Source: Candidatus Stahliibacteriota bacterium (GTDB taxonomy: Bacteria; Hydrothermota; UBA3072). From it: a stretch of 52,030 nucleotides of DNA. The DNA is taken from NCBI GenBank assembly GCA_004377355.1, contig SOIB01000066.1:1-52030 (forward strand), read 5' to 3'. The notes beneath the pieces are model-generated. The model was not told the origin of the DNA. It searched no databases and was given only the letters and a program-made list of their open reading frames with translations. Below, piece after piece: positions 1 to 52,030 of the stretch. The position numbers and the translations under genes were made by a program. How positions within the stretch are numbered: the stretch's first letter is position 1; each line of letters starts with the position of its first letter.

Positions 1-62
1 CAGCTCACTTATAATTTGGTGTTTTCTAATCTTTTAAAGATTGTCAATTATATATTAATAGT

Positions 63-710
63 TCATTCTGATTGAGGCAGATTTAGGTCTTCGTATAAAA
101 TATGATGATTTTCAGGTATTACCTTATACATTTCAAGGGCAAGAGCCCTTATTTCCCATAGTGCCTTTTTTGAAGCTCGAAGTTGTAGGAAATTTCGAAA
201 ACTCCTCACATTTATACTCATCATCAATTCTGTTTTAAATGATTCAGGCAGGAGATATTTTACTATGTCGTTGGGAAGTTTATACTCTGATATAAACTTA
301 TATACATTTTTAAGACAAACTGCTGTACATGTATAAAATTCATTTAGTGCTTCTTCTGGAAGGTCAGGAACCACACAATATCGTTCTACAATTTTTTTGA
401 AATCAGATAAATCTTCCGCTTTCTCTATGTCTTTATTTTTTACTATATCTTTTAAAGTAAATCTAGTAGAACGAACTGTGTAACTGGCAATTCTGTGACG
501 AACCAGTTCCTGAAGCAATGCTCTTGATACTCCTTCTATCTTAAAAGTATAAGCACAATGTTCAAAAACGGATTCGTGTCTCAACTGGATCAGTTTTCTT
601 AAAAGACTTTTGTCACTCGGACCCATTCCATCTGACTCTGAACCATGGGATACACGTGCAGCCTTAACGATCTTTTCTATTTTATCATAATCAACAAGTT
701 CGACTTTCAT
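63..710 (-). CDS. thyX: Flavin-dependent thymidylate synthase ThyX
   Basis: Makes dTMP from dUMP with methylene-tetrahydrofolate, FAD and NADPH, replacing ThyA. At 215 residues it has normal family length. The ThyX signature RHRX7S is seen as RHRIASYTVRS near residue 71-81. The N-terminal RVSHGSES stretch and the helix ending in LRASKKALWEIR near residue 178-189 match the fold's flavin- and dUMP-binding parts. The ATG overlaps the stop of the adenosyltransferase gene by one base (TGATG), so the two genes are probably translationally coupled and share the promoter ahead of position 1207. No thyA gene is in the window. The family call is secure. Confidence 0.95.
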   Translation of the reverse strand: MKVELVDYDKIEKIVKAARVSHGSESDGMGPSDKSLLRKLIQLRHESVFEHCAYTFKIEGVSRALLQELVRHRIASYTVRSTRFTLKDIVKNKDIEKAEDLSDFKKIVERYCVVPDLPEEALNEFYTCTAVCLKNVYKFISEYKLPNDIVKYLLPESFKTELMMSINVRSFRNFLQLRASKKALWEIRALALEMYKVIPENHHILYEDLNLPQSE

Positions 711-1207
711 CAGTATTCAATCCCTTTTCTCGCTTTTATGCCTTTCCTATAATAATGTTTTATTTCCTTCATATCTGTTACCATGTCTGCTTTTTGAATC
801 ATTTTTTTTGTTGCGCTCCTCCCAGTAAGAATTACTTCCATCTTATCAGGTATTAAATCGAGTATTTCAAGGATTTCCTCTTCTGAAACAAGACCCTTGC
901 TCACAGCAGGGTTTATCTCATCTAAAACTAAAATATTATACAATCTTTTATCCATTATTTCTCTTACCCGTTCTAACCCCTTCTTAGCAGTGAGTTTTGC
1001 GTCCTCCGGTATTTTATCAAGAATAAAGCCGGTTCCAAAATATTCAACCGGAACTCCCAAATCCCTCAGGGGAGTATCTTCAGAAGATTCTTCTTTTTTA
1101 ATAAACCTGATGACAATTGGAGAAAATCCTGCACCTATAGCTCTTATAATAAGACCGGTGGAAGCAGTTGTCTTACCTTTTCCATCACCGGTGTATATAT
1201 GTATCAT
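710..1207 (-). CDS. cobO: Cob(I)yrinic acid a,c-diamide adenosyltransferase (BtuR/CobO type)
   Basis: Transfers the 5'-deoxyadenosyl group of ATP to cobalt(I) corrinoids, the last step in making adenosylcobalamin. The 165-residue protein opens with the family P-loop GDGKGKTT at residues 7-14, and LDEINPAV near residue 94-101 is the Walker B region. No other cobalamin genes are nearby, so salvage rather than complete synthesis is plausible (inference). It leads the cobO-thyX pair. A TATAAT box ends 7 bases before the ATG and no Shine-Dalgarno site is visible, which suggests a leaderless mRNA. The short N-terminus places the P-loop immediately after the start, as in compact members of this family. 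Confidence 0.9.
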   Translation of the reverse strand: MIHIYTGDGKGKTTASTGLIIRAIGAGFSPIVIRFIKKEESSEDTPLRDLGVPVEYFGTGFILDKIPEDAKLTAKKGLERVREIMDKRLYNILVLDEINPAVSKGLVSEEEILEILDLIPDKMEVILTGRSATKKMIQKADMVTDMKEIKHYYRKGIKARKGIEY

Positions 1208-1214
1208 CTATTAT

Positions 1215-1242
1215 ATTATATCTAAAACCCTACATAATTCAA
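1215..1242 (-). promoter_or_regulatory. Promoter of cobO-thyX, leaderless geometry
   Basis: On the minus strand TTGAAT (1242-1237), a 16-base spacer and TATAAT (1220-1215) form a sigma-70-type promoter. The -10 box ends 7 bases before the cobO ATG at 1207, so transcription would begin at or next to the start codon. Seen in sequence; start site inferred from spacing. Confidence 0.55.
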
Positions 1243-1305
1243 GATAATTAATTCTATATATCCCCAAATTTAAATCAAAACTTAAATAATTATTATATTT
1301 ACACC

Positions 1306-1335
1306 TTGACATTTCTTTGATTAACCTAATATATA
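1306..1335 (+). promoter_or_regulatory. Promoter of the sensor kinase gene, leaderless geometry
   Basis: TTGACA (1306-1311), an 18-base spacer and TATATA (1330-1335) lie on the plus strand. The predicted start is about 1341-1343, on the ATG of the kinase. This argues for ATG 1341 as the start, because the upstream TTG codon at 1317 would fall inside the promoter. Confidence 0.55.
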
Positions 1336-1340
1336 ACGGT

Positions 1341-2414
1341 ATGGAAGAGGTCTTAAAGGAATTATTTCAGGGCATAAGTGAAAAAGAATTTGAGGAAATA
1401 AAACCTTTATTCAAACTAGTATATTTTCCAAAGGGAACCCCTCTTATAAAAGAAGGAGAATGGGGGGATGAAGTATATATACTTAAAACGGGTAGTGTTG
1501 TCGTAATTAAAAAGGGTCAGGTGTTAGCAGAACTAACATCTGGAGATATTATAGGTGAAATGTCTCCTCTTGAAAAAAAGCCAAGGTCAGCAACAGTTGT
1601 GGCTACTGAAAACATAGAACTCTTTGAGACCAACAAGGATAGCTTTTTTAACCTGCTTAAAACAAAACCCATGCTTGCTATTGGGTTACTTAAGACACTT
1701 TCAGGAAGAATCAGGAAAATGGATGTGGAGATTGTTGATAGGGAACTTCAAGAGGAAAGACTTGCCACACTGGGAAAATTAGGTTCTACTATTGTCCATG
1801 ACTTGAAATCTCCCCTTACTGCAATAAAGGGTTATACTTCGATGCTAAAGGAAGACCTAAAAGACTCAAAACTTAAAGAATATGTTAAATCCATAGAAAA
1901 TTCACTTACTTTTATATTTAGTTTTATTGAGGATATACTCGAATTCGGTAGAGATAAGAGAAGCATAAATATCCAGAAAATTAACCTTTCCTGGTTCTTT
2001 AATGAAATAGTTGAATTATTCACAGGGAGTATTGATAGGGATAAAATAAAGCTAAACGTAAATGTCCCTGAGGAGTTAGAAGGGTACTTTGATCTATCAA
2101 AAATGAAAAGGGTTTTCTTGAATCTCTTAAAGAACAGCAGTGAAGCTATTCAAGGTGAAGGAAAGATTGATATAGAAGCAAAAGAGATAAAAAACGGTAT
2201 CATAATTACCGTTTCAGATAACGGAAAAGGAATACCTGAGAATATAATTGACAGAATATTCGATCCATTCTTCACATATGGTAAGTCGGGGTCAGGACTT
2301 GGAATGACAGTCGTAAAGAAGGTAGTAGAAGACCATAACGGAAAGATTGAAGTAAAAAGTAAAGAAGGCAAAGGTACAACCTATACTATAACTATCAGTT
2401 ATCCAGAGATTTAA
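1341..2414 (+). CDS. Histidine kinase with N-terminal cyclic-nucleotide-binding-type domain
   Basis: Soluble sensor kinase of about 357 residues from ATG 1341; a TTG at 1317 would add eight. Residues 1-120 are a CRP/CAP-type beta-roll, with the phosphate-binding-cassette-like stretch GEMSPLEKKPRSATV. A short helix leads to the H-box VHDLKSPLTAIKG (phospho-acceptor His), then the ATP-binding domain with N-box NLLKNSSEAI, G1 box DNGKGIP, F-box FDPFFT and G2 box GSGLGMTVVK. No membrane segment or receiver domain is present, and no response regulator is adjacent, so it is an orphan. The input domain resembles the two CRP-like proteins at 5576-6984, suggesting a common small-molecule signal (inference). 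Whether it binds a nucleotide cannot be told. Confidence 0.88.
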   Translation: MEEVLKELFQGISEKEFEEIKPLFKLVYFPKGTPLIKEGEWGDEVYILKTGSVVVIKKGQVLAELTSGDIIGEMSPLEKKPRSATVVATENIELFETNKDSFFNLLKTKPMLAIGLLKTLSGRIRKMDVEIVDRELQEERLATLGKLGSTIVHDLKSPLTAIKGYTSMLKEDLKDSKLKEYVKSIENSLTFIFSFIEDILEFGRDKRSINIQKINLSWFFNEIVELFTGSIDRDKIKLNVNVPEELEGYFDLSKMKRVFLNLLKNSSEAIQGEGKIDIEAKEIKNGIIITVSDNGKGIPENIIDRIFDPFFTYGKSGSGLGMTVVKKVVEDHNGKIEVKSKEGKGTTYTITISYPEI

Positions 2415-3156
2415 TTAAAATAATTTTAATAAATATAAAAAGTTCCCAATCTGTTTCACAGCTTATAATTCTTTAAATTCTACTTTTACTTCATAAACTT
2501 TCTATAGTTTTTTATAAAAAATTACATAATTATAACTCTACCTATCCTTATAATCTCCCTATTCTCGAGTTTTATAAAGTAAATACCACTCTTTAAATCC
2601 TTTATTGCAAATGAAAATTCGTTTTGTCCCCGCTACACTACCTCTAAATATAGTGTTATCTCCAACCTGCTCCATATCAGCTATTGCACAATTGATCCTT
2701 TCCCTAATAATTTTATTCAATTTTTCACTGTGTCTTCTCTTCTTACTCTAATCTTTGTAGTTATTATTTACAATTCTTTCTCTGTGACCTCTATACCGAA
2801 CAATATAGTCGTAGCAGTGATGTCTCTTTAGATGGCAGAAGATTGAATATAGAAGACTGAAGCAGGAGAAACTACCCAACCTCGAACTCTTTGAAGCAAT
2901 GATATCTTTCCTACAAGAAAGAAAAAATCTTTTCCCATTGTACCTTGCGCTCTTTGTGAGAGAAAAATGGGGAGGGATAGGCAATAACTCCTTTCCCTTG
3001 ACAGAAATAACAATTTTGATAGGTTTAAAGTATGAAAAAATCGCTTCTTATCATCCATCGATTAAATAAACTAAAGGCTTATGGATATTTTAGATTGATT
3101 TTGAAAATCGCTGTTTTCAGTTTCTATATAATACCCTTTCATTTGAGATATAATTA
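2415..3156. other. 742-bp region without an intact gene
   Basis: Only the degraded sorting-domain remnant (2522-2720, separate entry) is recognisable. From 2777 to 2795 the minus strand carries a fragment of the CACAGAG-type interspersed sequence also seen near 11192 and 49516. Two overlapping short minus-strand reading frames (2748-3058) use unlikely protein sequence and I do not consider them genes. Just before the next gene, an inverted repeat TGAAAA-N6-TTTTCA near 3102-3120 and a TATAAT at 3127-3132 may be operator and promoter parts for the nicotinate phosphoribosyltransferase gene; no well-spaced -35 box is seen. Confidence 0.5.
2522..2720 (-). pseudogene. Remnant of a secreted protein with C-terminal sorting (T9SS type A-like) domain
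   Basis: Reading the minus strand from about 2620 to the TAA at 2522-2524 gives a clean tail with DLKSGIYFIKLENREII followed by a short basic, hydrophobic end. This is the typical last 30 residues of Por-secretion sorting domains (pattern dLxsGiYfvkle...kkvvi). Upstream, the related stretch GDNTIFRGSVAGT continues in another frame, and stops interrupt both frames, so a frameshift near 2625-2632 and loss of the N-terminal part are evident. No start codon or signal peptide remains. The tail match is seen directly; the decayed-gene reading is inference. Confidence 0.5.
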
Positions 3157-4314
3157 ATGCAAATTCAAGCCTCTTTAAAAGAAATCTTGGCAGGAAAGAC
3201 AACTGATGTTTATTTTATAAGAGCCCAGGAGATACTAAAATCAGAAAATAAGAATCCTGAAGTTACAGCAGAAATCTGGACTAAGAATCTACCGGAAAAT
3301 TATAAATGGGGAATATTCACTGGATTAGAAGAAGCTTTATTTCTATTTAAGGATTTGAATATTGATATATGGGCACTTCCAGAAGGTAGTATATTCTATC
3401 ATAGAGAACCGGTTTTAACAATAAAAGGAAAATATCTTGATTTTGCTACTTTAGAAACACCCCTATTAGGCTATATCTGTCAGGCATCTGGTATTTCAAC
3501 AAAAGCAGCACGATGCAAGGTTGCTGCAAAAGACAGGAAAATACTGTCCTTTGGCGCAAGGAGAATGCATCCCTCACTAACTCCATTAATAGATAGATAT
3601 GCATATTTGGGAGGAGTGGATGGTGTATCTGCTGTTCTATCAGGAGAAAGATTGAATATAAAACCACAAGGAACAATTCCACATTCTGTAATCATCATCC
3701 TGGGTGATACAGTCAAGGGCGCAAAAGCATATGATAAAGCAATTACAGAGGAAATCCCGAGAATTATTCTTGTTGATACATTCAGCGACGAGAAAGTAGA
3801 AACCCTTAGAGTTGCTAAGGCTCTGGGAAAAAAGCTTGACGCTGTCAGAATCGATACTCCATCCTCAAGAAGAGGTAGTCTTCTGGAAATTGCCCGGGAA
3901 TTAAGAGAAGAACTCGACCTTCATAACTATAAAAATGTTGGAATATTTGCAAGTGGAGGGTTGAACGAATATAATATAGTCAATCTCAACCAATGGGTTG
4001 ACGGATATGGTATTGGCACCTGCCTTTCCAATGCTACCACTATTAACTTTAGCCTGGATATTGTTGAAATAGAGGGTAAACCTATAACAAAAAAAGGGAA
4101 AACGTCAGGAATGAAAATGGTTTTTGAATGCACAAGATGTGGAATGAGAAAAATTACTATCAACAAAGATATTATCAGTAAATGTGAATGTGGAAATCCA
4201 ATAAAATCGTTAACTCAAAAAATAATAGAAAATGGAAGAGCAATAAAAGAACCTGAAACTATTAATGATATAAGAAAAAGAGTGTTAACTGAAATAAATT
4301 ATTTAGATGTATAA
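3157..4314 (+). CDS. pncB: Nicotinate phosphoribosyltransferase (archaeal-type, with zinc knuckle)
   Basis: Converts nicotinate and PRPP to nicotinate mononucleotide, first step of the Preiss-Handler route to NAD. The 385-residue protein shows LSFGARRMHP near residue 128, DGVSAVLSGE near 154, a phosphate loop region GTIPHSVIIILGD near 172 and ASGGLNEYNI near 265, all characteristic of the family. The C-terminus carries a CTRCG...CECG four-cysteine knuckle like the zinc domain of Thermoplasma-type enzymes. Its last codons overlap serS by 8 bases. No strong Shine-Dalgarno site precedes the ATG. PncC, another pyridine-nucleotide salvage enzyme, lies at 45534, and nicotinamide recycling through PncC would feed this enzyme (inference). 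Confidence 0.92.
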   Translation: MQIQASLKEILAGKTTDVYFIRAQEILKSENKNPEVTAEIWTKNLPENYKWGIFTGLEEALFLFKDLNIDIWALPEGSIFYHREPVLTIKGKYLDFATLETPLLGYICQASGISTKAARCKVAAKDRKILSFGARRMHPSLTPLIDRYAYLGGVDGVSAVLSGERLNIKPQGTIPHSVIIILGDTVKGAKAYDKAITEEIPRIILVDTFSDEKVETLRVAKALGKKLDAVRIDTPSSRRGSLLEIARELREELDLHNYKNVGIFASGGLNEYNIVNLNQWVDGYGIGTCLSNATTINFSLDIVEIEGKPITKKGKTSGMKMVFECTRCGMRKITINKDIISKCECGNPIKSLTQKIIENGRAIKEPETINDIRKRVLTEINYLDV

Positions 4315-5554
4315 TATAAGATTTGTAGAAGAGCACATAGAAGAACTAAAGGAAGTCTCAGAGAAAAAAGGACTCTCCTTAGACTTTCAAGGATTTAGAA
4401 AATTAAACAAGGAGAGAAAATCTTTGAAGGGTGAAGTTGATGAATTCCGTAGAGAAAAGAATAAGAAGGGGCAAAAGGTTGGAGAACTAAAAAGAGAAGG
4501 AAAAGATGCTTCATCATTATTGTCAGAACTTGAGGACTTGAAGAAAGGAGTGACAAAAAAAGAAAAGGAATTAAAAGAGATTCAAAAGAAGGTAAACGAT
4601 TTCATTTCCTGGATACCAAACAGAGTTCATCCTTCAGTTAATTCTGAACCCACAGTTATAAAGGAGCCCACTGGAATTAAAAAATTCTCCTTCACACCAA
4701 TTGATCATATTAACCTCGGAAAATCTCTTGGAATTCTTGATTTTCAGCTAGCCTCTACTGTTGCAGGTAGCCATTTTGCTCTATATAAGGGCAAGGGTGC
4801 TATCCTTGAAAGGGCTTTAATTAACTTTATGTTAGATCTACATACAAAGCGTCATGGATATACAGAAATCTTTCCTCCTTTCCTGGTTAATGAATATTCG
4901 ATGTTCACAACGGGTCAGCTCCCGAAAATGAGAGATGATATGTATATAACAAAAAGGGATGGGCTTTTCTTAAATCCTACTGCAGAGGTCCCTTTAACTA
5001 ACATTCTCGCCAATAAAATACTGGAAAAAGAAGAAATTCCAATCAAATATTGTGCTTATAGTGCTTGTTTTAGAAGGGAAGCTGGTTCCTATGGAAAAGA
5101 AACCAAGGGGTTACTACGGATTCACCAATTCAATAAAGTTGAACTTGTGAACTTTGTTCACCCTGAAGAATCCTATAATACACTTGAGCATTTATTAAAA
5201 GAAGCATTGGTTGTAATTGAACTTCTTGATTTACCACATCGTGTAATTCAGTTATCTATTAACGAACTATCTTTTGCTTCCGCAAAAACCTACGATATTG
5301 AAGTGTATGCACCCGGGGTAGATAAATGGCTTGAAGTCTCCTCTATAAGTAATTTTGAGGATTTTCAGGCCAGAAGAGCCGGGATCAGGATAAAAGAAAA
5401 GGGGGGAACAATACATATTCATACACTAAATGCATCTGGTGTTGCTACACCAAGACTTCTGGTTTCTCTTATGGAAAACTATCAGACAGATAAAGGGGAA
5501 ATTATTATTCCAGATCCTCTAATTCCTTACACTGATTTTGAAAAGATAGGTTGA
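4307..5554 (+). CDS. serS: Seryl-tRNA synthetase
   Basis: Class II aminoacyl-tRNA synthetase charging tRNA-Ser and tRNA-Sec, 415 residues, full length. Residues 1-100 are the long antiparallel coiled coil that grips the tRNA variable arm, rich in Lys and Glu. The catalytic domain contains LNPTAEVPLTN, motif 2 FRREAGSYGKETKGLLR and motif 3 ASGVATPRLLVSLMENYQ. In motif 3 the usual small-residue sequence before the catalytic Arg is ATPR rather than the common AVGR, still with Arg in place. The start overlaps the preceding gene by 8 bases, so the pair forms an operon. It ends convergently 21 bases from the CRP-like gene at 5576. Confidence 0.96.
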   Translation: MYNIRFVEEHIEELKEVSEKKGLSLDFQGFRKLNKERKSLKGEVDEFRREKNKKGQKVGELKREGKDASSLLSELEDLKKGVTKKEKELKEIQKKVNDFISWIPNRVHPSVNSEPTVIKEPTGIKKFSFTPIDHINLGKSLGILDFQLASTVAGSHFALYKGKGAILERALINFMLDLHTKRHGYTEIFPPFLVNEYSMFTTGQLPKMRDDMYITKRDGLFLNPTAEVPLTNILANKILEKEEIPIKYCAYSACFRREAGSYGKETKGLLRIHQFNKVELVNFVHPEESYNTLEHLLKEALVVIELLDLPHRVIQLSINELSFASAKTYDIEVYAPGVDKWLEVSSISNFEDFQARRAGIRIKEKGGTIHIHTLNASGVATPRLLVSLMENYQTDKGEIIIPDPLIPYTDFEKIG

Positions 5555-5575
5555 ATTAAAACTATTCTCTTAATC

Positions 5576-6265
5576 CTATAGTTCAAACTTTTTGCTAAGA
5601 GAAGCTATGTCTTCAAATTCCTTAAGCCTTTCGCACTCCTCCTGAATTATAACAAGTTCTTCAAATTCATCGAGCTTTTCCATAGAGTTTATTATAATCG
5701 CTTCATCAACTTCAATAATATCTTCCTTTTTAAGTTTTTTGAGAAAATCTTTTACTTTAGAGGGCTCAAGAGCCAATATAACAGATATTTCTTCAACATC
5801 AGAAGATATTCCAGTATCAATATTAACTCCAGTACCTGTATCATTCTTCTTTGCCCTATATTTTAGATAGCGAATGAATCGTATTATATCGTTCGGAATA
5901 CCATGATATATCCACATTTCATTAACCCTTCTAATACGATGTGTAAGTGTACTTATAGTATATTTAATAAAAGGATTTTCGTTAATTTTTGAGAGAAAAG
6001 CATCTCTATCTACAATAATTAGTTCAGTATCAGTCTCCGCGATTGCTGAGGCTGAACGGGGCCTTTTATCCAGCACAGCCATTTCTCCAAAAAATGAACC
6101 TTCACCCAGAAATGCCAGGGTCTTTTCTTCACCATTATCCATTTCCTTGACAATTCTTACTTTACCAGATTTTATAAGATACATTTCATCATCCAGATCC
6201 CCCTCACGAAATAAGGTTTCTCTTGCTTTCAGTATCCTTTCGTACCCGATATTCTTTAATTCCAA
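5576..6265 (-). CDS. CRP-like cyclic-nucleotide-binding-domain protein, paralogue A
   Basis: A 229-residue protein. Residues 1-125 are a CAP-type beta-roll with phosphate-binding-cassette-like GEMAVLDKRPRSASA. The following helical part ends in a region (EEISVILALEPSKVKDFLKKL) that could be the winged helix-turn-helix of a CRP/FNR regulator, though it is divergent. It is the tandem paralogue of the gene at 6343: the first 120 residues are near identical between the two, the C-terminal halves are diverged, and A carries a longer tail (res 205-229). A possible role is transcription control by a small ligand or redox signal. No cysteines typical of FNR are seen. Ligand and target are unknown. 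Confidence 0.8.
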   Translation of the reverse strand: MELKNIGYERILKARETLFREGDLDDEMYLIKSGKVRIVKEMDNGEEKTLAFLGEGSFFGEMAVLDKRPRSASAIAETDTELIIVDRDAFLSKINENPFIKYTISTLTHRIRRVNEMWIYHGIPNDIIRFIRYLKYRAKKNDTGTGVNIDTGISSDVEEISVILALEPSKVKDFLKKLKKEDIIEVDEAIIINSMEKLDEFEELVIIQEECERLKEFEDIASLSKKFEL

Positions 6266-6342
6266 TTAAACCCTCTGAAAATGAATAACTTTTACCTTAT
6301 TATTTGATTAATAAACTATAAAATAAGGTTATAATAGGAATG

Positions 6343-6984
6343 CTATCTTTCGAATTCCTCCTGTAAGGCGATAAAATCTTGATATTTATTGAGTTTTTCC
6401 ATTGATTTTATTATTATAGTATCTTGAAGTTCAACAATATTATACTTTGTTAATCTATTCAGAAATTCTTTTATTTTATTAGAATCCAGACCTATCATAT
6501 TCGTAATTTCCTTTCCATGTATATCTATACCTGTATCAATGTACTCTCCTGTTCCTTTGTCGTTCTTTCTTCCTTTATCACTTAGATAATGGATAAAACG
6601 CATTTGTTCATTATGAACTGAAACATACTTTAGCATATCATCAGTCTTTCTAAGGCGTTCGGTAAGTGTTAATATAACATATTTAATAAAGGGATTTTCA
6701 TTAATTTTACGAAGAAAAACATCTCTATTCACTATAATCAGTTCAGTGTCAGTTTCAGCTATTGCTGAGGCTGAACGAGGTCTTTTATCTAAAACAGCCA
6801 TTTCTCCAAAAAATGCCCCCGCTTCCAATACAGCAAGGGTCTTTTCTTCCCCTTTACTCATTTCCTTGACAATTCTTATTTTACCAGATTTTATAAGATA
6901 CATTTGATCACCCTCATCACCCTCGCGGAATAATGTTTCTTCTGCTCCCAGTGTCTTTTCGTACCCTATATCTCTCTCAGGCAT
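6343..6984 (-). CDS. CRP-like cyclic-nucleotide-binding-domain protein, paralogue B
   Basis: A 213-residue paralogue of the neighbour at 5576. It has the same beta-roll core with GEMAVLDKRPRSASA and TETDTELIIV-type strands, and the shared stretch KINENPFIKY marks the end of the ligand domain. A candidate DNA-recognition region is GKEITNMIGLDSNKIKEFLNRL near residue 155-176. The start follows a clear AGAGGAGGT-type Shine-Dalgarno in the 12-base gap after efp. It therefore lies immediately downstream of efp and is probably cotranscribed with pepQ and efp. The 77-base gap between the paralogues is AT-rich. Tandem duplication followed by C-terminal divergence is the simplest explanation. Confidence 0.8.
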   Translation of the reverse strand: MPERDIGYEKTLGAEETLFREGDEGDQMYLIKSGKIRIVKEMSKGEEKTLAVLEAGAFFGEMAVLDKRPRSASAIAETDTELIIVNRDVFLRKINENPFIKYVILTLTERLRKTDDMLKYVSVHNEQMRFIHYLSDKGRKNDKGTGEYIDTGIDIHGKEITNMIGLDSNKIKEFLNRLTKYNIVELQDTIIIKSMEKLNKYQDFIALQEEFER

Positions 6985-6996
6985 AAGACCTCCTCT

Positions 6997-7554
6997 TTAT
7001 TTCCTTTCGGAGTAATCTCCAGTTCTTGTATCTATAACTACCTCATCCCCCTCGTCAATGAATAGCGGTACTTTCACTGTAGTACCTGTCTCCAATACAG
7101 CTGGTTTTGTACCTCCCTGAGCTGTGTTGCCCTTTACACCCGGTTCAGTTGACGTAACTGTTAAAGTTACAAAATTGGGAAGTGATATTCCAAACACTCT
7201 TCCTTCTGTAATCCTCACTTTATATTCCATACCCTCTCTTAAATAAGCTTTAGTTGAACCTATCTTTGATTCTTCTATAGCATATTGCTCAAAATTTTCC
7301 ATATCCATAAAAATATAATTTATATCATCCTTATAGAGGTACTGTGTTTCTCTTTCTTCCAACTTTAACAATTCAAAATTGTCACCTTTTTTAAATGTTT
7401 GTTTAATTGTCGATCCAGTTTCAAGGTTTTTTAGAGTAGTTCGGACAAAAGCCTGTCCTTTACCTGGATTTACGTGAAGGAAATCTACCACTTCGTATAT
7501 TGATTTGTCGAATCCTATTATTAAACCCTTCCTGAGGTCACTTACTGAACCCAT
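6997..7554 (-). CDS. efp: Translation elongation factor P
   Basis: Relieves ribosome stalling at polyproline stretches. The 185-residue length and three beta-barrel domains are normal. The tip loop reads NPGKGQAF with the modifiable lysine at residue 32; no EpmA, EpmB or other modification gene is in the window. The C-terminal domain contains the family signature region EVVIDTRTGDYSER. The ATG lies one base after the stop of pepQ, so translation is probably coupled. The pairing of efp with an Xaa-Pro peptidase gene is widespread in bacteria. Downstream, 12 bases separate it from CRP-like paralogue B. Confidence 0.97.
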   Translation of the reverse strand: MGSVSDLRKGLIIGFDKSIYEVVDFLHVNPGKGQAFVRTTLKNLETGSTIKQTFKKGDNFELLKLEERETQYLYKDDINYIFMDMENFEQYAIEESKIGSTKAYLREGMEYKVRITEGRVFGISLPNFVTLTVTSTEPGVKGNTAQGGTKPAVLETGTTVKVPLFIDEGDEVVIDTRTGDYSERK

Positions 7555-7555
7555 C

Positions 7556-8626
7556 TTATAGGACTATCAATTCCCTTTCAGAGTTAGTTAATACATCACC
7601 TCTTTTATTACGAATCGCAACTATATCTTCAATACGTATACCTTGATATTCAGGTAGATATATACCAGGTTCGATTGTAAAGACCATTCCGTTTTCCACA
7701 ATTCCATTATGGTTTTTAATTGAAACAACTGGCGCCTCGTGAACATCTAAACCTACACCATGCCCTAATGAATGGGTAAAATATTTCCCATACCCACTAT
7801 TTTCTATGTAATTCCTGGCAATTCTGTCAAGGTCTTTCAATTTGGTTCCCTCTTTAGTAGCTTCTCGAGCAAGCTTTTGCGCCTGATAAACTACATCATA
7901 GAGATCCTTATCTTTATCTGTTGGAGTGCCTACGAATACAGTTCTTGTCATATCAGAAGCATAACCTCTATAATAAGTGCTAAAATCCATCACGACAAAT
8001 TCCCCTCTCTTAATCTTTTTATCTGAGGCAGTTCCATGTGGAATAGATGAACGAAATCCTGAAGCAACAATGGTATCGAATGCTACCTTTTCACCTCCCA
8101 ATTTCTTCATTCTGTATTCCAACTCGGCTGCAATCTCTATCTCTCGAACCCCAGGTTTTATATAATCTAATACTTCTAAAAATGCTTTATCACTTATCTC
8201 ACAGGCTTTTTTAATATTCTTAATCTCCTCCTTTGTCTTCTTAACTCTTAAATCTTCAATAAAAGAATCAAAACTCTTGAATTTTAACCAGTCGAACTTC
8301 TTTCTTAACTCCCAGTAGAGATTATAGGAAACGTGTCTTGATTCGAAACCTATACGGTCTTTTCTCTTTATAACTCTTTGAGTTGCAATCTCTTTAAAAT
8401 ATTTCTTCCTGGTTAAACAAACCTCTACATTATGAACCCGATCTACTACTTCACCTTGAAATCTGTAATCTGTTATCAGTTTTACCTTACGGGGAGAGAT
8501 AAAAAGAATACCGGCATCACCGGTAAATCCTGTCAAATAATATATATTCTTTAATGAAGTTACTAAGAAGCAGTCGATATTATTACTTTTAAACTTACTC
8601 TGTAATTCTTTTATTCGATCGGGCAC
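7556..8626 (-). CDS. pepQ: Xaa-Pro aminopeptidase / dipeptidase (M24 family)
   Basis: Dinuclear metallopeptidase that cleaves the bond before proline; 356 residues. Residues 1-125 are the creatinase-type N-terminal domain (FLVTSLKNIYYLTGFTGDAG). The pita-bread catalytic domain follows. Metal ligands are visible as Asp in VMDFSTYYRGYASDMT, His in HSLGHGVGLDVHE, Glu in FTIEPGIY and Glu in GIRIEDIV. The start is a GTG at 8626, just after the TAA of the TPR gene. It is cotranscribed with efp. Cytoplasmic, since no signal peptide is present. PepP and PepQ cannot be told apart on sequence alone. Confidence 0.93.
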   Translation of the reverse strand: MPDRIKELQSKFKSNNIDCFLVTSLKNIYYLTGFTGDAGILFISPRKVKLITDYRFQGEVVDRVHNVEVCLTRKKYFKEIATQRVIKRKDRIGFESRHVSYNLYWELRKKFDWLKFKSFDSFIEDLRVKKTKEEIKNIKKACEISDKAFLEVLDYIKPGVREIEIAAELEYRMKKLGGEKVAFDTIVASGFRSSIPHGTASDKKIKRGEFVVMDFSTYYRGYASDMTRTVFVGTPTDKDKDLYDVVYQAQKLAREATKEGTKLKDLDRIARNYIENSGYGKYFTHSLGHGVGLDVHEAPVVSIKNHNGIVENGMVFTIEPGIYLPEYQGIRIEDIVAIRNKRGDVLTNSERELIVL

Positions 8627-8628
8627 AA

Positions 8629-10089
8629 TTATTTCCCGCTCAAACCATCAATCCAATCATGAAAACTATCATCATCTTCCCCCTCCACCTCCTTTGATTT
8701 ATCCTGAATCTCTCCTTTCTTAAATCCTTCAGTTTCTATAGGTGCTTTTTTATCTAACTTTGAAAAAATACCTTCATCACCTTCTTCTTTACCACTTTCA
8801 CTTAAATCCTTTTTCTTTGCTTCACTCTTTAATTCATCAATTTTCTTCTTTATCTCCTCATCTTTATTTTTCTCATATAATTCTTCATAGATTTCTAAAG
8901 CTTTATCAACAAATCCTCTTTTTTGATATAACTCTGCTAGCTCTGGAGTTAATCTTCTTTCCTCGGAAACCTCCCTTTCCCTGGCTACTTCAACTTTTAC
9001 CTCCTCCTTTTCTTCTTCAATAGGAATAACAGCTTCTTCAATTTCTTCTAACTTTTCTACCTCTTCTTTTTCTTCCCCTATTTCTTCAAATTCTTCAATC
9101 TCTTCGTCAATACTTTCATCTCCAAATACCTCTGTAAATTCCATCTCCTCCTTATGAGCTACCTCTTCAACTTTCTCTTCCTCTATCACAGTAGCTTCGG
9201 GAGGTTTCTCTTCGCTTTTTATTTCCTCCTCTTGCTTTCCAAAGAACTCTTCAAATCCGAATTCCTCTTTAACTTCTTCTGCTTCATAAGCAGTGGACAC
9301 TTCCTCCTCTACTTCTTCCTCTTCCAGTATCTCCTCTACAGCTTCTTCTTCTGGCTTTTGGATCTCCTCAAATTCCATAGTCTCTTCTTCTCCTATCCCT
9401 TCATCAAGGGAAAAGATACTCTCAATTTCCTCTTCAGAAACTTCTTCTGTAACTTTTTCTTCCTCGCCAGGAACTTCAGATAATTCAGGTTCTTCCTCCT
9501 TTAATTCCTCTCCTTTCAAGCCTTCAATGTCTATTTCCTCAAAACTAGATTTTGGTTCTCCTTCAAGTTTCTCCTCTTCAACTACTAACTCTTCCTCCTC
9601 TGCTTCTGGTTCTTCCTCTAAACTGGGGAATTCTTCTCTTTTGAAGTATGAGGACAATCCCTCTTCACCTAATCCTCCTACTTCTTTACTTTCCTTTTCC
9701 TCTATCTCTCGGAGCATCCTTTTCGCTTCCCTATCCAAAGGGTCTAATTCTAATAATCTATTTAATACTCTTTTAGCACTTATGTTATCATTCTGCTCCA
9801 TATATAACTCGCTGAGTTCCTTTAAAGCAAGGATGCTCTGTCTATCTAATTTAGATGCTGTATCCAGATGCTTTATAGCCTGCTCTATTCCCTTTTTCTC
9901 TTTAAAACATCTTCCAAGAACCAAGAATCCTGTAGCATATTCAGGATGCTTCTCTATCCCTCTTTCTGCTATTTCTATTGCTTCCTCTAAAAGTCCTTCC
10001 TTTCTTAATAGATCTGCATATTGAGCAAATAAAAGAGAATCCGGATCTTTTTCCAGGCGTTCTTTAAGTCTATTTAATTCATCACTCAT
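8629..10089 (-). CDS. TPR protein with long glutamate-rich linker
   Basis: A 486-residue protein without signal peptide or membrane segment. Residues 1-130 hold three to four TPR units (for example AIEIAERGIEKHPEYATGFL, AIKHLDTASKL). Residues 140-370 are a very acidic low-complexity stretch dominated by Glu. Residues 375-410 carry another TPR-like pair (TPELAELYQKRGFVDKALEI). The end is acidic and closes with SFHDWIDGLSGK. The tail motif with aromatic, Trp and Leu looks like a short docking peptide (inference). A strong promoter and an AAGGAG Shine-Dalgarno precede it, and it leads the TPR-pepQ-efp unit. Function unknown. A scaffold role beside the motility machinery is possible but unsupported. 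Confidence 0.8.
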   Translation of the reverse strand: MSDELNRLKERLEKDPDSLLFAQYADLLRKEGLLEEAIEIAERGIEKHPEYATGFLVLGRCFKEKKGIEQAIKHLDTASKLDRQSILALKELSELYMEQNDNISAKRVLNRLLELDPLDREAKRMLREIEEKESKEVGGLGEEGLSSYFKREEFPSLEEEPEAEEEELVVEEEKLEGEPKSSFEEIDIEGLKGEELKEEEPELSEVPGEEEKVTEEVSEEEIESIFSLDEGIGEEETMEFEEIQKPEEEAVEEILEEEEVEEEVSTAYEAEEVKEEFGFEEFFGKQEEEIKSEEKPPEATVIEEEKVEEVAHKEEMEFTEVFGDESIDEEIEEFEEIGEEKEEVEKLEEIEEAVIPIEEEKEEVKVEVAREREVSEERRLTPELAELYQKRGFVDKALEIYEELYEKNKDEEIKKKIDELKSEAKKKDLSESGKEEGDEGIFSKLDKKAPIETEGFKKGEIQDKSKEVEGEDDDSFHDWIDGLSGK

Positions 10090-10106
10090 AAGAACTCCTT
10101 TTTTAT

Positions 10107-10135
10107 AATATAAGAAAAAAACTTATCTGTGTCAA
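10107..10135 (-). promoter_or_regulatory. Promoter of the TPR-pepQ-efp unit
   Basis: Minus strand: TTGACA (10135-10130), 17-base spacer, TATATT (10112-10107). The match and spacing are near ideal. It gives a short leader that includes the AAGGAG Shine-Dalgarno of the TPR gene at 10089. Confidence 0.7.
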
Positions 10136-10152
10136 TAGGTAAAGCTTCTTTA

Positions 10153-10623
10153 TCAATCTCTTTCATTCTCTGATAATTCCTTAAATTGCACCACCAGAAC
10201 ACCCGCCTCTTTCAGTATTTCCATTGCGAAGGAATCAGGATAACCCTCTTTATAAATGATCTTTTTTACCCCAGCATTTATCAACATTTTAGAACATGTA
10301 AAACATGGGTGAGTAGTTACGTATAGAGTCGATTCTTCTATTGAGATACCTACTTTAGCCGCCTGAATTATTGCATTCTGCTCAGCATGAATTGCCCTGG
10401 AAAGCTCCATTCGTTCTCCAGAAGGAATTTTGAGTTCATCACGAATGCATCCACCCCTTTGTTCACAATGCGTAATTCCACTTGGTGGTCCATTATAGCC
10501 AGTTGTTAGTATTCTTTTATTACGAACGAGTACAGCACCAACTTTTCTCCTGAGACACGTTGCTCTACTAGCAACAAGTTCAGTAATCTTCATAAAATAT
10601 TCATCCCATGATGGTCTACCCAT
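10153..10623 (-). CDS. comEB: dCMP deaminase (ComEB family)
   Basis: Zinc enzyme of 156 residues, deaminating dCMP to dUMP, the substrate of ThyX. The zinc signature is complete: HAEQNAII supplies His and the catalytic Glu, and PCFTCSKML supplies both cysteines. An extra Cys/His-containing stretch ([14 protein letters not shown], residues 51-64) matches the second structural zinc site common in this family. GGAGG precedes the ATG by about 10 bases. The gene stands alone between the TPR gene and the YbaK-type gene. Together with thyX at the window start it would supply dTMP without a dUTPase step; no dut gene is seen here. Confidence 0.93.
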
Positions 10624-10688
10624 TGTTTATTAATTTCCTCCAATTTCTAATATAGGGAAGTTTATACTATTAACAATCACTCAAACGG

Positions 10689-11153
10689 TTAATCTGAGAT
10701 ATCCACATAAATCTTTTTCCCTACTAATCTGTCATAATCCTCCCTTTTAATCTTTACTGTTTCTGTATGTGTTCCTGAGTTAAAAACGATCGCATCCTCA
10801 TTTTTAAAGGACTCATCAACATAGAAAGGTATGTTGTAAAGATTTCCAAAAGGAGGCATCGCTCCTATATCGCAATCAGGGAATAGTCCTTTAAACTCTT
10901 CTTCATTAGCTAGATTGACTTTTTTATATCCGAGTTTCGCTACCTTCTTCATTGAAACTACATGGGGGGCTGGTATAACCGCCATAACCATCTCTCCATC
11001 ACATTTTAACATTACAACTTTTGCAAACTCATAACCAGTTATATGTTCAGAAGCTGCAACCTCCTGGGCAGTAAACAATTCCTTATGCTTTTCTACATCA
11101 AATTTGATCCCATTCTCTTTGAATAATTCCTTTAATATTTTTGATATTGCCAT
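10689..11153 (-). CDS. YbaK/EbsC-type aminoacyl-tRNA deacylase
   Basis: Trans-editing domain protein that hydrolyses mischarged tRNAs (Cys- or Ala-tRNA-Pro type). From ATG 11153 it has 154 residues, normal for a stand-alone member. That start is chosen because AGGAGG lies just ahead of it and because upstream in-frame sequence falls within a repeat element. The family core VMAVIPAPHVVSMKKVAKL and GAMPPFGNLYNIPFYVDESF-like region (residues ~95-115) are present, with G-A-M-P-P-F-G as the signature. Substrate specificity cannot be assigned by eye. It follows suhB after a 170-base gap occupied by the palindromic element. Confidence 0.85.
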   Translation of the reverse strand: MAISKILKELFKENGIKFDVEKHKELFTAQEVAASEHITGYEFAKVVMLKCDGEMVMAVIPAPHVVSMKKVAKLGYKKVNLANEEEFKGLFPDCDIGAMPPFGNLYNIPFYVDESFKNEDAIVFNSGTHTETVKIKREDYDRLVGKKIYVDISD

Positions 11154-11191
11154 AATGCCTCCTTTTTTACAATAAATAAACAGATATTTCA

Positions 11192-11285
11192 CCACAGAGC
11201 TCCTAAAGATCACAAAGAAAAAACGCAAAAATGTTCTCTGCCTGCCCCGTAAGGAGGAACCGACTGTACCGGGGTGTCTCTGTGG
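11192..11285. repeat. 94-bp palindromic element with CCACAGAG ends
   Basis: The element starts CCACAGAG (11192-11199) and ends with its inverse CTCTGTGG (11278-11285). Inside, a second inverted pair around CCCCG (near 11245) and CGGGG (near 11269) encloses about 20 bases, so the whole could fold into a compound hairpin. Its base composition differs from the flanks. Fragments with the same CACAGAG core lie near 2777-2795 and 49516-49535. No open reading frame of its own is credible. It resembles a small non-autonomous repeat, but no target-site duplication is clear. Confidence 0.5.
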
Positions 11286-11322
11286 CAAATATCTATAAGG
11301 CTACTAATAAAACTCCTGTTAA

Positions 11323-12108
11323 TCAACCTTGATGAACCCCTTTTATAATCTTAATCATCTCCCTGTGTATTTTTCCATTTGATGCAACGATATTATCTTT
11401 TCTATCATCCCAATCATTATTATAGAAATTTGAAACTCTACCACCAGCCTCTAAAACCAATAGACCTCCAGCTGAGATATCCCATAGCTTAAGATGCTTT
11501 TCCCAGAAGCCATCAAGACGACCACAAGCGACATAAGCAAGATCAAGGGCAGCAGAACCCAAACGTCTTAACCCTCTGGTTCTCATTAGAAATTTTGAAA
11601 ACTCCGGGATATTTGAATCTTTTATATCTTCCCTTATATAAGGGAAACCTGTTGCAAGAATTGAATCATTTAAGTTCTCCCGATCTGAAACTTTTATCTG
11701 TTCTTCATTCAACCATGCACCACTACCTTTAATACACGAGAAAAGTTCTTTATGTATGGGGTCATAAACAATCCCAAGGATAATCTCCCTGTTAATCTTA
11801 TATGCGATAGAGATACTGAAGAAAGGAATCCCATAAGCAAAATTGTGTGTCCCATCAAGAGGGTCTACAATAAACACTTCCTTCTTTTCCCATTCTCTGG
11901 AATTGGACTCCTCAGCAATCACTCCGATATCAGGATATTTTCTTCTGAGTGCTGTAATGATAAATTCTTCAGATTTTATATCTGCGGTTGTTACTAATTC
12001 ACTCCCTGCCTTGCCTTTAATTTCAAAGGGTTTCCCAAAATAACCCATGAGTATTTTTCCTGCTCCATTGGAAACCTCCTTTAAAAATTCTAATTTCCCA
12101 TCCATCAA
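11323..12108 (-). CDS. suhB: Inositol-1-monophosphatase family phosphatase
   Basis: Mg-dependent phosphatase of 261 residues in the SuhB/IMPase family. Metal-binding motifs are intact: Glu in VIAEESNSRE, FIVDPLDGTHNF (residues about 79-90), and WDISAGGLLVLEAGG near residue 205. Possible substrates include inositol phosphate, fructose bisphosphate or NADP, and sequence alone does not choose among them. The start codon overlaps the stop of the beta-propeller gene (ATGA), placing it last in the ftsK-lolA-propeller-suhB operon. Two adjacent Met codons make the start ambiguous by one residue. Confidence 0.9.
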   Translation of the reverse strand: MMDGKLEFLKEVSNGAGKILMGYFGKPFEIKGKAGSELVTTADIKSEEFIITALRRKYPDIGVIAEESNSREWEKKEVFIVDPLDGTHNFAYGIPFFSISIAYKINREIILGIVYDPIHKELFSCIKGSGAWLNEEQIKVSDRENLNDSILATGFPYIREDIKDSNIPEFSKFLMRTRGLRRLGSAALDLAYVACGRLDGFWEKHLKLWDISAGGLLVLEAGGRVSNFYNNDWDDRKDNIVASNGKIHREMIKIIKGVHQG

Positions 12109-13052
12109 GTACCACCCCAGATTATTCTATAGATATTTACACCTCCGCGGTAATTTGATACCCAAAGATATTCTCCTCCATTGGATATAGTAATTCCGAT
12201 AGGATGACCATTCCCATCGTCTCCCGTCTTTACACTGTATATCTGAACCATCTTATCTGTATCTACCACTCCAATTTCATTATCCATATAGTTACAGACA
12301 AAAAGGTATTTTTCTGACCATGAAAGAACACAACTTCTTGCTCTCTTTCCCACGTCTGCTATCCCTACATATCTATCTTTCATGAGATCCAATTTTCTTA
12401 CTACTTCCTCTAAATTATTGGTCTGATAGAGATATGCTCCATTCTTTGTAACTACAAGGTGACGAGGAGTAAGACCTGCGGGTAGATACTTAATCTTTTT
12501 ATGTCCATTTTTTACATCTATTTTTGACAAGCTACTCTCCCCCATATTTGCAATATAGGCGAATTTTCCATCAGGAGTGAATGCTATACCCCTTGGTTTC
12601 CTACCAACATCAATTTCCTTAATTACGGAGAGAAGAGCAACATCAATTACTGAAACTGAAGCAGAACCCCAATTACTCACATATACCCATTTCTCATCTG
12701 GAGATACTTTTATAATCTTTGGTTTTTCACCCACATTAATTTTTTTAATAATAGAATCTAATTCATAATCATATACGCAAATCATATCTTTATCATATAA
12801 TGAAAACCATATATATCTCCCGTTTTGAGTAAAGTCGCATTCAACAGGCTCCCCCCCAGCCGGAACCCTCCTTATAACCTTCATTTCATCATGATCAATT
12901 ATATTTAGATGATAACCGTACAAACAATTAGCAATAATATATTTACCATCCGGGGAATAATAGATCGATTTTGGTCCAGCATCAACGGGAACTTTCTTTA
13001 CCAATTCTAAATGGTGGAAATTTTGAGCGGCAATGAAAATAAGAAGAATCAT
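12105..13052 (-). CDS. Secreted YVTN-type beta-propeller protein
   Basis: A 315-residue protein made of about seven blades with the repeat pattern sPDGkyiyvsN...vsviD...kvi..i.vG..P. Clear copies include SPDGKYIIANC, SPDEKWVYVSNWG, TPDGKFAYIANMG and NGGEYLWVSNYRG. A short hydrophobic N-terminus (residues 1-10) suggests export to the periplasm or surface, although it lacks a charged n-region. It overlaps lolA and suhB by four bases at each end. The role is unknown: such propellers serve as binding scaffolds or in oxidoreductase complexes. Its position behind lolA hints at a cell-envelope task (inference). Confidence 0.85.
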   Translation of the reverse strand: MILLIFIAAQNFHHLELVKKVPVDAGPKSIYYSPDGKYIIANCLYGYHLNIIDHDEMKVIRRVPAGGEPVECDFTQNGRYIWFSLYDKDMICVYDYELDSIIKKINVGEKPKIIKVSPDEKWVYVSNWGSASVSVIDVALLSVIKEIDVGRKPRGIAFTPDGKFAYIANMGESSLSKIDVKNGHKKIKYLPAGLTPRHLVVTKNGAYLYQTNNLEEVVRKLDLMKDRYVGIADVGKRARSCVLSWSEKYLFVCNYMDNEIGVVDTDKMVQIYSVKTGDDGNGHPIGITISNGGEYLWVSNYRGGVNIYRIIWGGT

Positions 13053-13564
13053 AGGAGCGAATCAATCGAGAATATTCCATCCGGGAGATCGGGATTTATT
13101 TTGTATTTAAAGAATCTAAATCTACCTTCAACTCCCTCCTGTGTAAATCGAATTTTTTCTGGAAAATATTCCTCATTGAAAAATACGCTAAGTGGGTAAG
13201 AAAAAATATCTTCTTTTGCAGAAAGATATGTCCATCCCGCTATAGTTGAATCAATATTATAGTAATCAAGTGGACTAAAAATTAACCTTGAGAGGGACAT
13301 CGGAGCAATTGTCTTATCCAACCGATTATCTTTCTCAATGTAAATAAAAACAGAATCTTCTTTAAATATAATAATTTGTTTATCTGGCTCTTCTACCTCA
13401 ATTCTTGATCCATTTCTACTTATGAATACCAAACCAGAAAAATAAATAGACCAAGTTTCAATTTCCAGAGTTTCAACAAAAGCACACTCTAAGGTCTTTA
13501 TATTAGAGAATCGTTCTGTAACTGCAGAGAGAATAGATGATGATATTAAAAGGAATATCAACAT
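13049..13564 (-). CDS. lolA: LolA-like outer-membrane lipoprotein carrier
   Basis: Periplasmic protein of 171 residues with an N-terminal signal peptide (residues 1-14). The pattern of a LolA domain is visible: an early FSNIKTLECAFVET strand-helix, FSGLVFISRNGSRIEVEEP-like paired strands (residues ~42-60), then KEDSVFIYIEKDNRL and, at the end, PDGIFSIDSLL. It would ferry lipoproteins through the periplasm to the outer membrane. Similarity is moderate, but the position directly after ftsK is the same order as ftsK-lolA in Enterobacteria, which supports the call. Its ATG overlaps the ftsK stop by seven bases. LolB and LolCDE are not in the window. Confidence 0.75.
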   Translation of the reverse strand: MLIFLLISSSILSAVTERFSNIKTLECAFVETLEIETWSIYFSGLVFISRNGSRIEVEEPDKQIIIFKEDSVFIYIEKDNRLDKTIAPMSLSRLIFSPLDYYNIDSTIAGWTYLSAKEDIFSYPLSVFFNEEYFPEKIRFTQEGVEGRFRFFKYKINPDLPDGIFSIDSLL

Positions 13565-15894
13565 TCTAAGTCCTCGACCCTTAAAAGAACATCCCTCGGT
13601 TTAGATCCTCTGAATTTGCTTACTATTCCAGCTCTTTCAAGCTGATCAATTATTCGTCCAGCCCTCGCATATCCTATCTTCAATTTCCTTTGAAGAAGAG
13701 ATACTGAAGCGGATTGACGGTCCACCACAATTCTCCTAGCTTCTTCGAACAACGCATCAACCTCACCTAATTCTCCAAATTCCTCTTTCTCTTCCAGAAA
13801 CTCATCAAGTTCTTCTGTCAGGGGATAATAATCAAGTCCATCAACGAATTCAGTGAATCTTCCTTCCTCAATATTAAGTTTATAACGAAGTAATTTACTG
13901 AATTCCTCAATTCGTTCTCCTGCGCCAGGAAGTAAGCGATCTGCAATTACATCAAGGATATCCTCTTCTTTCACTAATGCACAAATTGAATCTGGATCCT
14001 TAAACTCATTCTTAAGTAATTCACGGAGATGTCTAAGACCAATAAGATAGACAAGCTCTTTTGTCTCGTCAGTAGTAATATAAGAACCATGAAGACGTTT
14101 GGCCACTCCCTCATCTGGTGGTGTGAATAACATATCCCCATTGCCTAAAAGTTGTTCTGCTCCACCAAAATCCATTATGGTTTTGGAATCATGCCTGGAT
14201 GCAACCTGAAAAGCAATCCTTGCAGGGAAATTAGCCTTGATGAGACCTGTAATAACATCTACCGAAGGTCTTTGCGTTGCAAGTATTAGATGAATTCCAA
14301 CCGCACGACTCATCTGAGCAAGCCTTATTACAGCGTGTTCAACCTCTCTCCCACTCCTCATCATAAGGTCAGCAAGTTCATCAACTATGAGAAATATGTA
14401 AGGTTTTTTATCCTTCACTTTAATGTTATAGCCCTCTATATCACGAACACCTATCCTGGCAAACTCTTCGTATCTTTTCTCCATACAATCAAGTGTTCTA
14501 TTTAGATAATTAATTGCGATAGACTGCTCAGATATTACAGTTCTTATTAAATGTGGGATACCATTATATATAGAGAGTTCTATTCTTTTCGGATCGATAA
14601 GTATAAATCGAAGGTCTTGGGGATTAACTTTATAAAGAAGTGCAGTTATAATCGAATTAATAAAAACGGATTTTCCAGAACCAGTTGAACCAGCTATTAA
14701 AAGATGTGGCATTTTTGAAATTGGAGAGTATACGTACCCTCCTGTAATATTTTTACCAATTGGAACATATGTAATATCATTATTTCTTTTGAATTTCTCA
14801 TTGTTAATGAGTTCTTTTATTGACACTATCTCTCTATTTTCATTTGGAACCTCTATACCAACAACGCCTTTCCCTGGTATTGGAGCAATAACCCTTATTT
14901 TTTCAGCCTTTAAGGCCAGCGCAAGATCATTGGACAGATTAGATATCTTTGATAACTTTATTCCAGGATCAGGCTTATATTCAAATCTGGTAATAACGGG
15001 TCCCTTTAAAACATTTACAATGGTTCCTGTTATATCAAAATTTTCAAGTTTACTCTCAATAATTTTCTTATATTTTTCTATCGTATTCTCAGACATCCAT
15101 TCCATTTCAACTGGGTTATAGAGGACATTCAGGAATCTTTCATGGAATTCACCACTGCTCATTGCAAAAGAAAATGCTGGCTTCTTCGGTATTTCTTTTT
15201 GTCGCAATCTTTTTATTCTAAATACTTCCATCCGGGATTTATCTTCTTCTTTTTCTTCTAATTTATCCGGGGTTATCGTATCCTTTACTATCCTCCTTAC
15301 TTTTTCCGGTCTTTTTCTTCTAATCACCCAGGAGAATATTCTTATTAATGGTATAGCTCTAAATTTAAGAACAGAATATAGATAAATATAAAGAACTATG
15401 AGAAAAACGAATGAAATAAGTGCAATACTACCACTTATAGTCAGTTTCCCCAAAAGGAAATTACCAGTAATTATTCCTATCTCACCTCTTTTTATTTCAG
15501 AAACCCCGGGAAGGATTGATTGAACCAGAAGAATGATAAAAAATAACCATATGAACAGACCACCAAAGTGGTAAAACACCCTTCTTACACTGTTTGTGAA
15601 GAGCGATATAGATGCGATAATCAGTATAAATGGAAGGAAATAGGCTGATATTCCAAAGGTTTGATAAATACTCTTAGCTATATATGCTCCAATTATTCCA
15701 CCAAAGTTTTCTAAAGGATCTCCTTCTGGCGTATAGGTCAAAAGAGAAATATAGATTATAAGAAAGACAAACAGCAGGATTAGCCCATTCATAACCTGTC
15801 TCTTCTTGATATCCATATCCTTAATTACGCCAATCAGGGACCTAACCACGAATCCCAGAAGAACCGCCATTATAAGGCTATTTAGAAGTATCAT
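13558..15894 (-). CDS. ftsK: DNA translocase FtsK/SpoIIIE
   Basis: Septal DNA pump that clears chromosome ends during division; 778 residues. Residues 1-185 hold about four membrane segments. A charged linker follows, then the alpha/beta motor domain with Walker A AGSTGSGKS near residue 400, Walker B region FLIVDELADLMM and the RecA-like strand IHLILATQRPSVDVITG. The C-terminal gamma winged helix (SVSLLQRKLKIGYARAGRII near residue 720) would read KOPS-like sites. The linker is short, as in SpoIIIE-type proteins. The gene leads a tightly overlapping set with lolA, the propeller gene and suhB, and starts 30 bases after rqcH. Confidence 0.96.
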   Translation of the reverse strand: MILLNSLIMAVLLGFVVRSLIGVIKDMDIKKRQVMNGLILLFVFLIIYISLLTYTPEGDPLENFGGIIGAYIAKSIYQTFGISAYFLPFILIIASISLFTNSVRRVFYHFGGLFIWLFFIILLVQSILPGVSEIKRGEIGIITGNFLLGKLTISGSIALISFVFLIVLYIYLYSVLKFRAIPLIRIFSWVIRRKRPEKVRRIVKDTITPDKLEEKEEDKSRMEVFRIKRLRQKEIPKKPAFSFAMSSGEFHERFLNVLYNPVEMEWMSENTIEKYKKIIESKLENFDITGTIVNVLKGPVITRFEYKPDPGIKLSKISNLSNDLALALKAEKIRVIAPIPGKGVVGIEVPNENREIVSIKELINNEKFKRNNDITYVPIGKNITGGYVYSPISKMPHLLIAGSTGSGKSVFINSIITALLYKVNPQDLRFILIDPKRIELSIYNGIPHLIRTVISEQSIAINYLNRTLDCMEKRYEEFARIGVRDIEGYNIKVKDKKPYIFLIVDELADLMMRSGREVEHAVIRLAQMSRAVGIHLILATQRPSVDVITGLIKANFPARIAFQVASRHDSKTIMDFGGAEQLLGNGDMLFTPPDEGVAKRLHGSYITTDETKELVYLIGLRHLRELLKNEFKDPDSICALVKEEDILDVIADRLLPGAGERIEEFSKLLRYKLNIEEGRFTEFVDGLDYYPLTEELDEFLEEKEEFGELGEVDALFEEARRIVVDRQSASVSLLQRKLKIGYARAGRIIDQLERAGIVSKFRGSKPRDVLLRVEDLEC

Positions 15895-15924
15895 ATCTAA
15901 ATACTATATTTAAAGATAAGGATG

Positions 15925-17367
15925 TCAAGACAGTCTTACGTATATAACTTTCTCCCGCTCCATTATAACTTTACCCTGAGTGAGTCTTTTAGTGCTCTTC
16001 ACGTATTTTTTTTCTGTATAACTCACTGGTACTAAACCCGCTTTTTTCATTTTACTGAAACGAACAGCTATAATTGCTGCTTCTTCAATGTTCTCAAATG
16101 GAGGAGGTTTATTTTTATCTTTAACTCGAAGGATTATATGTGAACCAGGAGCATTTTTAACATGTAAGAATATATCGTATGGACGGGCATAGGAAAATGT
16201 GAGTTTATGATTGGACTCTCTATTCTTACCTACCAACACCTTATATCCATTACCTGTAATAAATTCCCTGAAGCCATGTGAAGGCTTTTCTCTGGTTTTT
16301 TTCACTTTCACCTTATCAAATTCTCTTAACAATTTTTCTACATCTTCACTCTGTAAGATTCTATCCCTCTTTTTTCTAAGTTGTTCCAGGTCTTTTTGTA
16401 TCTTATTTTTTCCCTTTTTAGCTAACTCCAATTTTTTCTTTGCTTTTTTATATAATCTGAAGTAATTTTCAGCATTTCCCTCTGGTGAAAGTTTCACGTC
16501 AAGAGGAATTGAAAGCTCTTTATCCAGATAATTTAGCTTTATCTCTTTCATACCCTTCTTAATCTCCCTTATATGAGTAAGCAGGGCTTCTCCTTTTAAT
16601 CGATAATCATCTGGATCCTTTACAGATGAAAAATCTTCTATTACACTTTCAAATCTTTTTATCTCTCTGCCAATCTCTTTTAAAATCTCTTTTCTTTTCT
16701 CTTCTAATAAGTCTTTTTCCTCAAGAGAACTAAAATATTGTATCACTGCATCATTCATGGTGGAGAATTTTCTTCCGTAACCCAGGGAAAAGGGAGAAAG
16801 TATGTCATCCAATACAGTAGGCTCGAACTTCCTTTCCACAAAATGCTCTAATAATTCTTTCTTCTCATCTCTGATTCGATTGACAAAGCTCTTTGTGAGC
16901 CCTGAAATATTTTCTCCATTTAAAATTGCAGAAAGAAGTTCATTATTATCGGCTTCTAAAATATTCAATCCTTTAGGTGGTTTTGGCACCTTATACTTAT
17001 CCTTCTTTCTGCCTTTGACACTCCAGATGATATCATTACCTTTAAGTAAGAGACATTCGGACCGCCTACCAAATAATTCAAATACAATCTGTAGCTCCTC
17101 ACTCATCTTAATTATTAACAATCGGTCAAGTCCATTCTGAAACACATCTTCTACCACCTTACCTCTAAATAGTGATTGATAAAATCCCTCACCTTTTATC
17201 TTCTCCAGGGCTATGTGAGTATATTTAGGATGAAGATAAGCACTAAAAGATTTTCTCTTGAAATCTATTGAAATATTATTACCGGATCTAATTATGCTCT
17301 TTACTATCAGTCCTTTAACCTCTCCTAACTCTTTTAAGATATAATAAAGAACTATACCAGTAAACAA
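15925..17367 (-). CDS. rqcH: RqcH/NFACT-family ribosome quality control protein
   Basis: Binds stalled 50S subunits with peptidyl-tRNA and directs addition of C-terminal alanine tails. The 480-residue protein shows the NFACT-N domain in residues 1-200, a coiled-coil middle (residues 250-350, rich in Lys and Glu) and the NFACT-R domain with YKVLVGKNRESNHKLTF, ARPYDIFLHVKNAPGSHIIL and RFSKMKKAGLVPVSYTEKK. It is somewhat shorter than the 550-570 residues of Bacillus RqcH. The start is TTG at 17365-17367 with GGGGTGA ahead at good distance. It also belongs to the older FbpA/fibronectin-binding annotation, a label best avoided. RqcP is not seen. Confidence 0.9.
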   Translation of the reverse strand: MFTGIVLYYILKELGEVKGLIVKSIIRSGNNISIDFKRKSFSAYLHPKYTHIALEKIKGEGFYQSLFRGKVVEDVFQNGLDRLLIIKMSEELQIVFELFGRRSECLLLKGNDIIWSVKGRKKDKYKVPKPPKGLNILEADNNELLSAILNGENISGLTKSFVNRIRDEKKELLEHFVERKFEPTVLDDILSPFSLGYGRKFSTMNDAVIQYFSSLEEKDLLEEKRKEILKEIGREIKRFESVIEDFSSVKDPDDYRLKGEALLTHIREIKKGMKEIKLNYLDKELSIPLDVKLSPEGNAENYFRLYKKAKKKLELAKKGKNKIQKDLEQLRKKRDRILQSEDVEKLLREFDKVKVKKTREKPSHGFREFITGNGYKVLVGKNRESNHKLTFSYARPYDIFLHVKNAPGSHIILRVKDKNKPPPFENIEEAAIIAVRFSKMKKAGLVPVSYTEKKYVKSTKRLTQGKVIMEREKVIYVRLS

Positions 17368-17444
17368 TTAAATCACCCCATTCGAAAAAATTGATAATAG
17401 TAACCTTTTTAAAATATGTTTTTTTTCATTTAATTGTTTTTCTT

Positions 17445-17479
17445 TTACAGTTTTCACTTTACAATTTACATTTTGCAAT
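17445..17479. repeat. Heptanucleotide array TTNCANT, five units
   Basis: Five consecutive 7-bp units fit TTNCANT exactly (17445-17451, 17452-17458, 17459-17465, 17466-17472, 17473-17479), located between the tatC stop and the rqcH start. Core bases are fixed while positions 3 and 6 vary. It is the same kind of degenerate 7-bp tandem array as after recX, but with a different core. Confidence 0.7.
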
Positions 17480-17490
17480 GAGTGGTTGGC

Positions 17491-18183
17491 TCATCTTCCT
17501 ATTCTTGCAAGGAAGGAAGCACCAATAGAAACAAAATATAGAAAGAACAATGGAATCGACGCAATCATCATTGTAACTAAATCAATCGTTGGAGTAATAA
17601 TTGCAGCAAATATGAGTATTGTAACAATAGAAACCCTCCAATTCTTAATTAAAATTGAAGGTGATAGGATATCTAATTTTGAGAAGAGAAAAGAAAATAC
17701 AGGCATCAGAAAAGCTATTCCAAATCCTGCCAATAACCACATCAGGAATCCAATATATTTACTTATTGATATTAACGGTATCATAGTTTCCATTTGGAAA
17801 CTAAGAAGCATCTTTAAAATATATGGTAGAAATATTAAGTATGCGACAGTAACTCCACCATAGAAGAAAGCAATTACAGCTATTAGTAGAGGTGCAATAT
17901 ACTTTTTTTCAACCCTTGTTAATGCTGGCGCAATAAAAATATATAACTGGTGAATGATAAAAGGAAGGGCAAGTACAAAGCCAACCATCATGCTGACTTT
18001 AATCCGGATGAATAAAGCTTCCTGAGGAGCAAAGAAATATGTTTTCCCTACCGGGATTGATAGTGTTTGAATAATTTTGCCAGAAATAGGATATATGACT
18101 CCACTACCGATTGAAAAGAATAAAAGTGAATATATTAGTCTCTTTCTTAAATCTTCAATATGTTCCCAGAAACTCTCTTCCAT
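17491..18183 (-). CDS. tatC: Sec-independent protein translocase TatC
   Basis: Core receptor of the twin-arginine translocase, with six predicted membrane segments in 230 residues. The family start pattern is present (SFWEHIEDLRKRLIYSL), as are the periplasmic loop FFAPQEALFIRIKVS, the proline-rich PFIIHQLYIFIAPAL and the C-terminal pair of helices. A proline-rich late segment AAIITPTIDLVTMM fits the family. TatA/TatB genes are not in the window. The ATG follows an AAGGA site very closely and overlaps the end of the ROK kinase gene by 29 bases, which is long and suggests translational coupling. Alternative later starts would remove the conserved helix 1. Confidence 0.93.
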   Translation of the reverse strand: MEESFWEHIEDLRKRLIYSLLFFSIGSGVIYPISGKIIQTLSIPVGKTYFFAPQEALFIRIKVSMMVGFVLALPFIIHQLYIFIAPALTRVEKKYIAPLLIAVIAFFYGGVTVAYLIFLPYILKMLLSFQMETMIPLISISKYIGFLMWLLAGFGIAFLMPVFSFLFSKLDILSPSILIKNWRVSIVTILIFAAIITPTIDLVTMMIASIPLFFLYFVSIGASFLARIGR

Positions 18184-19069
18184 TCCTTAACCTGTGTTTT
18201 TTTAAAGCCCAGTTGGCAGCGCCTACAGGACCAGCCTTATCACCTAATTTTGCTATTACTATTCTTACCCCTTCCATACACCGACTATCATAGGGATTGT
18301 TATCTTCTATAGCTTCAATTATTTGGTCCCCAGATTTTGATACACCACCTGCAAGAACTATTATATCAGGATCAAAAATCTCAACAACATTATTTATACC
18401 TATTCCGAGATAAAATCCAAATTCATCTACCACACGTTTTGAATATACTTCACCTCTGATTGCTCTTTTGAATATATCTTTCACAGTAACATCGTCATCT
18501 GTAAGAGTCTTATATCGATTGGTTAAAGCATAAGCACCAATAAAGGCTTCAAGACACCCTCGTTTACCACACTTACAGATTGGACCGCTATGATCGATTA
18601 TCGTATGCCCAATCTCACAGGCAAAACCTCTACTTCCAGTATACACCTCTTTATCTATAATGAATCCTCCCCCTATGCCAGTTCCAAGAGTAAAGCCAAC
18701 TACAATTCTATAATTTTTAGCAGCTCCATACAGAGCTTCACCAAGAATAACTGCATTAGCATCGTTAAAAACATATACATGCGAACCAGTCTCCTTTTTC
18801 AGTAATTCTTCAAGGTTTAGCTCATTAATTGTAGGCAGATTGGGGGGTGTATAAATAATGCCATTTTGAACAAAACCAGGGAACCCAACCCCAATAATAA
18901 CATCTTTTGTTATATCAAATGAAGCAATTAATTTTAAAAGTTCCTCTTTTATATTTTCAGTCTTAAAAGGAACCCTTCTGAAATCTTTCACGGTTCTCTC
19001 TTTTACCCAGCCGGCTTTTATATTCTGACCTCCTACATCAATACCGAGTACAGGGTAATTAAATTTCAT
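18155..19069 (-). CDS. ROK-family sugar kinase (glucokinase-like)
   Basis: A 304-residue cytoplasmic kinase. The phosphate-1 motif LGIDVGGQNIKAG begins near residue 8, the phosphate-2 region is GFTLGTGIGGG near 132, the catalytic Asp is in VFNDANAVILGE near residue 103, and the ROK zinc motif reads CKCGKRGCLE with His in EIGHTIID. No helix-turn-helix is present, so it is a kinase rather than a ROK repressor. Glucose is the most likely substrate, but N-acetylmannosamine and others remain possible. It is separated from pnp by a 115-base gap with a hairpin and overlaps tatC. Confidence 0.88.
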   Translation of the reverse strand: MKFNYPVLGIDVGGQNIKAGWVKERTVKDFRRVPFKTENIKEELLKLIASFDITKDVIIGVGFPGFVQNGIIYTPPNLPTINELNLEELLKKETGSHVYVFNDANAVILGEALYGAAKNYRIVVGFTLGTGIGGGFIIDKEVYTGSRGFACEIGHTIIDHSGPICKCGKRGCLEAFIGAYALTNRYKTLTDDDVTVKDIFKRAIRGEVYSKRVVDEFGFYLGIGINNVVEIFDPDIIVLAGGVSKSGDQIIEAIEDNNPYDSRCMEGVRIVIAKLGDKAGPVGAANWALKKHRLRNGREFLGTY

Positions 19070-19080
19070 AGGATTAAAAG

Positions 19081-19098
19081 AATCCCTTGAAAGGGATT
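19081..19098 (-). terminator. Hairpin between pnp and the ROK kinase gene
   Basis: A perfect 18-base palindrome, AATCCCTT paired with AAGGGATT, is followed on the minus strand by CTTTT. It may end the ribosomal/pnp transcript weakly. Alternatively it may hide the AAGG ahead of the ROK gene start at 19069. The short T run makes termination uncertain. Confidence 0.35.
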
Positions 19099-19184
19099 AT
19101 ATTTAAAGAACTTTTGAATAAAGATTTTAGAGCTAATATTAAGCTCATAATTTCTTGAAGTTCCTTGAAAAGTTAAAATATATT

Positions 19185-21275
19185 TTACTCTTTCTTGTTT
19201 TCACTCCGGGAAATGAGGGCTTTACGAGAGAGGTCTATTTTTCCATCTTTATCCACTCTCTTAACCTTAACCCTTACTTTATCTCCGACTGAAAGAATAT
19301 CTTCAACCTTATTTACATGATAATGAGCAATTTCACTTATATGGAGTAGACCATCTTTGCCTCTACCAATATTAACAATAGCTCCAAATGGTAATATCTT
19401 TTTTACCTCGCCTTCATATACTTCACCAGGTATGACATCCTTAATAATGCCTCTAATCATTGCCTCCGCCCTCTGTACAGATTCTTTATCACTTGCTGAA
19501 ATTATTACAACACCTTCCTCATCATCAATCTCAATTTCAGCTTTGGTTTTACTAATTATCTCTCTAATAGTCTTACCAGCCGGACCAATTATCTCTCCTA
19601 TTTTATCCCTGGGGATATCAATCTTGATTATCCTTGGAGCATATTCACTCAATACATCGCGTGGGCGTGGTATAGTTTTCTCCATGCTTTCCAGTATCTC
19701 TAGCTTCCCTTCTTTAGCAACCTTCAATACTTCCTTAATTATATCAAGAGAGAGGTCTTGAATCTTCGTATCAAGTTGTATTCCAGTTATCCCTTCACGT
19801 GTTCCTGCCACTTTAAAATCCATATCTCCCATATGGTCTTCAGCACCAATAATATCAGTCAATAAACGGTAATTATCACCTTCTTTGACAAGACCTATAG
19901 AGAGGCCCGCAACATGTGACTTAACAGGAATACCTGAATCCATCATAGCAAGAGAGCATGCACAAACAGTAGCCATAGAAGAAGAACCATTGGATTCAAG
20001 AATGTCTGAAACTAATCTGATTGTATATGGAAATTCATCTTCACCAGGAATAACATACTGAAGTGACCGTTCGGCCAGGATTCCATGCCCAATTTCCCTC
20101 CTGCCTGGACCCCTCATCCACTTAACCTCTCCAACAGAAAAAGGAAGGAAATTGTAATGAACCATAAATCTTTTATATTCTTCACCAATCAGACGGTCTA
20201 ACTTCTGCTCATCCCTCTTTGAGCCCAGAGTAACTGCACAAAGACTCACAGTTTCTCCTCTCTGGAAAATGGCTGAACCATGAGGTCTCGGGAGGACCCC
20301 TACTTCACACCTAACAGGACGAATCTCATTAAGAACTCGCCCATCTATCCTTCTTCCTTCATTTAATATCCTATCCCTCATCTCCTTTTTTAGATATTCA
20401 TCTGTAATTTTTCCCACAAGATAGTGCTGTTCCTCTGGATATTCAGATTTAGTGTTTTCTATTATACTTTCTCTATATTTACTTCGTTCTATCTTACCTG
20501 GAATAGTACTCAACTTTTCAAACATACCCGTTACTTTTCCAGAAACCTCCTGATATAATTCATCTGGAATCTTCAGGGGTACATATGTACGTTCACCCTT
20601 ACCTACCTTCGCCTTTAAATCCTCCTGGAATCGTACCAACTCTATTATCTCTCTCTGCGATATTTCTACTGCAGCAGATACTATATCTTCATCAACCTCA
20701 TTCATTCTCCCTTCTATCATCGTGATTGCTTTTGACGTTCCAGCAACTATCATCTCCATTTTACTATTTTCCAGCTCACTTACTTTTGGATTTACTATAA
20801 ACTGATCATTAATCAATCCGATACTTACAGCACCAATTGGACCATTAAAAGGAATGTCAGATAAGCTAAGCGCTGCAGAAGCAGCACATACAGCCAGAGT
20901 GTGAGTATCATTTTCCTGATCATGAGACAACACTAACGCTACAATTTGTGTCTCATAAGAATAATCATCAGGTATTAAAGGTCTAATGGGCCTATCGATT
21001 AACCTCGAAATTAATATTTCTTTTTCCGAAGGTCTGCCCTCCCGCTTAAAGAATCCTCCGGGTATCTTTCCAGCAGAATATGTTCTCTCCTGATAATCAA
21101 CAGTAAATGCTGCAAAGTCAAGATTTTCTGGTTGTTCATCACTCGAGCAGGCTGTTGCGAGAACTACTGTTCCCCCGCATGTCACCTTTACAGACCCTGA
21201 TGCTTGTTTGGCAAGTCTTCCGGCTTCAAAAACTAATTCTTTATCACCAACTTTCACAGTGCCTATATATTCCAT
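19185..21275 (-). CDS. pnp: Polyribonucleotide nucleotidyltransferase (PNPase)
   Basis: Phosphorolytic 3'-5' exoribonuclease, a trimer that acts in RNA decay; about 696 residues from ATG 21275. Two RNase PH domains flank a helical linker. The catalytic Asp cluster lies in IGAEDHMGDMDFKVAGT near residue 480, and FFKREGRPSEKE near residue 78 is the phosphate-site loop. A KH domain (IGPAGKTIREI) and an S1 domain (FGAIVNIGRGKDGLLHISEI) complete it. The start is chosen at ATG 21275 because GGGTG lies five bases ahead; a TTG at 21287 is possible. It follows rpsO, the same rpsO-pnp order as in E. coli. Confidence 0.97.
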   Translation of the reverse strand: MEYIGTVKVGDKELVFEAGRLAKQASGSVKVTCGGTVVLATACSSDEQPENLDFAAFTVDYQERTYSAGKIPGGFFKREGRPSEKEILISRLIDRPIRPLIPDDYSYETQIVALVLSHDQENDTHTLAVCAASAALSLSDIPFNGPIGAVSIGLINDQFIVNPKVSELENSKMEMIVAGTSKAITMIEGRMNEVDEDIVSAAVEISQREIIELVRFQEDLKAKVGKGERTYVPLKIPDELYQEVSGKVTGMFEKLSTIPGKIERSKYRESIIENTKSEYPEEQHYLVGKITDEYLKKEMRDRILNEGRRIDGRVLNEIRPVRCEVGVLPRPHGSAIFQRGETVSLCAVTLGSKRDEQKLDRLIGEEYKRFMVHYNFLPFSVGEVKWMRGPGRREIGHGILAERSLQYVIPGEDEFPYTIRLVSDILESNGSSSMATVCACSLAMMDSGIPVKSHVAGLSIGLVKEGDNYRLLTDIIGAEDHMGDMDFKVAGTREGITGIQLDTKIQDLSLDIIKEVLKVAKEGKLEILESMEKTIPRPRDVLSEYAPRIIKIDIPRDKIGEIIGPAGKTIREIISKTKAEIEIDDEEGVVIISASDKESVQRAEAMIRGIIKDVIPGEVYEGEVKKILPFGAIVNIGRGKDGLLHISEIAHYHVNKVEDILSVGDKVRVKVKRVDKDGKIDLSRKALISRSENKKE

Positions 21276-21287
21276 AATAACACCCAA

Positions 21288-21557
21288 TTAGAAACGGAGG
21301 TCCAGTTCTTTCTTAATCTTGTTAAATCTTTCAGGGTCTTTTCTCCTGAGATAATTCAACAATTTCTTTCTTGTTGACACCATAACTTCTAACCCTTTAC
21401 GGGAATGAAAGTCCTTTTCCTCCTTTTTTAGATGCTCTGTTAACTGATTGATTCTTTTTGTAAGCAGTGATACTTGAACTTCAGGGGATCCTGTATCCTT
21501 ATCATGCCGGGCGAATTTCTTCACAATATCCTTTTTACTCATATTTGAAATTTTCAT
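21288..21557 (-). CDS. rpsO: 30S ribosomal protein S15
   Basis: Binds the central domain of 16S rRNA early in 30S assembly. It has the normal length of 89 residues. Family landmarks include KKDIVKKFARHDKDTGSPEVQ near residue 8-28 (the DTGSPEVQ turn), TKRINQLTEHLKKEEKD and the C-terminal RRKLLNYLRR-like stretch (read here as TRKKLLNYLRRKD). AAGGAGG precedes the ATG and the ribF stop overlaps it (TAAATG). Autoregulation by a leader structure cannot be judged because the upstream sequence is coding. Confidence 0.98.
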   Translation of the reverse strand: MKISNMSKKDIVKKFARHDKDTGSPEVQVSLLTKRINQLTEHLKKEEKDFHSRKGLEVMVSTRKKLLNYLRRKDPERFNKIKKELDLRF

Positions 21558-22492
21558 TTATAAACCTCCTTAAGAGTCTTCATCACTTCTTCCTTATTTC
21601 TTTTTATGCTTTCTTTTAATAATTCTTTTGATGAGAAACATTTCACCTTTCTGATAAAAGAATATACATCACATTCTATTCTCTGTTCATAAAGGTCACC
21701 TGTAAAATCTATCAAATGTAATTCTATCTTTCTCTCTTCTATTCCATGGGTTGGTGAACTCCCAATATAAAGCATAGCAGGAAAATCCCCTTGTTTAATT
21801 CTCACAATAGAAGAATAAACACCATTAGGGGGAAGAAGTTTATATTCAGTATCCAATTTTATATTCGCAGTAGGGTAACCTAATTCTTCTCCTAATCCAT
21901 GCCCCTTACTAACCGTTCCACTAATAGAATATGTACATCCAAGCAGTTTTGGCACCACTTCCATCTCTCCCTCATGAATCAACTCTCTAATCACAGTACT
22001 TTTCACTGCTTCCCCATTAACCCTCACCTCTGGATATACTATTACTTCAAATCCCAGACTTTCACCTAAACTCTGAAGATAATCGGGGGTACCCTTTCTT
22101 CCCTTTCCAAAATGATGGTCATAGCCAATAATTACCCTATCGGGATTTAACCGTTCCTTAATAACTTCCTTTGCAAATGTATCCGGAAGCATATTTGAAA
22201 CTTCTAAATTAAAATTAATAAAAATAATATTTTTTACCGAAAGACTATTAAGTAGAGATTGTTTTTCTGTATCCGTTGTTAGTAGAAAAGAACTTTTTAC
22301 TCTACCAAGGGCTATAGCTGGATGAGGGGAATAGGTCAAAATAGTTACTTCTCCTTGCTTTTTTGCCTCCTGTATTAAACTCCTATGACCTAAATGTACA
22401 CCATCAAAGTTACCCATAGCAAGAAGTCCAGAAATAGGTGATAAATCACGCCAATTATGTACTGTATAAGACTTTAACAGGCTGAACTGCAT
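21554..22492 (-). CDS. ribF: Bifunctional riboflavin kinase / FAD synthetase
   Basis: Makes FMN and then FAD; about 312 residues from ATG 22492, which has AAGGGTGA ahead (GTG at 22501 is the alternative). The N-terminal nucleotidyltransferase domain shows MGNFDGVHLGH, YDHHFGKGRKG and the late STVIRELIHEG stretch. The riboflavin-kinase domain shows GLGEELGYPTANI and LLPPNGVYSSIV. The order truB-ribF-rpsO-pnp is common in bacteria. The FAD it makes would serve ThyX. The start overlaps truB by about 38 bases. Confidence 0.95.
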   Translation of the reverse strand: MQFSLLKSYTVHNWRDLSPISGLLAMGNFDGVHLGHRSLIQEAKKQGEVTILTYSPHPAIALGRVKSSFLLTTDTEKQSLLNSLSVKNIIFINFNLEVSNMLPDTFAKEVIKERLNPDRVIIGYDHHFGKGRKGTPDYLQSLGESLGFEVIVYPEVRVNGEAVKSTVIRELIHEGEMEVVPKLLGCTYSISGTVSKGHGLGEELGYPTANIKLDTEYKLLPPNGVYSSIVRIKQGDFPAMLYIGSSPTHGIEERKIELHLIDFTGDLYEQRIECDVYSFIRKVKCFSSKELLKESIKRNKEEVMKTLKEVYK

Positions 22493-23354
22493 AGGTTTCA
22501 CCCTTTCCTATTCCGATTAAATTACCCAGATGATTTTTTACCTGATATAATCCTTCAGGATAGAATCCTCTAACCTTTCCTCCATGAACAAAATTCCAGA
22601 CACCTTCCTCATCCAGGGTTATTGCAGATAAATGTGGTAATGCATCCCTCAATTTTATAACCTTCAATTTACCTTCCTCAATATCACTTAATTTTAAAGC
22701 GTCGGTAATATCATATGGATCGACTTTAACTCTTGTTAATTTACTCAAGTGGGCTCCATACCCTAGAGAGTTTCCAATATCTCTAGCCAGAGCACGCATA
22801 TAAGTACCTCTATTTGCTATACATCGCATAACAAAGAATGGAGGAGAAAAATCCAATAATTTAAGTTTCTTAATATATACATCCCGGATTGGTAAGTCTT
22901 TAATCTCTATACCCTCTCTTGCTTTCTTATAGAGTCGTTCTCCATCCTTCTTTATTGCACTATAAAGAGGAACCTTCTGTTTAATTTTTCCCCTAAATTT
23001 AGGGAGAACCTCCTCAAGTTTTTCCTTTGGAAAATCTGGAACAGCGGTTTGTTTAATAATATTTCCGTCTGGATCATCCGTATCTGTTATAATACCCAAT
23101 CTAACTGTACAAATGTATTCTTTAAAATCCCCTATATATTCCATCACTTTGGTTGCGTTTCCATATAATACAACAACTAATCCTTCAGCAAATGGATCAA
23201 GTGTTCCTGCATGACCAGCTTTTTTGAGATGGAGAATTTTCTTTACTCTGTTTAATAAGGCTGTGGTTCTTATTCCAGAGTCCTTATTTACAAGAATCAC
23301 TCCATCAGAAGGAATACTGTGCTGAGAGTCTATAGTTTGATGTTTCAAATTCAT
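22455..23354 (-). CDS. truB: tRNA pseudouridine-55 synthase TruB
   Basis: Makes pseudouridine 55 in the T-loop of tRNA. The catalytic motif HAGTLDPFAEGLVVV, with the essential Asp, is clear, as are GRGTYMRAL-type NRGTYMRALARDIG and the N-terminal ILVNKDSGIRTT. The start is uncertain: ATG 23354 gives about 299 residues but has a weak ribosome site and overlaps the PorV-like gene by 50 bases. GTG 23300, just after the PorV stop, would begin close to the usual family N-terminus. A longer frame to 23414 exists but is unlikely. The C-terminus holds a small PUA-like tail (GKVRGFYPEGLYQVKN). Confidence 0.93.
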   Translation of the reverse strand: MNLKHQTIDSQHSIPSDGVILVNKDSGIRTTALLNRVKKILHLKKAGHAGTLDPFAEGLVVVLYGNATKVMEYIGDFKEYICTVRLGIITDTDDPDGNIIKQTAVPDFPKEKLEEVLPKFRGKIKQKVPLYSAIKKDGERLYKKAREGIEIKDLPIRDVYIKKLKLLDFSPPFFVMRCIANRGTYMRALARDIGNSLGYGAHLSKLTRVKVDPYDITDALKLSDIEEGKLKVIKLRDALPHLSAITLDEEGVWNFVHGGKVRGFYPEGLYQVKNHLGNLIGIGKGETYAVQPVKVLYST

Positions 23355-24333
23355 ATATTTCTTGATCTGCTGAAATGTCAAAATAAAAGGTCTTATACTG
23401 GAACCCTGCTCCAAATGTTGGACCTACCCTTTTACCTATTCGGTCAATAAAATACCCCGACCTTAAAGAGAAAAGCTCATTAAAGATATATTCTATACCA
23501 GCTGCCTTCCAGGTATCTTCCCATATCCCGCTAAAGTCAGTGTAATCATCAATATTTACAATGATTTTTGTTAAGTCTATATTAAATCTCAGTTGATGGC
23601 GTTCATTCTCAAGAATTCCAAGTGAAGAACTTAATCGAATAGTTCTGGGAAGAGGATCAGAATTGCCACCTTCAATATAACGTATCTCTGTTCCCATATT
23701 CTGAAAGGCCAGTCCCAGACGTAATACACTAAGCCAATCCATTCCTAAGGCATTAATATTCATAAAATTATTCCATCTGTAAAAAACTGAACCATCTAAT
23801 GCCCATGCATGGCCTGTACCTCCACTTAAAACACCACCAATCTCTCTTCCTAATTCTTCAATTACATCATCAGGAGCCAAAAAGGAATATATATACTTCA
23901 TACCAAGAGAAAGACCCAGTTTTTCCGAAACGGGCATTGTTCCCGCTAATTTAATAGCAATATCATAAGTAATCCATTCCCTTTCTAATCCACCTACTGT
24001 GGCCAAGGTTCTACCGGTGGTTAGATAAATTATTGTAGCTGTAAAATTAATATCTCCTGCAACTGGCATCAAAAACGCAAGATATTCATAATACATACCT
24101 GGATAAAGTCCTGGTAACCAATTTGAGTGTTGGAGACCAATAATTTTCTTTTGAGTAAATGCCAAGCATGCATTATTGTAATAAGTTGAGAATATATCAC
24201 CCTCTATAGCTCCAAAAGCTCCACCCATCGAAGTTGCTCTTGAACCTGGGAATATCATTAAAAAAACCGCTCCGGCTTCAAGTGAACTTGAGAATAGTGG
24301 TAGCACACAAACCAATAATGCAAAAACAATCAA
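23305..24333 (-). CDS. PorV/PorQ-family outer-membrane protein
   Basis: A 342-residue outer-membrane beta-barrel of the PorV/PorQ type, partners of type IX secretion that carry or shuttle cargo. The family hallmark begins right after the signal peptide: GSRATSMGGAFGAIEGDIFS, then YYNNACLAF and a run of amphipathic strands to the C-terminal Phe of LSAQYSF. The only standard start codon, TTG 24333, leaves a signal peptide without basic residues. Four codons upstream an in-frame ATA at 24345 sits ideally behind GAGGAGG and would add two arginines (see findings). PorV-like proteins are common in FCB-group lineages even where the rest of the secretion machine is elsewhere. Confidence 0.85.
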   Translation of the reverse strand: MIVFALLVCVLPLFSSSLEAGAVFLMIFPGSRATSMGGAFGAIEGDIFSTYYNNACLAFTQKKIIGLQHSNWLPGLYPGMYYEYLAFLMPVAGDINFTATIIYLTTGRTLATVGGLEREWITYDIAIKLAGTMPVSEKLGLSLGMKYIYSFLAPDDVIEELGREIGGVLSGGTGHAWALDGSVFYRWNNFMNINALGMDWLSVLRLGLAFQNMGTEIRYIEGGNSDPLPRTIRLSSSLGILENERHQLRFNIDLTKIIVNIDDYTDFSGIWEDTWKAAGIEYIFNELFSLRSGYFIDRIGKRVGPTFGAGFQYKTFYFDISADQEIYEFETSNYRLSAQYSF

Positions 24334-24406
24334 TATTCGTCTTATTTCTCCTCCTCATTGCAAAGGTTCATAACAATTTAATCTCTCCTACCCCCCTCGT
24401 GGGTAT

Positions 24407-24434
24407 AGAATAACATATTCAGTCTTAATGTCAA
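24407..24434 (-). promoter_or_regulatory. Promoter of the PorV-like gene
   Basis: Minus strand TTGACA (24434-24429), a 16-base spacer and TATTCT (24412-24407). It is divergent from, and only eight bases apart from, the acyP -35 box: the two -35 boxes form an inverted repeat TGTCAA-N8-TTGACA, so one bound protein could affect both. Confidence 0.6.
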
Positions 24435-24442
24435 CCCCACCC

Positions 24443-24471
24443 TTGACATCAATCTACTCCTGTAATATATA
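24443..24471 (+). promoter_or_regulatory. Promoter of acyP-apt, near-leaderless
   Basis: TTGACA (24443-24448), a 17-base spacer and TATATA (24466-24471). The acyP ATG is at 24481, nine bases after the -10 box, with no Shine-Dalgarno site, so the leader would be about three bases. Confidence 0.65.
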
Positions 24472-24480
24472 CATAAAAAG

Positions 24481-24753
24481 ATGAAAAGGATTCATATGTG
24501 GGTAAGTGGTATTGTTCAGGGAGTTGCTTTCAGGTATTTTGCAAGAAAAATAGCAAGAGAGTTAGAACTAACCGGTTGGGTCAAGAATTTATACAACGGT
24601 AAGGTAGAAATTGTAGCAGAGGGTGAAGAATGGCAACTGAAGAAGTTAGTTATGGATCTTCAAATCGGTCCTCCTGCCGCCACAGTAACAGGAGTTGAGG
24701 TCAAAGAGGAGGAATTTAAAAATGAATTTGATAAATTTGAAGTGAGGTTTTAA
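24481..24753 (+). CDS. acyP: Acylphosphatase
   Basis: Small enzyme of 90 residues that hydrolyses acyl phosphates. The two catalytic residues are visible: Arg in GIVQGVAFRYF near residue 18 and Asn in GWVKNLYNGKVEI near residue 36, with the alpha/beta sandwich pattern throughout. Full length. Its stop is directly followed by the apt ATG, so the two are coupled. The mRNA appears nearly leaderless. Confidence 0.95.
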   Translation: MKRIHMWVSGIVQGVAFRYFARKIARELELTGWVKNLYNGKVEIVAEGEEWQLKKLVMDLQIGPPAATVTGVEVKEEEFKNEFDKFEVRF

Positions 24754-25269
24754 ATGAAAAAACTCAAAAGTAAAATTAGAGATATTCCCGATTTTCCAGT
24801 AAAGGGCGTCCTCTTCAGAGATATTACAACACTCTTAAAAGATATAGACGCCTTTAATGAGTCAATAGAACGCATGGCTGAAATCATAAAAGAAAAGAAA
24901 GTAGATAAAATCATTGGAATTGAAGCACGTGGCTTTATCTTTGCTGCTCCAATTGCCTATAAACTAAAAGTCCCTCTTAACCTGATCAGAAAACCTGGTA
25001 AACTACCTGCAGAAACCGTAAGTGAATCTTATAAACTTGAATATGGTGAGAATACAGTGGAAATACATAAAGACGCAATCACTAAAGGAGATAAGGTGGT
25101 AATATGTGACGATCTTCTTGCAACGGGTGGAACTGCAAAAGCCAGTGCACAGCTTGTTACAAGACTGGGAGGAGAGGTTGTTAGTATTCTTTTTCTTATT
25201 GAATTAACAGACTTAAAAGGCAGGGATAAACTAAAAGACTATCCTGTGGATTCTATCTTAAAGTATTAG
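24754..25269 (+). CDS. apt: Adenine phosphoribosyltransferase
   Basis: Salvages adenine to AMP using PRPP; 171 residues, normal length. The PRPP-binding motif VVICDDLLATGGTAKAS lies near residue 114-130, the family N-terminal IRDIPDFPVKGVLFRDIT near residue 8, and the substrate loop FAAPIAYKLKVPLNLIRKPG near residue 70. The start codon abuts the acyP stop without a gap. No terminator is evident directly behind it. Confidence 0.97.
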   Translation: MKKLKSKIRDIPDFPVKGVLFRDITTLLKDIDAFNESIERMAEIIKEKKVDKIIGIEARGFIFAAPIAYKLKVPLNLIRKPGKLPAETVSESYKLEYGENTVEIHKDAITKGDKVVICDDLLATGGTAKASAQLVTRLGGEVVSILFLIELTDLKGRDKLKDYPVDSILKY

Positions 25270-25375
25270 AAAAAATCAAAATCAAAGCCTTTCCATCTCA
25301 TGATAGTCTAATATTAACATAGCATCCTCGTTTCACAAATTTAGGTTCTATATTTTTACAAACCTATGATAAAGC

Positions 25376-25404
25376 TTGACGACCTTTGAATTTCTCATTA
25401 GAAT
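25376..25404 (+). promoter_or_regulatory. Sigma-70-type promoter of a candidate small RNA
   Basis: TTGACG (25376-25381), exactly 17 bases, TAGAAT (25399-25404). The predicted start is near 25411. No gene with a ribosome site follows within 250 bases. Confidence 0.55.
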
Positions 25405-25410
25405 ATTGGA

Positions 25411-25511
25411 CTCTAGTATGTTCAGTAGAATCAGATTTTATATCACGAGAAGGTCATAAAATCCGTTATTGCACTTCAGAATCAAAAAATCATGAAACTT
25501 CTCGTTTTTTA
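25411..25511 (+). ncRNA. Candidate small RNA of about 100 nt
   Basis: Begins about seven bases after a well-formed promoter and ends in a stem formed by ACGAGAAG (25445-25452) and CTTCTCGT (25498-25505), extended inward by TCAT/ATGA after a small internal mismatch, and followed by a T run (25505-25510). The 34-base apical loop is unstructured by eye. It could be a free small RNA or an attenuator ahead of the pilin locus. It does not resemble a riboswitch family that I recognise. Confidence 0.4.
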
Positions 25512-25652
25512 CAAATTAAAAGGATGGGTAGGAGAAGCGTTTGTTTACAAATTTTTTTTATATGGGACAAATAAATTGTAATATGCAAATATATGTCGCA
25601 TTATGCATTAAATTTAGAAAGTTAACTTATTGATTCGTGGGCGATTAATTTT

Positions 25653-25668
25653 TGGCATAAAAATTGTT
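25653..25668 (+). promoter_or_regulatory. Sigma-54-type promoter of the pilin/chaperone operon
   Basis: TGGCAT-N5-TTGTT matches the -24/-12 pattern TGGCAY-N5-TTGCW at every position but one (the -12 GC is GT). Pilin genes are classically sigma-54 controlled through PilS/PilR, which makes the position meaningful. The predicted start near 25678-25680 is within four bases of the pilin ATG at 25682. Confidence 0.6.
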
Positions 25669-25681
25669 GTATATTTGCGTT

Positions 25682-26077
25682 ATGAAGTATAAAATTAATA
25701 TTGGGTTTACTTTGATTGAATTAATGATTATAATAGTAATCATCGGAATCCTTGCTGCTATCGCAATCCCTAATATTATAAAAATTATAAACAGGGCGAA
25801 GGAAGCTAGGGTTAGGAGTAATATTCATACCGTGCAATTTGAGGTAGAGTTATATCAAGTTGACCATCCCGAGAGTTATCCATCAGATGTTGATGTAATA
25901 AAGCACCATCTCCCAGCACATTTGAAGAACCCCTTTAATGAGACGAACCCTGTTCTTCAATATGCGAGTGATCTTGATATCGATGGAGTGGTTGAGTGCA
26001 ATTCGGAAATTCTACGAAAAATGGATTTTTTTTTAAATACCATTGACAAATTGTCCATTATTATTTATAATTGCTAA
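25682..26077 (+). CDS. Type IV pilin-like (prepilin) protein
   Basis: A 131-residue prepilin with a short basic leader (MKYKINIG) and the class III signal: cleavage after Gly, then FTLIELMIIIVIIGILAAIA with Phe+1, Glu+5 and the hydrophobic stalk helix. The globular part (KHHLPAHLKNPFNETN) resembles small type IVa pilins or type II pseudopilins. The ATG at 25682 is chosen because the TTG at 25664 lies inside the sigma-54 promoter. No disulfide-forming pair is obvious; a single Cys is the last residue. PilT-like ATPase is encoded at 33039, but no assembly ATPase or prepilin peptidase is nearby. It is followed after six bases by the first secreted protein of the chaperone locus. Confidence 0.85.
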   Translation: MKYKINIGFTLIELMIIIVIIGILAAIAIPNIIKIINRAKEARVRSNIHTVQFEVELYQVDHPESYPSDVDVIKHHLPAHLKNPFNETNPVLQYASDLDIDGVVECNSEILRKMDFFLNTIDKLSIIIYNC

Positions 26078-26083
26078 GGTGAT

Positions 26084-26524
26084 ATGATGTTATTATGGAT
26101 TCCTTTACTTATATGTGGGCAAACACCGGTAGAGATTAATTTCTCCAACCGAGAAGCACTGGCTTTAGAGATAACAGTGAAGGATCTGTATATTGGACTT
26201 GTGAATCCTGCAACAGGACCTATTGAAATCCCCGGAGCAATTGAAGGTAAGATATATGCGAACACTAATTGGGTTCTGATAAGTTCAACACAAGAAGATT
26301 TTATATCATTAGAAGGAAATACAATTCCTATTAACCGATTAAAGTGGAGGGTCGGTGGTAAGGATTACAGCCCATTCAAAATGGGAGATGTTCATTTATT
26401 GGAAGGTAACCCAACGAGTGAAGATGGAATGTATTTCTCTGTGGATTTGATGCTGGATCTGAAATGGAAAGATGAAGCAGGGGAATATTCCACAAAGTTG
26501 ATGTTTACCGTTATGAAACAATAG
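26084..26524 (+). CDS. Small secreted beta-rich protein, candidate appendage subunit
   Basis: A 146-residue protein with an N-terminal hydrophobic signal (MMLLWIPLLICGQT). The mature part alternates polar and hydrophobic residues in many short strands and ends in a strand, GEYSTKLMFTVMKQ, the form seen in secreted Ig-like subunits such as spore-coat-U and related domains. No family is recognised with certainty. It starts six bases after the pilin stop and ends 14 bases before the next secreted protein, so the genes are cotranscribed. The role as an appendage subunit or adhesin is inferred from the neighbouring chaperone and barrel genes. Confidence 0.6.
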   Translation: MMLLWIPLLICGQTPVEINFSNREALALEITVKDLYIGLVNPATGPIEIPGAIEGKIYANTNWVLISSTQEDFISLEGNTIPINRLKWRVGGKDYSPFKMGDVHLLEGNPTSEDGMYFSVDLMLDLKWKDEAGEYSTKLMFTVMKQ

Positions 26525-26538
26525 AAAGGAGGTATAAA

Positions 26539-27078
26539 ATGCGTAGATTTATTTATTTGATTCTTCTTATACCGTTTGTAGTATTTGCGATTGGGACTTC
26601 AAAAGGTGATTCTCCTCAATCTCAAACAGCCACTCTTACCCTCAAGATTTCCAACAGTGTTGGTATAACAGTTAACAATGATGCAGAGTGGGATTTCACT
26701 ACAGTGCCCAATTTCCCACCAGATGTCTTCCCTCAGTACTATTATCCAACCACCCCAGCCTCGAGTCCTTATCAGCAACTTGAGTACATGGTTTATGGTG
26801 CGGCTGTAGGAGTACTTTGGGAGGTCATTGTTTCTGGAGACGGAGATCCAAACCCTGCCTGTGGTATTCTGCTTGGAGATATAGAATTCAGTGTAGCTGG
26901 TGCGGAGTCATGGACTCCATTCCATACATCCGCTACGCCCGATCAGATTGCAAATGGTTCAGGCAAAACAGCTGGTTGGGTCTCACTAAATCAGGATTAC
27001 CGCGTTAATATAGATGGCGATGAGGTATCGACTGTCGGTTCAACCGTCACCATAACCTATACCATCCAGACTCTTTAA
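26539..27078 (+). CDS. Secreted beta-rich protein, candidate major subunit
   Basis: A 179-residue protein with a clear Sec signal (residues 1-17, MRRF...VVFA) and a very strong ribosome site (AAAGGAGGT), stronger than its neighbours, as expected for an abundant subunit. The mature N-terminus carries an alternating strand (TATLTLKISNSVGITV) that could serve as a donor strand, and the C-terminus ends STVTITYTIQTL, another beta strand. One Cys is visible (NPACGILLGD), so no disulfide. Repeated aromatic-Pro stretches lie between. I recognise no named family. Subunit status is inference from expression strength, fold pattern and the adjacent chaperone. Confidence 0.6.
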   Translation: MRRFIYLILLIPFVVFAIGTSKGDSPQSQTATLTLKISNSVGITVNNDAEWDFTTVPNFPPDVFPQYYYPTTPASSPYQQLEYMVYGAAVGVLWEVIVSGDGDPNPACGILLGDIEFSVAGAESWTPFHTSATPDQIANGSGKTAGWVSLNQDYRVNIDGDEVSTVGSTVTITYTIQTL

Positions 27079-27121
27079 TGGTTAATAAAACTGGCCCTCC
27101 CTTCTAATCATTAATATGTAG

Positions 27122-27841
27122 ATGATAAATTTACTCCTTGCTGTTTCCCTCCTTGTTTCTCCTATGCGTATCGAAGTAACCACTTTACCGGGAGTGGTTA
27201 TGAAAGAAATTATTGTAAAGAATGCCGATGAATTCAATGAATCCCGGTTTGTTATTTATGAGGGGGATTGGAGACTTGATCCATGGGGGGTTGTATCGTA
27301 CTTTCCTCCTGGAAGCCTTACTACTTCATGTTCTGATTGGATTTCCATAAATCCCCGGGAATTTACCTTACCACCGGGTGAGCAGGAAGTAGTAAGGGTG
27401 ACATTTGATGTTCCTCCAGAGACAGAAGGCAGTTTCTGGAGCGTTATCTTCATTGAGGGAAAGCCGCCTGAGAGAGAAGAATGGACACCGCTTCTTCAAC
27501 TTGCGGGTAGAATTGGTATATCTACCTACCTCGAAATTGCCGGAACAGTGGTGCGGCAGGCTACTATCAAGGATATGAAAGTAGAGGATAACAACGTAAT
27601 TATAGAATTCTACAATGAGGGAAATCACTGGGTGAGGCCTGAGATCAAACTCTGGATTTCCAGAGGAAAAGAGAAGATATATTCTGATTCTGTTAAAACC
27701 TCTCTTGTGCTTCCTGAATCCAGGAGATACTATAAATTCAATCTGGATGATCTAGAACTCCATTCGGGTGACAGTATAATAACCCGGATAGATTATGGAG
27801 GAGAAAAAATACTGTTGGGGATCAAGGATATTAAATATTAA
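27122..27841 (+). CDS. PapD-like periplasmic chaperone
   Basis: A 239-residue protein with a hydrophobic N-terminus (MINLLLAVSLLVS). Two Ig-like domains are visible. The first contains MRIEVTTLPG, VIYEGDWRLDPWGVVSYFPPG, WISINPREFTLPPGEQEVVRVTFDVPPETEGSFWSVI-type strands, which is the pattern of pilus chaperone and related domains: an acidic YEGDW turn, then Trp-Ile-x-Ile-x-P, then pG-e-x-x-x-V-R-V. The second domain begins near residue 125. No Shine-Dalgarno site is seen in the 43-base gap. It sits between the candidate subunit and the barrel gene, the usual place for a pilus chaperone. The assignment rests on pattern only. Confidence 0.65.
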   Translation: MINLLLAVSLLVSPMRIEVTTLPGVVMKEIIVKNADEFNESRFVIYEGDWRLDPWGVVSYFPPGSLTTSCSDWISINPREFTLPPGEQEVVRVTFDVPPETEGSFWSVIFIEGKPPEREEWTPLLQLAGRIGISTYLEIAGTVVRQATIKDMKVEDNNVIIEFYNEGNHWVRPEIKLWISRGKEKIYSDSVKTSLVLPESRRYYKFNLDDLELHSGDSIITRIDYGGEKILLGIKDIKY

Positions 27842-27847
27842 TCGATA

Positions 27848-29674
27848 ATGACCCTTTTTCTTATTTCGTTTACATATTTTTCCCAACTTAGCCATAACCT
27901 ATATCAGTATCAGGAAGAGACTTTTTCGGTTACAAGCTGGGGAATTGAACTTGAAGAAGATCAATGGACCATCTATTCCCGTTTATACAGATATCAAAGG
28001 ATGGCAGGGCTTAAGGAATTTACTTTCCGATACGATTCAATATTGATTAATAAGAACTATTATCATTTATTGGCTGGGGATAATAATAGAGTAAGAGGAC
28101 TTCTGGTTGGATCGAAAACAAAGGGTTTTGGGTGGGATTTGCAAGTAGGGAAAATGCAGGATATTATACCAGGCCCATTCCCAACCTATAATAGGAATCT
28201 CTTCTATTCTGAGTTAGATCTCAGCATTTCCGGTCATAATTTTTTCCTTATGGGTAGATGGGATAAAGATAGTTATCTACCACTCCTTGGAGACCAATTT
28301 GTGTTTAAACATGGAAACCTTAGTCTGTTGAACGACATTAAGATCAGTTATAGAGATCGCCCCGGGATAGCTTTATATGAAGATCTTTATTACAAAAGGC
28401 CCAATCTCTTCTTACGCTCATTTCTTCGTTATTTTAGTTCGGGATTTTCCGATAAAGAGAATATAGTTTACAGCAGGGGAAGGGTGAACTGGGGGATGAA
28501 TTCTTCATATAGGTTCCCCTCTGGTCTTTCTATCCATTCAGGAGCGGGGTTCAGAGGAATGTTGGATGAAAAACTGGAGTATCTGTTTTTGGGAGGGCTA
28601 TCTTTTTATATGCCGGGAAGGATCTCATTTGATTTTACCAATAATCTTATGGGGGGAGGATACAGGGATTGGGGATATAGGCGTTATCTCAGACTGAATG
28701 TGCCTTTCAAGCGGCATCAATTTCTAGTCAATTATGAAAAGAGTAGCATTAATAGGGAAAGGGAGTCCTTCGGTTTAGAAGGCCAGTTCTATCTTTCAAG
28801 TAGGAGCAGGCTGGATCTTTCCTTTGAAAGGATGAGTCTTTATGGATGGGATATCTCCTTTGGCGGAATGCTTTCTCCCTTCAGGAATCTCAAGACAAAC
28901 TGGAGATTCCAGTATCGAGAAGATCGTCTCTATTATAATACCTCTCTTTCCTGGATTGGTTGGGGGAATTGGATTGGTAGATTCGGTATAGCCGGGAATA
29001 CGGAGACTAATTCAAAACAATATCGACTTGAAATAACGAAAAGCGGTACTCTGGAGAAATTTGGCATCGGTGGGGTTACGGGTTTGGTCTGGCAGGATGA
29101 AAATGGAGATAGGATAAGACAGGAGGGAGAACCTCCAGTCAGGGATATTGAGGTAATCCTTGATGAAGAGAGGAGGACGAAGGTTGATGAGAGGGGCAGG
29201 TATAAATTCAGACTGATCCCGAAGGGAGAACATACCATAAAACTTGATATCAAAGGAGTTCCCGCCTTTTTAGGTACGGAAAGGGTTGAGAAAAGTTTTA
29301 CAAGTGGCTTCTTTGATGTACAGGTAATAGATTTTCCTATCTACGGACTTTCCTCTATTCAGGGTAGAGTCTACTACGATAAAAATCATAATTTAAAATG
29401 GGATCCCGATGAAGGAGGCGTGCCCAACGTAAGGGTAACAGTAAAGATAAAGAAGTTCGAGAAGTATACTTACACCTGGCAAAACGGTACATATCTTATT
29501 AGCAACCTTGTACCTGGAGTCTATACCGTTACTGCTTCCATTCTTCCTCCTGGCTATGAATTAAGTCCTAAGGGGCTGGTTTTATATATCGAACTCACTC
29601 CCGGAACAAAGATAAAAGGACTAAATTTTGGGGTGGCTACCCCGAAGAAAGAGGTAGAAATAAAAAGGTTCTGA
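27848..29674 (+). CDS. Outer-membrane barrel-like protein with two SdrD-B-type domains, candidate usher
   Basis: A 608-residue protein. A short hydrophobic start is followed by some 400 residues of alternating aromatic and polar strands with tight turns (for example SLNDIKISYRDRPG, NWRFQYREDRLYYNTSLSW), the look of a large beta-barrel. Residues 415-515 and 516-600 each hold an SdrD-B/carboxypeptidase-regulatory-like domain with the pattern GxVxxDxNxDxxxxxGE and a later GRYxFxLIPxG (seen as GLVWQDENGDRIRQEGE and GRVYYDKNHNLKWDPDEGG). Classical ushers are about 800 residues with a plug domain; this is shorter and I see no plug. The usher role is inferred from the neighbours. Confidence 0.65.
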   Translation: MTLFLISFTYFSQLSHNLYQYQEETFSVTSWGIELEEDQWTIYSRLYRYQRMAGLKEFTFRYDSILINKNYYHLLAGDNNRVRGLLVGSKTKGFGWDLQVGKMQDIIPGPFPTYNRNLFYSELDLSISGHNFFLMGRWDKDSYLPLLGDQFVFKHGNLSLLNDIKISYRDRPGIALYEDLYYKRPNLFLRSFLRYFSSGFSDKENIVYSRGRVNWGMNSSYRFPSGLSIHSGAGFRGMLDEKLEYLFLGGLSFYMPGRISFDFTNNLMGGGYRDWGYRRYLRLNVPFKRHQFLVNYEKSSINRERESFGLEGQFYLSSRSRLDLSFERMSLYGWDISFGGMLSPFRNLKTNWRFQYREDRLYYNTSLSWIGWGNWIGRFGIAGNTETNSKQYRLEITKSGTLEKFGIGGVTGLVWQDENGDRIRQEGEPPVRDIEVILDEERRTKVDERGRYKFRLIPKGEHTIKLDIKGVPAFLGTERVEKSFTSGFFDVQVIDFPIYGLSSIQGRVYYDKNHNLKWDPDEGGVPNVRVTVKIKKFEKYTYTWQNGTYLISNLVPGVYTVTASILPPGYELSPKGLVLYIELTPGTKIKGLNFGVATPKKEVEIKRF

Positions 29675-29946
29675 ACTTCCTCTTCCCCTTTAGGCTTCCA
29701 ACCCAGATTCATATTACCTCTTTAGCCTCAGTTACACATAAAGCATACAAGATTTTAAAGCGTATCTGTGCTCGGTCCGGTTACTGACCAATCCAGTTTC
29801 CTGTATCATCTGGGCCCCCATTGGGAAATAAAAAGGGACCAAGACGCTGTGGATAAGCTTTATAAGAATTACTAATAAATCAATTCTCTCATTTTTTAAA
29901 CATCTAAATCTAGGCGAAAAGCCCACCGATATATTGCCCAACACAA
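29675..29946. other. Intergenic region after the chaperone-barrel operon
   Basis: I see no credible gene. A 70-codon minus-strand frame (29732-29944) has no ribosome site and an implausible composition. No clear terminator is seen for either convergent gene. The G+C-richer stretch near 29770-29850 stands out from the flanks but matches nothing I recognise. Confidence 0.4.
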
Positions 29947-30522
29947 TTATCTCACCATTATTAACTTCTTGGATGAATTGTAATCCCCTGCCACAATCCT
30001 ATAGAAATACGAACCGCTTGGAACTTTTTCTCCTTTCTCATTTCTTCCATCCCAAATAACTGTATATTCGCCGGGTTCCTTTTTGCCCTCGACAAGAATC
30101 CTCACTAATTGACCTGCTAAATTATATATTTTGAGCGATACTTCCCCTTTTTCCTGAAGGATATAGCGGATTCTTGATTCCTTTACACCCTTAAAGAGTA
30201 TTTCATACACGCCATCCTCATTAACATCTATCAATCGGGGGCTCAAAAGTGGGTGATACCAACCACCGTAGCTGTCTGCACCATCCTCAATATAATTCCA
30301 CTTCTCAGATTCCCATTCTAAGTTTCCTGTAGTTCCATCAATTACAAGTATCCTATCGGAAAGAAAAACAACTTCTTTTGTTGCATCCCCATCAGTATCT
30401 TCACATCCAATAAAAAGATATGCTTCAGTGTCCCAAGTCTCTTGGTATTGAGCGCTTACTGGATAAACCATAAATCCAAAAATTCCAACCATGATTAGTA
30501 TACGGAATAAGTTTTTAAACAC
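29947..30522 (-). CDS. Small secreted protein with Ca-binding-type repeat and C-terminal sorting domain
   Basis: The start is GTG at 30522, with AAGGAGG five bases ahead; this gives 191 residues, and a further upstream ATG is not needed. A signal peptide (VFKNLFRILIMVGIFGFMVY) ends near Ala-Gln. Two Asp-rich turns, DTDGDATKE and DVNEDGVYE, resemble FG-GAP/EF-like calcium loops. The C-terminal 80 residues form a FlgD-Ig/sorting-domain type unit: YNLAGQLVRILVEGKKEPG, WDGRNEKGEKVPSGSYFYRI and the closing KKLIMVR. It would be exported and anchored by a PorV-type route (inference). It looks like a shortened version of a larger repeat protein, as most such cargos are several hundred residues. Confidence 0.75.
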   Translation of the reverse strand: MFKNLFRILIMVGIFGFMVYPVSAQYQETWDTEAYLFIGCEDTDGDATKEVVFLSDRILVIDGTTGNLEWESEKWNYIEDGADSYGGWYHPLLSPRLIDVNEDGVYEILFKGVKESRIRYILQEKGEVSLKIYNLAGQLVRILVEGKKEPGEYTVIWDGRNEKGEKVPSGSYFYRIVAGDYNSSKKLIMVR

Positions 30523-30915
30523 TTTAACCTCCTTATTTTTGCTTATTTTACAACAATATTTCTTCATAGGCAAGCTTTTCACCTAAATTTGTTGGAAGGA
30601 CGTAAATTATAAAATTAACTTACTATTACAATATTTTCATTCTCCCCCCTTTTATAAAATATAAACAGATAAATCAGACAAGCCAAAAAACCCTTATTTT
30701 CAATTCCTTTCTTCAAAATTCAGAAACATTAATAACTTCCCAAAATATAAGGTTTAAAAATGATTTTATAGTAATCATAACACGCTCCAAAAAACTTGAC
30801 ATCATTTATATTTTTGTTATATTACAAAAGCAATGTTTGAGACTAGGATAATTTCATTAGAATCTAGATTCGCGAAGTTGGCACAAACAAGATTTAATGC
30901 TTTATAAGTTATTGA
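30523..30915. other. Intergenic region with tRNA promoter
   Basis: AT-rich, no gene seen. Holds the upstream region of the minus-strand sorting-domain gene and the tRNA promoter at 30796-30823. Otherwise I see no repeat or conserved structure in it. Confidence 0.5.
30796..30823 (+). promoter_or_regulatory. Promoter of the two tRNA genes
   Basis: TTGACA (30796-30801), a 16-base spacer and TATATT (30818-30823). The first tRNA begins at 30916, giving a leader of about 85 bases before processing. Confidence 0.65.
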
Positions 30916-30989
30916 GGGCCCGTAGCTCAGTTGGTTAGAGCGCCTGACTCATAATCAGTAGGTCGCGGGTTCGAAGCCTGCCGGGCCCA
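30916..30989 (+). tRNA. tRNA with CAU anticodon (Met, or Ile2)
   Basis: A full cloverleaf of 74 nt: acceptor GGGCCCG pairs with CGGGCCC (30982-30988), D-arm, anticodon stem CTGA-type with loop CTCATAA (anticodon CAT), T-arm with GGTTCGAAGCC. Discriminator base A at 30989; CCA is not encoded. The first pair is G-C, so it is not initiator-like (no mismatch at 1-72). Elongator Met and lysidine-modified Ile2 cannot be told apart by eye. Confidence 0.92.
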
Positions 30990-31016
30990 TAACAAAAAAT
31001 GGAGTTTATTATAATA

Positions 31017-31090
31017 GGGCGGATAGCTCAGATGGTCAGAGCGCCGGTCTCACATACCGGAGGTCAGAGGTTCAACTCCTCTTTCGCCCA
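31017..31090 (+). tRNA. tRNA-Val (CAC)
   Basis: Cloverleaf of 74 nt: acceptor GGGCGGA pairs with TTCGCCC (31083-31089, with one G-T pair). The anticodon stem CCGGT/ACCGG encloses the loop CTCACAT with anticodon CAC, reading GUG. T-arm contains GGTTCAACTCC. Discriminator A at 31090; no encoded CCA. It lies 27 bases after the CAU tRNA and is followed directly by a terminator. Confidence 0.92.
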
Positions 31091-31116
31091 AAAGTGCACG
31101 AGAGTGCACTTTTTTT
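31091..31116 (+). terminator. Rho-independent terminator of the tRNA pair
   Basis: Stem AAAGTGCAC (31091-31099), loop GAGA, stem GTGCACTTT (31104-31112), running into a T tract to 31116. It begins one base after the tRNA-Val discriminator. The next gene has its Shine-Dalgarno site a few bases after the T tract, so it may be expressed by read-through. Confidence 0.9.
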
Positions 31117-31132
31117 ATATTCTGGAGGATAT

Positions 31133-31849
31133 ATGGAAATCCAGGAAAAAATGAAGACACTTATGGAGCTGTATGAAAAGGATAAAGAGTTAATTAAAAT
31201 ACAAAATTTAGAGAAGGAAGTTCCCGAAGAAATCACTAGATTAGATGAAGAATTAAATGAACTAAGTGAAAAATTAGGAGAAGAGGAAAAATCTTCAGAA
31301 GAGATTGATACGAGAAGGTTGGATTTGGAACGTGAAGTGGAAGAACAGAGATTAAATCTTAAGAATTTCAGAAAGAGAAAAATGGAGGTACATACTAATA
31401 AGGAATTTCTGACATTAAAAAGTGAGATTGAACATACAGAGAAAAAGATAATAGAGTTAGAAGACGAATTAATCGATGTTTACCTTGAAAAAGAAGAGCA
31501 GGAGAAGAAAACAGACGAAGCCAGTTGTATTTACAACAATAAAAAAGAAGAAATAGAAAAAATAAAGGAATCACTCAATAAGAAGCTTGCTGATTCAAAG
31601 GAAGGTTTATTAATTAAGGAGGATGAAAGAAAAAGAATTGCAGCAAGACTGCAGGATGAAATACTTCTTAAAAAATATGATAGATTAAAAGAATCCAGAG
31701 GAAGGGGAGTTTCTATTATAGAAAATGAAATTTGCCCGGAATGCCATTCCACCATACCTCCTCAATTATTTGCTGAAGTCCGTAGGGGTGATAAAATAAT
31801 TACCTGCCACTCGTGTGGTAGAATATTGCTTTATAAGTGGATAGAGTGA
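31133..31849 (+). CDS. Coiled-coil protein with C4 zinc ribbon (COG1579-like)
   Basis: The start at ATG 31133 follows GGAGG by six bases; an upstream ATG at 31094 lies in the terminator and is rejected. The 238-residue protein has long antiparallel coiled coils in residues 1-185 (Glu/Lys rich, ITRLDEELNELSEKL) and a C-terminal zinc ribbon with CPECHSTIP and CHSCGRIL. The family is widespread, and its gene is often next to an RNase H gene, as here. The molecular role is unknown; nucleic-acid or secretion-system partners have been suggested for relatives. Stop and the rnhA start share a GTGA. Confidence 0.85.
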   Translation: MEIQEKMKTLMELYEKDKELIKIQNLEKEVPEEITRLDEELNELSEKLGEEEKSSEEIDTRRLDLEREVEEQRLNLKNFRKRKMEVHTNKEFLTLKSEIEHTEKKIIELEDELIDVYLEKEEQEKKTDEASCIYNNKKEEIEKIKESLNKKLADSKEGLLIKEDERKRIAARLQDEILLKKYDRLKESRGRGVSIIENEICPECHSTIPPQLFAEVRRGDKIITCHSCGRILLYKWIE

Positions 31850-32247
31850 TCAAAATCTATACCGATGGATCTAGTCGTGGCAATCCAGGTCCTGCAGGAA
31901 TTGGTATTTTAATAATAGATGATAAAGGTAATGAGGTTAAAAGAATATCTGAATATATAGGTGAAACGACAAATAATATCGCTGAATACAGTGCACTCCT
32001 ACGAGCAGTTATTGAATGTGAAAAAAGAAAAATATATTCAGTTGAATTCTTCACAGATAGCGAGTTGTTGGTAAATCAACTCAACAAAGTATATAAGATT
32101 AAAAATGAAGGATTAAAGCCCTTATATGTAAAATTGTTGAGTAAGCTAATGAATTTTAGGGATTGGAGTATTAAACATATTCCAAGGGAAGAAAACAAAA
32201 TAGCTGATTTCCTTGCAAATCAGGCACTTGATAAAAAAAGTCGGTGA
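31846..32247 (+). CDS. rnhA: Ribonuclease H (type I, rnhA-like)
   Basis: Degrades RNA in RNA-DNA hybrids. The start is taken at GTG 31846, overlapping the previous stop (GTGA), giving 133 residues; GTG 31837 would add three. The four acidic catalytic residues are seen in IYTDGSSRGNPGP, NIAEYSALL, FFTDSELLV and NKIADFLANQA. No N-terminal hybrid-binding domain. The C-terminal basic protrusion typical of E. coli RNase HI is reduced, as in many short members. Confidence 0.92.
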   Translation: MIKIYTDGSSRGNPGPAGIGILIIDDKGNEVKRISEYIGETTNNIAEYSALLRAVIECEKRKIYSVEFFTDSELLVNQLNKVYKIKNEGLKPLYVKLLSKLMNFRDWSIKHIPREENKIADFLANQALDKKSR

Positions 32248-32265
32248 TTTAAAATCAGCGACTTT
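32237..32265 (+). terminator. Hairpin overlapping the rnhA stop codon
   Basis: AAAGTCG-G-TGATT pairs with AATCA-G-CGACTTT, one G-G mismatch, spanning 32237-32265. The following sequence is AT-rich without a long T run, so termination on the plus strand is moderate. On the minus strand it would be followed by seven T residues. Confidence 0.45.
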
Positions 32266-32558
32266 AATTGAATATAAAATATTTTAATAAATTATTCTCC
32301 TAAATTTTCTATTTATCTTAAAAATACCTGGAATGGTATTGAAAACATCAATCACATAATTTACTATTCACTGATATTAGGTACTTAATTTTCAAAAATA
32401 CACTTTACTACCTTTTTTAAATGGTTATCGCTTAAGATATACTTACCAACATCCTATTAAATAATTAGATTTTTCTCTTAAACTTACCATCCTAATTTCA
32501 CACTTGACTTATTGATATATCATTTATATATTTTACAAAAGGAAAATGGGGGAACAAT
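32248..32558. other. 311-bp region before accB
   Basis: Holds the end of the rnhA hairpin and the accB promoter at 32504-32532. The remaining 230 bases are AT-rich, with no gene or recognisable repeat. Confidence 0.5.
32504..32532 (+). promoter_or_regulatory. Promoter of the accB-to-recX gene run
   Basis: TTGACT (32504-32509), a 17-base spacer and TATATT (32527-32532). Predicted start near 32539, a 20-base leader containing GGGGGA ahead of the accB ATG at 32559. This is the only convincing promoter I find at the head of the 16.5-kb run of genes. Confidence 0.65.
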
Positions 32559-33035
32559 ATGAAAATAAGCTTTATTAAGCAGTTGATTAATATCGTGGAA
32601 ATGAGCAATATTTGTGAAATTGAGATAACAAGATTTTTTACAAAGATTAGGATTTCTAAAACTTCCCTAAGAGAAACAAATGAAGAATTAATTTCTATAT
32701 CAAAAAAAACCAATAGAGAATCTGGAAAGTCAGTAAAGATTGAAGAAGTAAAAAAAGAAAAAAAGAAAGAGAAAAAGAAAGAAAAGGAGGACAATATCCA
32801 TACTATTACTTCACCAATGGTTGGAACTTTCTATATAGCTCCAGCCCCTGATGCACCTCCATATATTGAAACCGGGGATCGTATCAAGAAGGGTGATGTA
32901 GTGTGTATAATTGAAGCTATGAAAATAATGAATGAGATTGAGTCTGATGTGTCTGGTGAAGTTGTTGATGTTTTAGTAACCAACGAAGAACCCGTGGAAT
33001 ATAATCAGGAATTATTCATTATAAGGAAAACTTAA
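32559..33035 (+). CDS. accB: Biotin carboxyl carrier protein of acetyl-CoA carboxylase
   Basis: Carries carboxybiotin for malonyl-CoA synthesis; 158 residues. The N-terminal part is followed by a Lys/Glu-rich linker (residues 60-78, poly-KKEK) and the biotinyl domain. The biotin-attachment motif is EAMKIMNEIE (canonical AMKM, here AMKI), with the lysine near residue 123; the flanking SPMVGTFYIAPAPDAPPY is typical. GGGGGA precedes the ATG. The expected partner accC follows only after an intervening pilT gene. The carboxyltransferase subunits are not in the window. Confidence 0.93.
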   Translation: MKISFIKQLINIVEMSNICEIEITRFFTKIRISKTSLRETNEELISISKKTNRESGKSVKIEEVKKEKKKEKKKEKEDNIHTITSPMVGTFYIAPAPDAPPYIETGDRIKKGDVVCIIEAMKIMNEIESDVSGEVVDVLVTNEEPVEYNQELFIIRKT

Positions 33036-33038
33036 AGA

Positions 33039-34121
33039 ATGGATTTACGAGAAGTAATAAATAAAATGATTGAAGCCGATGCATCGGACCTTCATTTAAA
33101 GGTTGCCATTCCTCCTACAATAAGAATAAATGGGGAACTTTCTCCTTTAAAAATGGACCCTTTAAACAAGGAGGAACTCCGTCGTGCTGCTTCCTCTCTA
33201 ATGACCAAAGAACAACAAAACCGATTTGTTGAAGAAAAAGAAGCTGATTTTGGTATAGGAATTCCAGGGCTCGCTAGATTCCGCGTTAACATCTATATTC
33301 AGAGAGGAACTATTGCCATTGCAATTAGACCGATACCCAAAGATATAAAAACCACTGAAGAACTCAATCTTCCTTCTATACTTGAAGATCTGGCTCTCAC
33401 TGTAAGGGGGCTTATCCTTATAACAGGAACCACCGGGTCAGGAAAATCAACAGCTTTGGCATCAATGATAGAGCACATTAACAAGAATAAAAGAAAACAT
33501 ATAATAACCATAGAGGACCCTATTGAATTTCTTTTCACAGACAGACAATCAACTATCTCTCAAAGAGAAATTGGAACCGACACAAAGAGCTTTTCTTCAT
33601 CACTTAGGTACGTCCTGCGTCAGGATCCAGATATTATTATGATAGGAGAGATAAGAGATATCGAAACAATGGAAGTGGCTTTGAAAGCCGCTGACACAGG
33701 ACATCTTATATTCTCTACCCTTCATACTTTAAATGCTTCAGAGACTGTAAACAGAATTATTAGTTTCTTCCCTCCCTATCAGCATCTACACATTAGAATA
33801 TTACTGGCAAGCGTATTAAAAGGTATCATTTCACTTAGACTTCTTCCGAGAAAGGATGGCACTGGAAGGATCCCCGCCACGGAAATTCTCGTATCTACTC
33901 CAACAATAAGGGAGTACCTGCTGGATGAAATAAAAACAATGTTGATACCTGAAGCAGTTAGTGATGGTCAACAGTACAATATGCACTCATTCGATCAAAA
34001 TATTATGTCACTATATAAGGACGGTATTATAGATCTCCAAACCGCCCTGGATAATTCAACTAATCCTGACGAATTTAAAATGAGATTGAGGGGCATTGAG
34101 CAATCTTCAGCCCGATGGTAA
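33039..34121 (+). CDS. pilT: Twitching motility ATPase PilT/PilU
   Basis: Hexameric ATPase that retracts type IV pili; 360 residues. N-terminal PAS-like domain (ADASDLHLKVAIPPTIRING), then the motor: Walker A TGTTGSGKSTALAS near residue 131, Asp-rich box IITIEDPIEFL, Walker B IMIGEIRDIETMEVAL near 205 and His box STLHTLNASETVNRI near 228. The typical C-terminal AIRNLI box reads TPTIREYLLDE, a difference closer to PilU-like or divergent members. The gene lies between accB and accC with gaps of three bases each side. A pilin-like gene lies at 25682, but no PilB, PilC or PilD here. Confidence 0.92.
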   Translation: MDLREVINKMIEADASDLHLKVAIPPTIRINGELSPLKMDPLNKEELRRAASSLMTKEQQNRFVEEKEADFGIGIPGLARFRVNIYIQRGTIAIAIRPIPKDIKTTEELNLPSILEDLALTVRGLILITGTTGSGKSTALASMIEHINKNKRKHIITIEDPIEFLFTDRQSTISQREIGTDTKSFSSSLRYVLRQDPDIIMIGEIRDIETMEVALKAADTGHLIFSTLHTLNASETVNRIISFFPPYQHLHIRILLASVLKGIISLRLLPRKDGTGRIPATEILVSTPTIREYLLDEIKTMLIPEAVSDGQQYNMHSFDQNIMSLYKDGIIDLQTALDNSTNPDEFKMRLRGIEQSSARW

Positions 34122-34124
34122 GAA

Positions 34125-35465
34125 ATGGAAAAGATCCTTATAGCCAACAGAGGAGAAATAGCACTGAGGGTAATACGGGCTGCAAAGGATCAAGATATCA
34201 AAACTGTAGCAATTTTCTCAGAAGTAGATAGTGATTCTCTTCATGTTAGATTTGCAGACGAATCTGTCTGTATTGGAGGTTCCTCACCAGAGGAAAGTTA
34301 TCTTAATATACCAAGAATCATAGCAGCAGCAGAAATAACCGGAGCAGACGCAATCCATCCTGGATATGGATTTCTTGCTGAAAATCCCTCATTTGCTGAA
34401 GCCTGCGAAGATAATAACTTTATTTTCATTGGTCCAACATCAGAGATTATTAAAAAAATGGGAGATAAAGTAGAAGCAAGAAAAGTAATGAAAAAAGCAA
34501 ATGTTCCGGTAACACCGGGAAGTAATGGTGTTGTAGCAAATATTGATGAAGCACTAAAAATCGCTCTGAAAATAAAGTACCCGGTAATCATAAAAGCTGC
34601 AAGTGGCGGAGGGGGAAGGGGACTACGAATTGCAGGAAACGAACTTGAACTTAAAACCGGATTTGTAATGGCAAAATCGGAAGCTCAGGCTGCATTTGGA
34701 GATAATAGGTTATATATAGAGAAATACCTACTAAATCCACGCCATATAGAAATCCAAATATTATCAGATTCTCACGGCAATGTAGTACATTTAGGAGAAA
34801 GAGAATGTTCAATACAAAGAAGGCATCAGAAATTGGTAGAAGAAGCTCCCTCAACTGCTATCGATAAGAAACTTAGGGAAAGAATGGGAAAAGCTGCAAT
34901 TTCCGGGACCCAGCAATTGGGTTACACATCTGCCGGGACCTTTGAGTTTTTAGTTACTAAAGATGGTGATTTCTATTTCATGGAAATGAATACAAGGATC
35001 CAGGTAGAACATACAGTAACTGAAGAAGTAACAGGCGTTGACATTGTATCCGAACAGATCAAAATTGCTCAAGGGAACTGTATATCTGTACACAAGCAGG
35101 ACCAAATCCATTTAGAGGGACATGCAATAGAGGTCCGAATCAATGCTGAAGACCATACAAGGGGTTTTATCCCCAAACCTGGTACAATAAACGCTCTACA
35201 CTTCCCCGGGGGTCCAGGTATACGAATAGATAGTCATATATACCAGGGATACACCATACCCCCCAATTATGATTCACTCCTCCTTAAACTGGTCTCCTAT
35301 GGAATTGATAGAGAGCAAAGTCGAAAAAGGTTACTCAGAGCATTAGACGAATTTGTCATTCGTGGAGTTCCAACTACTATACCATTATACAAAGAAATAC
35401 TCACCCATCCTGATTTTATCAATGGAAAGATAAGTACAAATTTTATAGAAAATCTTGAATATTGA
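34125..35465 (+). CDS. accC: Biotin carboxylase
   Basis: ATP-grasp subunit of acetyl-CoA carboxylase that carboxylates biotin; 446 residues, full length. N-terminal KILIANRGEIALRVIRAAKD, glycine-rich ATP loop AASGGGGRGLRIAG near residue 160, and the catalytic stretch EMNTRIQVEHTVTEEVTG near residue 285-302 with the active Arg and Glu. Family C-terminal region GVPTTIPLYKEIL is present. The ATG follows pilT by three bases, and accC ends overlapping the thiE-like gene by 11 bases. Confidence 0.96.
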   Translation: MEKILIANRGEIALRVIRAAKDQDIKTVAIFSEVDSDSLHVRFADESVCIGGSSPEESYLNIPRIIAAAEITGADAIHPGYGFLAENPSFAEACEDNNFIFIGPTSEIIKKMGDKVEARKVMKKANVPVTPGSNGVVANIDEALKIALKIKYPVIIKAASGGGGRGLRIAGNELELKTGFVMAKSEAQAAFGDNRLYIEKYLLNPRHIEIQILSDSHGNVVHLGERECSIQRRHQKLVEEAPSTAIDKKLRERMGKAAISGTQQLGYTSAGTFEFLVTKDGDFYFMEMNTRIQVEHTVTEEVTGVDIVSEQIKIAQGNCISVHKQDQIHLEGHAIEVRINAEDHTRGFIPKPGTINALHFPGGPGIRIDSHIYQGYTIPPNYDSLLLKLVSYGIDREQSRKRLLRALDEFVIRGVPTTIPLYKEILTHPDFINGKISTNFIENLEY

Positions 35466-36075
35466 CTTTAGTATAATTGGGGTAACAGAGAGAAGGTACT
35501 GTGGAGATAGGGTAGTTGAAAGTGTTAGAGCAGCAGCAAAAGGAGGAATACGGACAATACAACTCCGGGAAAAAGGACTTTCGGATATTGATTTTTTTAA
35601 AACGGCTTTCACCTTAACAAAATTAAAAGAAGAAATGGATATAAATATTTTCATCAATGATCGTTATGACATCGCCGAAGCTGCATCCTGCGATGGAGTT
35701 CATCTTGGAAATGAAGATTTACCGTTATACGCTGTTAGAAAATTTTACAAAGGCTGCATTGGGAAAACTGTAAAAAGTAAAGATGAGGCAATAAAAGCGC
35801 AAACTGAAGGGGCTGATTACATCGCGATTGGTCCTTTCTATAATTCCAACACAAAACCCCAAAAGATATTATTGCAAAAAGATATTTTACCGGAAATTAA
35901 AGATGCTATATCAATACCTATTATAGTAATTGGTGGTATTACTCCTCTGAATGCTTCTATACTTTTTGAAATGGGAGCAGATGGAATAGCTGTATCTGAA
36001 TCCCTCTTCAAGGGAAATGTAGTAAAAAATGCAAAAAAACTAATTGATGTGACGAGTAAATATGGCGGTAATTAA
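35455..36075 (+). CDS. thiE: Thiamine-phosphate synthase family protein (ThiE/TenI-like)
   Basis: A 206-residue TIM-barrel. It shows the family pattern: ITER/TDR region here VTERRYC, GIRTIQLREKGL, FINDRYDIAEAASCDGVHLG and the phosphate loop region IGPFYNSNTK, then IIVIGGITPLNASILFEMGADGIAV. ThiE joins the pyrimidine and thiazole halves of thiamine; TenI-like relatives act as aminotautomerases, and sequence alone does not separate them firmly. The presumed start is TTG 35455 overlapping the accC end. It is not next to other thiamine genes. Confidence 0.83.
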   Translation: MNIDFSIIGVTERRYCGDRVVESVRAAAKGGIRTIQLREKGLSDIDFFKTAFTLTKLKEEMDINIFINDRYDIAEAASCDGVHLGNEDLPLYAVRKFYKGCIGKTVKSKDEAIKAQTEGADYIAIGPFYNSNTKPQKILLQKDILPEIKDAISIPIIVIGGITPLNASILFEMGADGIAVSESLFKGNVVKNAKKLIDVTSKYGGN

Positions 36076-36658
36076 GTTTGCATCTCGTGAGGTAATATGC
36101 AAAATAGTATATTACGGACCCGGACGTTCTGGGAAGACAACCAGTATAAAATATTTATATTCCCGTATACCGAATAATAGAAAATCAGATATGATTTCAC
36201 TTGCAACTAAAGAGGATAGAACCCTATTTTTTGACTTCCTACCTTTGGAATTAGGAAATTTCAAAGGTTTTAAGGCAAGACTCCAAATTTATACGGTTCC
36301 AGGGCAGGTAATCTATGACTCTACGAGGAAACTGGTCTTACGTGGTGCAGATGGAGTTGTATTTGTTGCAGATTCTCAAGAAGAAAGATTCGATGATAAC
36401 AGATGGAGCTGGGAAAATATGATGGAAAACCTTGAAGAAAGCAGTATAGTTATAGGTGATTTACCAATTGTATTTGAATATAATAAGCGTGACTTAGAGC
36501 ACATAACCCCAATTGAAAAACTTGACACTCAACTAAATTTTGATGATTGTCCTTTCTTTCCCACAATTGCAACACAAGGAAAAGGAGTCATTCCAGCATT
36601 TAAAACTATTGGAGTATTGGTTTTAAAAAGAATTAAAGATCGTCTAGGAGAAAAATAG
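36062..36658 (+). CDS. mglA: MglA-like small GTPase
   Basis: Ras-like polarity GTPase of 198 residues. G1 GPGRSGKTTSIKYL near residue 19, the G3-equivalent TVPGQVIYDSTRKLVLRGAD (Asp-x-x-Gly replaced as in MglA), and G4 EYNKRDL near 140. MglA positions type IV pili or gliding machinery at the leading pole and is switched off by MglB. No MglB/roadblock gene is in the window. The start overlaps thiE by 14 bases, and the stop overlaps the next gene by one base (TAGTG). Downstream neighbours with PATAN and chemosensory domains fit a motility-control set. Confidence 0.9.
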   Translation: MAVIKFASREVICKIVYYGPGRSGKTTSIKYLYSRIPNNRKSDMISLATKEDRTLFFDFLPLELGNFKGFKARLQIYTVPGQVIYDSTRKLVLRGADGVVFVADSQEERFDDNRWSWENMMENLEESSIVIGDLPIVFEYNKRDLEHITPIEKLDTQLNFDDCPFFPTIATQGKGVIPAFKTIGVLVLKRIKDRLGEK

Positions 36659-37797
36659 TGTCTGAAATAATATTTGGAAACTTCAATGCTGAAGCAATAA
36701 AAGCAATAAAAAAATCTCTAAAGTCAAAGGAAATCAATCCCCTCTACATTCATGGACCTTATGGTTCAGGGAAATCCTTCCTTGTCCAAAAAATGGAAGA
36801 AGAATATAAAGGTAAATCCATAACTATTGAAGCAACAAAATTTGAACCATCCCTTATAAATGAGTATCTCGATTATGATTTATTTATACTATCAGATTTA
36901 GAACTTCTCCCTCTAAGATCCCCAATTCCAGAAACTATTTTTGATATCCTGAGTTACTATATTGAGAAAAAGAAACAGATTGTATTCACATCAGACAGAC
37001 CACCCTACGCTCTTAAGCTCTCAGAAAGGATTATATCAAGAATTGAGCGCGGTGTAACTGTCAAAATTAAACCATTTGATAAAACCTCAAGAGAAAAAGT
37101 AATAAAGACACTTTGTAAAGACCTGCCACCAAAAATTATAAATAATCTTATAGACGAAGATATCGAGACAATTAGTCAGGCAATTGGAGCAATAAAAAAG
37201 GCAAGGGTCCTGGGTTATGTAGTTAAAAGGAAAGAAGAGAGAGAAAAAACAAAACAATTATTGTCAAAGAAAACAATGGGAGAATTTGATAATTTTGTAA
37301 ATGATATCAGAGAAACTTTTTCTGAAACAATTGATAGATCCGCAAAAGAGCACAAACTTCGTGAGGAATACAGTTCAAAGATGTATGTCTGGAAGATGAA
37401 GGGATTCAACACTGATTGTATAAAAAAAGTTATAGATGGGCCTATTGATAAGCTAACAAGTGAGTTTGTATCATTTACTATGGATATACAACGACTTATT
37501 GAACTACAGAGGCAATATGGTGTGGTTAATATAAAGAATTTATTAAATATGGGAATCCTCTCAAAAGAAGAGATTAAAGACATAGAAAAAGCGCTATTTA
37601 ATCCAGATAAAACAGATTGGTTAAGCATAAGAATAAGTGAACTTGAAAACCAGGAAGAGGAACTTCTTAAAAAGCCCACTGAGGTTGAAATTAAAGAAGC
37701 TAAAAAGGAAACATCGAGTGTCAATATTGATAAGCTAACAGAGGAACTTAAAATAGATTTAAACGCCAATAGTTTCCGGTTTCTAAAAGAATTTTAA
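36658..37797 (+). CDS. DnaA-like AAA+ ATPase without DNA-binding domain
   Basis: A 379-residue protein whose first 200 residues match the DnaA AAA+ core: INPLYIHGPYGSGKSFLVQ (Walker A), FILSDLELL (Walker B with the first Asp replaced by Ser), QIVFTSDRPP (sensor I) and LSERIISRIERG (the box with the arginine finger). The DnaA domain IV helix-turn-helix is missing. Instead the second half is helical, with YVWKMKGFNTDCIKKVI and a Glu/Lys-rich tail. The start is GTG at 36658. Its place between mglA and a PATAN protein, and not at an origin, suggests a role in positioning or motility control (inference). Confidence 0.78.
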   Translation: MSEIIFGNFNAEAIKAIKKSLKSKEINPLYIHGPYGSGKSFLVQKMEEEYKGKSITIEATKFEPSLINEYLDYDLFILSDLELLPLRSPIPETIFDILSYYIEKKKQIVFTSDRPPYALKLSERIISRIERGVTVKIKPFDKTSREKVIKTLCKDLPPKIINNLIDEDIETISQAIGAIKKARVLGYVVKRKEEREKTKQLLSKKTMGEFDNFVNDIRETFSETIDRSAKEHKLREEYSSKMYVWKMKGFNTDCIKKVIDGPIDKLTSEFVSFTMDIQRLIELQRQYGVVNIKNLLNMGILSKEEIKDIEKALFNPDKTDWLSIRISELENQEEELLKKPTEVEIKEAKKETSSVNIDKLTEELKIDLNANSFRFLKEF

Positions 37798-37798
37798 A

Positions 37799-39397
37799 AT
37801 GTCAATTAAAGGTTCACTAAATGATATTTCTATAGCTGATATATTGCAGATGCTCTCACTCGGTAATAAAACTGGTGAACTTTCAATAATTAAAGAGGAA
37901 AATCTTGTGCATCTATATGTAGAATCAGGAATACTAAAAGGTGTGCTCTGGATGAATAGAGCCAATAAATTGGGCAAAATACTCGTTGAAAAGGGATATA
38001 TTGACGATGAAACCCTTAATAAGGTCCTCTCATTCCAGGAAACCCAACCTGAAATCCCTCTTGGGGAATTGTTGCTAGACTTAGATCTTATAGATGAAGA
38101 AACCATTGTTAAAAATATAAAAAAACAAACAAGGGATACGATAATTGAGTTATCTGAATGGGATAGTGGGCAGTTTGTGTTTGAAAGCGGAATAGAATCA
38201 AAAATTAAAGGCGTTCCAGTTTCAATAAAAATAGATGATTTACTTCTTGAATCCGCTGCCCTTCAGGACGAGTTAAAAGCCTCCTCCCTACTGGATAAGG
38301 AGAGTATTCTGATTAGAGCTCAAATTCCTGATTCTGAACTTTCTCTTGATGAAAACGAAATGAAGGTGCTTGAAAAGATTGATGGTAATAGGTCACTTTA
38401 TACAATTTTGACATCACTACCTTTGGATGAATTTGGAGTACTCCAGATAATATCTAAATTATTAGATGAAGGAATTATTAAAAAAATTGAGCTGGATAAA
38501 GAAACTTTAGAAAAAGCAAAATTAAAAAGTCACGAACATAGAAATTTGGGAGTCGCTTTTCTGCATATAGGAATGTATGAAGAAGCTTTGAGAGAATTCA
38601 ACCATATCCTTGGACTTGAACCAGATGACAAAGAAGCCCTATTCTACAAGGGTATAATAGTATATGAATCGGGAGATACCAAAGAGGCAAAAGAAATTTT
38701 TGATTCAATCCCATTTGGAGATGAAAACGCTGCTGTACTAAATAACCTTTCAGTAATTATGGGACTTGAAGGAGACCTGAATAACGCAATAAAATATATA
38801 GAGAAAGCAAAAGCTATAGAGGGAGAAAACCCAGTAATTTCACTAAATAAGGCTATCCTTTTAATTAAACAGAACAAACTGGAGGAAGCAAAGAAAATTA
38901 TTGAAAACATAGAGCAAAAAACTTCTTTCACTCAATTTTATTATTCTTACGTTTTAACCAAGCTTGGTAATTTAGAAGAAGCTCTATCGGAGCTTAAAGG
39001 TGGTCTTAATATGGATCCTAAGTTTGGAGAGTATTACTTTAATTTAGGAAAAATTTATGAAGCTATGAATGATGAAAAGAAAGCAGAAGAAGTGTATAAA
39101 AAGGGATTAAAAGTTGATAGCAGTTCAATCATCTTATCAAAGGCTTTAATTTCGTTTTACTACCGTAATAAAACATTTGATGTGTGTGAAAGAAAAATTG
39201 ATTCATTAATATCATCTGGCGTTGAAGATTGGGACCTCTATTTCAAAAAGGGTAATATACTGTTCCAAAAGGGAAAAGGAAAGGAAGCTATAGACACATG
39301 GGAAAAAGCTCTCAAACTAAATCCGGATAACGAAACAATAAAAAGTACTATTGAAACAGCAAAAGAACATGAAAAGAAATCAAGATCAGGATTTTAA
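37799..39397 (+). CDS. PATAN (DUF4388) domain protein with TPR repeats
   Basis: A 532-residue cytoplasmic protein. Residues 1-150 are a PATAN domain (IKGSLNDISIADILQMLSLGNKTGELSI), a module found in cyanobacterial and proteobacterial response regulators of phototaxis and gliding. Residues 150-240 form a second domain with an ILTSLPLDEFGVLQIISKLL winged-helix-like pattern. Residues 245-525 hold about eight TPR units (for example GMYEEALREFNHILGLEPDD). It starts one base after the preceding stop. PATAN proteins commonly sit near MglA-type GTPases and motility genes, as here. No receiver domain is present. Confidence 0.85.
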   Translation: MSIKGSLNDISIADILQMLSLGNKTGELSIIKEENLVHLYVESGILKGVLWMNRANKLGKILVEKGYIDDETLNKVLSFQETQPEIPLGELLLDLDLIDEETIVKNIKKQTRDTIIELSEWDSGQFVFESGIESKIKGVPVSIKIDDLLLESAALQDELKASSLLDKESILIRAQIPDSELSLDENEMKVLEKIDGNRSLYTILTSLPLDEFGVLQIISKLLDEGIIKKIELDKETLEKAKLKSHEHRNLGVAFLHIGMYEEALREFNHILGLEPDDKEALFYKGIIVYESGDTKEAKEIFDSIPFGDENAAVLNNLSVIMGLEGDLNNAIKYIEKAKAIEGENPVISLNKAILLIKQNKLEEAKKIIENIEQKTSFTQFYYSYVLTKLGNLEEALSELKGGLNMDPKFGEYYFNLGKIYEAMNDEKKAEEVYKKGLKVDSSSIILSKALISFYYRNKTFDVCERKIDSLISSGVEDWDLYFKKGNILFQKGKGKEAIDTWEKALKLNPDNETIKSTIETAKEHEKKSRSGF

Positions 39398-40142
39398 ACG
39401 CATTGTTAGTATAATTAATAAGGTAACGGATTTTAATCTAGACCATTATAAAATAAAGCCACTACGAAGAAGAATTCACTCTCGTATGAGGCGTCTGGGT
39501 ATTGACAATTATGAGGATTATACGAATTATCTGGCAACAAACAAAGACGAGGTAACAATCCTTGAAGAAGCTCTCACAATAAATCTTACCCGATTTTTTA
39601 GAAATAAAGCAGTGTTTGAATATATAAAAGATGAAATACTTCCATCTTTAAATAATCCCTCAATATGGAGTGCTGGTTGTGCCAGTGGTGCAGAACCTTT
39701 TACACTTGCAATCCTTTGCCATGAACAAAATTTGAATTGTTCAATAGTCGGCACAGATATTGACACAGAATCCATTAAAAAGGCTAGAGAAGGTATCTAT
39801 GACATTTTTTCCATGAAAGAAGTAGAACCGGATATTCAGAAGAAATATTTCAAGAAGGTTGGGAAGAATTATAAAATAATAGACAAAATCAAAGAAAGAG
39901 TCAAATTTCAGCAGTTAGACCTTAAAGACATTAGCTTTGAAAGTGGGTTTGATTTAATTATATGTAGAAATGTCTTAATTTATTTATCAAGAGAATTCCA
40001 GGAGCAAACGTTATTATGTTTTCATAAGGCACTTAAACCCGGGGGTTACCTTATTCTCGGAAAGGTAGAGTCCCTGGTTGGGCAGGCAAAAGAACTCTTT
40101 AACCCTCTTAATCTAAAAAACAGGATTTATGATAAAAGGTAA
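39369..40142 (+). CDS. cheR: Chemoreceptor methyltransferase CheR
   Basis: Methylates glutamates of chemoreceptors with S-adenosylmethionine. About 257 residues from ATG 39369 (TTG 39351 is an alternative). The N-terminal helical domain ends with LTRFFRNKAVFEYI, then the SAM site WSAGCASGAEPFTLAI near residue 105, GTDIDTESIKKAREG and the catalytic FDLIICRNVLIYL near residue 200. The family beta-subdomain between is shortened. It overlaps the PATAN gene by 29 bases and cheD by 14. Confidence 0.94.
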   Translation: MKRNQDQDFKRIVSIINKVTDFNLDHYKIKPLRRRIHSRMRRLGIDNYEDYTNYLATNKDEVTILEEALTINLTRFFRNKAVFEYIKDEILPSLNNPSIWSAGCASGAEPFTLAILCHEQNLNCSIVGTDIDTESIKKAREGIYDIFSMKEVEPDIQKKYFKKVGKNYKIIDKIKERVKFQQLDLKDISFESGFDLIICRNVLIYLSREFQEQTLLCFHKALKPGGYLILGKVESLVGQAKELFNPLNLKNRIYDKR

Positions 40143-40611
40143 TAAAATAATAGTAAAAACCGGAGAATATTCAGTTTCGGATAATTGCAATGTACTAATA
40201 ACACATGGATTAGGTTCATGTGTCGCTGTTACTATTCACGATGAAGAAAATAAAATTGGAGGGATGCTACATTACTTACTACCTGAAAGCCCTAATAAAG
40301 AGAAAAAATCTAAATATGCAGATACAGGTTTAGATTTACTTCTTGCAAGATTATTGGAGTTAGGCGCTAATAGAGAAAAATTAAAAGCAAAATTATTTGG
40401 TGGTGCAATGATGTTTGGTGATTTTATAAAGGATAAGAGTAAATCAGTTGGAGGCAGAAACATTAAAAAGGCTCGTGAAGTCCTGGGAGGTTATGGTATC
40501 CCTATAATAGGAGAAGACGTAGGAGGTAACTATGGTCGCTCAGTTGAATTTGATATAGCAACTGGAATAGCAAAAATAAATTCCTATATAAAAAGAGAGA
40601 AATCAATTTGA
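40129..40611 (+). CDS. cheD: Chemoreceptor glutamine deamidase CheD
   Basis: Deamidates receptor glutamines, and in some species is a CheC/CheY-P partner. 160 residues. The family start ITHGLGSCVAVTIHD holds the catalytic Cys near residue 27, followed by GGMLHYLLPES with the catalytic His and then KLFGGAMMFG and VGGNYGRSVEFDIATG. The start lies inside the end of cheR, and the stop overlaps the TTG start of cheB (TTGA). CheC is not found in the window. Confidence 0.93.
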   Translation: MIKGNKIIVKTGEYSVSDNCNVLITHGLGSCVAVTIHDEENKIGGMLHYLLPESPNKEKKSKYADTGLDLLLARLLELGANREKLKAKLFGGAMMFGDFIKDKSKSVGGRNIKKAREVLGGYGIPIIGEDVGGNYGRSVEFDIATGIAKINSYIKREKSI

Positions 40612-41627
40612 TAGATGTTCTAGTTGTTGATGATTCAGCATTCATGAGGAAAGTTTTAACTGATATCCTGAATGAAGATCCTGCAATAAATGTAATTGAG
40701 ACAGCATCTAATGGAAATGAAGCAATAGAGAAAACCGCACTACTCCGACCAGACGTAATTACAATGGATGTTGAAATGCCTGGAATTAATGGAATTAAGA
40801 CAGTAAGGCGTATAATGAAGGATTATCCTACTCCTATTATAATGGTCTCAGCTTATACAAAAGAGGGAGCCGAAAAAACTATAAAAGCTCTGGAAGCGGG
40901 TGCAATAGATTTTGTTGAAAAACCAGGTGGAACTATATCCTTAAAGATAAGAGAAGTAAAACAGGATATCTTAAAAAAAGTAAAAATAGCAAAAAAGGCA
41001 AATATACCATATACAAAGAAAGAAGCAGGTTTGATAAAGAAACCAATACATAAATTGAAGATGAAAACATTAATTATAATTGCTGCTTCCATAGGAGGTC
41101 CACAAGCCATCTATCTTCTCTTATCACAACTCCCCAGAAATTTTCCTTCTTCAATAATTGTCGTTCAACATATGCCAAAGGGATTCACTGGCGCATTCGC
41201 AAAAAGATTAAATCAAAATTGTAAGATTAAAGTAAAAGAAGCAAAAGATGGAGATATTTTGAAAGACGGAGAGGTCTTAATTGCACCTGGAGATTTTCAC
41301 CTTGAGCTAAATAATAGCAACGAGATCAAACTAAACAAAAAACCTCCCTTTCATGGCATCCGTCCATCAGCAGACATAACAATGAACTCTGCTTCAGATG
41401 CCTTTGATGGTAATATAATTGGAGTTGTCCTTTCTGGGATGGGGAAGGATGGAGCAATTGGTGTAAGGAAAATAAAACGTAAAGGAGGTATAATTATAGC
41501 TCAAGATAGAGAAACCTCTGTAGTTCATGGAATGCCAAAAGCAGCTCTTGAAACAGGATTTGTAGATCATATTCTACCACTATCCAAGATAACAGGTAAA
41601 CTTACGGAGATAGTAAACAATGTTTGA
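40608..41627 (+). CDS. cheB: Chemoreceptor methylesterase CheB
   Basis: A 339-residue response regulator fused to the methylesterase. The receiver domain has VLVVDDSAFMRKVL, phospho-Asp in VITMDVEMPGINGI and a Lys in FVEKPGG. The esterase triad appears as Ser in AASIGGPQAI (residue ~165), His in VVQHMPKGFT and Asp in GMGKDGAIG. The start codon is TTG within the cheD stop. CheB would be phosphorylated by a CheA that is not encoded in this window. Confidence 0.95.
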   Translation: MIDVLVVDDSAFMRKVLTDILNEDPAINVIETASNGNEAIEKTALLRPDVITMDVEMPGINGIKTVRRIMKDYPTPIIMVSAYTKEGAEKTIKALEAGAIDFVEKPGGTISLKIREVKQDILKKVKIAKKANIPYTKKEAGLIKKPIHKLKMKTLIIIAASIGGPQAIYLLLSQLPRNFPSSIIVVQHMPKGFTGAFAKRLNQNCKIKVKEAKDGDILKDGEVLIAPGDFHLELNNSNEIKLNKKPPFHGIRPSADITMNSASDAFDGNIIGVVLSGMGKDGAIGVRKIKRKGGIIIAQDRETSVVHGMPKAALETGFVDHILPLSKITGKLTEIVNNV

Positions 41628-42420
41628 AAAAATAAAACAGCGACTAAATGAGATAGAAGACAAGTCATATAAAGAGGAAGATATAAAAGAAGAACTTGAA
41701 AAAATACTTAAGACTATCATTCAAGTAAAAAGAGAAATAACAGAGCTTGAAGAGAAAACCAAATCTTTATTAGAACAAGGTGGTAGTGATAACGAAAAAG
41801 ATGAAGGTCAAGGAGATATGACAGGTTTTATAAGTGGAATTCAATCCGCTCGTGTAAATGTGGAAACACTTTTGGATAGAGGGTGGAATTACATCGTATC
41901 TGGAAAATATAAAGAAGCTATTAAGGAACTATTACGTGCAAAGCAAATGGACCAAAGAAATGTACAGATATTCAATCTTATTGGATGGGCTTATATAAAA
42001 ATGGAACAATATGATAAAGCTAACTCAACCTTTCAGGATGCACTGAGAGTAGATGGGGAGAATGAGATGGCTCATACAAATATGGGGTTTTTAAAATACA
42101 AGAAAGGACAATACGCTGAAGCACTTAAAAGTTTATCAAATATTTCTGAAAATGCCAAGAATAAACAGGCAGTATTATATGCATTATTTTATCTTGGATT
42201 GATCTACTATGAGAGAGAAATGTTTAATGATGCAATAGAATTACTTAATGAAGCAATAACTCAAGGACCAAATCTTTATGAGGCGTATTACTATCTGGGT
42301 ATGGCTTATAAAAAACGAGGCTTAAATAACATGGCTACTCAAATATGGAAGAGATTAATCGATATAAATCAATACAATATATGGGCTAAAAAAGCAGTGG
42401 AAGCTCTGGATGGTCAATAA
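41620..42420 (+). CDS. TPR protein of the chemosensory cluster
   Basis: A 266-residue protein. The N-terminal 65 residues form a coiled coil (IKQRLNEIEDKSYKEED), a linker follows, and residues 85-262 hold five to six TPR units (WNYIVSGKYKEAIKELLRA, WAYIKMEQYDKANSTFQDAL, AHTNMGFLKYKKGQYAEAL). It overlaps cheB by eight bases. The role is unknown; its place between cheB and cheW suggests a scaffold for the signalling array (inference). No signal peptide. Confidence 0.75.
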   Translation: MFEKIKQRLNEIEDKSYKEEDIKEELEKILKTIIQVKREITELEEKTKSLLEQGGSDNEKDEGQGDMTGFISGIQSARVNVETLLDRGWNYIVSGKYKEAIKELLRAKQMDQRNVQIFNLIGWAYIKMEQYDKANSTFQDALRVDGENEMAHTNMGFLKYKKGQYAEALKSLSNISENAKNKQAVLYALFYLGLIYYEREMFNDAIELLNEAITQGPNLYEAYYYLGMAYKKRGLNNMATQIWKRLIDINQYNIWAKKAVEALDGQ

Positions 42421-42458
42421 ATACAAGAGTTAACAAATACAAAGAGTTGAAATTATAA

Positions 42459-42989
42459 ATGTCCAAAAAGAACAATTCCCATCACGTTCAAAAAAGTGAG
42501 AGTAAGGAAAAGGGGGAAGCGAACAGGAAGAAAGAAGATATCCCAATTATTCCACAGCAAGAGATGATTATTATTCGAGAAGGAGAGGAATTCTATGGCA
42601 TCCTCCTTGATTATGTAGATGAAATAAAAAGAGATATAACTTTAACTGAAGCACCTAATCTTGGTGAGTTTGTATCTGGTATAACTGAAATAATGGGTAA
42701 CATGGTTCCAGTTATTAATTTCTCTAACCTTATAGGTCTAAAAACAAAGGGAGGAAGAAAAACACCGGTATTAATTGTTAAGATCTCCAATCAAATTATT
42801 GGTCTACAAGTCGATGAAGTAATAGAAATTGTAGAAATAAATAAGGAGGAAATATTATCTCTCCCTGATATATTTCCTCCAATGATACTCTCTGGTGCAT
42901 ATGATTATAATAATAAGGTAGTAGGTATACTGAGGTTAGAAGGTTTGATAAAAGGAAAACATATTCATTCACTTAAGGATTTAAAATGA
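42459..42989 (+). CDS. cheW: CheW-like coupling protein
   Basis: Couples chemoreceptors to CheA. 176 residues: a 40-residue charged tail comes first, then the CheW domain with IIREGEEFYGILLDYVDEI, APNLGEFVSGITEIMGNM (the receptor-contact turn) and IIGLQVDEVIEIVEI. The lead Lys/Glu/His-rich N-terminal extension is unusual for CheW. The 38-base gap ahead carries a short direct repeat (ATACAAGAGTT-like). It overlaps the receptor gene by four bases (ATGA type). Confidence 0.88.
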   Translation: MSKKNNSHHVQKSESKEKGEANRKKEDIPIIPQQEMIIIREGEEFYGILLDYVDEIKRDITLTEAPNLGEFVSGITEIMGNMVPVINFSNLIGLKTKGGRKTPVLIVKISNQIIGLQVDEVIEIVEINKEEILSLPDIFPPMILSGAYDYNNKVVGILRLEGLIKGKHIHSLKDLK

Positions 42990-44686
42990 GTATTAATTAT
43001 GAAGAAAAAAATAAGTTAATTTATAGATATTTAATAATAACTATTTTACCAAAGATAATATTCGGGATTCCAATACTACTCATCGCCTTTCGTTTTTTTA
43101 CAGGCTTTCATCATAATCAAAAATTCTATTTTACCATAATTTTAACAATTATTTTTCTTGAGATTGCATATTATATAATACATTCACTACGCCTAAAAAA
43201 ATTTCTAAATTTAAATGATTCGGATTCTTTATATAAGACACCAATATATACAGCTTTTCATACAGGTCTTAATTTCATTTTTTTCGCACCAATTATATTT
43301 TTGCTTTTAAATCATTCCCAGAAGATTGTAACCATAGGTGAGTTACTTAAAGGAGTCTGGCATATTATTCCTGTTGGAATTATTGAATTTTGTTATGTTT
43401 ACTGCTTAGGTTATTTAATTTTTACTCCACTTTATAAAACCTTTGAAGGGGTAAAATTCAAAGGATTATCTTTAACGGAAAAATTCTTAGTAATCATCGT
43501 TCCTATGCTACTTTTCTCGTTCTATAATGGTTACATCTTGAGTAAATCCTGGGTAGGTTACATTTACTTTCTGCTATATATATTCCCTATTTACGCTCTA
43601 ATCAGATTTATAAAGGAGCCTATATATTCACTTGCTGAAGGATTTGATAAAATCCTTTCTGGTAACTACAATCTATCCATAAATGTATCAGTTGTATCAG
43701 GTGATGAGCTACAAGTACTTAAAGATAAATTCCAGAGTATTCTCATGTTAATATCCAATATTGTTAGTCATATAAAGGAATCCGCATCAGAAGTTAAAAA
43801 GCTAGCAGAAAATATTTCTACTGGTACTAAAAAGCTAAGCACCTATAATGAGGATATCTGTAATTCATTAGAGGGGATAAACTCAAAATCACATAATATC
43901 AGAGCTTATGTCGAATTAATAAAGCGATATATTGAAAATCTATCTTTAACATCAAAAGAATTTGCATCCCAGACGCAAATTCTAAATAACATTACAAATA
44001 AATCTGTTAATTTAGCAAACACAGGGGAAGAGATAAGCGAAGAAGCAGTCAATATGATACAGAGAGGTGCTCTAAAAGTAAAAGAGTCTACCAAGAATCT
44101 TGAATTTCTGATTAAAAGTTTTAAGGAAGTTAAAGGATTCTCCTCAATGATGGGAGCAATATCCAATGATACAAATCTTCTTGCACTTAATGCATCTGTT
44201 GAAGCAGCAAGAGTAGGAGAGGGGAGTGAAGGCTTTAATGTAATAGCTGAAGAGATTAGAAAACTGTCCAATGACTCTGCAAAATACCTGGAAAAAATGA
44301 CAGAGAATATAAAAGAGATGAATAATGCAGTCCTATTATTCAGAGTTAACACCGAAGAGAATGAAAACATATCTCTAGAGATTAAGGAAAAAGTGGAAAA
44401 GACTAAAACGACACTTGCCGATGTCTCTGAATCAATCGCAATGACAATGAATCTAGTGGATCAGACCCCGGGAATCATAAGTGATGTATCAGATTCAATA
44501 AACGAAATAAAAGAGGCAGTTATCCTCGTAACCGAAACAACAGAAAAGCAGATAGCCAACACAGAAGATATCTCGATAATAACAGAAAAGCAAATCAAAA
44601 CGATGGATGTAACGGAAAAAGTTGCACAGAATCTTTTCAAATTAAGCGAAGAAATGATAAAAGGAATTGAACACTACAATGAATAA
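42986..44686 (+). CDS. Membrane chemoreceptor (methyl-accepting protein)
   Basis: A 566-residue receptor with about six membrane segments in residues 12-206 rather than the usual two plus a periplasmic sensor domain, so it probably senses within the membrane or through energy state. A HAMP-like linker (PIYSLAEGFDKILSGNYNL) leads to a helical signalling domain whose tip reads ISNDTNLLALNASVEAARVG, followed by EGFNVIAEEIRKLS, a good match to the conserved receptor hairpin. Methylation-site candidates lie in the flanking helices. No CheA is in the window. It overlaps the following CheW-like gene by eight bases (ATGAATAA). Confidence 0.92.
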   Translation: MSINYEEKNKLIYRYLIITILPKIIFGIPILLIAFRFFTGFHHNQKFYFTIILTIIFLEIAYYIIHSLRLKKFLNLNDSDSLYKTPIYTAFHTGLNFIFFAPIIFLLLNHSQKIVTIGELLKGVWHIIPVGIIEFCYVYCLGYLIFTPLYKTFEGVKFKGLSLTEKFLVIIVPMLLFSFYNGYILSKSWVGYIYFLLYIFPIYALIRFIKEPIYSLAEGFDKILSGNYNLSINVSVVSGDELQVLKDKFQSILMLISNIVSHIKESASEVKKLAENISTGTKKLSTYNEDICNSLEGINSKSHNIRAYVELIKRYIENLSLTSKEFASQTQILNNITNKSVNLANTGEEISEEAVNMIQRGALKVKESTKNLEFLIKSFKEVKGFSSMMGAISNDTNLLALNASVEAARVGEGSEGFNVIAEEIRKLSNDSAKYLEKMTENIKEMNNAVLLFRVNTEENENISLEIKEKVEKTKTTLADVSESIAMTMNLVDQTPGIISDVSDSINEIKEAVILVTETTEKQIANTEDISIITEKQIKTMDVTEKVAQNLFKLSEEMIKGIEHYNE

Positions 44687-45110
44687 GAGTATTGTATTCT
44701 CATTAGCTGAAATATTTTTTGGCATTCCAATAAATCAAATTAAGAGACTTGGAAAACCAGAGAATATAGAACCCCTAAAAGGAGCACCCGATTGGATTAG
44801 TGGCTTTATGTCATATAGAGATAGTATGTTGCCATATATAACACTCTGGAATATCCTTAAAATCCATCCACCTTCTAAGGAATTTTTACTATTACCTTCT
44901 AATTTTGATTATTGTGCATTTGGAATTTCCAAAATAAATGGTATATTCGAGATTGAGATAAAAGAGAAAAATAGTAATATCTTTAAGATTCCATACATCA
45001 TGGGATTTGGAGAATTTCATGAAAGAGTTGTTATATTTGTCGATCTTAACAATTTTCTCTCACCAGAACAAAAGAATATTGTGGGGAACTTTTATAAGAA
45101 AAATGAATAA
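44679..45110 (+). CDS. Second CheW-like protein
   Basis: The start is ATG 44679 inside the receptor stop region (a TTG at 44667 is the alternative), giving 143 residues. CheW pattern is seen: VFSLAEIFFGIPINQIKRL, PLKGAPDWISGFMSYRDSMLPYI (the APxWI and Gxxxxr motif) and later FDYCAFGISKINGIFEIE. It is more divergent than the copy at 42459. Two CheW copies next to one receptor suggest different binding partners (inference). It overlaps pgpA by eight bases with the same ATGAATAA junction. Confidence 0.8.
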   Translation: MNKSIVFSLAEIFFGIPINQIKRLGKPENIEPLKGAPDWISGFMSYRDSMLPYITLWNILKIHPPSKEFLLLPSNFDYCAFGISKINGIFEIEIKEKNSNIFKIPYIMGFGEFHERVVIFVDLNNFLSPEQKNIVGNFYKKNE

Positions 45111-45549
45111 AAATAACATTCCTTTCTGGAGGAAATTCTTAGGTAGTTTTTTCTTTATAGGTAAAATAAAGGGTGGAGGAACTTACACCTCGATTATCGC
45201 AGGATTCCTTTTTTATTATTTTTTGGATTGGAATTCGGTATTATATTCAGGAATAGCTGTAGGTATCATTATTCTGGCAATTATTCTCTCATACGACCTA
45301 AAAAAAGATTTTTCCTGGTTTACTCTTGACGAACTTGCTGGAACAGCCCTAACTTTTGCTTTCCATACAAAAACTATCCCTACTCTTGTAATAGGATTAA
45401 TAGTCTTCAGGATTTTCGACATTTTCAAACTACCCTTTATCAAACGATTAGAGAGAGTTAAAACAGGAATTGTTCTCGATGATATAATTGCAGGTTTAAT
45501 TGCAAATGGATTCCTCTGGATTGTGAGATATTTATGGATACTTCGATAA
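45103..45549 (+). CDS. pgpA: Phosphatidylglycerophosphatase A
   Basis: Dephosphorylates phosphatidylglycerol phosphate. The start at ATG 45103 gives 148 residues with about four membrane segments; the earlier ATG at 45007 lies in cheW coding sequence and is not needed. The family marks are FFIGKIKGGGTYTSI at the N-terminus, FTLDELAGTALTFAF with the catalytic acidic pair, and IVLDDIIAGLIANG near the C-terminus. It is the first gene of a pgpA-pncC-thpR-recA-recX order known from many bacteria. Confidence 0.9.
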   Translation: MNKNNIPFWRKFLGSFFFIGKIKGGGTYTSIIAGFLFYYFLDWNSVLYSGIAVGIIILAIILSYDLKKDFSWFTLDELAGTALTFAFHTKTIPTLVIGLIVFRIFDIFKLPFIKRLERVKTGIVLDDIIAGLIANGFLWIVRYLWILR

Positions 45550-46034
45550 AAAGTGAAGGAGAAAGATTAGCAAAAGATATAGGAACTCTTTTAAGAGAAA
45601 AAGGGTTAACTCTATCAATTGCTGAATCATGCACTGGAGGATTAGTAAGCAATTTGATTACTTCTATCCCGGGAAGTTCAGCCTATTTCCAAGGAGGTAT
45701 AATCGCTTATTCTAATAGAATTAAAAAAGAATTATTGAGGGTTCCTGAGGAGACTTTAAAAAAGTTTGGAGCAGTTTCTGAGGAGGTTGCAAAAAGTATG
45801 GCTAATAGTATAAGAGAGTTAATGAAAACTGACATTGGAATCTCCACTACCGGGATTGCTGGTCCTGGCGGTGGAAGCGAGAGAAAACCTGTAGGAATGG
45901 TAATCTTTGGAGTTGACATTAAGGGAAAAATAACTACTAATATAGAGTACTACAAGCCATCACGTAAACGGATAAAGATGCAGGCTGCAACTGATCTGCT
46001 GAAAATTTTAAAGGATAATCTAAATAAGGATTAG
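45534..46034 (+). CDS. pncC: Nicotinamide-nucleotide amidase (PncC/CinA C-terminal domain)
   Basis: Hydrolyses NMN to NaMN, recycling the by-product of DNA ligase. 166 residues, a stand-alone CinA C-domain without the N-terminal MoeA-like part. Family motifs: SIAESCTGGLVSNLIT, SSAYFQGGIIAYSNRIK, and GISTTGIAGPGGGS with the catalytic Ser/Thr set. It overlaps pgpA by 16 bases and is followed after one base by thpR. It links to the nicotinate phosphoribosyltransferase at 3157. Confidence 0.93.
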   Translation: MDTSIKSEGERLAKDIGTLLREKGLTLSIAESCTGGLVSNLITSIPGSSAYFQGGIIAYSNRIKKELLRVPEETLKKFGAVSEEVAKSMANSIRELMKTDIGISTTGIAGPGGGSERKPVGMVIFGVDIKGKITTNIEYYKPSRKRIKMQAATDLLKILKDNLNKD

Positions 46035-46035
46035 C

Positions 46036-46569
46036 ATGAGAATATTTACTGCTATTGAAATACCTGTAGAAGCAAAAATATCTATCAAGGAGATTATAAA
46101 TAATATTAACACAGAAGCTATCTTAAAATGGGTTACGAAGGAAAATCTTCATATAACTCTTAAATTCATTGGGGAAATAGACTCACCCGATCCAATAGAG
46201 AATGTTTTGAATGATGTTAGCAAGGATTTTCAACCCTTCAAGATATCCCTTTCCGGGCTTGGGGCTTTCCCCTCAAAAAATAGGATTAAAGTTTTATGGG
46301 TTGGAGTAGATGAAGGTAAAAACCAATTGAAGGAATTATATAAAAATATTGAAAAAAGGATTATTCAATTTGGGTTTAAAAAGGAAGAAAAGGATTTTAC
46401 CCCTCATGTGACTATAGGAAGAGTAAAGAAAGGATTACTTAAATTTCCGAATATCGACTTTTTCTACCCTCCGTTTCTTGCAAGAAAGATAACATTGTTT
46501 GAGAGTATACTAACACCTTCCGGGCCAATATACAAAATTTTGTACAGTTTTCCAGAAGACACAGATTGA
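46036..46569 (+). CDS. thpR: RNA 2',3'-cyclic phosphodiesterase (ThpR/LigT)
   Basis: 2H-phosphoesterase of 177 residues. The two catalytic HxTx motifs are seen as LHITLKFIGEI near residue 39 and HVTIGRVKKG near 118. The start MRIFTAIEIP is typical. Its biological role is unclear; tRNA halves are ligated in vitro by relatives. The position ahead of recA is common. It overlaps the membrane protein gene by four bases. Confidence 0.92.
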   Translation: MRIFTAIEIPVEAKISIKEIINNINTEAILKWVTKENLHITLKFIGEIDSPDPIENVLNDVSKDFQPFKISLSGLGAFPSKNRIKVLWVGVDEGKNQLKELYKNIEKRIIQFGFKKEEKDFTPHVTIGRVKKGLLKFPNIDFFYPPFLARKITLFESILTPSGPIYKILYSFPEDTD

Positions 46570-47540
46570 ATATGAACCCACCATTTGCATATTTCTTCTC
46601 AATACTAATACTTCTTTTTGTTACTGCTTCTATAAAAAGGTCTCGAATAATTGACTATTTTGGAGATAAAATTTTGAGTAATAACAATGAGAGATTTGCA
46701 ACTATCTTATTGGTAATCTTATCTTATATACTATCTCCGCTTTTCCTTTCCTTTGTTCTTTTCTCATCCTTTGATAAATGGCTTCTAAGGTTCAGAAATA
46801 AATCCAGGATAAGTGTATTGCTACTCACTTCAACTTTACTTGGTGGAATTATTCTACCTTTTGGTAATATGAGAAATGTTTATATTACAATATTTTATGG
46901 AGGAGGTAGCCCAGGTATACTACTATCAGATTTTGTTAGAGTTATGTTCCCACTGTGGATTGCGGGTCTTATTATCTTACTTATATACTCATATTTTTCT
47001 ACAGTAAAGGATGAAATAAAACAAAAGAAAACAAAGACTAAATGGAGATGGAAGGAACTTGTGTTTTCGTTAATACTTTTAATTTTCATAATTGCTTATT
47101 TTAACGGAAAAATGAGTTCATTAGGATTTCTCTTTATCACTGGAGCGTTCTCCTTCGCCTTTATAAGCATGGAAACACTAAAGCAGGTTGATTGGTGGGT
47201 GCTTATTCCTGCTGGTTTTGTCTTCGTTTTCTATTATCTATTAAACAACATAGATATCACTTTAAATGTATGGACAGGATTCTTCACTGGTAGTATATGT
47301 TCTCTTTTCTTATCATCCAACATATTATCTTACATTCTACCATTCTCCGGCATGGAAAGCCGATTTCTACTATACGCTATATCGGTTGGGGGATTGGGAG
47401 GAATTCTCGGAACCGCTGAAAGCATATTTATGTGGAGAAAAGGCAGGGTTGAACTAGATTGGAAGTTAATGCTCCGGATATACGGAATATGCCTCTTGGT
47501 TGCTTTATTAATACTAGTTTTAGGAGGTTTTTATGGATAA
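46566..47540 (+). CDS. Integral membrane protein, ion-transporter-superfamily-like
   Basis: A 324-residue protein with about ten hydrophobic segments. The stretch [15 protein letters not shown] near residue 97-111 recalls the conserved P-x-G-N-x-x-N loop of ArsB/NhaD/CitM-type anion transporters, and the later [16 protein letters not shown] (residue ~245-260) resembles their second half, but the protein is shorter than the usual 420-450 residues. It has no close family that I recognise. It overlaps thpR by four bases and recA by eight, so it is cotranscribed with recA. The substrate is unknown; a transporter call is weak. Confidence 0.55.
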
Positions 47541-48573
47541 TGAAAAAAAGAAAGCGCTCGACTCCGTAATGAAACAGATTCAAAAACAATATGGGGATTG
47601 GGCGGTTATGAAACTGGGAAGTAAGAAAAGAGCAGATGTTCCCACAATTCCAACAGGTTCAATTTCTCTTGACCATGCTCTTGGTATTGGAGGAATACCC
47701 AGGGGCAGGGCAATTGAAATTTTCGGACAAGAAGCTTCTGGAAAGACCACTATTGCCCTTCATATTGCAGTAGAAGCACAAAAAAAAGGCGGAACAGTAG
47801 CATTTATCGATGTTGAACATGCTCTCGACCCTAAATACGCAGAGCAACTTGGTGTGAATATAGAGGATCTTCTTATATCTCAACCCGATACAGGGGAAGA
47901 GGCTCTCGAAATAGCAGAGATGTTAGTAAGAAGTGGTGCAGTCGACCTTATCATAGTAGACTCAGTTGCAGCGCTTGTTCCAAAGGCTGAAATAGAAGGA
48001 GAAATGGGGGATTCTCATATTGCACTCCGTGCACGCCTCATGTCACAAGCACTAAGGAAATTATCCGGTGTTATGAGTAAATCCTCTACCTCTGCAATTT
48101 TCGTCAATCAGGTTCGATATAAGATAGGTATTCAGTTTGGCAATCCCCTGACAACTCCTGGAGGTCTTGCATTGAAATTCCATACAACTATCAGGATGGA
48201 GATAAGAAATATAGGTGCAATTAAAAGGGAAACAGAATCTGTTGGTATGAGAGCAAAGATAAAAATTGTCAAGAATAAGCTTGCACCTCCTTTTAAAGAG
48301 GCTGAATTTGATATAATGTATGGAGTTGGAATATCAAAGGAAGGGGAATTAATTGATCTAGGTCAATCCCTAGGATTTGTTGAAAGGTCAGGCGCCTGGT
48401 ATAATTACGGAGATGTGAGTCTTGGTCAGGGACGTGAAAATGCAAAAGAATTCCTCAAAGAGAATCCCGAGATAAGTGATGACCTCGAGAGAAAAATAAG
48501 AGAAAAACTTAATATATCAGATGAGCAAGATAACAAGGATAGAGGAGCAGAAGAAGAAAAAGAACAGAGTTAA
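47533..48573 (+). CDS. recA: Recombinase RecA
   Basis: Strand-exchange ATPase and SOS co-protease; 346 residues. Walker [11 protein letters not shown] near residue 66-75, Walker [18 protein letters not shown] near residue 140, loop L1 [20 protein letters not shown], loop L2 [20 protein letters not shown]. The C-terminus ends in an acidic tail. It overlaps both the preceding membrane gene and recX (53 bases). No LexA-type operator can be seen since no promoter lies directly ahead. Confidence 0.98.
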
Positions 48574-49126
48574 TATCTATATAGATGGTAAGTTTTCTCT
48601 AGGTTTGTATAAAGATACTCTAATAAAATACCATCTCTATGAAGGTAAAGATATTACGCAATCAGAAATTTCCCAGATAAAAAACCATGAAATTCTCACA
48701 GAAGCAAAAGAGAAAGCTCGAAATTACTTATCTTACAGAATACGTTCAAAAAAAGAAGTAAGTGATTACCTTTACCGGAAGCAAGTCAATAAAGATGTGG
48801 TTTATAAAGTAATAAGTGATTTTGATAATGCCGGACTTTTAGATGATCATGAATTTGCTCTTATGTGGGTAAAAGACAGAAGTATGAGAAATCCAAAAGG
48901 AAATTTCGTATTACGCCAAGAATTAAAAAATAAAGGAATTTCAGATTTAGATATCGAATTGGCATTAAGAGATATCGACGAAAGAGAAAATGCACTTAAG
49001 GCTGCATCTAAGGCTCATAAAAAATTTCAAGATAAGAATAAGATAATGGCGTATCTCGTACGACGTGGATTTTCACACTACCTATCAAAAGAAGTCATAG
49101 AAGAGTTATTGGAAGAAAGTCACTAG
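48521..49126 (+). CDS. recX: RecA regulator RecX
   Basis: Binds and modulates RecA filaments. 201 residues from ATG 48521, which lies 53 bases inside recA. RecX three-helix repeats are seen: [19 protein letters not shown], then [20 protein letters not shown], then [19 protein letters not shown]. The N-terminal 40 residues ([18 protein letters not shown]) form the extra domain of long RecX proteins. The last two codons before the stop are part of the first heptad repeat array (see 49118). Confidence 0.93.
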
Positions 49127-49145
49127 TCCTAAGTCATTAGTCTCT
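49118..49145. repeat. Heptad array AGTCNNN, four units, overlapping the recX stop
   Basis: Four consecutive 7-bp units beginning with AGTC at 49118, 49125, 49132 and 49139. The first runs through the TAG stop of recX at 49124-49126. The 13-mer AAGTCATTAGTCT at 49131-49143 recurs at 49236-49248. Confidence 0.7.
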
Positions 49146-49171
49146 CGCAAAGACACAAAGATATTCTAAAA

Positions 49172-49211
49172 AATAGTTAAATAGTTGAATAGTCAAATAG
49201 TTAATTAGTAA
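49172..49211. repeat. Octamer array, five units
   Basis: Five 8-bp units, AATAGTTA and close variants, run from 49172 to 49211. The unit differs from the heptad family both in length and in core. Confidence 0.65.
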
Positions 49212-49236
49212 CACTGGAGGGTTCGAGGATAATATA

Positions 49237-49264
49237 AGTCATTAGTCTATAGTCTTTAGTCAAT
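49237..49264. repeat. Heptad array AGTCNNN, four units
   Basis: AGTC recurs exactly every seven bases at 49237, 49244, 49251 and 49258. Same strand orientation as the array at 49118. Confidence 0.7.
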
Positions 49265-49303
49265 GTTACACCAATACTTAAGAACCCAAGACCTAATTTC
49301 TAT

Positions 49304-49338
49304 TGACTTTGGACGTAGGACTTCGGACCTCGGACTTT
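49304..49338. repeat. Heptad array (T/G)GACNNN, five units
   Basis: TGAC or GGAC begins at 49304, 49311, 49318, 49325 and 49332, a perfect 7-bp period, in inverse orientation to the AGTC arrays. Confidence 0.7.
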
Positions 49339-49404
49339 ATATAAAAACTCGATAAACTAAAAAAACTAAATAAACTCAGTACTCCACACTTCGAACTAAC
49401 GGAA

Positions 49405-49432
49405 GACTCTCGACCCTCGACTCATGACTGAG
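49405..49432. repeat. Heptad array GACYNNN, four units
   Basis: GACT or GACC begins at 49405, 49412, 49419 and 49426, again a perfect 7-bp period. Confidence 0.7.
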
Positions 49433-49515
49433 TTCCCCATGCTTCTCTTATCAAATTTCTTCCAATCCCTAATCTTAACCTCGGTCTTCCGCCTCTAATC
49501 ATCGGTCATATTCAG

Positions 49516-49535
49516 CCACAGAGACACTGAGGATG
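49516..49535. repeat. CACAGAG-type interspersed repeat fragment
   Basis: CCACAGAGACACTGAGGATG shares its CCACAGAG head with the palindromic element at 11192-11285 and the fragment near 2777-2795. Confidence 0.45.
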
Positions 49536-49722
49536 TAGAGAAATCTCTAATTTATTGAAAATTGAAAAATGTATTGCAATCTACTGTCAAGAAGTCAATC
49601 CTCATCCCCCTCAAACGCAAATATATCTCAATGTCTAAATAGAGCCTGTGCGTCAAGCTGGGAAAATTGAGCTTGTCTTTTCGTATAACAAGTCCGAAGA
49701 ACATTTTCATACCATTTTTTAT

Positions 49723-49750
49723 GACCTATGACTAAAGACTATTGACTCAA
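49723..49750. repeat. Heptad array GACYNNN, four units, next to the rRNA terminator
   Basis: GAC(C/T) begins at 49723, 49730, 49737 and 49744. The array ends ten bases before the terminator stem. Confidence 0.7.
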
Positions 49751-49759
49751 GCTTATAAT

Positions 49760-49785
49760 AAAAACTGACTAAAAAGTCAGTTTTT
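49760..49785 (-). terminator. Terminator of the rRNA transcript
   Basis: Stem AAAAACTGACT (49760-49770), loop AAAA, stem AGTCAGTTTTT (49775-49785). On the minus strand it lies about 40 bases after the 23S 3' end and ends in a T run. The palindrome works in both directions. Its stem also contains GACT/AGTC, the core of the nearby heptads. Confidence 0.75.
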
Positions 49786-49786
49786 A

Positions 49787-49825
49787 TTTTCTCTTTGACA
49801 ATTGAATAGATGTTTTATTATATTT
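49787..49825 (-). promoter_or_regulatory. Trailer of the 23S gene, probable half of the processing stem
   Basis: The plus-strand sequence here begins CTCTTTGACAATTGAATA (from 49791), which closely resembles the boxA-containing leader found just before rRNA genes in many bacteria. On the transcribed minus strand it is therefore the complement of such a leader. It probably pairs with the sequence ahead of the 23S 5' end to form the long stem cut by RNase III. The partner lies beyond the window. Confidence 0.4.

Positions 49826-52030
<2,205 letters not shown>

Follow-up and report, generated by a model that had tools for sequence, protein, structure and literature searches.

A four-gene operon of Candidatus Stahliibacteriota that looks like a stripped-down relative of the chaperone-usher pilus machinery

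Introduction

Bacterial pilus chaperones complete their subunits by means of a parallel beta-strand. In the known ushers, both the plug and the N-terminal domains are functional, the latter recruiting the chaperone-subunit complexes. To our knowledge, no link has been known between these Gram-negative pilus chaperones and the Gram-positive surface protein WxLIP, and we know of no chaperone-barrel operon for the archaeal threads. In the models of WxLIP-WxL complexes, it is again a parallel strand, supplied by WxLIP, that completes the sandwich of WxL (PMC10599100).

Here, a locus of a Candidatus Stahliibacteriota bacterium is compared with these systems. The window, i.e. the whole stretch of DNA analysed, is 52,030 nucleotides long. 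Four of its genes look like a previously unrecognised, stripped-down relative of the chaperone-usher pilus machinery, with an usher-like barrel that is missed by the Pfam usher model (PF00577).

Results

Five open reading frames separated by small gaps lie on the forward strand between positions 25682 and 29674, as described in an earlier sequence-only reading. The first is a type IV prepilin gene (25682-26077; PF07963 above cut-off), followed by a small secreted beta protein of 146 aa, subunit 1 (26084..26524), and by the 179-aa subunit 2 (26539..27078), a predicted Ig-like, pilin-type protein whose C-terminus is its last beta strand. The ribosome-binding site of the latter, AAAGGAGGT (26525-26533, forward strand), is as strong as had been claimed, being a textbook match. 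Next come a predicted periplasmic chaperone of 239 aa with two Ig domains, assigned by hhalign to a PapD/WxLIP superfamily (27122..27841), and an usher-like outer-membrane protein of 608 aa with a predicted signal peptide, a barrel and two C-terminal sandwich domains (27848..29674). The SdrD-B type already proposed for these two domains was recovered with PF17210 (E 1.3e-17).

The last four genes (26084-29674) form a conserved module composed of two subunits, a two-Ig chaperone and an outer-membrane barrel with two SdrD-B-type domains, and their linkage goes far beyond chance. In 25 of the 29 WOR-3 genomes having the barrel, the chaperone gene ends 3-78 bp upstream of the barrel gene, on the same strand. 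As for the other four barrels, two are located at contig edges and two, whose match is partial or split, have a chaperone on the same contig. The barrel is linked almost exclusively to a PapD homologue. A single-protein scan of named genomes and a profile scan with a wider alignment yielded no relatives, and a narrower alignment was successful. A related operon is also present on three Deinococcus plasmids and in one Thermaceae MAG. The order in Deinococcus is subunit-chaperone-subunit, and the large proteins of Deinococcota are 370-480 aa longer than the barrel protein of the window.

The prepilin gene had been proposed as a fifth component of the operon, under a sigma-54 promoter, and in the Stahliibacteriota genome its stop codon is indeed only 6 bp from the start of subunit 1. 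Yet no pilin-like ORF was found in the stretch examined around 27 of the 28 related loci, and the single exception (L047) has its ORF about 4 kb from the chaperone gene; the pilin was consequently rejected as a component. The sigma-54-like site (TGGCATAAAAATTGTT, position 25653), separated from the start codon (ATG) of the pilin by 13 bp, carries GT instead of GC at the -12 element, and upstream of most relatives no good counterpart was detected. On the other hand, a perfect sigma-70-type promoter (TTGACA-17-TATAAT, 26043..26071, forward strand), with a chance expectation of 0.02 per window, is located within the end of the pilin gene, 12 bp before the start of subunit 1, so that an mRNA beginning at subunit 1 would have only a very short leader. 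Near-perfect sites of this type recur at similar places in relatives, with 12/12 matches in L021 and L032. Sigma-54 was therefore rejected as the default control of the Stahliibacteriota locus, and the four-gene unit is probably transcribed from the sigma-70-type promoter, judging from these motifs. RpoN is encoded in the genome, and in one family of WOR-3 the operon is bordered by NtrC-type regulators, so that its regulation may differ there. Both observations would suit a five-gene unit in which a single sigma-54 promoter serves a type IV pilin together with a chaperone-usher-like system, but considering the distribution of the pilin and the two promoters, we find this organisation hardly credible.

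Concerning the chaperone, comparison with a profile of eight E. coli PapD-family chaperones gave 96.3% (HHalign, E 1.7e-9) over 210 columns, covering both domains and including the C-terminal DYGG/NDYGA motif, while Ig-like control profiles reached 3% at most. The window protein is, at the level of profiles, homologous to the PapD-family chaperones over its two domains, as the earlier reading had supposed, and one member of its family just passes the PapD_N Pfam cut-off. In the profile alignment, no clear counterpart was seen for R8/K112, the conserved basic pair in the cleft of PapD; some members of the family do share an Arg close by (AGRIG). Sub-cut-off Pfam matches of the fn3_5, Cep192 and HYDIN types were taken as generic Ig-fold similarity.

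The same family matched WxLIP (DUF916 plus DUF3324) slightly better than PapD, with 97.0% (hhalign, E 8.7e-11) over 221 columns, i.e. its full length, and PF06030 (WxLIP_PGBD) is above cut-off in the chaperones of L026 and L050, though below it in that of the window. Since the PapD and WxLIP families are both matched by this family and neither detects the other, it appears to bridge the pilus chaperones and the Gram-positive WxLIP.

Subunits 1 and 2 belong to one family (hhalign 97%). No Pfam match was obtained for subunit 1, neither subunit matched any Pfam pilin family or the WxL domain, and profile-profile comparison with E. coli pilins gave 3%, i.e. no sequence similarity. The substrate candidates had been read as two small beta-rich proteins; fold comparison, which covers subunit 2, agrees with this. 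When its AlphaFold2 model (pLDDT 87.9) was compared with the PDB by Foldseek, chaperone-usher pilins took all of the first 19 places, with weak E-values (0.013 at best). The N-terminal extension of subunit 2 contains a candidate donor strand, SQTATLTLKIS (26620..26652, forward strand), with alternating hydrophobic residues and unpaired in the model. This alternation is significant over 18 non-redundant relatives (p 5e-5). In subunit 1, the mature extension is short, about 13 aa, with the signal peptide judged by eye. The extension is a feature of subunit 2-type proteins, and in several relatives, from other families, the partner subunit has none. By analogy, subunits with and without the extension would resemble rod and tip subunits, respectively.

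A profile combining both subunits matched WxL at 77.8% over 82 columns; separate profiles gave only 1.5-2.5%, and since the signal vanishes in this way, homology of the subunits to WxL is only suggestive. Together with the WxLIP matches of the chaperone, and the WxL-WxLIP-WxL order of lactic acid bacteria, which recalls the subunit-chaperone-subunit order of Deinococcus, it could nevertheless speak for a WxL surface system of diderms, in which the chaperone-like protein would be a lasting cap displaying WxL-like subunits at the cell surface, and the barrel their outer-membrane anchor or exporter, with no polymer formed. Against this, no C-terminal membrane helix was found in the chaperone sequences, which stop at the second Ig domain, the usual next gene encodes an usher-like barrel, and the subunits bear a donor-strand-like extension. 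We consider such a system unlikely.

The AlphaFold2 model of the barrel protein (pLDDT 87.2) has about 26 strands, against some 24 in the known usher barrel, at a pTM of 0.59. Foldseek TM-scores are modest, about 0.4. Among 1178 Foldseek matches in the PDB, the best nine are FimD (top E 7.5e-18), PapC comes next among barrels (best E 1.4e-11), and the best non-usher barrels reach about 7e-7. The barrel-only FimD and PapC structures (3ohn, 2vqi; E 4e-9 to 6e-8) are also ahead of all non-usher barrels. In sequence, however, profile-profile comparison with six E. coli ushers gave 0.2%, i.e. no similarity, and PF00577 matched none of 147 WOR-3 genomes, the E. coli control being positive. Because neither ushers nor pilins show sequence similarity to these proteins, the assignments of barrel and subunits rest on fold and context.

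As for the usher domains, the plug was not found, the longest inter-strand break in the model being about 15 aa, and no insert exceeds 28 aa in 22 family members. The N-terminal domain is equally absent from the model, where the first barrel strand starts at residue 11. At the other end, two SdrD-B/CarboxypepD_reg-type domains (29060..29674, forward strand) occupy the place of the usher CTD1 and CTD2; domains of this type are present in all 22 family members, and the C-terminal Phe is conserved.

The barrel might also be a large porin or adhesin scaffold showing its SdrD-B domains, next to a separate secreted complex of chaperone and subunits, the operon being then a functional grouping without export step. 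Such a scaffold would fit the missing sequence homology to ushers and the modest TM-scores, and the SdrD-B domains do contribute part of the fold score. It accounts poorly for best fold matches that are specifically FimD and PapC, barrel-only structures included, and for the near-exclusive linkage to a PapD homologue, and is in our view quite improbable. The barrel may rather act as an exporter, as the earlier reading had proposed.

Discussion

As a whole, 26084-29674 is probably a divergent, minimal chaperone-usher-type surface-fibre system without usher plug or N-terminal domain. It is supported by gene order, chaperone homology, the fold-level similarity of barrel and subunit 2, and the anatomy of the extension. 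Regarding the earlier observation and its interpretation, the four-gene module is real and conserved, with its PapD-like chaperone, plug-less usher-like barrel, two beta-rich candidate substrates and linkage, while prepilin membership and the sigma-54 promoter have fallen away. The arrangement claimed as new had been based in part on these two elements.

In the proposed mechanism, both small subunits would reach the periplasm via Sec, where the chaperone would hold each of them by the loan of a beta-strand. By analogy with the usher CTDs, the complexes could dock on the SdrD-B-type domains of the barrel. With its N-terminal extension, each incoming subunit would then displace the chaperone strand in the preceding one, and subunits would polymerise through the barrel towards the cell surface. 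The extension-less subunit next to the chaperone in some relatives might be the tip.

More tentatively, and with doubts that slightly outweigh our confidence, PapD/pilin in diderms and WxLIP/WxL in monoderms could form one superfamily of strand-donating chaperones and substrates, with the WOR-3/Deinococcota operons as intermediate. In the same phylum, a tandem-duplicated chaperone would be paired with a small secretin rather than a barrel.

If these views are correct, chaperone-usher-type fibres reach phyla missed by the standard usher model (WOR-3, perhaps parts of Deinococcota), and an usher without plug or N-terminal domain raises the question of gating and loading. Through the chaperone family, pilus chaperones would also be tied to the WxL system found in commensal Gram-positive bacteria, and WxLIP, as a membrane-anchored pilus-chaperone homologue acting by strand donation, would become a testable idea. 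Since a related operon is carried by Deinococcus plasmids, the system could be tested in bacteria that are both harmless and in culture.

Among the known systems, the archaeal threads (Sulfolobus 0406 filament) also have subunits linked by donated strands in a filament, and their structure 7pnb was matched, more weakly, by the fold of subunit 2; they are, however, archaeal, and 7pnb ranks under the chaperone-usher pilins. The WxL/WxLIP (DUF916-DUF3324) clusters of lactic acid bacteria share a chaperone homologous over both domains, and WxL weakly resembles the combined subunit profile. Their hosts have a single membrane, and WxLIP, which has no barrel partner, carries a membrane helix at its C-terminus, whereas the window chaperone has a barrel partner and no helix.

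As for the chaperone-usher pathway (type 1/P pili, archaic Csu, alternative ECP), the window barrel protein is shorter than FimD (608 vs. 878 aa) and lacks plug and N-terminal domain, its C-terminal domains are of the SdrD-B type, and neither PF00577 nor a Pfam pilin family is matched. Common to both are a two-Ig chaperone homologous over its full length and two sandwich domains at the C-terminus of the barrel protein, with all components encoded by adjacent genes. The predicted barrel is usher-like in fold, and the small subunits, predicted to be Ig-like, bear a donor-like extension at the N-terminus.

Gene content and conservation

The conserved operon most probably functions as a minimal chaperone-usher pathway. 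It lies in a genome of 1.8 Mb, about 95% complete, and the named relatives encoding its chaperone belong mostly to candidate division WOR-3. ORF analysis recovered the five ORFs located by the sequence-only reading, all on the forward strand: a type IV prepilin (25682-26077), subunit 1 (26084-26524), subunit 2 (26539-27078), a chaperone (27122-27841) and a 608-aa barrel protein (27848-29674). Pfam matches were confined to the prepilin and, in the 608-aa protein, its two SdrD-B-type domains; NCBIfam gave nothing useful beyond this. On either side of the operon lie a PorV-like type IX secretion gene (23305-24333, reverse strand) and a gene for a FlgD_ig/CHU_C sorting-type-domain protein (29947-30582, reverse strand). 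The contig closes with part of a 23S rRNA gene (49824-52030, reverse strand), and a GC-rich ORF within it (50012-50419) was rejected as a gene.

Among 147 WOR-3 genomes, 40 matched the chaperone profile, tandem-duplicated forms counted, and 29 the barrel profile. The proposed linkage of chaperone, barrel and subunits held: in 25 of these 29 genomes, the barrel is preceded on the same strand by the chaperone at 3-78 bp, while in two it has no neighbour at a contig edge and in two the chaperone shares a contig with a partial or split barrel match. One or two, at times three, small secreted proteins are encoded 5' of the chaperone; locus L088 has a second subunit gene between chaperone and barrel. 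The closest relatives (L022 and L028) carry an additional subunit gene immediately 3' of the barrel, and L130 (genome G087) encodes a subunit, a chaperone and a 1299-aa protein weakly matching the subunit and barrel profiles, after which comes a second chaperone-like gene.

Three Deinococcus plasmids and a Thermaceae MAG carry these components too, arranged as large subunit, chaperone, small subunit and a 978-1090 aa protein bearing SdrD-B or carboxypeptidase-type domains. The Deinococcus records annotate all these genes as hypothetical proteins apart from one large protein, whose name refers to its carboxypeptidase-like domain. Against the WOR-3 profiles, the chaperone reached E 1.4e-39 or better and the small subunit 1e-7 or better; the large protein matched the barrel profile chiefly via its C-terminal domains, and barrel homology across phyla is therefore not established.

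An alternative organisation occurs in the WOR-3 genomes L049, L050/L131, L051, L125, L126, L127 and L129: genes for small secreted proteins are followed by one for a chaperone-like protein duplicated in tandem (four Ig domains, 512-598 aa) and then by one for a small protein of secretin type (the three tested matched PF00263 at E 1e-41 to 1e-46). Here a secretin seems to take the place of the barrel as partner of the chaperone.

Pilin and promoter

Two proposals failed, namely the pilin as an operon component and a sigma-54 promoter at 25653. Of 28 other loci, a single one has a type IV pilin-like ORF nearby, at about 4 kb from its chaperone; other pilins are encoded elsewhere in the genome. 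In its -12 part, the sigma-54-like site has GT in place of GC. It sits 13 bp away from the start of the pilin gene, and most relatives lack a good counterpart, with one moderate match in L022. The transcription unit most probably begins at subunit 1, its leader being very short, to judge from a perfect TTGACA-17-TATAAT within the last pilin codons, 12 bp upstream (0.02 expected in the window), and from sites in relatives: perfect ones in L021 (13 bp) and L032 (6 bp), a site with shuffle p ≤ 0.05 in the upstream 150 bp in 10 of 21 relatives, and a 10/12 site ≤ 16 bp from the start in three more of the 21. In one WOR-3 family (L025-L027, L030, L031), sigma-54-dependent response regulators flank the operon (those of L025 and L027 were confirmed by PF00158); L025 has a histidine kinase there too.

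Chaperone

The proposed PapD-like chaperone was confirmed: in profile alignments, the family matched eight E. coli pilus chaperones at 96.3% (E 1.7e-9) and the WxLIP of lactic acid bacteria at 97.0% (E 8.7e-11), both domains being aligned each time, while these two reached only 17-20% when compared directly. The Ig-fold controls YeeJ, LacZ and CsgC, each entered as a single sequence, gave ≤ 3%; with single sequences, pilus chaperones ranged from 0.3% to 87% and WxLIPs from 7% to 96%, so that the strength of the link derives from the alignments. Single family members passed Pfam cut-offs for PapD_N (L044, narrowly) and WxLIP_PGBD (L026). Against PDB sequences, the first alignment gave EfmWxLIP1 as best match (E 0.0014), with CsuC and EcpB at E > 0.1; the enlarged one gave EcpB and CsuC at 0.09-0.4 and no longer listed WxLIP.

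Barrel

The AlphaFold2 model (pLDDT 87) has about 26 long strands over residues 11 to 398, plus two sandwich domains. In Foldseek against the PDB, the first nine matches were FimD (E 7.5e-18 to 1.2e-13), followed among barrels by PapC. The full-length score may owe part to the C-terminal domains. Barrel-only FimD and PapC structures gave 4e-9 to 6e-8, and other barrels reached about 7e-7 to 9e-7 at best (OmpU, LptD). A plug-sized insert was absent from all 22 family members, and the model leaves no space for an N-terminal domain. The idea of a plug-less usher-like barrel stands at the fold level. Since profile comparison with ushers gave no match and PF00577 was found in none of the 147 WOR-3 genomes, "usher-like" is a statement on predicted fold and context, descent from ushers not being proven.

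Subunits

Iterative profiles merged both subunit types into one family (97% between them in hhalign). For the subunit 2 model (pLDDT 88), the 19 best PDB matches were without exception chaperone-usher pilins, with E values of only 0.013-0.043. Its residues 28-38, unpaired in the model, show a hydrophobic alternation common to 27 aligned members (p 5e-5, computed on 18 non-redundant ones). Other WOR-3 families have a second subunit, encoded beside the chaperone, that begins directly with the core of the fold and lacks this extension, signal-peptide ends having been called crudely.

In WxL clusters, the WxL sandwich is predicted to be completed by a WxLIP strand lying in parallel (PMC10599100). 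That paper mentions neither PapD nor ushers in its main text, and targeted searches of the accessible literature found no paper tying WxLIP/WxL to them. The combined WOR-3 subunit profile matched WxL at 77.8% over 82 columns, but kinship is only suggestive because the separate profiles of the two subunits gave no match.

Comparison with chaperone-usher systems

The module differs from the chaperone-usher pathway in its barrel, which lacks a PF00577 match, a plug and an N-terminal domain. As these usher tests failed, we class the operon as functioning in the manner of a chaperone-usher system, its chaperone being a true member of the PapD family, and not as a proven chaperone-usher pathway. In chaperone-usher pili, rod and tip subunits are divided into those with and without an N-terminal extension, a division that the WOR-3 subunit pair resembles.

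Follow-up and report, generated by a model that had tools for sequence, protein, structure and literature searches.

What does a protein do that joins a large predicted barrel to two C-terminal SdrD_B-type modules: does it display those modules at the cell surface, or does it serve to assemble something else there? The protein in question, P0001, is encoded in the window, the whole 52,030-nucleotide stretch of DNA that was analysed, and an earlier note on this stretch had offered both that the modules replace the C-terminal domains of an usher and that they stick out as an adhesin. We propose that P0001 is very probably the outer-membrane assembly platform, or usher, of a divergent chaperone-usher-type system, one without the N-terminal domain and the plug. 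The ushers FimD and PapC recruit subunits through the N-terminal domain, and their pore is gated by the plug. Ushers consist of five domains, namely the N-terminal domain, the pore, the plug and two C-terminal domains, CTD1 and CTD2 (PMC3960871). That P0001 works like a FimD/PapC usher is well supported, as set out below. The chaperone-usher pathway itself is known; the form of it found in P0001 is new, and a literature search of partial journal coverage returned no plug-less ushers and no chaperone-usher systems from WOR-3.

P0001 is the last gene of a cassette that lies on one strand (Table 1), in which one to three small secreted subunits are followed by a PapD-like chaperone and then by the barrel protein. 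Here the gaps are 14 bases between P0004 and P0003, 43 between P0003 and P0002 and 6 between P0002 and P0001, and 4-base overlaps are typical between the genes of related cassettes. Cassettes of this kind occur across the phylum WOR-3, the relatives being metagenome assemblies. In all family barrel genes with upstream sequence the chaperone gene lies directly 5′ or is separated by one subunit gene. Where the sequence extends far enough, one to three subunit-family proteins are found near each barrel gene, with no obvious large adhesin among the cassette genes. The barrel protein was matched in 29 of 100 related genomes, a few of these being bare SdrD_B matches, and P0002 in 31 of 100; the P0002 profile had matches in 39 of 147 genomes from the phylum, and in about 32 of the 39 the match is a single protein of P0002 size. 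Two loci, L091 and L092, encode SdrD_B-type proteins without a cassette and were left out of the P0001 family.

Table 1. Features of the cassette and of P0001, with positions in the window
Feature	Position	Strand	Remarks
Promoter-like TTGACA-17-TATAAT	26043..26071	+	12/12 positions, just 5′ of the P0004 gene; sequence match only
Second secreted subunit P0004, 146 aa	26084..26524	+	Same superfamily as P0003
Secreted subunit P0003, 179 aa	26539..27078	+	N-terminal strand-like extension, C-terminal beta strand
Predicted PapD-like periplasmic chaperone P0002, 239 aa	27122..27841	+	Two Ig domains
Usher-like outer-membrane protein P0001	27848..29674	+	ATG start, 608 aa
Predicted beta barrel (aa 16-401)	27893..29050	+	AlphaFold2: 24 strands in aa 28-401
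GD...RG motif (aa 77-84)	28076..28099	+	Profile-aligned with FimD LGD...FRG, strands just before the classical plug
Site of the classical plug domain	28112..28126	+	Just ~5 residues (aa 89-93) between two strands
First SdrD_B-type module (aa 404-500)	29057..29347	+	Read as CTD1; invariant PA aa 472-473
Second SdrD_B-type module (aa 501-597)	29348..29638	+	Loop DxNxNxxxDxxE (Ca-type); read as CTD2
Conserved C-terminal tail, K-x-F end (aa 598-608)	29639..29671	+	Alignment of homologues

Several other genes were seen around this and related cassettes. Directly 5′ lies a type IV prepilin-like ORF with an N-methylation motif (25682-26077, +), which does not occur in related cassettes and within whose 3′ end the perfect sigma-70-like promoter sequence falls. 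Further upstream is a type IX secretion-related outer-membrane protein of the PorV family (23305-24333, -), and 3′ of the cassette a short protein with a FlgD/T9SS-like C-terminal sorting domain (29947-30582, -) that seems to be what is left of a longer exported protein. Export of P0001 by the T9SS, an idea raised by the PorV neighbour, was rejected as P0001 carries no T9SS sorting domain. Elsewhere, one genome holds an orphan chaperone and subunit pair without a barrel gene (L062, G005:C17, 5034-6270) in addition to a complete cassette. In another (L089, G059, 4663-10392) a chaperone and two subunits lie beside two adjacent ORFs (662 and 587 aa) that contain Ig-like, CarboxypepD-like and barrel-like sequence; this may be a different usher architecture. 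Proteins of ~520-560 aa match the chaperone profile in G011, G066, G081, G133, G134 and G135, and several of these genomes have a tandem pair.

A Pfam scan placed SdrD_B (PF17210) over two stretches of P0001 (E 1.3e-17; 64.4 bits, cut-off 29.7). CarboxypepD_reg likewise exceeded its cut-off, on the same two modules, and no further Pfam domain did. The protein contains two D/N-rich loops, DENGDR and DKNHNLKWDPDEG, and residues D417, N419, D511 and N513 are unchanged in 22 relatives. The module loops are among its most conserved parts, together with the PA pair of the first module and the terminal K-x-F, in which F608 never varies among the aligned homologues and K606 hardly does. Its N-terminus is signal-peptide-like, short and uncharged; very short signal-like N-termini without positive charge occur in several exported proteins of the cassette (starts 26084, 27122 and 27848).

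The AlphaFold2 model of P0001, built on an alignment of 10 sequences (the window and its relatives), has 24 beta strands in residues 28-401 and then two small beta domains. The mean pLDDT is 70.5, with values mostly of 70-91 in the first barrel half and the C-terminal domains and of 40-60 past about residue 240, in the second barrel half. The inside/outside alternation of hydrophobic residues in the predicted strands exceeded that of 2000/2000 within-strand shuffles, and is equally regular in the last ten strands, where pLDDT is low, and in the first fourteen. The FYxY-like conserved segment at aa 16-22 may be the first barrel strand or an additional one. Neither fewer than eight membrane strands nor a soluble beta-helix, the outcomes named by the earlier note as counting against it, was therefore predicted, and its description of a large barrel with two C-terminal SdrD-B-type domains and an Asp/Asn-rich loop present twice stands.

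When the P0001 model was compared with the PDB by Foldseek, the top five matches were all FimD (1.8e-13 to 1.3e-12) and PapC was in the top ten (8e-10), these matches spanning ~750 alignment columns over the full length. TM-scores against FimD were low, 0.3-0.4, as would be expected with a poorly modelled second barrel half. Profiles gave a further line of evidence, for which 12 classical ushers, and also eight from K-12, served as the comparison set; the E-values given are for single comparisons. The profile of 23 WOR-3 P0001-family proteins matched the eight K-12 ushers in the C-terminal domains (E 4.8e-5, score 52), and the intact classical profile aligned with the P0001 family over 107 columns with a score of 54.8. 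Cutting the plug from the classical profile raised the score to 65-66 (probability 92%, E 5.4e-7) and extended the alignment to ~452 columns, starting at the GD...RG strands, crossing the barrel and ending in CTD2. We take the plug to be approximately FimD 285-372, borders that were fixed from prior knowledge of FimD ahead of the cut scan. Cuts of 88 residues at 30 other positions of the classical profile scored 32-53, 99 shuffled profiles scored at most 24, and TonB receptors and LptD reached 19-25 points against the P0001 profile. The usher plug sits between beta6 and beta7 (PMC4356140), and an internal plug is absent from P0001 at this position, where there are ~5 residues. The profile of the classical N-terminal usher domain has no match in P0001, whose barrel begins near aa 16-28, and the 6 bases that separate the start codon from the chaperone gene leave no room for such a domain. 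Pfam Usher (PF00577) has zero matches in P0001 and matches in 0 of the 100 WOR-3 genomes searched.

Both the profile alignment and the full-length Foldseek matches place CTD1 and CTD2 in tandem behind the barrel, and by this alignment the SdrD_B-type modules are probably the CTD1 and CTD2 of classical ushers, in the same order. P0001 has a barrel, CTD1 and CTD2, and therefore three of the five usher domains; since it is without plug, N-terminal domain and Pfam Usher match, it is not simply a FimD/PapC usher. The link to ushers drawn in the earlier note, and the internal plug that it found missing, are thus borne out. Its suggestion that the modules may replace the usher C-terminal domains was the better of its two options and needs rewording, as they probably are those domains, whereas its statement that the C-terminal domains of ushers are of another type is not supported, given their alignment with the modules. 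The chaperone, the subunits and the missing N-terminal usher domain go beyond what it named here.

The subunits P0003 and P0004 belong to two families that are related to each other (hhalign 98%). A beta strand forms the C-terminus of both types; the longer type has a stretch such as TATLTLKISNSVGITV between signal peptide and core, and in most major-type subunits a strand-like N-terminal extension is retained ahead of the first core strand. Compared with K-12 subunits, PDB and Pfam, they gave zero significant matches to known pilins by sequence; their sequence pattern nevertheless fits that of donor-strand subunits and is suggestive of donor-strand exchange. The idea that small secreted proteins supply a plug or N-terminal domain in trans was rejected, as profiles A7 and A8 match neither. 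An usher-derived barrel could also secrete single subunits as a pore for coat proteins and assemble no fibre, a role to which the presence of no more than one to three subunit genes in a cassette, the lack of an obvious large adhesin and the absence of the plug and N-terminal domain, both of which act in the ordered pilus growth of FimD and PapC (PMC3960871, PMC8410936), would be suited. We consider this unlikely, as the chaperone and the C-terminal domains are retained and the N-terminal extension kept by most major-type subunits is what donor-strand exchange needs.

The AlphaFold2 model of P0002 (mean pLDDT 91) consists of two Ig domains, with a flexible low-confidence stretch at aa 118-128, the place of the F1-G1 loop in PapD-family chaperones, and after it a strand resembling the subunit-binding G1 strand (LLQLAGRIGISTYLEI). 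The features of the PapD-like superfamily, two Ig domains, a long F1-G1 loop and a hydrophobic G1 strand, are thus all found, and judged by model and sequence P0002 is a PapD-like chaperone. Its first Foldseek match in the PDB is WxLIP (2e-10), followed by CfaA, FimC, Caf1M, CsuC, CupB2, YadV, EcpB and PapD over both domains. With hhalign the P0002 family matches 11 E. coli K-12 chaperones at 95% probability over 191 columns, and PapD_N was matched in 4 of 25 family members (best E 1.4e-5). WxLIP is also the top sequence match of P0002 (E 0.0012), hinting that WxLIP and pilus chaperones share ancestry. These matches to WxLIP, with WxLIP_PGBD found in 7 of the 25 family members, and the fact that the known SdrD_B domains belong mainly to surface adhesins would agree with a barrel that is a surface anchor, whose outward modules bind the small Ig-like proteins or display them as a coat or adhesin with P0002 as a WxLIP-like partner. 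That arrangement is quite unlikely, given that the modules align with usher CTD1-CTD2, that P0001 has its best full-length structural matches in FimD and PapC, and that pilus chaperones make up most of the top 50 structural matches of P0002. Furthermore, we infer that the modules are periplasmic because a barrel with an even number of strands and its N-terminus in the periplasm would leave a following C-terminal domain there too. The protruding adhesin of the earlier note is disfavoured on this topology and by the place of P0001 as the last gene of a subunit-chaperone-usher cassette.

Taken by itself, the barrel resembles ushers less distinctly. In the barrel-only Foldseek comparison FimD (3e-5) and PapC (4e-5) are closely followed by the TonB receptors BtuB and Cir (1e-4), and the barrel-only profile comparison with classical ushers is weak, 7% at best, locally picking one motif in which the P0001 GD...RG (residues 77-84) lies on FimD LGD...FRG. 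Convergence, in which an unrelated porin-like or transporter barrel was fused to common prealbumin-like domains, would produce such generic matches and the low barrel-only score, and is very unlikely when the plug-excision effect is confined to the plug position, the GD...RG strands align locally with those of FimD and the cassette is in its context a chaperone-usher operon.

We propose the following model for the P0001 usher. Subunits would reach the periplasm, where the chaperone completes their fold by donor-strand complementation, and the chaperone-subunit complex would dock on the periplasmic SdrD_B-type CTDs. The N-terminal strand of the next subunit would then displace the chaperone, adding a subunit to the fibre, and the growing fibre would go through the barrel to the cell surface. 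CTD2 of PapC both captures the chaperone-subunit complex and moves it (PMC8410936). Because P0001 is without an N-terminal domain, its CTDs must in this model both recruit and hold, possibly helped by the conserved K-x-F tail; because it is without a plug, another closure of the pore is needed, which may be the fibre itself, a narrower barrel or another protein. Fibre formation and recruitment by the CTDs alone are what we infer from these parts. More tentatively, P0001 might represent a minimal usher lineage, possibly pre-dating the plug and N-terminal domain, which builds donor-strand fibres through a permanently ungated barrel and in which the CTDs alone recruit, exchange strands and hand over.

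The barrel-protein form is, on sequence comparison, spread over two phyla, WOR-3 and Deinococcota, with a longer barrel protein in the latter. The same cassette is found in a Thermaceae MAG (L105), with a barrel protein of 978 residues, and complete cassettes lie on large plasmids of Deinococcus (L106, L107), their genes annotated as hypothetical. Profiles of the two groups match at 100% probability for the chaperones, 99.2% for the C-terminal domains and 99.4% for the subunits. The Deinococcota barrel proteins alone (3 sequences) fall short of the classical ushers by profile, and are tied to the WOR-3 family because they share the cassette, CTDs, chaperone and subunits. These homologues, and the WOR-3 family L090 (940 aa), apparently have two Ig-like domains ahead of the barrel, so that the wider family would include another kind of N-terminal domain.

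An usher with neither N-terminal domain nor plug, and widespread, would reveal which components the machine cannot do without. It would extend chaperone-usher-type assembly to WOR-3, a phylum in which the search detected no known usher, and explain the 'hypothetical' gene clusters of Deinococcus. It would also connect the C-terminal domains of ushers with the SdrD_B/prealbumin-like fold, and the chaperones of ushers with the WxLIP proteins of Gram-positives.

Among known systems the closest are FimD, PapC and EcpC (PF00577), which like P0001 have a barrel and then two C-terminal domains, align with it over ~450 columns once the plug is removed, and are encoded beside a PapD-like chaperone and secreted subunits. 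Unlike them, P0001 is without the N-terminal periplasmic domain and the plug, its GD-to-RG region is shortened, its CTDs belong to the SdrD_B type and have Ca-type loops, the Usher model is blind to it, and its family is found in WOR-3 and Deinococcota. Archaic chaperone-usher ushers, like those of the other classes, are expected to have five domains. Archaic systems (Csu, CupE) have been reported from Deinococcus-Thermus (PMC4654587). They have their general cassette logic in common with the P0001 cassette, and CsuC is among the structural matches of P0002. WxLIP binds WxL domains at the Gram-positive surface and has, to our knowledge, no outer-membrane barrel partner. The WxLIP of Gram-positive WxL clusters (DUF916/DUF3324, PMC10599100) has tandem Ig domains as in P0002, but differs from it in cell envelope and role. 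Finally, the SdrD B domains of staphylococcal MSCRAMM adhesins have PF17210 and the Ca-type loop in common with P0001; there they are part of a wall-anchored adhesin, whereas in P0001 two copies follow an outer-membrane barrel.
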